The position numbers and the translations under genes were made by a program. A stretch of DNA of 50,598 nucleotides from Ectocarpus siliculosus (Eukaryota > Sar > Phaeophyceae > Ectocarpales > Ectocarpaceae), in NCBI GenBank assembly GCA_000310025.1, contig FN649744.1, positions 2,808,660 to 2,859,257 of the forward strand. The letters run 5' to 3'. Positions 1 through 50,598 of this stretch are shown here, in pieces. The first letter of the stretch is position 1; every line of letters starts with the position of its first letter. The notes beneath the pieces are model-generated. The model was given only the letters and a program-made list of their open reading frames with translations. It had not been told where the DNA came from and did no database searches.

Positions 1-25
1 TGTGGGGGGGGGGGGGGGGGGGGGG
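1..25. repeat. Poly-G run at left window edge
   Basis: An almost pure G homopolymer starts the window. A matching poly-G run ends it at 50575-50598, with a further run of ten G at 50561-50570. These look like contig edges where reads failed in homopolymers rather than a biological element. Confidence 0.8.
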
Positions 26-540
26 TTGGCGTATCCGAAATTGTCGTATGTGAATACCGTCGCTTGAATGCCTTTTTATCATCCGGGCGTCAAAGGGTCG
101 CCAACACAGAAGGCTTAACAACCTGAAGGCTACAGATTGCTGCGCAATAATCTCAAAATGCGAGCGCGGTTCAGATACTAATAGATTTTGCGTGGTGTAC
201 ATATCATCAAGCATGTTGATTCTCCGCAGTTACCATAGTGGACGCAGACTGCTGTACGACCGTCGGACGAGCCGCCAACAGGCGAGAGGGATCTGTTCAT
301 CCTGCTGTCCCCATGCACAACATAGCAGACCGCTCGCTCTCCCTTTGGGAGCAAGTGTTTTCCTAGGCAAGCAGCTATAACGACGCGGGGCATGGGATTC
401 TTCCTCTACTGGAAGTACACATCCCTGATTCATAGAAAATATGTGTCTTCAGCCGGGAGTGTCCATAAAAAGGGTATGTCCGTCACCGAGAGGTTTGACT
501 GTAAGTAGTTGAGAGACACCCTTTACAAAAACCGTAGGTT

Positions 541-752
541 GCATAGGATACCACACCCCCTGGACAGATTTTCAAAGCTCGATTACTCCGCGACCAAAGA
601 GGATGCCGAAGGCAAACGATACGTGTTCGGAAAACTCTCGACGGCACTACTGTTCCAACTCCGACATTTTTGGCACCGTCACTTCTTTCCTTGCCGAGTA
701 ACCAAGCTTTGAAAATCGGCCCAGGGGGTGTGATATCTCGTGCAGCCTATGG
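541..752. repeat. Imperfect palindrome / foldback element
   Basis: The left arm (from 541) and right arm (to 752) are inverted copies. Clear matching blocks are CACACCCCCTGG at about 552-563 against its complement at about 720-731, and TTTTCAAAGCT at about 569-579 against its complement near 705-715. Weaker complementarity continues towards a centre near 640. A non-coding foldback or MITE-like element is the best reading. No terminal target-site duplication was identified. Confidence 0.55.
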
Positions 753-2231
753 TACCGCTGTGAGAGGCATTGACTGATTTTCGATCGCACCTAACATGCA
801 CTGAAAAGTGTAGTACACGTCTCACCACGAAAAGATGGGGGGACTGTCACAATAATAATATACTGCGTGAATGATGGTTTTGGAAAGCATCTCGTCGAGG
901 ACTTTCCGTAAACGTCTCGGGCTCTTTCCGCGCCCCCTTGGTCGTGGAGAAATCGACCTATGAAAGTCGCTCTAGGGAGGGGTGCCATCTCTCTGCCTCT
1001 TATATTTACTTGTGAGAATCATCCTCGCAATCGACCAACTCCTTGTCGGCAAATCTGTATATACAGATCCGATGTGTATTGCGTTCGGATTTCGGTAATA
1101 CATCTAGTCGTTTTTTTTGCTCGTGGTGGGATAATGTTGTGCGATGTATATATCTCTGATTTGACGGGAACAAAAGCGGCCAGGCGCCAAGGAAGGCAAG
1201 ACAGACTCTGCTGTCTTCGGGCTAAAGGGATCGAGACAGGTAATTTTCCGGACTGCACGCAACCTCACGGACTCCACAGAGGGAAGAGGTGCGTGCGGCA
1301 CAACATATTCAAGAGAGGAACAAAAGAGAAGTTCGAATTACTTCCTCTGACAGACACAACCTTTCGGGCATGTAATTTACACAAAAACTGCTGCGCCAAT
1401 GATGTGCATACAATGATGCACGTGTGTTCCGGAGCGCGAACGACCGACGGACGGAGCAGTCTCTCTGGCGCCGGGAGAGACTCCTAGAGAGAGGAAGCAT
1501 CGCAAAGCGTACACAGCAAGCCTTCGTTATTTTTCATCTGTACCGCAGCGCACAGGCAGAGACAGCCATCACAGCAGGCGCGTGTGATCAGTTGATGGCG
1601 GATGGAAATACCCGTGCGGAATCGTTTCAACGTTTCAACGGAGAGGTTTTTGACACAAGCAAACATGATCCATCTCACAGCACGCATCTCAGGGTTGGAA
1701 CTTGTCATGAGGTCGTGGCTACCATCAAGATAGACCATTCGAGCAGGAGGCGACCACGGTGTAGGAGGATGGCTTCATACATATGTATGCATATCATGGA
1801 GCAGCAGGGAGAAACATGCATGTCCTCTGTGAGAGGTCGTCCTCCTTTCTCAGAACCCTCTCACCTGCTGCAAGACAGGCAAGTAGTCCAAGCGTATACC
1901 CCACTGCGACCAACCCCGTCCAGGTTCGGAGCGTCGACATCAAGCCTTTCTCCTGCCACAAGTTTCCCGGATTCTCGTCCCACAGATTTCGGTCATTGTA
2001 CATGATGGCGTCACCAGGAATGTTCTCACCTCTCCAGCATCTGTCACCAGACCAGACACCAGACTGTGAGCAAGAGACTGCAGGAGTGCGGACCCTCAGA
2101 CGGGCGATGAGCCCACGGAGCCCCGAATTCCCGCCAACCTCCCCCAACTGCGCGCCCCCTCGTCGGGAACTCCAACCAAAAACAACACACACACCACCAG
2201 GCAGAGGTGGGTGCAGAGCTGGAGTCAAGTC

Positions 2232-5200
2232 ATGGCAGCAGCAGCATCTCTCAACGCCGTGCTTCTGGTATCATGCTGTTGCAGTGCAGCGCAAGGCCTT
2301 TGCCTCGGTGCGAATCCAGCAGGTTGGCAAAGGAAACAACAACACTCTTGGCCGAACCAGCAGGGGGTGCGGCGACATCAACCGCAGCAGCGGAAGCTTC
2401 AGCATCATCCACTATACGCGCGCAACCGCCGACGCGCTGCCTTACCGCTTGCTGCCGCCTCCGACGGCGGCAGTGGAAGCAACAGCGACAGCATAAGACC
2501 TGAGACGACGGCAGGGTTCGGGTCTCGAGCAAGCCGCCGCAGCAAGAAAGGTGTGTCTGGCGGGTGTGGGTTACGTGACATGTTTCCACGAACGGTGATG
2601 ATGAGCTCTGTCTGATGAATTCGCCGGCTCAAACGCCCTCTTTTGAACGACGTTGGCGTCGCTGGTGCGATTTACAAAAGAGGTTTCGTTTCATGAAGAC
2701 TCGTGGCTTGGATGACATTCAGCGATTGTTTGGAGATAGATGAGAATCGTTGTTACTCATCGTTTTCGATGTATATGTGAGCACATTGGGCAAGAAACTG
2801 AAATAAATGCGCCCTCGGCTGTGTCACCGCCCGCCCGCTGTGTTGTGGATCACATGCGCACCCCAGACGCGGCAGTAGGATTTCGTTTCGTGATAGCCAA
2901 TATTCTAAAGTTGTTAAGCTATCAAACCTTTCGCTACAACAGACAACGACACCGAATGCGTCGACGCTCACGACCCCTCTGTTGGCTGGCTTATTCACGG
3001 AGTGCATGTGTTCATAAAGGCAAGAAGACTGCTGTTGTTGCGCTGCTTTCGTGTGGCACATGCGCACCTACCATGGGGAGTTTCCCCCCGTGGTGATGTG
3101 CGTACAACAGCAGTCGTAGTTCCGAAATAAGAGGGGGCTCCGATAGAAGAGGGTCGAAATCGGTTGTCACGGACTCGACCCTCGGTAGAGTAAGTCGAGC
3201 ACTGTCTTATTCCGGTATAAGAGAGGGGTTCGAGATCGAGTACTCTCTCGTTCCGGTACAAGACAGGGGTTCAGAGCTAAGAGTGTCGACGGCCTCTGTC
3301 ACACCACCCTCTTATATCGGAGCCACGATGGTGTTCTGTTCCCACGGCTGTGTCCTGTTCGGCTCATTTTTCCACGCAAAATGCAAAGGTGCAAAGGTTA
3401 CTATTCTAGGCTGGCTACGTCTATGGGAAATGATTTTCGCCGTGCTGTGCGTGATGACTGCAGGCCCGTTATCGCACACTTCCATGTTGCACAGCAGCAG
3501 TGTCAGCTCTCAGTTGGAACACTCGCCGGTGTTTCCAATTGGGGTGCAGGTCATCAACGGCCCTCCCCCTCGTACCGCTGCAAATCACGGCACTTCCCGA
3601 CATTTTCCGCCCCGATGCTTAACCCTCCTATGTAGTACCCAGATAGTTACAGGTTTGGCTCCAGAAAAAAACGCGTCCGCTCATTGGGGGAGGCTGACAG
3701 TAATAATATTTCCTCCAGGATCAATCACCTTGTGCTGTGTGGAACTCTCTTGTCCGACCACAGGTACAGTTTGTTGGTTGCTTCCGTTGTTATCTTTCTC
3801 TTCATTAACGATTTCCCAAGCTAACTCGCACAGATCCCAAGCACACCCGATCACCCGATCGTCTGCACACTGAACAGAAGGGCACATGCCTCGGCACAAA
3901 GCCCTAATCTAGCATGACGTGACGTCCTAGCATCTGACGACGCCAAATAACCATGGTCAACCACGATCACATGCCTACCTCCTAATACCACGACACTGGC
4001 CCTCCCTGAGTGGTCGTAGATGCAGATACAGAAGCAAACCTCGGAGGGACTCTGGTCAATCAAGAGGATTGCGGAATGAAGCTGCGACAACTCAAAACCC
4101 TCACCCGCACCTCCCCGGTATAACCAAACAAAAGAAACGGAACCAAGAAAGAGGAAAACAAAGGAGCCGGGGGCGGCAAAGTCGGCGGAAAAATTCGGGG
4201 AAAAACAGCACGCGGGGTGCGAAAAGTAACCAAAACATCCGAACCGGAAAGACCGTAACACGCAGTCCCGAGGGCCGAAGGCTGACTAGGCTTCAGTATG
4301 GAAAGTGTCCCCAAATGCACTGGGAACACTTTCTATACTGAAACCGAGTCAGCAATTATTTCCAGTGTAGGCTTTGTACAGTTTCACCAACAAGGGGACC
4401 CGCGGCTAGAGAGATTGTGCACAGCAATTCAGAGGCCCAGGAGAGCCACACAGGCATCACACAGCAGTACATCACACAGCGTAGATACCACCTCACACAA
4501 GCGTTTGACGCAACGGAGTATAGTGACGACCACGGTGCGGTAAACAGGCGTTTGAGTTGCTGTGTCTCCAAAGTATCCCAATTTGGGCTTCCATTACTAG
4601 GAGGGTTAACTCGGAAGTGGCTATGTCGTGCTTCTGGTTCTTGCTGCCTAATACGCCACCCATGGCCCGAAAAACAGGCAGAATAAACAAGAATACCGAC
4701 AGCAAGGGTGGGCTCGCTACCGCTCCAGCAGTCGTTTTGTTGAAACGATCGAGTCGGTGGGCGTGCGTGAAGAACTGTGGGGCCTGCTGCTACCTCGCCC
4801 CAGACGAGAGGCCGGACTTGGCGGGTGAGTGAAACACGGGGTAGGACAGAAGTGGGTTGAAAAGGCGGGAAGTGATGATATCTACTTATATTAATAGTAT
4901 AGGATGGATAGGATAGGGAAATCATTTCCGAGCCACCTTTGGCAAAGTAGGAAGGCCGTCTGTGATCGGTTCTGTGGGAACATTGCTTTTTCCTCTCGAG
5001 GACGCGTGGTCAATGGTCTAACCGCTGAGGCATGCAAAACATGAGTACGCCCCTCCCCTGCCGTGGCACATGTGGACAAACCCAAACCCCTCTCCCCGTC
5101 CCCGAAACCAAAGGCGACGGATACCGCTCCGAACTGCTGTTGAACAGGAAAAGCAGCAACACGCCGAGCAAAGAGGAGATGATGGCCTCGCCCGTGTTGT

Positions 5201-5392
5201 GACGTCCCAACGCCTTCGGCCTGTTTCTTCCAAAGCCGTTTGTGCAAGGAGAAACTGGATTTCCACGATAGTGCCGCTACAACGTTCTTTTGTTTTTTTT
5301 CGCGCCGGTCAGCAGAGTTTACTCCGCTCCAGCGAGAGGTCGATTTGCACAATTTGTGGCATCAGACTTCTCGTTACATCGGCGTAAGATAC

Positions 5393-5441
<49 letters not shown>

Positions 5442-7101
5442 GAAAGTTAACATTCAACTTGCGACACACGTGCAGTCAGCCGTTTTCGGTAATATCCTCC
5501 TGTAACCAGCACAAAATTTCAATCGGACGCCAAATTCGACAACCATCTGACTGTTCACAGTCATGTACCATCTTTGGGCGTTTTTTTGTCTGCTACAGCG
5601 GTGGTGGTCCCCAAGTAAGGCGACCGCCCCATATGAGGCGGCTATTTTAATAATCAGCCCCACCACCACCACCTTGTTCGGGAACCCCCCACTACCACTG
5701 CTGTATGCCGTTCTGTCCTCTTTTTTTTCTTCTTCTCAGAATACCTCCCAGACCCGGAGGAATTTGACTTGTACATGTCCATGACGGGCAGCGACGGCTG
5801 GTGCAAGCACTTCGACAAGGAGAGCAGGGCGTGCACCGTCTACAGCGACCGGCCGCGCTTCTGCCGGGTGGAGACGGAGACGTTCGGGAGCATGTACGGG
5901 GTGGAACCCGAGGACATGGACGACTTTTGCTCGTCGTGCTGCAACGAGCAAATAAGCGACGTTTACGGAGCAGAGAGGTGAGGTAGATGGGTATGGATTT
6001 TTGAGTAAGTAAGCGACGTCCACCGAGCAGAGAGACGAGACAGGCGGACAGATCATGGCTTGAGCAAAAGTAGTGACGTATACGGAGCAGAAAGACTAGA
6101 CGTTAAGAAGCCGAAATCAACAAAGACAGACAGACAAGATAGATGCGGCTTGGGCAAATAATCGATGTTCACGGAGCAGAGACGCGAGACAGACCGAGAG
6201 ATAGCGATAGGATTGAGCACATGTGCGACGTTTACGGACCAGAGAGGCGAGACAGACAGATAAACAGATGTGGCTCGACTCTTCCTCTGTTTGCGAATTA
6301 TTTCAAAAGGGAGCTTCCGGATGTCGCCTGTGGTGAGGCTTTGTGTGCCTGCCATATCGCTCGGTAGCCCCTTTTCAACGATGCTGCGGCCGCTTTTAAT
6401 CATTTCGTATGTGTCTCCGGATGGCTGCCGATGCTCGCTTCGCTCTTTCTGCGCTTGACTTTTGGCAAAGTCTGGGCTTGAGTGAGCGTGGAGCCTACAT
6501 CTCGCGAGAGCAAGGGCGTTCTGTCGGCTCGAAAAACACGGGCTTTTCGCCGTAGGGGTGCATCGTGTACGCTCGGTCTGTGGAGGGCTGAGTCAATAAC
6601 AATCTTCTTTTTTCTCAACGCTGTGGCAGGCAGGGGCCTGAAGGAAAACAGTTCTCTCACGCGCGTGATCCCTACTTTGCTAGCCTCCAGCACACCCGCA
6701 ACGACAAACCCGCAGCCGCTCTATTTGGGGTGTCGGCGTGCGCACTTGGTTGTCACGCTCGCGGGCTCTTCTCGAGAGCGTTACTGCACAGGGGAGTGTG
6801 ACTTCCTTTGTTAGAGACAGAGCCTCGCGCTCAAGTTCATCACACCCATAACATTCACGTAGCCCCCGGAGATCTTGGAGATCTATATTCTGCCGAGTAC
6901 ATACAATCACCCCCCCGCTGCCGCTACTTTCCTCGTGCCCCCCTCCCCCCTTTCAGCAAAGAGTTGCGGGTTTTCAACGAGGCCCTCGCGGCGCTGGAGA
7001 GAGGGGAGCGGCCAAAGCCAGACCTGAGCGCGTTTGGCGGCGACCTTAGGGGACAGGGAGAGGGGCAGATTCGAGACTGGGGCCTGGAGGAGGATAGATA
7101 G
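2232..7101 (+). CDS. Zinc/iron-chelating (CxxCxxCC, YkgJ-type) protein with N-terminal targeting leader
   Basis: Four exons, 2232-2550, 4678-4824, 5740-5977 and 6957-7101, join in phase to give 282 aa. Exon 1 starts at an ATG with a hydrophobic leader (MAAAASLNAVLLVSCCC...) followed by a Gln/Arg/Ser-rich basic stretch. It looks like a signal peptide plus transit-like region, so secretory or plastid import is likely. The core is recognisable as PF03692: CVKNCGACC (Cys136, 140, 143, 144), then WCKHFD (Cys177), Cys187, DRPRFCRVE (Cys197) and DFCSSCC (Cys219, 222, 223). The same Cys spacing and the CRVE motif occur in plant homologues. The cysteines are expected to bind Zn or Fe; no enzymatic activity is established for the eukaryotic members. 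The last exon (ELRVFNEAL...) resembles the family's helical tail. Donors are GTGTGT, GTGAGT and GTGAGG. Intron 2 holds a (CTG)15 tract and intron 3 an exon-derived repeat array. Exon 1 is the least certain exon. Confidence 0.8.
3118..3275. repeat. Degenerate direct repeats in intron 1
   Basis: Three related copies of a unit like TTCCGGTATAAGAGAGGGG begin near 3119, 3210 and 3250, and a possible fourth remnant lies near 3311. They sit in the first intron of the chelating-domain gene. The function is unknown; they may be a decayed minisatellite. Confidence 0.45.
4281..4353. other. Long intronic hairpin
   Basis: The segment GCTGACT at 4281-4287 pairs with AGTCAGC at 4347-4353. TTCAGTATGGAAAGTGT at 4292-4308 pairs with ACACTTTCTATACTGAA at 4326-4342 with a single G-T wobble. 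GGG near the apex pairs with CCC across a short loop. The result is an approximately 73-nt stem-loop in intron 1. The size and near-perfect stem fit a pre-miRNA or a very small palindromic element. Confidence 0.55.
5396..5440 (+). repeat. (CTG)15 microsatellite in an intron
   Basis: Fifteen uninterrupted CTG triplets lie in intron 2 of the chelating-domain gene, about 300 bp before exon 3. Confidence 0.9.
5945..6265 (+). repeat. Tandem repeats derived from an exon end and its splice donor
   Basis: The last coding bases of exon 3 plus its 5' splice site recur four more times downstream in intron 3, starting near 6000, 6060, 6140 and 6210. A recognisable core is GACGTTTACGGAGCAGAGAGG. The copies are degenerate. 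The real donor reads AGAG|GTGAGG; the later copies read GACGAG, ACTAGA, CGCGAG and GCGAGA at that position, so the GT of the donor is lost in each. Confidence 0.65.
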
Positions 7102-8411
7102 CGGATACACAGCCGACACTTTAATGTGCTTCCTCTGCGCACGGAAAGGAAATGTGCACGCATGGGGCCACCATCGACTTCTGTCTTTCGCAACGACCTT
7201 TCGAACGGGTGCTTTGTCCCCTGAAGGTTTTCTAATTCGGCCTATGCATACTAGAACGTACAAATACCGAGGCTACAAGGTTGCCTTAGCGTGGGGCTTT
7301 AATCTTTGTTTGGCTCCGCTTTTGAACCGCGCCTCCCGCGGTGAGGGTCTTGGGCTTCCGTGATTCGCGAAACACTGTAGACTATTTTATCGCCTGTGAG
7401 ACCTAGACCTATCCACAGGATGAACGAGTACGCTTATGAAAGGACTGGTTCTGGCGGTTTCGTCGATCGCCCCAGCTGCACCCTCTCAGAGGTGGGCCTT
7501 ACGTCCCGGCCACCCGCAATACGGTTCCTCTAGCGCATTGCAGTGATTATGAAACACCTACCAAATGCAGCAGCAGCGTCAGTTGAGCCTTCTCAGGCCT
7601 GAACAAACACAAACCCTTGCGCGCTATATCGTGCGGTATAGATTGTAAAACGAGAAGAACACTTACACGCACTAGGGGAAGACGCATGCGTTGACCCTGT
7701 TTAGGCAACGCACTACTATCATCGTTCAAAACGGATCAAATTTCACCACGCATTCTGAGAACTCCTTCCTCTGTCTCGAACGATACGCAACGCTTCCATC
7801 AAACTATTAAGAGCTTCCTTTGTTTCCAACTCCTCATGTTTTCATTCAAACGGATCGATTTCCACCCCGCATTGGTAACCCCTTTCCCTTTCTCTCGATA
7901 ATACGGGACGCTTCACCATATTAAGAGCTTGCTTTGCTTCCAAATCCTCGCGCTTTCTCCCACGTGCTTCCCCGTCCCTGACGATGCCCGTACGTTGCGC
8001 GCGCTAGTCCTGCCGGTAACGGCAGCGGACTTCCAATAGCCAGAGAACGCTACCACATGAACGAACGAAGCGACTATTAATTCCCTGCAGAACGCTGGGA
8101 GTCTCACGCGTTCGAGCGCGGACTCGAGGCAATTCCTGGGGCCCACAACATAACCCACAACATAAAACAAACTACAGACGACAACAGCGCCGCGCTCGCT
8201 CTTCAAGCACACCCGTACGTGCAAACTTGCGTGGAAATACTGCATCTCCCCGAGAGTATCTCGACCCTTCGTAAAAATCGGAGCACTCTTAAAAAAACCC
8301 TGAGATCTGGCCCATCATGAACCCCCCGACGACTCGTGCAGTTGCCACCCCTCTCTCCGCGAAACGGAAACCGAAGTGTCACCCAACCGATTCTTCTTCG
8401 TTTCAGCCCCA
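7102..8411. other. Convergent intergenic region (3' ends of both neighbours)
   Basis: No coding exon is recognised. The region must hold the 3' UTRs of the plus-strand chelating-domain gene and the minus-strand hydrolase. It also holds the diverged tandem duplication at 7728-7960. No canonical AATAAA that clearly belongs to either gene was picked out. Confidence 0.55.
7728..7960. repeat. Diverged tandem duplication
   Basis: Two copies of about 115 bp begin near 7730 and 7846. Shared blocks include AAACGGATC, CACCACGCATT/CACCCCGCATT, TCTCGAACGATACG/TCTCGATAATACG, and TATTAAGAGCTT followed by a TTTGCTTCCAA-like block. It is non-coding and lies between the convergent genes. Confidence 0.6.
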
Positions 8412-11400
8412 TCAGATGCTGTCGACCTTTGGCGGGAGCACCTGTGGCACGTAGTTCATGATGCACTCTTCCAGCGAGTTGATGACCATCTTGAGGATCG
8501 AGCCCTTGTCCAAGTGGTGGCTGGCGGTCTTTTTTTTTTGTGTGTTTGTTGAACCGGCGAAGAGCATCGCGTTTCCATCGGCAAAAGGTAACGGCGGCGG
8601 GGAGCAGTCGTCCGTGGATCGTCACAACCAGAGACACAACAGCAATTTTCACACGAACAGCCGCAACAGATGGGAGAGAGAGGGGGGGGGAGCGCAAGAA
8701 CGTTTTAGATGAACGGCAACACGATATACCTGCGAGGCTCAAAAGTATTTGACACTTTCTTCGGCCTGCATGCACACGCTGGTCTCTTTCTTTCACGTGC
8801 GAATCCAAACACCCGACATGCACGAAGATGTACTGCCCGCTCCGTCCAGTCTTTCGCAAAAGGCGGGATAACCTCCGAAAGATCCAAGCCGACCCCCGAA
8901 TCCAACAGCACTAGCACAAGGTGGCAGGCCGGATACCGTCACTCAGAGCAAGCACGTTTGTACACGCAGGTACCCACTGGGACTGTGGCGATAAGTCCCA
9001 CGACGCCTAGCCACTGCTCTTCGGGTATATATTTCGCCCCCCGCTCAAACCGTGGAAATAAATAAAACTGCCTGCGTGTACGTGCGAGGTCCAGGCAGTG
9101 AAGGTACACAAACAAGAAAATGCTCCGAACTGTGCGTACTCCTGGCAGTAAAGGTACAAAAAAAAAAAGAAGCTTCCTACGTTGTGGTGAGCTCCACACA
9201 GTCCGTGCGCGGCGTGCTCCCTCTCTTCCTCACCTTCACGAGGTACAGGTTGACGTTCGAGCTCTGTATCCGGCGGGAGAGGTCGAGGGAGACAGTGTAC
9301 GGCACTTCTTCGTCGTTCAGCCTGACATTGGCAGGACAGGGTACGACCCCACCCACGACGCGCGGAGGCGACGGCGACGGCGTGTTTTTACCGTAGCAGG
9401 GGGGAAACAAGTCAGCAGATTATGCGTGTGTGTCAGCACGGCAAAAGTAGTCTGACACAGCTCTTCATGTCTTCCTGACGACGACCATCAAATCAAGAAA
9501 AACGCAAGCTGCTCACCCTCGTCACACTCTCCCCAAACACGGCGCCACCGCCTGAACCTTATCCGGTAGCTCACAGGGCGGGCACCGGCAACAACAAAGC
9601 GAACCACCACCCCCCCCCACGCCGGTGAAACTAGCGGGACGAAAATGGAGACAACTACGTTTAGCCAAAATTACTCCTCCCCAATCCCAATGAGGAAAGC
9701 GGTCGCGAGCTCACCCGTGTATCAACCGCACTGGGCAGGTGATGGGCAGGCCTCCCACCGGCCCCTCGAGCACCAGGTTGTCCTTGGCGTCTTCGATGAG
9801 CACCTTGCTCACCGGGTACGACCTCTGCCGGTCCAAAAAAAAAGAAAAAAGGGGGAGGAGGGCAACCAATGAGCTCGGTTGTTCGTCGGAGTCAAATTCA
9901 CGTTCCTCGGGCAGACGCTTTGCGTCAACCGCTACGCGGAAAGGAGAGGACGTCCATCTTCTAGTCCCGTGTAAGTGAAGTGGGAGACAGAGGGCGGCGA
10001 ATGAGGCATCCCCCCAAATGCACCAACACCACCACCGAGCTCGAGTTACCGAGCTCGAGTTACTAGGCACGGGGATGCTCCCCGATGGCAGAAAGAAACA
10101 GAGAGCGCGTCGCAACCAACAGCATGGCGGCTGTGTTCCAGCTTAGCGTCACACTACAAACGGAAAGAAAACACGCAACTGCTCCTTCGTGTCACACAGC
10201 ACAGCGGCACGTACCTCTCCCCAGGCAATGGTGGCCACCCCCTTTTCGTATATCTCATCGATCTTGGCCTTGGGCAGGTAGCGCATCAGCAGGTTCTCCG
10301 TGAAGTCCGGGTCGGCGGCGAGACCGACGATACCCCCGACTGTATGGTGCAGGCATTCACAGGCACAGCAAAATAGAGACAAAAAAACGGCGTCGGCCAG
10401 GGTGATGCGGAAGAGGGGGTGGGTGGGAGCGGGGAGTTGAAGCATGGCGGTGGTCGCGTTCTTTCAAAAAATACTATCTGCGTGTCCCCCGCACTGCGAA
10501 ATAACAAAACATTCCAGCGTCCGCTGATGCACAGGATCACTGGCAACAACGTCGAGGAGTGGTGATCACACCCAAAGCTACGATATGTCTTGGCTACCAT
10601 ATTTTGGCTGCAAACTGGGAGGGATCTCAGAACCTCTCGTTCCAAGAACAATCTTAAATTTGGGGCACCCAAAGCACACCGTGGTTGGGTGCCGTGCCTA
10701 CGCGGGGCGAACCGATCGTCCACGACCCGGCGTGGTTTTCAGATATTTTGTGCGCATATCAAATCCAGTCCTTTTGTCTCTCTCCTTCCTGATTTCGAAG
10801 GAAGAAAAAACAAAGGCGATAACAATCTACAGCTTGACACCGCGAGATGGGAAAGCAGTCCAAAAAACTCGATCCCACCCCTACATGCCGGGAAAAAAAA
10901 AAACACAAACAGAACCCATACCAGCTTCCTAGAACTGTCAAGATAAATATCTGCCACGACTTCCGAATCTCGCTCTCAAAACAAGCGATCCCTCCATGGT
11001 CGTCGATTTTCTTTAAAAAAAAAGAAGTAACCGAGAGGTCGGAATCGACGATGCGTTTCACTCGAACGAGAGAGAGGTAGTCGTAACTACGCACCCTTTT
11101 CCGGCCTCTCCAGGGCGATGAGGGTAGCGATCCAGCCCCCTACGCCTCCCCCAACGATGATAACCTCCTGGTACGCCTCGGGGAGAAGCTTATCGATGAG
11201 GGTGATTGCGTCCTGCTTCCACCTGCAACAAAAACCAAAAAAGGGAAAGAGAAAGAACCACCATAGTAAATGAGATAAATGCAAATCCGGGAGCAAAAGG
11301 TTGTACACCCAACAAGCCACCCGAACTAGTGCTGTTTACAAGAAAAACTCGTCTTGAAGGCTTTTCGCTCCGGGAAATCTGACCCCTGACATACGGTAAA

Positions 11401-14274
11401 TGAGGCATTGCACACCTCGGACCCCTGGGATAAAACGAATTCGGTGAAAGGTCTTCCACCTGTGCATATCTGCCGTATGAGTCTATCGTATCGCTACATG
11501 TAACCGTACTGTTTCGCATGCCGCGATCTTTCGTTTCTTCACCTGGAGATTGTGCCGTGTTCGAACCTCCCCTCGCTGTCGCCGACCCCGAACCACTCCA
11601 TGGAGATGAACGGGTACTCCTCGTCTTCGCAGTACCTAGGATTGAGGTACGGTTTGGATTGGGATGGTCGTTCGGGTGGGCGTCAGAGTCATGTCAAAGG
11701 TCGAACCACGCTGCCGCGGCACCTGCCGGCCGCCAGGCAGAACAGCGGCAGGCGATTCTTCGTCGCCAGCATGAAGGGTTGGGGCGACTAGAGTTTGTGC
11801 ATGCGCACGTCAAGATGCTCTCCCTCCCTCCCCGCCCCCCGCCCCCCGCCGCGCCTCTCTTTAGCTTTTGACACAAAAACCCTCCCATGTACCAATACCC
11901 TTTCAACGCAAAACGCTACAACACCTCTCGTCAGGACAGGCAAGACAATCCCCGCAGGGACAGCAGAGTTGCACGCAAAAAGAACACATTCCATCCCTTT
12001 CTGTTCCGCGGCCCAAACACGCCGGACTGAACTGAAAAGAGGTTGGCCTCGCTGTTGGGCGCCTGAGATCTTGCTATGGTGTCGTTCTTCTGTCCACCGA
12101 CCGGGGTTAGCAAGACAAACAAATAAATCGGAGAAAAAAACACTGCTGTACACCACTGCACAAAAACATCAAGGGAGGGAAACGCCACGCAGGTCTTGTG
12201 AGCAAGAGAGAATCTCTGCCCCAGTGTCCAACAAAAATATCATAGCTCAACAGATTTCAAGCGCACCAATGTGACGGACTTTTACTTCCCCTTCTCCGCC
12301 CAAAGGTTGGTGGCTGTTCCGATTCTCCACCCCAATTTCGGGGGGTGCCGATCTTCGCGCGCAAAACCGTGGTGCGCAAGAGAACATCGAAGGTACGAGA
12401 GCGCTATCATGTCCCCGAAAAAATTACATCGACCAATCATATCGACGCCGATGTCTATTTACGGTGTCCTGGTCACTCACGATCGGAGGCTGTCCGCCTT
12501 GTAATCGTGGGCGGGAGCGTCGAAGGCGGGAAGGTATAGCACCGCGGGGCTTCTGTCTCCGCCGAGCGCCATGTAGCTGATCTTGTCCTGGCCTATCACC
12601 ATGGTCATCTCCCGGCCCCACAGGGGGTTTGAGGCGGTGCGACTGTCTTCCCTGTCTCCATCCTTCAACATGCCGCAACAAACAGAACGAGGGAAACGAA
12701 AAAAAGAGGAGATAAGATCAAAACAACAATAGTATTGCAACAAAGGGAGCATGATCCGCTGGTGCGCAGGCGGTGTATCCTGCGTCGCCGGCTTCATGCG
12801 GATCTCGATACCGGTGTGCTTCGTGTGCCACCCAAGCAGCAGTGTAAAGTGGTTAATAGGAGGTCATGACGATATTAATAGTAGAAACTACCGACAGGCA
12901 GGCGTGAAAAAGTCCGTAATCCTGGCGACAAAGTTAGGTATTTTGTTTCGTGGCAAAAAACGTGCCCTTATCCTGAAGGTTCTCGTCCGTGGTCGTGAGC
13001 GCCAGTCCCAAAGACAATCCTATGCGCAACGCTCCAACAGGGATTGGGTGTACCACACAGTCATGGAGAAAAAAACGTAGCAAGCGAACCAGCAAGAGGT
13101 GAAAGGCGACACGTACAGTACCTCGTCGTCGTCTGATCTATCTCCATCTTCCTTTGCAGCCTTCTTTCCCTGGAGCCTTGTTTCCCTGCTGTGCGACGCG
13201 CAAAGAGCAATGAAACGCTGGTTGTAATCAGCGTACCCGATCCCGCCAAGAAGGACTCTAGATCAATGATCTCGGCCATTGTACACTCCATAGAGGAATA
13301 GAGGTGTCACACACAGCAGCGAGGGGGGAGGCACGCGGGTGGTCGACGTCAAAAGCACAAGAGTTTCGCACCCTTGTGGCACAGCGCCAGTGCCTCCTAA
13401 TCCCATGTGTCTCTCGTCGACAAACGATTGTAATGAGGAGAAGGAAGAGGAGGAGGAGGAGGCGGAAGGAGCTATGGCCATGTTCTCCATGCCGCACCCA
13501 TGCATGGTACTGTACGGCCTCACTGCAATTACCATCTAGATGTAGAAGTGTTTTGGGGTATACAAATGAAGTGTATTCTTGCACACTGAAAAGAAAGAAC
13601 GCCACCGAAGATACGTATCCCCAGCAGCCCGGCGCTAGGCATTGGTTGGTGGTACGCTCGCGAGCCTTGTGCGCGTGGGGTGGCCAGCGCAAACACGGCG
13701 GTTGCAGCAACATGCACGTGGGTCCTGCAGGGATCTGCTGCTGCGTGAGACAGTGCAGCCTTGGGGCAACGAACGTCAATGGCTACGCTCAAGCCCACGA
13801 ACACGCATGAGGGACCAACATACAAAACGAACCACACGGCACAGGCTGCGCTGCGGGCCGTGGTCTAAGTGTATCGCACATACCGCCTCCAACCCAGATA
13901 CTGCTGTGTGTCGTGCACCATGATGAGGCTTTTGGAAAAGCCCGCTTGCTGGCAACACAAGAGAGGGAGAGCGCACGAGAGACGTGTGATCCTCCACTCT
14001 ATCAACAGTCAGAAGAGAAGCATGTCAAGGCAACGCTGAGCTGATCACCGTACGTCGACGTTTCCCTTGACAGCTGTCTCTCTCGGCTCATGTCTCACCT
14101 ACGGTGGGAACATGTCACACGTGCGCCGTTGGCCAAACCAGCGGCTTTGGAGCCTCGGCGGGCAGAAACAGGGGCAGTCGCAGCGGGCGGGCTCACGACA
14201 GAGGGCGGCGTCCGCACCACGAATCCCGTCGCGCACGACGCCAAGGCCGGAAGGAAGGCAAGGTAGGCCTTCAT
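8412..14274 (-). CDS. ABHD10-like alpha/beta hydrolase with Ser-to-Gly nucleophile, organelle-targeted
   Basis: Nine exons, given 5' to 3' on the minus strand: 14274-14099, 13188-13122, 12662-12481, 11635-11543, 11222-11095, 10339-10215, 9824-9715, 9321-9234, 8528-8412. All junctions close in phase and give 361 aa. The N-terminus (MKAYLAFLPALASCATGF) is a hydrophobic signal peptide ending in an ASAFAP-like Phe motif, then a Ser/Pro/Arg-rich transit region, so plastid import is likely. Residues 60-100 are an acidic linker. The fold matches ABHD10 (acyl-protein thioesterase / acyl-glucuronidase family): VLYLPAFDAP, MEWFGVGDSEG, then the elbow VIIVGGGVGGW where ABHD10 has VGSSLGGW, ALERPEKV, CPVRLIHGLNDEEVP (acid Asp297) and ASHHLDKG (His328). 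Position 199, the expected nucleophile Ser, is Gly (codon ggc). Either it is a pseudoenzyme or it carries a base change. It shares a divergent promoter region with the G alpha gene. Confidence 0.85.
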
Positions 14275-14959
14275 TTGGGTTCGGCGGTGAGAGAGCACAG
14301 AGTAGGCGCGAACAACCCGAACGCGGCAGGTGTGCGGCGAGGCACCGCGGTGCATGATGCTCTTGTCCGCCGGGAGCAGGGGCACCCGCAGATAACGTAA
14401 TAATATATTGTGGAGAAAATAATGCAAATGATGCTCTTTGCCGTACCCCCTTTTGGTCCGCTCCCCGCGCGCGCGACTCGCTCTCTTTTCTTAAAATCTG
14501 CTCGCCATCCTCTCGATCTGAGCAGGGCACGCGTGTAAGACAGAGTAGCAGTAGCTTAGCAACCACAGCCACTGCAGAAGCAGTGCCCGCTAAACCACCG
14601 GGACACCAGCGACGGCAGAGGAAAGCAGAGGGAGGCAACAGCAAAGCGTCTCTCCTTGCCGAAGAATTTTCCGGGGTTGTGGTGTGTGTGTTTGTGTTGC
14701 TCGCCGCTTGTCCGACGAAGGGGAGCAAAAGGGGCGGGAGAGAGAAGGAGAGCGAGAGGCAACCGGCCGGCACGTCCAGCGATCGCCGTCACTGGAGCGC
14801 AATCTTGAGAGGGAAGCTGCGGAGCTGAACCGATCCGCTACCCCGTTCATCAGCCACACACACGTGTGGTGGCGGACTGAACTGCTCGGTCGAACTTCGG
14901 TGGATAATTTCAGGACGAACCACCAGTGACGCCGCTGCTGACTGTGGGAGAGAGCAAGG

Positions 14960-14994
<35 letters not shown>

Positions 14995-15038
14995 CCAGTT
15001 TTTGCGTCTGTTCGTCCATCAACGCTCTGCGAGAGAAA
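14275..15038. promoter_or_regulatory. Divergent intergenic region between hydrolase and G alpha genes
   Basis: Only 764 bp separate the two start codons, which face away from each other. The region must hold both promoters and 5' leaders. A perfect (GA)n tract lies at 14963-14993 in the probable G alpha 5' leader. No TATA box or known operator was identified, and the assignment as a shared promoter is inferred from geometry. Confidence 0.55.
14963..14993 (+). repeat. (GA)n tract upstream of G alpha start
   Basis: About 15 GA dinucleotides run uninterrupted, ending 46 bp before the ATG at 15039. They probably lie in the 5' UTR or core promoter. Confidence 0.85.
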
Positions 15039-18000
15039 ATGGGGTGCACGCAGTCAAAGAATGGAGAGGACTCGGCCGCAGCACGGCGCAACCGAGAGCT
15101 GCAGCGGGCACTTGAGCAGGTGGGATTGCGCAGAGGATGTCCAATCGCCCCCCGTCCAACGTGATGTCGTGATGACATAACACCTACCTGCTGAGAACGA
15201 TCCTGCTTGTGTGTCCCGCCAGGTAGTATATTGGTATGAACGCAAAATCTGTTCCGTAAAAGAATGGGTCGTGCTCGCACTCCTCTGCTGCCGTGCGTTT
15301 GTTTGTTTGGGCCTGTTTGTGTAGCGCTCTTGTGTGCATTGCTCGTGTCCATCACGTGCTTGGCAAACCCGCCCGGCTACGCACCGCAGAGAGTGTAGTT
15401 TTAAGTTCTTCTCGTCCATACCACTGCTACGGGGACACTTCGAGACTGCAGCAGGTCAGCACCGCTTGTTTTGCTGCACTATGAAATGTAGGATCCTTCT
15501 CCTCGGTGTTTGCTCCCCCTTCCGTCAGCAATTGCACGTAGTAGCAAAGATCATGTGTGGGGCGCTGCATACATGAACACACCTGCGGGGCGATGTGCGA
15601 CGAATGTCGTCCACATGTACGCAACACCCCCCGGAATTTTGTGACTCCCCCCTCTCCGGCGCGGGAGGTGACAGGCATTTTCCAAAGGAACGCGTGTCCT
15701 GTATGCACACACCGATGTTCGCGATGATTTCTGTTCTGGTTCGCCAGCAGTTTTTCTCTTTCTCCCTAGATAAAAAAGCCCCGAAATATCCCCGTCCCCT
15801 CGACGCTTGCTTGTGTATCTGTGCTTTGCGATGGAGAGAGAGTCGCAACAACTGCTATTTCGTTGTTTCGGGGTTGCCGATGGCTCAATTATTTTCTGTA
15901 TCGCGCCTGTACGCTGTCTTGTGTTCTACAATGTGTACAATGGTTGAGAACGAAACGCGTTCACCTCTCTCTCTCATTGCCTGTGCTCTGCCGGATACCC
16001 TTACTGTCATCTGCCTGCTGTTCAAGCAGGTGCTGCACGAGGTTTTTTCCGGCAACAGACGCATGCATACATGACCAATAGACTGTCCGTTGAGGATACT
16101 ACCACAGGCCTGTAGTCCGTATTTCGAACCAATCATAACGTACCGGCACGACCGCAAGCATGCGAACTCCCCGGCGCCAATTCGGGGCGTTCTGCTGTAC
16201 CTCCGTTCACAACTTTACTCTCGTTACATACTCGGTAATGAAGATGCGATTTGTATGCCTTCACCACGCCACGACTGCCAGCCAGCAGTCCGTCGAGATG
16301 TTCTGTTCTTTTTGCTCAGGAAAACGCGGACGCACACACGTACCTGTGAACGCAAACAACCAATCAAAGTTCTTGCTGTTTGCCGGATTGGGGGGTTTCG
16401 TTACATATCTTCGCAAGGAACTCAAGCTGGTTTTAGCAAGGGATACGGGGTTGGGTTAGCGTTAGCGTTAGCGTTAAGGGTAGTGATACGAAGCCCCCCT
16501 CTCTCTTTCATTCATAGATTGGCTCTGAAATCGTCGCGAAGGCGATTCCTCCCTTAGGCCCATACGGCAGCAGTGGGCCCTCAACAACGCTGGTTGAATA
16601 ACGCCAGTTGCTCTGTATAGCGCGGTAAAATTGCTGGGCACACAGACTGAATCACCCATTGCCATTCTGTGCCCTTTACATAGCGCCGTTCCCTCTGAAA
16701 AGTGCTGGTCGATTCGCTGGGCACATATTGGCTGTTTTTGAGGGCCCATTTCTGCCGTGCATACCCGTGCTATGCGTTCGAATCAGCGTGAAAGACGCCC
16801 ACCACACGAATTATCATCATGATCGTTTTTTTTGCAGGCCCAGGGCACCCAGGGCACCCGCGATTCCGCAAGACTTGGCGGGGCCTAAACATTAGCTAGG
16901 GCCCGCCGCCCCCACGCTGGAAGCACGGCCCAGAACGCCAATGCGGGGTGTTTGGCCGCCAATATCGTATGGAATCTATTAATTTGAATCTACATCGATA
17001 TTGGCGAGCGAAACGAGCCGCTGGTAGCGAGCTAAGCGAGCCGCTGGTACCGAGCGAAGCGAGCCGTTAGTGGCGAGCGCAGCGAGCCGGCGAGCACAGT
17101 GAGCTGACGCGCGGAAGCTCGCTGTGCAAGCCCAAGCGGCCCCCCCCGGCTGGTGAGGGGGCCCCGCTGGAGGCGCCGCCGGAGGCAATTTTTTTTGAGC
17201 AATTTCGCTTCATTTCCCATCAAAATTACCTGAAAATACGCCTCCGAAACCTGCAGTCAGTGTACAGCCAACTGCTTGAAAAAACAGTATGTATGTGGTA
17301 ATAGTCTACATCTACACTGAATCATGTCATCAGCTCATTATTCACTACTACTGCTTCAAGAAAGCTCAGCGGTATCGCACGCCGCAACAAAAAACAAGCT
17401 TGCTTGTCGCAGAAAAGTCAAGCTCTCACAACAATGAGAGATAAAAAATGGCACAATAATGAGAGATAAATGGATAGTAGCTGCAGCTACTTCGTTGAAT
17501 GCGACAGCGTGCAGCTGCCGTGTGCAGTGTGGTGTGCAGCAGTGGGGGTTCCGCGTGGAACATCGGGGGTTCCGTGGAGTATTTATCGATTTATCGTATC
17601 AATATCGAAATAGTACAAATATCGAAAAGTTCAAATGTTTTCGATATACGATATCGATACGATAAATCGATACGATATATCGACCAAATCGATACGATGT
17701 CCAATACTATAATAGTTCGAGTCCCGTCGTAGGCACTCCGTTTGGCACTTTTTTCTCTCAAAATGTATGCCCCACGTAACAACGCGGATATAATGATCCG
17801 TGTAAATAATCCGTGTGTACAGGAGTATGGTAGGCAACAAATTCGACCTCGCTGGGTATTTAAGAGTGAAAACGACCGACTGAATCACCTTGAAAATCGG
17901 GGCAAGCACCGCAAAAGCCGTTCTCCTCGGTGGTTCAGTCGGCGACCTCGAAAATAAACCCTTTCACCCTTGAGGCTGCGGGTTCGAATCTTCGGAGTGA

Positions 18001-21000
18001 TAAAACTCATCGCAATCTCAGGAGAGTGGGAAACGTGTAGCAGTCATGAGCACGCACGCCAATCTTGTCGCGTTGAGAATCGGAGGCTCGCCGCAGCAGA
18101 AGAAAACGAATGAACTCGCGTGTAGGAATGAATGCAATAGGAAGAACCGAAGACGCATGGGGACCCGACCGCCCATTTGTTTGCACGCCGGCTACGAACA
18201 CCAGTGTGGTGTTTTTACAGGGGAGGGCTGCGTTATGCAACGAGCGCTCAGCAACCGAAATCACACAGTTCGATAAAATCCCCCGCTGACGGGTCCACCT
18301 CAAGTGTTCACCCTGGGATTCGCACCCAAGATTTTCTTCGTGTGTACGTCCGAAAATCAGACCATTAGCCCGGTCATCGCTGACTGGTCCACCTCAAGCG
18401 TTCTTCTATCCTGGGATTGCGATCCCACGACATACTTTTCTCGCGACCGAAAATTGAAGTCGTTGGACCGGTCAGCGGTGACTGGCCTAGTGGGTTTCAT
18501 TTGGGTTCCTTCTTGCGCCACTTCGACGCTAGCCGAACGGTCTCGGAAACTAAAAGTGCGACTCGCAAAGATGAGCCAAGGTCACTTGACCAATACAACC
18601 CGACAACGCCTGCCGCTGCCAATTTTTTTGTCATTTTTTGACAGGACAACAAGACGGAGCAGGAGAAGATAAAGCTGCTGCTGCTGGGACCGGGAGAGAG
18701 CGGGAAAAGCACCATCTTCCGCCAGATGAAGCTAATCTACGGGGTCATCTCTGAGGATGACAGGGTTAGCCTCGTGAGTGCTTTTCGTATTTACCCTTGT
18801 GGCCCTACAGGCGTACCGACTGATCATTGACTGATCACTAGCAAATGCTGATGTGGAGGCAAGCCGTGGAGTTCCCGCCCTCTGTAGCCCTCTACGCCGG
18901 GTGTTGGCAAGTCTATAGGGATGTCTTTACGCATTCCATCAACCGCGCTAACCGGTTGGCCACTGAAAAGGTCCTACTTTGTAGGTAGGATCCTTTTACA
19001 GACTCGTAGTCACATGTACATTGGTTGGAAGGATCCAGCAGTCATCGTGTCAGCTGCTTGCATATGCATACAACACTACACAACCTGTGTAGTTGAGTCA
19101 AACAAATAAGCACAGCAGACGACATGTACAACATACACATCATAGCTCCACACATACTCTCGCCCGAACCTAGGAAGCCGCTACGTAGGTGTGTGCTGGT
19201 GTGCTAGTGTGATTGTGTGATTGTGGAAAAAAACAGGAGCTCTAGTGAGCCGGCAGGGCTGACATGAGGGGGGGGACAGAGAAGTACAGAAGTCAAATAC
19301 CAGCTATGGCCCTTCACTGATCATTTTATTGATAGCTTTCGGTATATACTGAAAATAGATTAGTTGAGGCGGCTGGACGACTGATCATTTCAAGGTCTAC
19401 AAGGCTACCTGCCCTACGGGCCGCAGCGTGACCACCCATCAGCTCTTCTATGACTCTGTCTATGGGCACTACCCTGTCGCGGGCGGCTCGCATGGCCTAC
19501 AGGTGGAGATAGCTGTTGCGTCTACAGAAGAACACTGCTGTCTTTTGCTGCACTTGTCTCTTTTTTTTTTTCTGCGGCGGAAATTTCTTTTCGACACCGA
19601 AAAGGAACCTAGGGCCAAAGGGGTTATCTACAATAGGTCACCTTCTCTCTGTGGGAACCGCTGCTATTGCTTCTCTCGTGGTTGCTGCTGAAGCCGTTGT
19701 TCGCTCATCGTTTCCTTTCTTGGTGTTGTTGTTAGGCTGGTTACTGTTGCCTTGAAACGTCGTCTGAAAGCCTGTTTGGCGATTCAACCAATCAGTGCAC
19801 CCCGAAGGCTGACAACGTACCCAGCCGAAGGACACTGCTGTGAAACGGAAAGTTAGCCCGAAGAGAAATATGGGCGAAAGGCAAAACCGTCGGCCTTGGG
19901 GGGAAGAACCCCGCTTGTCTCCACCGCCGCATATGGCCTCCCGCCGTTCCCCTCTTCGTCGACCGCGTTGGCGGCTATGCATACGTAGTGTTGATTGATT
20001 TTTAGAAAATAAAATACATGCGATCAAAGAAAGACCTTCGTACCCGTCCTTGATGTAACCACAGTCGAAGGGGTTGGGTAGTTTTTTGTGTGAAGTTCAC
20101 CCTGGCTTCCCGCCATGGTCTTCCTCTCCTGAACACACGCGCTAAAAGACGACAAGACAGTGGAAATGGTGACTCGACCCCCCCCCTCTCCCCCTCCGAA
20201 CCTTTGGTGTTTTTTATTGTCGAACGAACGCGGTAACCACACAAGACGCCGGTGGTTTACGCCAACACGATCAGCACGATCAAGATGGTCATCAAGAAGG
20301 CGGGCTTCTACGGCTTCGAAAAGCAGGTGCGTGCTTCAGTTCAGCCCCCTGTTGTTTCGGGGCCCTCGTCCGCAATAGTTTTTCACGATAAGGAAATATG
20401 ACAAGATGAAAGCAGCTTCCTAGTATATACTTTGGTCTCGGTGTTGTCCTATCCCAATTTTGTCTCTTCTTTGTTTTTTTGTCTTCTTCCCTTGGACATG
20501 TGTCACGCGTCGGCCCCTACCCTTCAACACATGCCACGTCAAACGTTGTCGCAACGAAAGGTGGTGGACCAGGATGCGATAGGGTTGATACGAAGTTTGG
20601 AGGATCAGGCGCCCATCGACGAGAAGGTTGGGCAAGCCATCACGGCCTTGTGGGGGGGTGAGTGGGAGATGGGCTCTTGTACCAGAGTCGTGCTTGTGTG
20701 AAGTATGTTTTGTCTGTGTCCTCGTGTTTATTACATAGTTGGGCATTGAACGGGGTGATGGGTGAACAGACGATCGAAGTCTCGCCGGGTTCCAACCGAA
20801 CGTCCTTCGCACGGGCGGGAAATTCGAAATTTCGAAGAATGGGGGGCACGCAGAATGTCAAAGGGGTCTCTTAGATGCAAACGAAAAGCATAGCTTCACG
20901 CCACTGATGCGGTCCTCTGTGGCTGGCGTCGACCGCGTCTACCGGCTCACCGATGCCAGGAAGCCAAACCGTCGCGAGCAAACACAAAAAACGAATCAAA

Positions 21001-24000
21001 CCTTCTTCCAGTCTGCTGGGCCTCCCGACATTGATGTGACGTAGTATGTTTTTTGTGCTATTTGACTTGATTAATAAATAGAGCGACCGGTTGGGTGTGA
21101 AAATATGCCCGTCTGGGTGGATTTTTGGCCTAGATGCATGTGTTGTCAGCGTTGCCTTTGCATCGACTCCTGTGCCAGCCGACTACCCGACAGTATAGCC
21201 GCTCGCGAGAATGCTAAGCTTGGTCCAAGTAGGGGTCATGGAGCAGGGTTGGGGGTACAAACCCTTCACTATATCATAGATTAACATTAATGTCCTCGCG
21301 AAAGGCGGCCCTTGCTGTTGCCGACTAAAGGGGTCCGTGTGTCCGTCCGCGTGTGTGCTTCGTTGGACCGTTTCTTCCATCAGATCCTATGATCCAAAAG
21401 ACGTGGGAGAAGCGCAGCGAGTACCAGGTGATCGAGAGCATGAAGTACTTCCTGGACGGTATGTCTAGGATTATGCAGCCTGAGTACGTGGCCACGCCAC
21501 AGGACATCCTGCACATTCGGATACGCAGCTCAGGTGAGCGTCTAGGGAGGAATGAGGATTGTTGCCGGTTCTGCAGGTAACATATGCTACATGTAGCATA
21601 GACTGAGACTATCTATCTTTACGTGTACTTGTAGACAAAAAAGTAACCTTAAATGGCCCCGGTACACCTCAGCGTGTATTGATATCAAGTTGCTGTTGCT
21701 TTCAGTGTATCGTGATGAGTTAGTTTTCTCTGTCGTTTGCACTTGTTTTTGGATGGATGCATTCGTCAATGAAAAGTAACGGGTGAGAGAAACGGACGGC
21801 AGCGTGGTCTGGTTCTTCGTTCGAGCCGGGTGTTTTTGTCTGTTCTAGTCTACACTTTACAGCGTGCCACCGTATTCAGGCCGGGCGTGGTTTTGTTTTG
21901 TTGATGTTATCGTACTCGTTGTTGTCTACCTCTGCGTGATTGCCGCCATAACTCTGTGGTACTTGGAAGTAAGTGTTAGGTTGCTCGTTTCCGGTCCTTC
22001 GGCGTTGTTGCTGGCTTCTTTTTTTCTTTCTTTCAGTGTGGTATTTTGGTCGATGTGATGGTTCGTTGTGTCTCTCGCTAGGATTGCTGTATGTCTTGTG
22101 ACATTATATCGACCTTTTGGGGGGTTAGACGGCCTCACAACGGCGTCGATCGTCATGTCTGGCATGATTAGTCGTGATTGCTTCGCGAGGTATTTTCTTC
22201 AAAAGCAGGGCTGCATCCTTGAACATGTTGGCCGTACAACGTTTATTGGAAGTGTGACAGCTCCATGCTGTTGATGTCTCGAGCCTCACCATATCTCTGT
22301 GCAGTATTTATTGGCGTTATGGTGTAAACGATACGTGTGTTACGGTTGGGGTCTGACCATTGTCTGTGTATCGTTCTGTTTTTGTTTTTTTTTCCTCAGG
22401 GATCGTGGTAGACAAGTACCGCATCGACGGGACGACCTTCGAGATGTACGACGTGGGGGGGCAGCGCAACGAGCGCAAGAAGTGGATTCACTGCTTCGAC
22501 AACGTGACCGCCGTCATCTACGTCGCCGCTCTGTCGGAGTACAACCAGGGCATGTTTGAGGACGCGAACACCAACCGGTACGGCTCCTGGTTGCTTGTAA
22601 AAACGGTTGTTGTCGTTGTTGTGGACGGATTTTTGTCCGCTTGAATGGTCGTTGTCGTCGTTGGTGTTGTCTTTGTCGTGGTGGTGGTTCTGTTGTATGA
22701 TGGTTATCGTTGTGGTTGTTTGTGGTACGGTTTCTGGCCTCTTGAATGGTAGTTGTCGGTCCTTGGTGTTGTCGTTGTCGTGCTGGTGGTTTTGGTGTAT
22801 GGTGGTTGTCGTTGTAGTTGGTTTGTGGTTTGGTCATCTTGTACAATACACGTCGTTGTTGCGGCTGTCGGCCTCTGTCGCCCACCTACATACCCTGCTT
22901 GTCCTGGCCGGTTGTAGTTCATGTATCAGGCCGCTCTTTGTTCTTGGCCGTATGTCAACCGCCTTTTTCGCGTTCTGAGTTCCTCACGTTGTATTCCCGT
23001 CTGCCCGTAGGTAGGTGCCTTGCGCACACTACTTTTGCCGCCCGCTGTCATGCATGCGTGCCCTGGCGAGGAACGCCACTCGTGCATGCCTGCGATGATG
23101 CCTCGGCCCGACCTCGTTGTCCGCGGCCTTTTTCGCTCCAAACACGCACACGGCACGCAGCCAGCCCCTTACACAGACGAACACGCGCGCAGCCCTACAT
23201 CCTCGCAAGTAGCATAACACTTTCTGCTGCCTGTTGTGGAAGTATTTGGAGGTGGTGGCGATGGGGTGGTTATCGTTGGGGCTTTTCCCCGCCCTGTTGT
23301 GGCGAGGCCTTTGCCCTCGTATTGCTATACCCGCTGACCTGCCTGCTTGCCTGTCTGCTTGCTTGCTTGCTTCCTGTCTGCCCTGTGGCCACGCCGCCTG
23401 GTTGGGGTTGTCAGCATGACGGAGGCGGTGAACCTCTTCCAGGGCATCTGCAGCAATTCCTACTTCAAGCGCTCCAGCATCATCCTCTTCCTCAACAAGA
23501 AAGACCTCTTCGCAGAAAAGTTGGCGGTGAGTGTGAGGAGGCGATCGCTTTGCTGGTGTTTTTGTTTGGTAAATTAGCGTCACGATTTCGCCTGACGACC
23601 CTTGCACCATGCGCCCTCACCCGGTTTCACCTTTCGCTGCAATCCTCGCTCCGCCTTCGTCGTTTCGAGGTATTGTGTGATGCGCGTCGCGGCTTCGCGG
23701 TGTGCATAGCGATGCTGCGGATTGTTGTCTGCCACGAGATCGAAATAGACCAAACCCGGCGTAATATCGCCTCTAGAACCGAGGTTGCGTTTACTTGTTT
23801 GCCACGAGGAATAATCAATACCGACAATCCTGGCGTTGTAATGCCTCTCGAACCCAGTCAGCGTTGTCTTGTGTGCCACGAGATCGAAATATTCACCCCC
23901 AACCTAATCATGCCTCCTGAAACCGAACCGCAGACGAACCCCATCAACCATACCAAGGAGTGGTCGGACTTTAAGGGGGCCTGCACATTCGACAGAGGGG

Positions 24001-24503
24001 TTTCCTACTTCTTGGAGAAGGCGAGTGGGTAGCGGGGGAAACGGCGGGTGTATTACGAAGCGGTTGGTTCGATGTTGATCAGTTCCTCCTCCGCTTTGCG
24101 CTGTTAGGCACGATAGGTGCTTGTAATTCGTTGCACGGTTTGGTACTTTAGACTAGGAATCGTCAAGGGTTTATCTAGGATGGTAGGAGGAAGACGTTAT
24201 CCAGTGCAGCACACCCGAGTTCAAGCCAAACACCCTGGTGGGTTTGATGGCATGTGTCGTGGTTGCTTCTAGTTTATTCTTGCCCCCCGTTTTTTCGCTT
24301 TTTTTTTTTTTTGGTACTCGTGTCGTTTTGTTTTTTTTTCCGTGCAGTTCAACGCGGCGAACACGGCCAAAAAGACCGTGTACCACCACGTAACCTGTGC
24401 CACCGACAGCGAGAACATCGAGGTGGTCTTCAACTCCTGCAAGGACACAATCTTGAGAATCAACTTCAGGTGCAGACACACAATGCCACCGCCATCGTCT
24501 TGA
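15039..24503 (+). CDS. Heterotrimeric G-protein alpha subunit
   Basis: Nine exons, 15039-15119, 18645-18773, 20246-20326, 20561-20657, 21384-21533, 22400-22577, 23415-23526, 23934-24020 and 24348-24503, join in phase to 356 aa, the usual G alpha length. MGCTQSK gives Gly2 for myristoylation and Cys3 for palmitoylation, so the protein should sit at the plasma membrane. Nucleotide-binding motifs are present in order: P-loop GPGESGKST (42-50; Pro replaces the common Ala), switch I RIRSSG (Arg175; Ser178 where Gi has Thr181), switch II DVGGQR (Gln201) with ERKKWIHCF, NKKD (266-269) and TCATD (321-325). It should bind and hydrolyse GTP downstream of a seven-helix receptor with G beta-gamma. Intron 8 uses a GC donor (AAG|GCGAGT). 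The C-terminus reads INFRCRHTMPPPSS, longer than the usual xxGLx end and without it. A GTGCAG donor-like site after NF-AG leaves open a further, unfound last exon. Intron 1 is 3.5 kb. Confidence 0.9.
16452..16480 (+). repeat. Short telomere-like hexamer run in G alpha intron 1
   Basis: About four GTTAGC-type hexamers, starting GGGTTAGC and ending GTTAAGGG, resemble degenerate TTAGGG telomere repeats. They lie inside an intron. Confidence 0.5.
17003..17107 (+). repeat. 23-bp tandem repeat in G alpha intron 1
   Basis: About four copies of a unit GCGAGCGAAGCGAGCCGCTG plus GTA occur in tandem with substitutions; the last is truncated. The unit is itself built from GCGAGC/AGCGAG subrepeats. Confidence 0.7.
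17580..17705. repeat. AT-rich ATCGATACGATA repeat patch in G alpha intron 1
   Basis: Many overlapping copies of a short palindrome-rich motif (ATCGATACGATA, CGATATCG, TATCGAAAA) fill this stretch. Base composition differs sharply from the GC-rich flanks. Confidence 0.6.
17930..17998 (+). repeat. tRNA-like remnant with A-box and B-box motifs
   Basis: TGGTTCAGTCG fits an RNA polymerase III A box, and GGTTCGAATCT about 40 bases downstream fits a B box. The T stem has only three credible pairs and no closing acceptor stem was found, so it is not a functional tRNA. A tRNA-derived SINE head or a decayed tRNA is the likeliest reading. Confidence 0.35.
18278..18500 (+). repeat. Diverged tandem duplication in G alpha intron 1
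   Basis: Two copies about 108 bp apart share CGCTGAC-GGTCCACCTCAAG and CCTGGGATT-GCA-CC blocks. A third partial copy (GGTCAGCGGTGACTGGCC) lies near 18468. The copies end about 150 bp before exon 2. Confidence 0.6.
22590..22840 (+). repeat. GT-rich tandem duplication in G alpha intron 6
   Basis: Two copies about 111 bp apart share blocks CTTGAATGGT-GTTGTCG, TTGGTGTTGTC-TTGTCGTG-TGGTGGTT and TGTATG-TGGTT. The plus strand is strongly enriched in G and T with few A or C. Confidence 0.65.
23727..23933 (+). repeat. Three-copy degenerate tandem repeat ending at an acceptor
   Basis: Units of about 70-74 bp begin TGCCACGAG near 23732, 23802 and 23874. Each contains an AATA-ACC block and a later TGCCTCT/CGCCTCT-GAACC block. 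The third unit runs into the CAG acceptor of G alpha exon 8 at 23934. Confidence 0.6.
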
Positions 24504-24900
24504 ACTGACTTAAGACTGCCGCCGCCAAGCTCTTGTAGTTTCTCGTGTGTCTTAGTCTCTTGATTCGTTGTTATGTTATGCTGTGCCTGGGCTCTTGTTT
24601 GTGCCCTCGTTCGCACCTGTTTCTTTTACTCGCCGTGATTTTCTCGTGGGGGTGGGGGTGGTCCCGCTCGGAGTGAATCGCGCCAAAGGCGCACGCGACA
24701 ACAGTAGCAGCAACAGCAGCACAGGTGCAGCAGCACTCACTCACGAGAGTGTGAACAACGTCCGTTGTACGTTCGCATTATCGTAGGAGGTGGCGTCTGC
24801 AAGGCTTGGTTGTGTTCTCAGTTCCGGACCCCCTCTGGAGCACTGCCGAAGCTGAGTCATAAGAGACTCCGGCGATGTTTTTCTGGCGCGAGTCAGTTGG

Positions 24901-24990
24901 ACCAGTACACGGATATTTCAAGCACTGAGTAGAAACCAGAGCGATACCAGTACGGATATTTCGAGGTACCGAGTAGGAGACCGGAACGAT
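24901..24990 (+). repeat. 45-bp direct repeat, two copies
   Basis: Two adjacent 45-bp units both begin ACCAGTAC and end GCGAT/ACGAT. They share GGATATTTC, GAGTAG and ACC-G blocks. Confidence 0.75.
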
Positions 24991-25050
24991 TTTTCATGTG
25001 GACACAACAACAACAAAATATTAAACCACGGTGAATCGCACGGTTCCTCT

Positions 25051-25110
25051 TTGCTGCCGTCCCACACCTCTCCGTCGTCTTTGCTGCCGTCCCACACCTC
25101 TCCGTCGTCT
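25051..25110 (+). repeat. Perfect 30-bp tandem duplication
   Basis: The 30-bp unit beginning TTGCTGCCGTCCC at 25051 is repeated exactly at 25081. Confidence 0.95.
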
Positions 25111-25964
25111 CGTGTTTTGAAAAAACAACCACGGAAGGACCAGCGGTTTCATGGATTAGCGGCAATTGGTGCATTGCTTAGCCGGTGCTTGGCCGCCTGC
25201 CTACGCGTTGTGCGGCGGCGAGCCTTCAAAGGAGTTTCCAAGCGTTGGCGGACGTTTTTGTGCAAGGAGAAAGGAAGAAAGAGATTACGGGGGGCGGCGA
25301 GGGCTCTGGTGCGCGCCGCGCGCAAGAAATCGCGCGTTTTATAGAGAGAGCGTGACGGAGAAGGGGAGCGGAGTGGGTGCCAATGACGCTGCACCGCGGG
25401 TGTGAAACGTGTGGGGTGCGAGAGGAGAGCCATGATGGGAGCCGGGGGGCAGGGGGGGTCGCTGGTTGGGATGGGGGGGCGGGGGGGGCGGCACCTTGGT
25501 GAGTAGCTCCCAATCCGACGGAGAGCTGGTGGGTTACAAGTTTCGAAGGATTGGCGGAGAGACCCACCCTGCGTGTACATCCCCTTCTTTTCTCGTGCCC
25601 CCAAGGGACCTAGCCGAGGCATTGACGAACAGGGAATGGGGACGAAGCCGCCCCCTCCCCCCCTTCCCGCCTTCTTGATTAGCGTGCCCTTCGAGAGAGA
25701 CGTGTACGTCTTGGCGGGGAGGGGGGAGGAGGCTGTTTGATGGGAACAGAGGCTGCTGCTTCTGTTGAGTTTGGTTCACGCGGAGGGGGGGGGTTCACGC
25801 GAAGGATCGAGGGGTGCGGCCGGGTACGGAGACGGAGGGTCTTTTGAGGGTCCAAGGTAGGGCCAGGTGGGTACTGGCCGCCCTACATGCTGTGCAATAT
25901 CTTCGTCTGCCACGCGTGCGTGTTTTTGGGGTGCTTGTTTTTGTGCCGGGGCCCGTGATCGGCT

Positions 25965-26372
25965 NNNNNNNNNNNNNNNNNNNNNNNNNNNNNNNNNNNN
26001 NNNNNNNNNNNNNNNNNNNNNNNNNNNNNNNNNNNNNNNNNNNNNNNNNNNNNNNNNNNNNNNNNNNNNNNNNNNNNNNNNNNNNNNNNNNNNNNNNNNN
26101 NNNNNNNNNNNNNNNNNNNNNNNNNNNNNNNNNNNNNNNNNNNNNNNNNNNNNNNNNNNNNNNNNNNNNNNNNNNNNNNNNNNNNNNNNNNNNNNNNNNN
26201 NNNNNNNNNNNNNNNNNNNNNNNNNNNNNNNNNNNNNNNNNNNNNNNNNNNNNNNNNNNNNNNNNNNNNNNNNNNNNNNNNNNNNNNNNNNNNNNNNNNN
26301 NNNNNNNNNNNNNNNNNNNNNNNNNNNNNNNNNNNNNNNNNNNNNNNNNNNNNNNNNNNNNNNNNNNNNNNN
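25965..26372. other. Assembly gap (408 N)
   Basis: A run of N flanked on both sides by G-rich sequence. Any open frame through it is meaningless. Confidence 0.99.
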
Positions 26373-27448
26373 CGCCAACGAGCTCGGAGACTTGAATCAA
26401 CCCGGGGAGGGGGGACTCTGCACTAGGTAGCCAGACGACTTGGGAGGGGGGGGGGGGGGTACGTCGTTGCCTAGAGATGTTGCGTGCGGGTGTGTCATGG
26501 GAAACCGGCGCGGCTTCCCGTTCTTGTCTCTTGAGGCTGATAGGTTGGTGTTGAGAGAAACTGGACTGGGCGTGCGTCACTGGACACAATTTGGGTTTGG
26601 CTCGCAGCAATTGCTACAGAAGCAGCAGCGCCGAGAGAGATAAACACGCCGACACAGAGGGAGAGGGCGAGCACTCGTCCTCTTTCTTGCGTACAACAGT
26701 ATCATGTGTTTCGATGTCTGGGAGGAAGCGGGAGAGCAGCTAGGGTGGGTTGCGATGCCGCCTCGCACTTGCTCCTGGCCGGCTCGTGCTTGGCATCGCG
26801 AAAGCGGGCAGAGGGAAGGGCCGATGAACGGGGAGAGAACGAGGGACAAGCACAGAGGAGAGCTAGGAGTGAGATGGGGTACGAGTTGTTGTGCCGCGAG
26901 TGCCTCGGGCATGATGCGCCGGAAAGTCGTCGTCTAGCTGCCGTTGTATTTTTTTTTTTTTTGCTTCTTGCCGCCGTTCGACTTTGACTGAGGTCTCGAC
27001 GTAGCACCGACCGGCCTGCTGTAAGATACCTGGTACTAGATATGTCGCCCCCCTGGAGGCCGGTAGGACTGCTTTTGACATCACAGTGAAAGCTACGGCA
27101 GTGGTGCAAGAATGGGTGTATGATATACCCCGGGCGGGCAACCGGTATATCGGCGGCAGACATTTGGGCTTGCTTGGACTTGATCCGCCTGTAGAACTAG
27201 GCTGGCCGCCACACCTTAAGTGGTACTGTACTGGTGTGGGGCGAGTTTGGCGTACATATGATATGCGTATATTGCACATATATGCGGTCTCGCGCGTAGG
27301 CATTTTTTTGCCCCTAAAGCCCTGCGGTCGATAAACCTGGGTTGTGTCGTTTGTATGTCTGTATGTCTGTATGCATGTGCGTCTTGTTTACACTCGTAAC
27401 GGTGTGTTGCTCTCTCTCTCTCTCTTTAATTTCCGCTTTTCATTGCAG

Positions 27449-27502
27449 CGGGCTGTTCTTTGGGGGTTTGTTTCAGACGAAAGGGAAGGGAAGGGTATTG
27501 AG
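27449..27502 (+). CDS. Possible orphan plus-strand exon (18 codons)
   Basis: A CT-rich tract ends in CATTGCAG at 27448 and an open 54-base segment (RAVLWGFVSDEREGKGIE) ends at a consensus donor GAG|GTACGT. Both splice signals are strong, but no neighbouring exon in compatible phase was found and no family is recognised. It may be a non-coding or alternative 3' exon, or chance. Confidence 0.25.
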
Positions 27503-28414
27503 GTACGTACACGTGGCAAACGGCTTCCAAGCGGGTCAAGTCTTCCGGGCAGGACTCGCGTGTGGTAAAACGCATGCAAGAGCTTCGCCTGCTGCGTTGT
27601 GGGATGCTTGTTGTTGGGCCCGTATTGTTGTGTGTTTCTTGTGCGCAGGTCACCTCGCGAAGATCTCTCTGGCTGGCGGGTGCCTACTTTTGGAGACGGT
27701 CCGCGATTTTAATTTTTACTCCATTTTTTTTTTCCTTCTGGAACGAGACTCGATTTGTGTAAACGGGGCACGCACACCATGGACAGACGCTTGCATTATC
27801 GATGCGCTAGGTACACTGGCGCAGGGTTTTGCAGCCTTCCGGGCGGCGCGCCCTAGCTGCTTCTCGTAACAAACGTTGCGTGCGTCGATTGAGGCGCGCG
27901 TTAACAAGTTGGCTCCACCGCGACGGCACAATATATTCGTCGGGGCTGCTTCGAAAACTATCACCCCGATCGGCCTACAATATGTATCTGTGGGTGTGTG
28001 GCGTTGTGCGGATTGGGGTGAGTTCCTGCTACAAGCGAGATGAAGCCCCTGACATGCGACAAAGCATGACAATCAGAGACCGTTTCCAGCCGAGCATACC
28101 ACCAACGATATCCGACCCCTTTCGCACGAAAAGGTGTGGTTGACACATCACCACAGACGGGCTGCGTTCATTCGCCTTCCAAGAAATAGTACGCTCTCCA
28201 GACCTAGAGGTGACGACCTGTTTTGTTGGTTTTCACCTCCCTCCATCATCCTTCTCCCACCCCACCAGGTGCAAAAAAAGAACGAGCTACAGATCCAGCC
28301 TGGCGCAATTTTGAAGTGAATCAAATGTAATGTGAACCTGTGGTCGGGATGATACTCTCGTTATTATCTTTCGAGCTTCTTTGATGACAAGGCGGTGCGG
28401 CCAACCCTTCTCGG

Positions 28415-31400
28415 TCAGGCAGAACTGCTAAGCCTTGTAATTGGAGCTGTTCCTGATTTTGTCGACGTCGCTGCTGCTGCTGATGACAACGCGGGTACTG
28501 GGCACAAGGCGTCCAGATTGCCGAGGCGGAGGAGCAACTGCGGTCGTTTTCTCTCGTGGAGGGTCTCAATCACCTGCCAGTGAGACGAGAAGGGCAGGGT
28601 TGGTCGCTGCGTATTTCTCGTTGGAACGGTTTCACTTTAGGGTGACATACACTCTTGTCTTGTCTTGTTGACCTCGCGAAAGACTGTGAACTGCTGTCCG
28701 CCCTCTCTATTGCGTTCGGTACGACGCACAAGGAAATGGGAAAGCGCGGTGCGGAGAGACAGGGAATATGGTGAACCAAGAGGAGAAGCTTATTTCGGCA
28801 GGGTCCGAGCTTCAGTTTCGTCCCGTCTACAATTGGGTGTTCTGTTTCGCTCTTTAGTTTTCCATTTTCCAATACAAAGTCTACAGACAGTAGTTGATTT
28901 CTCCTGGACGTGCCCCGACGTGCCGTCGCGCTGCCACTTCGCGCTCAGCGCCGTTACACATCCCAGGTGACGACCCCATCCGCCCTTGGGCAGGAGGTCG
29001 AACCCAATCCATCCAAGGCGTACAAAGAACGATCGACAGTAGTGACAAAGGACACCCACGTTTGTTTTTCATGTAGTTCCCCAATCCAGGCATAGCAAAC
29101 GTTTTAGTCCGAACCGTGTGGATGAACATGGCACATCTAAATCCCCCCGTGGATGTTCCTTGATCGAGCCAACACAAAAGTCTCAAACGACGTTGCAGCA
29201 AACATCAACAAGAAACACCGACCTGTCGGTAGTTTTCCAGATCCACCACTCGGCTGAAGAGGAACACTGCCACATCCACTCGGTAGTGCACTCCTGTCGG
29301 CATGTTTGTTTATCGACCGAGGTAAGTACACCGTGTTGTGTGTTTCAACAACGCTGATGCGAGCTATCTTTGTACACCGAAAATACGACCGTACTTTACC
29401 CTACCGTATACCGAACGTACTATGTACCGTATGGTCGACGGCATATCTACAACGAATGCATGCTGACCGCACAGCCGTACATTCGATAGTAAAACCAGAA
29501 AAATACTCGACCTCGTATAGCCGTGTAGTCGACCGTATCGAATACGACTGTAAAGGTCGCCGTAAACTTCACCGTATGTGTACCCAACCGTCTAATGTAC
29601 CTATCTATCCAAACCGTCACACAGAATATTGACCGTAGTATATATTGACGGCTTACTCGACCGTATTTCCGAGCAAAGCCGACAGAAACGGAGACCATCG
29701 CTCCCGCCCATCTGAAAGTGCATGATTGACCCGATCAAGTTCATGCATCACAAGTCGCTTGCTGACGCATCACATGTAAAGTCCCAACCACGCTAAAACT
29801 GGCAACTACAAGGGAGGGCTGGAGAAACAAGACAGCGATATTCTACGGGGGGACGAGAGAACTGTTCCGCATCGTTCTTACCGCCGAGTACACGCGGAAC
29901 GACGGCTGCAACGGTGGCCGCCTGAGCGCTAGAAAGCCAGGAACCGCCCAGCCTCACCCGCAGCTGAGCCAGGGATTGCGAGAGATTGGGTTCGGGGCTG
30001 GTGTTCACCACCTGCCGTTTCGTGCGAACCCAACCGACCGGTTTACGACATACTTGCCGGTAGCACCCTCCGTCGGGAAGATCAAGCGCCAGTTGGCAGC
30101 CGCATCATAAATTGCATGCGCGTTGTACGTGTCTAAATTTTGCGAAAACACAAGCAACAGTGGGCGCGCACAACATATACCCAGGAGAGGGGTTGTGGCT
30201 TCGCAACCCGTGATCTATGGTGCCTCCTTCCTGTCCTAATTACACGTCCGTTTCATGTTACCAGGAACTCTTTCCCAGCTATATGCTCGGTGTACCATGT
30301 ATCATACTTCATTCTGCGTCATGGGGTAAGTCCAACTATTATTCGTCGTGATCAAGGAATGTATGCGGCCCCGCCCATCCTACATGTAAGGTCTTGTCAG
30401 ACTTGCCTCGGTCGTCTCCTCGAGCGGTACCCACTCAAAGGTGGCCATATTTCCTTGGTGATCCACGGTGGTGAACTCCGACGAAACGAAGCAGTCACTC
30501 GGCAAGAACTGCGCCGACACCTCCACGAATGTTACCTTCCAAACTCGAACCGGAAAGAACGCACGGGCATGCTTATGTCTGGACCGTGCACGAAGTGAAG
30601 ACAAGAGTACCAGCGCTTTTCGGATGCCATCTTCGCGTCCACTGTCCGACAAGCTTCAACTCGTTGCGTTGTTCAGTTTTTTTAGGGTGATGTCAGGTTG
30701 ATACAGGAAAGCAAGTCAAAGAGCGTCCGAACTGCATCGCTTTGTGTGAGCCACCATGCTGTTTCAGTTAACGGGGATCCGAACGGGCTGGATGAAGGAA
30801 TGGAATTGGAGAGCCAAAGTGAGACCCGTCCCAAGCACGGCCAGTCGTGCAAAGGGTTTCATGGGATTGGTGATCACACAGAGCGAAGGCGCCTATTTGA
30901 GTACTTACCAAGAGCGTTAGCTGCAGCGGCCCGGCCTCTGTGACGGCGGTCGAGACTAAGAGCTCCGGCGGGACGAAAAGCTCTCGCCATCCTTTGTCTG
31001 TGGTCATATCCAGCGTGCCAAGGGTACGCGGCGTGGCCGCGCTGCTGGTGCTGGTGCTGCCGCAGTTTCATATTGAAGTGTGGTTATGTCAGCATTCCCC
31101 GGGTGAAACACACACACATTAATTGTCTTTCGTTGTTCAAATGTCTTCGTCCGGGGGTTGTTTGTTTTGTTCTGGCTCACGAAGGAACGTTATCGAACTA
31201 CCACACGTTATTCAAATAGCAAGCACACTGAAACGATGGGAGCAGCTTCGTTGTTTCTCTCGAGGTTCCAAAACCTTCGACGTTCACATGAGTACCGACA
31301 GGAGCAGTCGGTGTATGTGTATCGTACCTAGCCAGGTTCGGCTGCTTGGTGAGACCGGCAAAGGTCGCCGCCAGCGCGGACGCCACTTCTTTCTTGGTGC

Positions 31401-34400
31401 CGATCCTCAAGCGACACCCCTTCACTCCTTGACGAGCTACCGATGCCCACTCATCCTAATAGTCTCGCAGGCATTATTTGTTCGGTATCATCAGCAAGGC
31501 ACGGGAACAATTGAGCTTGGTAACGGATATTCACAGTCGTTTACTACGCACACACGACGACAATTGTGTTTTGCTTGGAATTAACCGTAGCTCCATGTGA
31601 TGTATCATTTGCTCATAAAGGGAGACCAGCCCACCCGCGTTTCCCACACCCGGTCGACCAAACGCAGTCACACTCTTCCCTACCCCACCGGGTCGTGTAT
31701 TTCAGTGAATTCTGGAGAGAGCAGTGTGTGAGAATATGTACGTTTCGTCATGATAGGAATGGAGGGCGGGATGGGATGTGCGTGCGCTAGGTATTGCTCG
31801 GTACGTGGTCAGCGGGAGGAATGGGTGTCAATCGTTCTTCCTCGGGGGGCGGAAGGCGGTTTTCAGCTGATTATACGGCATGTCGTTGAACAGGAACGTA
31901 CACGAATTAATCAACATGCTTCTTTGCAGTGGCCAGATACTCCCACAGGATCTGCACAATCTATGCGAGGATTGTGAAGGACGTCGGTGACGAACACGAC
32001 AAAACGTGGAACATGACGTGAGTTGAAGGGATGTGCCTCCCATACAACGCGATGTGTCACCTCATGTCTTTCGGCGTTGTCCTCGCCGTGGCCGCTGGCC
32101 GGTGGGTGCCGCTTGACCCTCAGGACACGATTGCTCTCCGCGTGCCTCACGCGGATGCATAAGCCATGCACTAGCAGCGTCGGCGGGCTGTTCGATTAGT
32201 CCATCAAAGCATCAGGACCAACACGTCAACAAGAGGGAGGCTTCAGATACTGGGATACGTTTTTGCAGACCACGCAAATCTTTCACAATGGCTACGGCCG
32301 TTATTTCTTCGTTGCGACTGCAATCTTGCATGCCAGACTTCCTGTTCGCCATAGAGCGGCCCTCACCTGGTCCCTACCAGTCCCACGTCCCCGTCACGTA
32401 CCACGTGCTTCGCCAACACCTTGCCCAGAGAAATACCTTCCCCGCTTTCGTCAGAGGGAAAACGACCATCGTCGGACTCGCAGAATTTCCTCGCCCACCC
32501 CATGGCGCCGCCCGCCACATCTTCGTCGTCGACGACATCGCTGGCGCCGACAACACGACGTCCACCACCGCCGCCTTCATCTCGACCCCCAACCCTGCCG
32601 CAGTGGTTTTCCCAAACAGGCGTCCCTCGGGGGAATCCTTGTAGACACTCGCGTCCGCTGGTGGTGCCGCGAAGAATCCCCCCCGCTTCCAGCAAGCCTT
32701 TAAGTCTTTTGTCAACCGCCAGGACGGCCGCTTGTACGGGCGTGAGTTCCTCCTCCGTCACTCGGGCGACCTGCTTCTGCTCCTCGCTACCGTGATGTTT
32801 GTCCTTGTCTGGGCTGTCGTCCGCAGCACCAGAGGCGGCAGCGGTCCTGACAGATGTTTCGTCACGTCGACTCGGATCCAAATGCTCAGGCGGGGAAACG
32901 CCCCCGTCAGCTCTATCCCCCTTGCCCGAAGCGGGTCCAACCTCAGGTGACGTCACGGAAGAGTCGTGTCCAGTAGCCGCCGCCGCTGGCGCACAAGTTG
33001 CGGTCTTCTTCGGAGACCTGGAGGTGGCGCTCACCACGGTAGACGCGAGAGTCGGCGTCGACCTAGTGGACCCTACGATCGCGCTCGCCGCGCCGCCGAC
33101 CCGGTATCGTACGCAGCGCATGCCGGTCAATCCTTCGGCCACGAGGATTAGTTGGTATCGATCGGTTGTTGGCGGTCGTGTCGTTTAGCGCGGTTTGGTG
33201 GAACAAGGGGATGAGGAGGTGACGAGATGAATCTCAAGGGACAACCTTTGTCGCTGGTGGGGACGAACGCCGACGGGGATGGCGTCAATGACGCCATCGG
33301 TTTGCGGTACGAACTAAACCCATGATCCGAGAGCTGGATATATTTGTCTGTTGGTCTTTGAAACACGAAGAGCTTCGGTAGCAGCACACTGTAGAAACTT
33401 TCTGCAGGAGATCGGGGAAGAAAAACAATGTATTCGGTGTAAAAAGGAAACACGAAGAGAAAGGAAGTAGATGGCCTCTACTTTTGCACTTGTCGCGCAT
33501 CATCAGAAGGGGTGAATAGGTAACCTGGGGGTCTCTTCCACAAGAACACCAAGCCGGGAAAATTGCAGCCCCAAATCCTCAGGGCGCAAGTCTAGAAAAT
33601 CCCGCTGTGGATGACGCAACGAGAAGATAACCTTGGCGATCACCCCCCCCTCGAGACGTCCCGGATGCGGGTCTATCGGTATCGCCTCCTCACCTTGTCG
33701 CGGTCTTGCCACCCGAGCGGCGCGTAACATGGAGTTCTTTACCCTCAGCAAGAGCACCAAGATCTTTGCCTGCCTCTTGTCGCCCCTCCCCTTAACCCGC
33801 AGCAGGCGTATGAGGTCGACGAACGATACGGGGAAACTCGTTGGCCGCATGTACTCCGACCTTGAGAGAGGGGTTGGCGAGGAGATCGGTTATTGGATGA
33901 ATGCGGCGTGGATTGGCATTTTTGCAAGGAGTTGGTGTGCGATTGACTGCAGTTTCACCCGAGGCTACAAGCCCGTACCCAACACGACAATTTGTCCAGG
34001 AGGTTTAGCTTGGTCGGATCGGAATGGCCCCGGGATAGGGTTCGGGTGGATCAAGCGTCAGGGGGCGTGTAGCAAGCACGGCCAATGCAAACGAAAACTG
34101 TGCTTTTCGTGACCACGACGTTTAGTCGTATTGGCGATCAAATCGAATTTACTCAACTTTGGGACAAACAACGCGGGGATCAAGGCTTCGATTGGAACTG
34201 TTAGGTCTCGTGGAATATGGAGGCCTGGCCGGCCGTTACGGCACCCTCCAGCCGAGGCTCCGTGATCCTTTCCGAGCCAACCTTAATCGTGCACTACGAC
34301 GGTATTTTTTTACCTTTGCGTCTCGTCAAAGGGGGCGGCCCTGCTTTACGCCCTTCTTTCTGTGGCGGGTCATTGTTGCCTGATGTCAAGCACTTCTTGC

Positions 34401-36508
34401 TCGGCATCCGGCAACAGCGGCGCGAGGACAATACGAGACTGGAGCTCTCATAGCGGGGCCGGCCACAATGGACAGTCTTTGCCCGGGTGCGGACTCGTGG
34501 TCCACGGTCTTGGAGGCTTAGGAGAAGCAGGCGACCCAAGCGCGGGTGGGAGACTCTTTGTTAATCGAAGTTCTGTCGGGGGGTGCGCTTCTCTGCCGCC
34601 TAGCGTGTGGGAGGGACCTACTCTCCGGGACATGTTCTCCCCGTCGCCACGGTCGACGAAAAATGGGGACAGTCGGCCTCTCTCCGCGGGCGATCGCTGC
34701 AGGGTCTGTTTTTCGTGCAGCACACCTATCTGTCGAGCCGTTCGACAATGCGCTCCTTCTCGCGTTGGACGAGATACCGAAAATTGGTTGCTGGGGAAAG
34801 ACGGAATGCAATCAAACTCTAGACCTTGTAAACAGCAGCCCCTCGATCGGTACCAACGCGCTTAACGGCGTTTGTTGTGCTTTTTTTATGGATCTTTTCT
34901 TGATCAATCGAGTTTGGGCTCGGAAGCGAAAGGCTTTATCGGGGCCACCTCTAGTGGACGATCGCGGCGAATCAAAAGAGCAGCACCGCGGACGACTGAG
35001 CAACGCCAACGCCACAGAGCGAGCTACCCCTGTCACCAGAGCTCGAGAGGCGTTTCGCCGCGTTAGGCGAGGGGTGATTCTTGAACGTGCGGTATCCGTC
35101 GAATATTGGTAAGTAGGCCAACAAGGCGCCGGGCCAGCGGTCAACTACAAGTGCAAATGAACGACCAAACGAATAACGAGCTGGGCCACCGGCCGGTACA
35201 GGGAGTCTCATCGATGGCATGGCGACAGAATACTCTTGGTGAAAAGTATCTTGTGTATCTGGTAGTATTCCGTGGTCCCCCTCTCACCAATAGTGTGGGT
35301 CCAACATGCCACAGCTGTTGAGTAACCGCGCAAGACGCCGATCACTGATGGGTTGCGTCCCTTCGGGCGGCCTAGACAGGCACACGAATTCCAGCTCGAG
35401 CACTCCGGTTGGTTTGTCGCGGAGACCTGCTCATAGGCATGATTGTTCGTGTACAAGCGTCGGTTGACGATGATGACCCATGTTGCCGGTCGACTTGTGT
35501 CGTAAAGTTGTAGTACAGCTGTCGTACCGCACTGCGGCAGAATTGCTAAATCCAGAAGTGGCACACGGTGTTAAATGGGGGGAAAGGCCAAGATTTTTGT
35601 CCGTAGTAAAGCACACGAAGGGAGAGATGAGATGACGGGAAGAAAACAAGTCCCATGAAAAGAATGTAACACTTAGAGGCGTAAGTCAAAGTTATCCGGG
35701 TACACGTCGTACCGCGTTGGAAGAACTTGGCCGTCGGCTCGCCAAGACCATTGTCGGCAACACAGGCAGGGGCGGTTACCGAATTCTCGTCGCCAATGCT
35801 ATTGTTGTTGCCGACGGCACTCGCTTCTTCATCACTCGTATCATCTGTACCACCACCGTCGACTTCCTCGTCTTCGCCGGCACGAGAAGCAGCCGCGGCC
35901 GCTCGAGTAGGTCTATATCGCACGTTCCTGTCCATTTCGTGTGCGCGGCGGTCCGGCTATTTACGGTACATGGTTCGAACACAGAAACACCCACACCGTT
36001 GGGGGCGATTTCATCGGCTGTCTCTACAACCACCGCTATCACGCGTTTGACAGGGTGCGACTGCCGAATTATTGCGTTTTTTCCAGCACACAAGTTCTGC
36101 TTACAAGGTGTTCTTGACGTATTTGGTAAGGCCACCACCGCCAGTCCCTCACATTCTTTTTTCGATTCGACCGAATGCGCGATGGCACAGGGCAATCACC
36201 ATGCTTTCCAATGAGGAAAAAGTCACCATGGCCAGGGTGTTATGGTCTGTGGAGTCCGGCACCAGTCGTGTTACGCTGTAGGACCAAGGGGCGTTCCAAC
36301 TACCCGTTGCCCGACACCGTCCAGTTTCCACGCAAGATTCCTTGCCTAAATGGGGGAAGGAGCGAAACGGCCCATTGCCTCACCTGAAGCCACACCATTG
36401 CCGCAGCTCGTGTAGCACATGCTTCTCGCGACACGCTCCTCTATCAGCACCCTCCTCCTCGCTTTGCTTCTCGTCTTCGACTCCTTCGTTCTCTCGCGGT
36501 GTCGCCAT
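28415..36508 (-). CDS. Large multi-exon protein, paralogue of the LRR gene at 37-49 kb (C-terminal DUF4476-like region)
   Basis: The firm 3' exon chain, 5' to 3', is (about 31430)-31328, 31056-30909, 30535-30407, 30011-29882, 29293-29223 and 28573-28415 (stop). All junctions close in phase. It encodes a segment with WRELFVPPELLVSTA, a beta-rich stretch, then the helical region SSAQAATVAAVV...RVDVAVFLFSRVVDLENYRQ and a tail with LLLRLGNLDALCP. This tail aligns by eye with the neighbour gene (RVEVFRLFVADLF) and resembles DUF4476. The assignment is from memory. The intron after 30407 uses a GC donor (GAG|GCAAGT). A probable 5' end is ATG at 36508: exons 36508-36384 (acidic, EEEGADRG) and 36275-36200 join in phase. 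Between them lie plausible but unlinked coding stretches near 35.93-35.75 kb (Asp/Glu/Asn-rich), 33.87-33.51 kb and 33.14-32.37 kb. Joining all of these into one gene is an inference. The function is unknown. Confidence 0.5.
29380..29672 (+). repeat. Quasi-periodic ACCGTA-motif array
   Basis: The hexamer ACCGTA or near variants (GACCGTA, GCCGTA, ACCGTC) recurs about a dozen times at irregular spacings. It lies in the minus-strand gene's intron between exons 30011-29882 and 29293-29223. Units are not collinear tandem copies; they look like a cluster of short motifs. Confidence 0.5.
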
Positions 36509-37346
36509 ACTGTCGCCCTCTAAGTGCGTCCCACGGTCGCTTCGGATCGACCAACAATTGTCACGAACAAACACACTGAAGAGTCAACTCCCACTTTGTT
36601 CACGCACGTTCTCCCCGCTGATTTATTGCGACAGCCTCAGATCATGTTCACGTAGCTTCAATCATGGAACACGCGCACGCACTGCTGTGGCAACGTACGA
36701 CTTCGGTCGCCGAGTTCACAGTAGGACCCCTGCTTCTGCCGCCAAAACGTACGGTATAAAAGTTCACTCACGCTGGGTCAAGCGGGCCTTCTAGTGTAGA
36801 AGGAAATGCTTCGATGGCCAGAGCATGGACTGCTATTATCGAAGTATGGATTGTTTCCGTTCCTCACCGAGTTTGAAAGTTTTCTGCCTCGGCCAACCTA
36901 ACCGCCGCCAACCGATGCCTAGAAAACCGCAGATCCAGCAAGAACGGTCCACTGACACCGCCCGTAAACGCCGGGTACGCCTGAAAAGGAACATGACCAA
37001 AGTTCGACAGCTGAGAATGAACGACTTTGGCGGAACGGGAGTGTAGGCGGAATGGATACCCGAGAAAAGGAGAACATGGTGTGAATAGGACGTGTTTCCG
37101 CAACTAGGAAGTATGGGAAACGTGACGAAAGTATACATGTGCATGGTTTCCCGTAAATAATGTATTTGGGTGGAAAATAAGTGGTAGAACAATAGAGAAG
37201 AAACCAATGAACCACCTTACTTAGGGGTAGCCCTTTGAAATGCCGACAGTGAACGGTATGTATTTCCTGATGTTTATCGGCGCAACAGATTGGCATGATT
37301 TTCTTAGATAGTCACGACTGACTATGAAGCTTCAGAAGAAGACGCG
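36509..37346. other. Region between the two minus-strand paralogues
   Basis: About 840 bp separate the proposed stop of the LRR gene from the proposed start of its downstream neighbour. No additional gene is recognised; a 73-codon Arg-rich plus-strand frame at 36825-37046 has no recognisable features. The region presumably holds the 3' UTR of one gene and the promoter of the other. Confidence 0.4.
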
Positions 37347-40300
37347 TTAACGGCCTGGTGACAATGATCTAGATTGTAGGGAATACAACGCACACGAGTG
37401 TCTGATCGAAATGTGATGAATTGTCATGAAAGTACGAAATTGATTGGGGGGGCGAAGGGGGTACGGCCGGAAAGTAATTCTGGCGTCAACTCGTCGTGAG
37501 TGAGGACGAACATCGTCTGATACAGCCTGATGGCTACTACCACTGGGCAGATCCCGCACACAAAGCTGAGAAAGGCTGCAAAATACAAGATCCTGACCTA
37601 CCTGTCCTAGTTGCACCTCGAGCATCTTCCTTCCCATGGGAGACAGATTCCGCTCAATCAGGTCTGGCAGCCCGGTATTGTCGAATAGCTTTTGGTCCAA
37701 AAAAAAGGGCACGGGAGAGCGTTGATTGTGCAAAGGGCCGGATGTCATTCTTTCCGCTGTGTATTGATTGACCTACCTACGCTTTGTTTCCAACCTAAAC
37801 CGATTACTCATATTCCTCTTGAAAAACACCGAACGTGTCACGTACAGAATACAGCGCGGTGGCGGGGGCTGGAATTTTATTGTTGTAGTACAAGAGTATC
37901 CACGCCAAGAAAGATACCTGAGGCGACACGGCTGCCATCATTTTCAGCATCTCGGCGCTGTTGAGCACATTCGGCCCCCCAGCTAGCTGTTCGATCAGCC
38001 ATTGGACCTACCATTTACAGACAGCAAGGTGCACATAATCAGCATTTTTGTTCCGGCTATCTTTGTTAGGATTGATAGCATGAGACCAATCAACAAGTTA
38101 CCGCGTGTGCAACCCCAATGACAAAATTGCGAATACACTGCCCTGTATCCCACCAATGGATGTTGAATGCAATAAACAAGGCTTGCCAAGAAGTGTACAA
38201 GTGACTTGCTCTATCGAGTTTTTCGAGAAGGGAGTGTTGCGAACAGCCTCACACAACTGTCTCTCTTTCCCATAGATGATGAGGACAAAATGTTAGGATC
38301 CGCGCGGCGAAGCAGGTCTTCGAAACAGTTCATGATGAACCTTACGCATGCAGGGGCTGTTCAGTTGCAAACTCTACTGACCAACCGGGGGGAAACTCGC
38401 TCACTTGGTTGGTTGTCATGAACAGATCGGCCACGAACAGCCGGAAAACCTCCACCCTGGTGTCAAAACAGCCGTTCATCGCCGCGAGAAGCCCTCGCAA
38501 CCCTAAAAAATCATCATCGTGACCAAAAACAACGTAGAACTATTGGGTATTGAGTCGCTTGCTATTGTTGGTCACGCTGGGTTGTGTCTCGTTTGCTATC
38601 ATCTCATAGACAGAAGAGTCACGAACAACCTCTTCAGAGCCTGTGGTACACTATTATTGAAGGTGCCGAAGCTGAACGTCGACGAGAGGTCTCTAGCTCT
38701 ATGGTACGGATTAACTCCCGGCGGTCCGCTCCGTTTTCGTATCCATTACCAAAGAAGTATGCATAGATCTATTGCCATATCTGTATACCAAAAACACAGC
38801 ATTCGCAGGGCTCTTTACTGATATAACTTTTGCAGAAACCGTATAATGACATACCTATTCTCAGTCTTGGGACGTTCGCGTTCAAGACACTAACGAAGGA
38901 TAGAAAGTACCACAAATGTGAAAAAAGCGAAACGTCTCTGCGGCGAACGACTACACCACAAGAAGCAGGTATGCTGTACTGTGAAAACTACAGGTTCATG
39001 CAAACGTTCAGGGGACCTACCGGTGGCGTTGCATACGCTCGCCATACACGGGGGTAAGGGGATGAATTCCACCAATCCCGTTAGTCTCCCCTTCGTTGGG
39101 AGCGGCCACGCTTCATGCTCCCCGTGGACACGAACGGATAGCGCTGCCAGCGTCGTCTGTTGGTCGGAGTATGACCTTTTCGCCCCAGAATAGCACAGAG
39201 AGGCAGAGACGGACAGAGAGACCGCGATAAACGGATGAATTCACAACAGAAGAGACAGACCAACGGAGGGGTAGCGAGAGGTGCGGGAGCTGGGCGGGGG
39301 GAGAGCGTGTGTCGTTCTCTCTTGGCACACCGGAGAGGCTGCAATGAAATACTACTGATAGAGAGAAATGTTCCGGTCCGTCTGCAGCACTTTCGCACAA
39401 CGCTGACGAACCCCCCCGGTTTCTCCAACGTTGCGTGCCTGAGGACCCAAGGCGGAATACGCTGTGTGTTGTCACGCGAAGGAGGAAACCTAACCGCAAG
39501 ATTGAGTAGCACGTTCGTGTACAGCACCTTGCGCGTCAACGAACATATAAATACCGCTTGGTATCCATGTATGTACTTGAAACAATTTCGGGCGAAGAGT
39601 ACAGCATGTGAATAAGAGAGAGGTCAATGCCGAGTACTGCCTCGTATCGCGATTTCCCATCCAGGCGCCATTCATGATGGCATAGAAATCGTCCGTGACC
39701 AAAACATTTCAGTATGGAGTACCGAGGAGCCTAGATGGACAGCGAACGACAGATCATGTGTACCACCTAGCGTACCTCCGTAGTGATTTCAGCACTATGC
39801 TTACCTGGCGCAAAACTCTAACGGAACATCACCCTGAAGACTCCCTTCTCCTTCCGCAGCATTGACAATAATACCCCGAGGCTGCAGCACCGCTGCGTCG
39901 GGCGATGGCCTTACAAGCTGCAGATTCCTGTACATTTCGACGAGAAGAGGACACACGGAAAAGAATGTGGGTGTGAAGCACTCGAGACCCAACCATGCTC
40001 GGGTAATACCCTCGCCAACGGCTGTTGCGAGCGACATTTCCGACGCTCACGAACTCTCCTTAAAACTTCACATTGGTAAGAAGGCTGCTACACTTTCTCT
40101 GCTCATGTGCTGAGTCAGGAATTGATTTTTCTCTGCTGATGTGCTGTGTCACGAAATGATCTTTCTCATTTCCTACGCAACGATAGTTTCCGACCGGTAG
40201 TCATGATTACATTCTGAAACCTAACAGCGCCTTCCTGCCATTGGAAATAGCACGCGCGATGGATGAGAACTATGTGTCTCCACCTGCCACGAAACTCGAC

Positions 40301-40918
40301 ACTCAAGAGGTACAGTATAGGGTATTGGACGGTGCGCGTGGCATTTTTCTTATGATCCGCGTGTTATTGAGCGAGGGTTGTCCTTTCTTTGAAAATGGGT
40401 GCAGACTTGGTCGCTGTTCAGGGAACATAAAATCACCCTATTTTATCACCAAGGTTTCGACATATTTCTATGTGCGGGGCTGCTGATAAAGAAAACGAAA
40501 TTTAAAAAAATAAAAAAGTACGTGAGAGCCGTCATGAGTGCACTTCCCACTCAACGAGCGAGGGTACTAGCTTATCCTTACGCGCGGAGGACTTGGAGTA
40601 GGAAAGGATTATCGTCTCACCGACTGTTTGATTCTCCTCCTTTGCTCCCGCCCCCTCCCGCGCTGTCCGTGGTAGAGCTTTCGGAATACCTTACCTCTGC
40701 AAGGCGGCACCCTGCGAGGTAGCTCCCTGCGAAAAGTATATCCTGTGCCGTGGCTCGTTCGCTAGCGTTGAATAGATCGAGGTCGAAAGGCCCACCTGCG
40801 GAAGTGTACGCGACGTTTCAGATGACACAAGGAAGGGCGGGGAAAGCGAGGAAAAGGCAGAGGGACGGAGTGAGGGTTGAGGTAGAGAGAGGGGGGAGGG
40901 AGGGGCGAGGGAGACACA

Positions 40919-40975
<57 letters not shown>

Positions 40976-43900
40976 GGGAAGAGAGGATGACAAGATACAA
41001 TGCCTGCGCAGATTCGTGACAACGTTCGTGTTGTACCCGCCTTTGCAACACCATGGACACCCGTCTCATACCCTCTGCTGGATGCAACACCGACCTGGGG
41101 CCACCTAATTGCTACTCTTATCCAGACCTCGTAACGGCGTCTTGTGACTCGTTTCATCCCGACGTCGATGTCCGGGAAAAGTCGGATCGAGCTGTCGGAT
41201 TGTCATCGTCTGAGGCAGAGCGATCTTTGAGGACTGTACCACCGACAAGTTCGACTTCATGTCGTGTTTCTCATTTACCCATCGCCTCAAACATCCGCGA
41301 TATACTCTTCGTGTTACCACGAGATCACCTGCTGCAGACAAAGAGCCTCTGCCCTGTGTTCTTACGGCATCGTTAAGATTCTCTTGCCTGGAAACCTGGG
41401 ATCGAAGGCGTTCAGGTCCCCTTCACCGAGATCGCAATCTCTGATGCCAATGATCCTCGGAATCTCGGAGAAGTTGACGGTGCGGAAGAGTGCACGGCCT
41501 CCGGCCCATCCCAATAAATTCCCGTTGACCTACGTCACAACGGATGGTGGGATCAAACAATAATTCTCACACCTTTAAGGCGACGCTCGCACGTGCCCAG
41601 ACCTAGCCTGAGGTTTCACGTTCGCTCAGCATCCGGATCGACTTTACGAGCGCCCGTCACGCATTGATATTGGTAACGATGAATATCTTATTGGAGCACC
41701 AGGTATGTCGACATCATCCAAAGTTAAAACGAATTCTAATCGATTGGAAGTTGTGTGGAAGAAACCGTACGCATCGCAAGTGCTACATCTGGAGGAGCTT
41801 TTGTGCCAAGCACGAGATAAATCTGTTGCTCCCTAGACAGACACGCTTTTCTCCACCGCGATTACACACCTGGAAGTTCTTGATGGCGGTATTTCCTCTC
41901 AGCCCGTGACCCAACGCTGCCGCTCCCGAGCACGAGATTCCGTTGAAGCTGACGTCTAGATGGGTGAGGGAACAGTTGACCCCGAGCGCCTCCCCAAGGC
42001 TGAACGCTCCCTGGTCACCCAGCCTGTTGCCGGCGAGGCTTAGCCACCGCAGCGCCTGGGTGGGATGATAAGCGGAACACGTAAGTCATCGAGTCGCATG
42101 AGTTGAATCATTGATCGCTACAACAGTGCGCCAGAAGGACGCGGGTCGAGAATAAGTATTATCCCTCACGCAGACCATTAAGCTGGCGGGAAACCGATGA
42201 AAATAATTTGGGACCCCGCGCTTGAACAAGTTGAGGGAGGCCGAGAGCTCGGTTGGAGCCCACCTCGAATCAGACGAGACTCGGAACCATCGGAGCTACA
42301 ATAATAGTGTTGGAACGCATGGAACGGGTAAAGTCAATTTGGGACGGACTGATAGCACAGGCAGTCACTTGCCTTGCCAAACCTAGAGAAAGGGGCGGAA
42401 GTTTCTTGCGGGTGAACACTCACTTCGGAAAATGTTACCAACATCGGATGTACCTGAAAGGAAACAACCACCGTTAATTTTGTTCTTGGTGTTCTCACCT
42501 GCGATGATATGTAGAGAAGCGTGCCTAATACTCGGAAAATATGCTTCTTGTATATATTTTCAACACGCAAGGCGTACTATCGTCATGTCATCGAGAAAAG
42601 TGTACATTCAGCACACGGTGGCGGAGGCCTGTTCACGTGTGTTCATACGGTCGCCTTCAACGAGGCCATAAACTTACATGGTTGTTCTCGAGCGCCAACC
42701 CGATGGGGGCCGCGTTGATTTCTCCTATCTGTGACATCAAGTGGCAAGGCAGACAGGTGTAGACAAGGTCAAGATGGTTTCCTGATCCGTGAAACAACTT
42801 TTGGCGACGGGAGGCGGTGGGTGGGAGAGCGAAGATTTGATTTAGTTCGCAGCCTGACCAACCGTCCTGGGACTGTGCACGGCGACGCGGGAAACAACAT
42901 CAACTACCTATCTTGATGCTGATAAAACACGAAAGATGCCAGCGTTAGGAGAACATTGACGGCATGCCGTGCCAAACAAAAAATGATCATGGCACCGTCC
43001 AACCCCCGAGTTGTCTGGGTTAGTCCACGAAAATTGCAATTAGACGTTAACGACGCCTGCCATGTTTGATGACTGAAAGCATGTTTTCCCCGAAGGAGAA
43101 AATCAACCCTTGAAACGTCGCCCACTCAAAGCAGAAACACCTCTTAGGCGATGCTTGGTGACTGTTGCTACTCTCTCCTACCTTGTTCCAGGAAAGGTCT
43201 AGGTAGGTCAGCGAGTTGTTCGAATCAAGAGCCAGAGCGACTGAGGCGCCGCCTGTCAGCCGATCGGCTCCACCAACCTCTCCCCCACTGCCGCCGACTC
43301 CGGCAGCGGCTGACGCGGCTGAACCTGCTTTGTCAGAAGGCAGCACAAAAAAAGGTTGCCCATAGAACCACTCGAGGTAATCAATGTGAATATCTTGGTT
43401 GAATCGCTTCCGTGAGATTATTTTCTCTCGGAAGCCGCGTACATCTGGATGTAAGCTGAGGGGCCTTGCGATGCCGGCAATCGCACCGCCCCCACGGGAT
43501 GCAGAAAAAGCAGCGGTCAGGGATCGTGAAGGAGAGAATACGGAGAACGCACCACTTTGTGCGTACTTGAACCGAATATCTTGCCAAATCTAGCCTTCTG
43601 ACTACTCGGTACGAAGCATGTTACCAGCAGGTATACGTAGATCGGATGCAAGCAACGTCTTTCATCGAATACCAAATATTGAAGTCAACAATGGTTGAGA
43701 AAACACGACCGAGAACACACATTGTTACCGCTGAAGAAAAATAATGAGGGTACCGGGGTTCTCTGTTTTTTCATGCTTCGTAGACAACTATGTCGGTGTT
43801 GCTAGCCACTGGCTCAACTACGGCTGTGCCGTGAACACCACCTGGCAGACTACCATGGAAGACAGGTTGCACATGAGTTTCGTAGACCTTTCAACAGTCA

Positions 43901-46900
43901 GCAGAGAGACCCACTCTTCGATCAACTACACAGGTCATCGGCGACCGTTTCGTCTCTTTAGCAGGAGTTTCGCGGTGACGACAACGCAACGAACGGCATT
44001 TGTGATGCCGCATGGGGAGGGATTCACTGCAGCGGCTAACCGGGGCTGAGATGGAAAGCACGATTGGTTTGGCGTGGGGATAGAGGACCGTACCCATGTA
44101 TTCCCCCGCTCACCTCGTTGTTGATGATGATGAGAAGCGATAAGATCGCTTGTTCCGCCCATGTTGTTACCGCTGAGGTTCAACGTCTTGAGGGTCGTGT
44201 TTGTCGCGACGGCTACCATGATCGCCGCCGAGGCAAGAGCACTCATTCCACAGCTCTTGACTAAGAGAGAAACCAGGCCAGAAGACCTGGTCAGGTACTT
44301 GCAGAGCAGGCCTGGAGGGTAACAAGGACACGGGCGAGAATCTCATTCAAGCTGCTCGCTTTCCTTTTAAACCAAGCCACCGAGAATGGATAATTAGGGG
44401 AAAAGGGGAGATCGTATGTTTTCGGAGTACGAAAACGGAAGACGAGAGCAGGCCCCGTACTTCGATCTTGGTTGTCACACACACAGCAGCCGCTCCTCGC
44501 TCACAACGAAAATTTAGTGAGAGTGCAAGAGAAAGTGTACGCCTTCAAGATGTAGTCGCCGACGGCCGTATTTCATAAGGACGGTTTCCAACTGAAGATA
44601 CTCTCGGCGCGTACACAACGCCAAATCTCTTTGCCCCTTACCCTTGTCAGGCATTTGGCCAACTCAACGGCATTAAGAGAACAGGGTTTGGGGGATTGGG
44701 CTAGAAATACGAAGGAAACACATGCAAGCAAAGCCAAGCGCCTGCGATTCCGGGAGATTGGGGATTGACGAAAGGAAGAAGGGACATGCGTTGCAACGAC
44801 GTACGTTGTGCGCTTGCATAGTGGTCACGTAGCAATATTTCATAGGGTGCCAAAAAGGACGCGGGTTCGCTACTTATATGCTCTGCATGTGCACGGACGT
44901 CATATTGCTATGCGCGAGCCAACAAGTTGCACGGGTGCATGCATTATGTACGAAGGTACGTCAGAAACTGGAAACAACGGGGTGTCTCCGAAGACACTCA
45001 AGTATTCGAGCTGGCCTCCATTCCTTACCAGCGGAAACTCGGTCGACGTGATTTAGCGACAAGTCGAGATGTAGCACCCCTTTTGCTTCAGCTATGGCCA
45101 AAACCGTCCGCATTGCAGTGCTCCCAATCCTTGGCGATGAAACGGCAGCAAGTAGGAAGGAGCACATCCAAGGAACGGTTTTGGGTTTAAGAACAACAGT
45201 CGTCATAATACGCACACTGGCCGTGGTCAGTTGCTACGGACTTCCTGCCATAAAAAAAAGAAGGGAACAGCCGACACCATTGCGAACTAATAAACCGTGA
45301 GGTTTTGCAAGCCAGCGAAGAGGGAAAAATCCGGCGGGCAGGAGGCAACGGGAGAAAAAATAGGCATTGCTTGCGGTCTGAGTCACATCGGTAATCTCTC
45401 ACGATTCAACACCCCATAGTGGCCATATATACATGTATACGTGTGGAAACCAGGATATAGGTATCTTCCCAGGAGTAGGGACGCACATACAACCGTGTAG
45501 ATCCGTGACCCCAGGAACGACGTTCTCGAGGTCTGAAGATCTTTACAACGAAAAGACCCTCCGTCTGCTGTGACCAGCCGGAGGGTAGAAGCGAGCCCTG
45601 AAGCTCACCCTCTCACCTTTCACCCTAGCAAGGCTGACTAACGTCAGCCACGCTTGGTCATTCCTTGCCACATTGCAATAAGAGCGAAATTACCTCCGTT
45701 GGTGAACGGTTATTCACCACTTCAGGGACCTTTGCTCATAACGGAGCAAGGGTATTCTCATTGGCGTCGACGAAGAGATCCGACGGAGCAAGGGTATTCT
45801 CATACGTGTGGAACTCGTTCCGCCTGTGTGCGACTTGGCAACCCAACCTTACACATGGGGAGCAAAGAGACGAAACATCTCAAATTGTGTGCCGTTCTGC
45901 GTCTCCCAACAATCCTATACGCAAAAACCTCAGCACATCGAACAACCTGTTCGTTCACATTCGCGACCCGATCCACCGGTTTTTCGGTACATCGATAGAC
46001 GGTACGATAGGCGGCATAAGGCCCCAGGGACCATTTGAGGGGGCGTAGAATCAAGTTGTACACGTCAAGCTCGTTGCGATTTTCGTCCGTTATGTCTGCT
46101 GGGGCCATGATCATCACTTCCTGCATGAGAATGGCGTAGGGCACAGCAACAACTCACTCCGAACGCGTTTCGCTCTGATCGCGGACAAGACGCAAACCTC
46201 GCAGCCCTGCCAACAGCGATACAACGTACCTGTTGTCCGCAATGTCGATAGATGTGAGACCGGGGAGGTGGTCGAGGGAACTCATGAGGGCCATCACGTG
46301 ACGATCACCGAGCGCCATGTGTGCCAGTCTTAGGGCGCCCTCGCTGGACTCGCGCAGGAGGCGCAACGGCGGCAGGCCCGGCTCCTTTCCTCCACCGCCC
46401 AGACCGACGTATCACAACAGCAAGGAGATCGTCCAACAAAAAGGGAAATGAGAGTTCCGGACTTCACATCAAATACCACAACTCGTCGTGCTCGTGGTGG
46501 TCGCATGAACAGCAGTCGACGCTGTTCGAGAGTCCGCACATATTCACTGTGCCAATCCCTTCTGACGGACTGCTTACACAAAGAAAGTATTAAATACGAA
46601 AAAAGACCAGGCAGGAGGCGCGCAGGCCCTAACCCTAACCCTTTACTTTATCCAGCATGTTTTCTTACTTGGAAAGCCTGCGTAGACTATTGCTTCTGAT
46701 ACCTTGTGGAGGTTTCGCGCGTAGTCCAGGTTGGCCGCGTGTCCTTCTGGCTCAAACGAGTGAGCATCTTTCAGTCGCCGGCGCCGCCTCTGTTCGATCG
46801 CACGCGGTCATCCAGCGTACGGAGGAGAAAAGGGTCACTCGAAACAACCTTTGTTTTATTAAACGAAACCGACAGCCTTCTACGCACGACTGCAGCTGGC

Positions 46901-49213
46901 GTCTTGTTGGACAAATTTCAGGCGCAAGCAAACCCCCCTGGAGGGTGTTTGGGCTTGTCCTCGGTCTCTCTGTTCAGGTCCCGTGCTCAACATTGCCAAT
47001 GTATTTCACTCACTTCGAGTTTTGCGATTCTATTGCACATCAAGTTTCGGGTATGCCGAAGTTCTTCGCACCTTTCCCGACTGGCTTGTTTCTACGTGGA
47101 GTTTTTGGAGGCACACCCTCCAGACGCAAACCCAGGTTCGATGGTACTAGCTACGGATGACTAGGAGGACGATACTCCATCACGAAGATTGATTCAACCG
47201 GTAAGCACGCTCACTGGACCGGAAGCCGGTTACGACACTGCTGTCCGATCTTAATAGTCAAATTGGCTGCAGTAGGGGACATATGCGACTCACCCTCGCC
47301 GCTATCCCGTTTCCGTCGCGTACGACTTCCGGAGGTATCGATTCATTCTCGTCGATGGCTTCGGCCGCGGGCGGTGGCGATACTGTCAGGTTCTCCACCC
47401 CAAACAACAACGAACCGCATTTCCAAGTAGGTGCGGTAAGGATGGCACGGCGCGTTTATCATACTTTCATGGAACAGACGATATCACTTCGCCGTCGCGG
47501 ATGATTCGTGTTCGGGAGCAACAACGCATGCATGTTGTCGTCCCCCAACGTTGCAACAACATGTTACACGTTCACACGCTCCGGAATCCGATGATGATCG
47601 GGCGGTCGGGCTACAAGTACATCCATACCATTCTTGAACTTCTTCGTCACCTTTCCCGCACAAAAGAGCCACAGTTTCAGCTCTTTCAATCCGTTGACGA
47701 AACCATTGTTCGTCGTGTGTTTGGAGTTTTCATCAAATTCTCGAAGAAAACAGATAAACCAACCAGGACCATTCGCACAGGGTGCCACACCTGATGACGG
47801 CGAGCGAGTGCGATAAGCCTCCTCCATACTATTAGTGCCTGAGGCGACGACAGCATTGTCGATGCTCGCATCGTTGTCGGAGCTAGCCTTGTCGTCTTCG
47901 GCCTCCTTACGTAGCCTGTCGTAAAGCGCCAAGTCCGATCGCTGTTCGGCGAATCCTCCTGAAACGAACAGGAGTGCGCTTGAGATTTTCCCGCAATTTC
48001 CACATGCACGTGGTTGGTTGTGTAGGACGTGCATTACGTGTGTTCTCCGTACGGAAGTCTTTAACGAAAACACGTTTCCTTGCGACTAGGTGAACGTAGG
48101 GGGCGCGCTTGACCCGTGGAAGTAGGTATCAGAGGAAACGCACAGCGTATCCATGTCTCTGTCGACGACGGAAGCACTGGTGAACGTAATAGTAGCGCAC
48201 GGTGCAGTATGCGATGTTAACACGTGTCGCACAACCAAACAGACTAGCAGTACCTGCTCGCTATCAAACATTGACAATAAAATACAGCGCTCACTTGAAA
48301 GAACTCGGTTTTTTATGTTTGACCACTCCTGGTACATGCCGTAGATCCCGGTCGGGTCGATGGTTTTAAGGGTAGCCACATGCAGGTCGTGGATGGGCTC
48401 CGAGCGAAAGCAAAGTCTGCGATGGCCCAAGCAGTTCGCATCATCAGCCGTTCTGACATCTCGGCGCGCCGACAAGGTGTACTCTTCGCTTCCAGACGAA
48501 AAGAAGTTTCCTCGGTTGGAAGGCAGTGGTAGGGGGGTCGACCTAGGCCTTTTGTGGTCAGACGTGTCGCAGGATTTCAAGTCGTTGGCGAGTCCGGCCC
48601 CCGCTTCGACTTCCGTGCCGATTGGGTGGATGCCGCTGCTGCCGCCGCCCGTGACGAAGAACGGGTCGCCGAGCTTCCCGTCCATAAAGGGGGACGATGA
48701 TGTTAGTTCGTTCTGTTTCGCGCGGAGTTCGAGGTTGGACGGTGCAAACAACAACACGGTGTGTGGCAGGACTTACAGGGCGATATTAAAAGAAAAGAGG
48801 ACAGGTTGTTATCCGTGAGGGTTTCGTGCAGGAATGGTCTCCATCCCTGCTCTAGTTTTTTCGGTGGGCGGAAAAGTCGAGCACCACACGAGCGCATGGG
48901 CGATGGATACACTAGCTAGCGAAGCACAGACATGTTCAAGGGGAATTCGAGCAATCACAGGTATCCAGTTTACTGGCGAGAGCCCATACACTTCTGCCCA
49001 CTGCTGTGGTTTCGGGCATTCCGATGGCACGTTGACCGATTCCACGACGGACTTACCCCGGGAGCAAGGGGCGGAAGTTTTGTCGAAGCCGACGACGGCG
49101 CTCCTCGTCCTCGCGGCCGCTGGCGCGAGCACAAGAGACGCTTGGAGGAATCCAAACCCAGCCCGGTCAGAAGCGAAGGGGCTGCGATGGCTTCCTTGAA
49201 CGGGCGTCCGCAT
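37347..49213 (-). CDS. Leucine-rich-repeat protein with long disordered N-terminus and helical C-terminal region
   Basis: A phase-consistent chain, 5' to 3': 49213-49057 (ATG), 48771-48295, 47958-47791, 47382-47294, 46384-46230, 45129-45029, 44260-44114, 43327-43182, 42728-42678, 42055-41870, 41529-41388, 40795-40695, 40348-40284, 39927-39805, about 702 aa. Residues 1-297 are Ser/Gly/acidic and probably disordered. Residues 298-607 are ribonuclease-inhibitor-like LRRs: LTSIDIADN, LHLDLSLNHV, LKTLNLSGNNMGG, LTYLDLSWNKIG, LRWLSLAGNRLGDQG, LTHLDVSFNGIS. A segment with FDLDLFNASERA follows. Exons 38502-38405, 37986-37918 and 37688-37347 continue it (RVEVFRLFVADLF, LIERNLSPMGRKML) to a stop, but 39.8-38.5 kb is unresolved. 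The intron after 41388 uses a GC donor (CAG|GCAAGA), chosen because it restores phase. LRRs imply protein-protein recognition, probably cytosolic as no signal peptide or membrane helix is seen. The right-hand C-terminal exons are less certain. Confidence 0.65.
40924..40975 (+). repeat. (GA)n followed by (GACA)n microsatellite
   Basis: Roughly 13 GA units pass directly into about six ACAG units. It lies in the intron of the LRR gene between exons 41529-41388 and 40795-40695. Confidence 0.9.
45742..45804 (+). repeat. Direct repeat with 42-bp spacing
   Basis: CGGAGCAAGGGTATTCTCAT occurs twice, starting near 45742 and 45784, in the intron of the LRR gene between exons 46384-46230 and 45129-45029. 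Confidence 0.75.
46627..46642 (+). repeat. Short CCCTAA telomere-like run
   Basis: Two and a half exact CCCTAA units sit in an intron of the LRR gene. This is too short to be a telomere; it is probably a chance or repair-derived interstitial tract. Confidence 0.6.
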
Positions 49214-50598
49214 ATCAAAGGCGGTACGCCGAAGGGCGAAACACTCTCACAACCACGCTGCAGATTTGCGCCTGCGGGGAGGGAGGGAAGATAGATAGAC
49301 TGGCATCGGCATCATTCATAACACACAGGCGGGTGGCACAAGTACTTGAAGTGCATAGTTATTTGTATGGGGGAAGAGTATGCAGGAATTGAGCGAGATT
49401 TTGAGATTGTGTCCGAAAGTAGTCAAGTGCAAAAACTCATCCGTGAGATGTATGAAAAAGGTTGTGTTTTGCTGCCTCCCTGCCTTCCCACGGAGGCTAC
49501 CACGCCTTCCCACCGTCGTATGAGTTGAATCTGGGGAGTGCCTCGAAAAAAGTTGTAGGGAGTGCCTCGAAAGTGCTCAAAGAGCCCCGCTTTATAGGCG
49601 AATACAAGCGCCATCCGAACGCTTTCTTCGCTGTCCAAGGAAACTTTTTCAGTGGGCTGGTATGGTATGAACCCCCTGATCTGCTTGGTACTAGGAAGGT
49701 TGGGGCATTGATGATGAACTGCAACCAGCCGCGTGTTTGCTCTCGTTCTCATGCTCTGTAAGAATCTGTCGCTGGGAAGACAGGAACGGAAAAAGGCATC
49801 AGTACAAACGAGGAAGGTATGATGAGGAAGGGTAGGCCAAGAAGAAACTTCCCACATTCGTCCCCTGTGTCACGACTCTTCCACCAGGATGGCATCGGCA
49901 ACTACTGTAGTCCACCTAAAATATATATTTGTGTCATACCCCCCCCCCGCGGACCGGATGAACTTAACTTCGCCTCTGAAATGGTGCTCACCCGGGGGAA
50001 ACTTGGTAGGGGGGGCGGGGGTGTGTGCTCCTTATAGTCGTGCATGCCGTAGTCGTTAGACCATTGACCTCGCATCCCTACAAAGCCGGGACGGAGCACG
50101 CCGGGTTCTCACCGGACCAGGCTCTCACATCACCAAGCGCGAAGCGCCGTGAGGTATTCGGCGAGTGGCATGAAGGGTGCGCTGCATCCTGCTCAGGGTG
50201 TTCGGCATCTTTGCTTACTTCCTTGCGTACGGATGACAGCTAGCTGCGTATGACTTAATTTATTTTCTGGTCTGGTGCTTTCACTTCCAGAGACAGTCAT
50301 AAGCACTGTGTAACTGCCTCGAGGACGCTTGACCATTTTAGCACAACGTGGTGCGATCATCCCCCTTGCGCGGAGTGAGGGTTCTCGACCCCGCACAACA
50401 TGATCTACTCCACCACCATTCACATTGTGGTTACCGCCAAAAAACAAACGAGCTAAAAAAAGAAAACGGTAACCTGGTTGCCGAGTTCAGGAAGTGAATT
50501 GGCTTGTTTTACAACGTCGTTGCCAAGCGACGAAAACCGAATCCCGATGGCAAACACCGAGGGGGGGGGGTTGAGGGGGGGGGGGGGGGGGGGGGGGG
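49214..50598. other. Right-edge region, no firm gene
   Basis: It should contain the promoter of the LRR gene. A plus-strand open frame at 49462-49761 has no ATG at its 5' end; its sequence (IGEYKRHPNAFFAVQGNF, GLVWYEPPDLL) looks protein-like but matches no family that I recognise. A shorter frame at 49346-49528 also lacks an ATG. A local duplication of GGGAGTGCCTCGAAA occurs near 49535 and 49558. The region ends in poly-G. Confidence 0.35.
50561..50598. repeat. Poly-G runs at right window edge
   Basis: Ten G at 50561-50570 and twenty-four G at 50575-50598 are separated by TTGA. They mirror the left edge and mark a probable contig boundary. Confidence 0.8.

Follow-up and report, generated by a model that had tools for sequence, protein, structure and literature searches.

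The locus described here raises the question of whether an algal α/β-hydrolase with glycine in place of its nucleophilic serine is still an enzyme and, if not, what its fold might serve. The gene, which is nuclear, lies on the minus strand at positions 14274-8412 of the window, the 50,598-nucleotide stretch of Ectocarpus siliculosus DNA that was analysed. Its nine exons splice into a reading frame of 1083 bases encoding 360 amino acids (Table 1). All eight introns, which range from 320 to 913 bases, begin with GT, end with AG and leave the frame in phase. The GC contents at the first, second and third codon positions of the whole frame were 0.60, 0.44 and 0.80, respectively, versus 0.53 in the introns, and the coding bias across the gene has not decayed. 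These data bear out the frame, open through nine exons, that had been proposed in the first-pass annotation of this DNA.

The exon that matters most here, exon 5, has clear borders (acceptor ttgttgcag|GTGG, donor AAAAGG|gtgcgt) and a normal coding bias of its own (0.64, 0.38 and 0.79). Third-position GC was lower in exon 1 (0.69) and exon 2 (0.48), and the assignment of these two exons is less certain than that of the others. The weakest part of the gene model is the exon-9 acceptor, which is preceded by a run of A and lacks a pyrimidine tract. Exon 2 has a tandem acceptor, cagcag, at 13183-13191, of which the site three bases upstream adds one residue. The 361-residue product described originally is obtained from the upstream site and a 360-residue product from the alternative one; the two are equally possible. 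Residues are numbered here according to the 360-residue product, such that the earlier numbers are higher by one (Gly199 is Gly198 and Asp297 is Asp296).

Table 1. Positions in the window of the exons of the hydrolase-like gene, of its nucleophile codon and of the neighbouring G-protein alpha gene.
Feature	Positions	Strand	Content
Exon 1	14099..14274	-	Start codon; segment resembling a signal peptide, then a basic, transit-like stretch (residues 18-58: 0 acidic, 6 K/R)
Exon 2	13122..13185	-	Acidic linker; tandem NAGNAG acceptor giving 360 or 361 aa
Exon 3	12481..12662	-	First strands; oxyanion loop (LPAFDA) with Ala for Gly126 and for Ser129
Exon 4	11543..11635	-	MEWFGVGDSEG; Asp154 to Glu; family form RFDYSGHG or RFDYFGHG
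Exon 5	11095..11222	-	Nucleophile elbow VGGGVGGW, residues 195-202
Codon ggc, Gly198 (nucleophile position)	11144-11146	-	Ser in compared relatives
Exon 6	10215..10339	-	Strand after elbow helix, AADPDF; Ala224 to Asp
Exon 7	9715..9824	-	LIEDAKDNLVLEGP, CPVRLIHG
Exon 8	9234..9321	-	Catalytic-acid position Asp296 within GLNDEEVP
Exon 9	8412..8528	-	Catalytic-base position His326 within TASHHLD; stop codon; weak acceptor
Putative G-protein alpha gene exons	15039-15119, about 18640-18800, 22405-22560, about 23494	+	Separate exons read

The neighbouring gene appears to be arranged head-to-head with the hydrolase-like gene, the two start codons being about 765 bases apart, and to encode a heterotrimeric G-protein alpha subunit. 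Its recognizable parts are a start reading MGCTQSKNG, a P-loop exon, an exon of 52 amino acids containing DVGGQRNERKKWIHCF and an NKKD exon. The DVGGQRNERKKWIHCF exon matched the G-alpha chain of 8vga (E 1.5e-16) and the miniGq of 9uan (4.6e-29 over two stretches). The P-loop reads GPGESGKS; the usual G-alpha form is GAGESGKS. Elsewhere in the window, a Pfam scan of 20 long open frames returned no match at the curated cut-off; a leucine-rich repeat match on the minus strand at 43050-43589 was sub-threshold (LRR_6, 18.6 bits against a cut-off of 23.4). Runs of X in the open frames at about 25900-26400 reflect a run of N, and the whole window contains 408 N.

According to phmmer searches, the best solved match of the gene product is mouse ABHD10 (6ny9; E 3.6e-32), with which it is colinear over the hydrolase domain, residues 108-345, in agreement with the family originally proposed. 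The next solved matches were 8trf (E 4.3e-24) and 3llc (E 1.3e-23); the product is colinear with both and 30% identical in a three-sequence alignment. It is also 30% identical to mouse ABHD10 across 230 positions. In Pfam, Hydrolase_4 matched at 41.4 bits (cut-off 27), and the Ndr profile was sub-threshold at 10.6 bits (cut-off 23.3). None of the 21 models listed in an NCBIfam scan came near its cut-off, and a PADLOC scan gave no match. By homology, the product is thus predicted to adopt the α/β-hydrolase fold.

Conservation was assessed in two sets of relatives. Set A was collected with the three-sequence alignment as query and comprises 80 bacterial loci from prokaryotic contigs, the best 80 of 569 confirmed, together with one viral contig. 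The bacterial loci were selected on two motifs (residues 151-159 and residues 165-173) and not on the elbow; the viral contig was selected by motifs at 166-173 and 221-228. A search of viral contigs with the single protein found no relative, and the same search with the alignment found one, 32% identical, which is the viral member of set A. The median identity of the product to set A (best 80 of 569 plus the viral contig) was 33%, and the closest of these relatives was 38% identical. Set B was assembled without such a motif filter: in a search of 398 genomes from a single bacterial phylum, matches of any strength occurred in 168, and the strongest 126 were taken as rows. At least one gene is common to both sets. 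Invariance at 151-159 and 165-173 is partly imposed in set A by the selection motifs. In set B, which is free of that filter, Asp154 was present in 126 of 126 rows, and Arg152 (112/126), Phe153 (94/126) and His158 (107/126) were looser.

The elbow codons are GTT GGG GGA GGC GTA GGG GGC TGG, which encode V195-G-G-G-V-G-G-W202. Where an ABHD10-type serine hydrolase has the nucleophilic serine of the GxSxG motif, the product therefore has Gly198. The elbow of mouse ABHD10 reads VGSSLGGW, with both serines present, and serines occupied 197 and 198 in 81 of 81 rows of set A (best 80 of 569 bacterial loci plus the viral contig) and in 126 of 126 rows of set B, the strongest matches in one phylum. 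Position 198 is accordingly Ser in all 207 rows (206 bacterial and one from the viral contig, with at least one gene counted twice). A second elbow exon bearing Ser, Cys or Asp was sought by pattern. The seven matches of a six-frame scan of the whole window, and the two obtained with a broader pattern for the minus strand at 8001-14600, all lacked the conserved Trp after the glycines. The first-pass annotation had reported a missing serine nucleophile, with VGSSLGGW as the family form. The codons agree with it, showing neither Ser nor Cys at the elbow, and the mouse elbow has the family form given. A-to-I RNA editing was rejected as a means of restoring the serine, on the reasoning that ggc cannot be edited into a Ser codon.

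The remainder of the catalytic apparatus is partly retained. Asp296 and His326 are kept, and the matching columns held Asp and His in 81 of 81 rows of set A (best 80 of 569 plus the viral contig) and in 125 of 126 rows of set B, with one gap each. The acid proposed at first was therefore placed correctly. The base was also rightly said to be kept, although the catalytic histidine is the first of the HH pair, His326 (327 in the 361-residue numbering), and not its neighbour, His328 of that numbering. At the neighbouring position, Arg is found in 60 of 81 relatives in set A (best 80 of 569 plus the viral contig) and in 122 of 126 in set B. Some chemistry may persist with the His and Asp that remain, and these residues are the basis of the main rival to a pseudoenzyme: a working enzyme of another kind, lyase, isomerase or dioxygenase-like, in which the His-Asp pair would act as general acid/base and no Ser acyl-enzyme would be needed. 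That both residues are intact despite many other changes at the active-site edge speaks for such an enzyme. Nonetheless, the pair may instead be kept for structure, the Gly and Ser of the oxyanion loop have been replaced as well, and nothing in the analysis points to a substrate or a reaction; we consider this reading unlikely.

The loss extends further than the single residue noted originally: Gly126, Ser129, Asp154 and others are gone as well. In place of the Gly and Ser that an ABHD10-type serine hydrolase has in its oxyanion loop, the product has Ala126 and Ala129; in the relatives these positions were Gly and Ser throughout the 81 rows of set A (best 80 of 569 plus one viral) and in 125 of 126 rows each of set B, with one gap. 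Beyond the elbow, the substitutions at positions near-invariant in both sets are G126A, S129A, D154E, A224D and S329D. This pattern bears on whether the glycine codon is a sequence error or a rare allele, the true codon being agc. The protein would then have a GGSVGG elbow and be a divergent but ordinary hydrolase of the ABHD10 type. The two codons differ by one base, and all 207 rows counted have Ser. One base error could therefore explain Gly198, but not the set of changes, because several near-invariant positions are altered: G126A, S129A, D154E, S197G, A224D and S329D are spread over exons 3, 4, 5, 6 and 9, which is beyond one error. We regard an error or allele as distinctly unlikely. Since other positions at the active-site edge have changed too, the case for lost activity is stronger than the single base on which it was first argued.

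The extent of loss was then expressed as a count over 34 invariant positions, defined as those at least 95% conserved in set A (best 80 of 569 bacterial loci plus one viral contig). The algal product has lost 13 of these, mouse ABHD10 7, 8trf 2 and 3llc 1, the last two figures including one gap each. In a leave-one-out count, members of set A (best 80 of 569 plus the viral contig) each lost at most 2. Because the invariant set was derived from the bacterial relatives, which are hence favoured in the count, mouse ABHD10 is the fairer control, and the contrast to weigh is 13 versus 7. The mouse protein is also changed at 3 of the 13 lost positions (158, 199 and 329) and retains Gly126, Ser129, Asp154 and both elbow serines. 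The algal product has the longer terminal branch (1.42 versus 0.99 for mouse ABHD10, and 1.21 versus 1.01 without the 13 sites). Its position in the tree had low support (0.34 and 0.68) and was set aside.

The long branch and the 13 of 34 lost positions are what would be expected if the gene were decaying, with a recent loss of constraint and a drifting active site. Against this stand 360 open codons, nine in-phase exons with every splice border intact, and third-position GC above the GC content of the introns. In addition, 21 of the 34 invariant positions are kept, among them G157, G159, W173, G196, G200, W202, D226, G293, D296 and H326, compared with a median overall identity of 33%. Gene decay is thus very unlikely.

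To place the substitutions in the fold, we used a confident structure prediction for L003, a bacterial relative (mean pLDDT 95.4); it models the relative and not the algal protein, and its numbering was taken from the invariant columns. The top Foldseek matches of this model were 8trf, 6ny9 and 3llc. Columns matching 126, 129, 198, 224 and 329 lie in loops or turns just past the central strands, where this fold has its active-site edge; 154 directly follows its strand, and 197 is at a strand end. As many of the kept invariant positions share the same loops, we do not claim spatial enrichment of the lost ones.

The glycine-rich elbow also invites a different reading, in which a plastid pseudo-hydrolase would have rebuilt the elbow as an anion- or dinucleotide-binding loop, GGGVGG, complemented by the new Asp224, turning a deacylase into a lineage-conserved sensor of nucleotides or acyl-phosphates. 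Asp224 is a new acid after the next strand, where the relatives have a near-invariant Ala, and together with the loop it gives a weak hint of nucleotide binding. In a scan of the 41-residue elbow peptide, FAD_oxidored scored 13.9 bits (cut-off 27) and FAD_binding_2 11 bits (cut-off 20.4), and both were outscored by hydrolase profiles. For 3llc, the single relative with the elbow Ser that was scanned, neither FAD profile was listed. Among solved structures, the peptide matched ABHD10 best (E 0.00088), with flavoprotein chains at E 0.098 and worse. The elbow contains GxGxxG because replacing Ser by Gly in GxSxGG yields that pattern automatically. A Rossmann dinucleotide-binding fingerprint was therefore rejected as mostly an automatic result of the substitution, with profiles below cut-off, and we consider the sensor reading very improbable.

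The N-terminus bears on where the product might act. Residues 1-17 are largely hydrophobic and are followed by FVVRTPPSVVSPPAATAPVSARRGSKAAGLANGARVTCSHR, in which 21 of 41 residues are S, T, A or P, with no acidic residue and six K/R. This arrangement resembles the bipartite plastid signal of ochrophytes with a Phe at the cleavage point. Variable N-terminal domains, 30-50 residues long, that carry ASAFAP motifs have been described for ochrophyte plastid proteins (PMC5462543), and in diatoms the signal peptide is followed by FAP or FXXP (PMC3774753). Compared with these published forms, the algal sequence, ASCATG-FVVRTP, is not exactly FAP or FXXP. The plastid targeting suggested by the first-pass annotation therefore finds agreement in the hydrophobic start and the acid-free basic stretch that follows, but not in the exact motif; the bipartite-looking N-terminus points more weakly to import into an organelle, perhaps the plastid.

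Hydrolysis in the ABHD10-type family passes through an acyl-enzyme formed on the Ser side chain. As this side chain is missing and the oxyanion loop is altered, the acyl-enzyme would be unable to form, and the product probably no longer works as an ordinary esterase. With this route closed, the vacated pocket more probably serves for binding or docking, and the protein may have taken on such a role. At the N-terminal end of the elbow helix, this pocket would lie open and could bind a small ligand (acyl, anionic or other); alternatively, the fold could offer a docking surface, as in ABHD5. Overall, we consider it likely that the product is a divergent, full-length pseudoenzyme of the ABHD10 family, perhaps targeted to an organelle, with binding instead of hydrolysis as its role, its function and ligand being those we infer from sequence. 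The pseudoenzyme case is built on one sequence from the alga.

Comparison with characterized proteins helps to define this candidate. ABHD10 is the mycophenolic acid acyl-glucuronide esterase. Like ABHD10 (mouse 6ny9), the algal protein keeps the acid and base positions and the GxxxGGW elbow framework. Unlike ABHD10, it has Gly for the nucleophilic Ser and for the neighbouring Ser, Ala for Gly126 and Ser129, and Glu for Asp154; its N-terminus also appears plastid-like rather than mitochondrial. The bacterial ABHD10-like hydrolases, such as SM0281 of Sinorhizobium meliloti (8trf) and 3llc of Agrobacterium vitis, are colinear with it, but those sampled all have Gly-Ser-Ser-x-Gly at the elbow (81/81 in set A, the best 80 of 569 plus one viral; 126/126 in set B). 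Non-catalytic α/β-hydrolase folds occur in the neuroligins, which are animal adhesion receptors, and in the NDRG proteins; both belong to other subfamilies than the algal protein, whose Pfam Ndr match was sub-threshold. ABHD10 is reported to be a mitochondrial S-depalmitoylase (PMC8389839), and the lipase co-activator ABHD5/CGI-58 is an α/β-hydrolase that works as a regulator with Asn replacing the nucleophilic Ser (PMC8850477). Replacement of this Ser is common to ABHD5 and the algal protein. ABHD5 differs in belonging to another branch (the best match of the algal protein is ABHD10), in having Asn rather than Gly, and in that a lipase partner is known only for ABHD5.

A search of the open-licence literature returned no report of an ABHD10 pseudoenzyme and none combining hydrolase fold, pseudoenzyme, nucleophile and glycine; among the papers listed, titles and opening abstract lines mention no algal ABHD10-type pseudoenzyme. 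By term search, 'hydrolase' does not occur in the main text of PMC5462543, nor do 'hydrolase', 'pseudogene' or 'G protein' in PMC12629598. An annotation based on fold would label the gene product a hydrolase, and the locus serves as a warning in this respect. If the glycine is conserved, the gene would represent a pseudoenzyme of the ABHD10 branch in a complex alga and a defined case of a thioesterase-type scaffold turned non-hydrolytic, with its His and Asp left behind.
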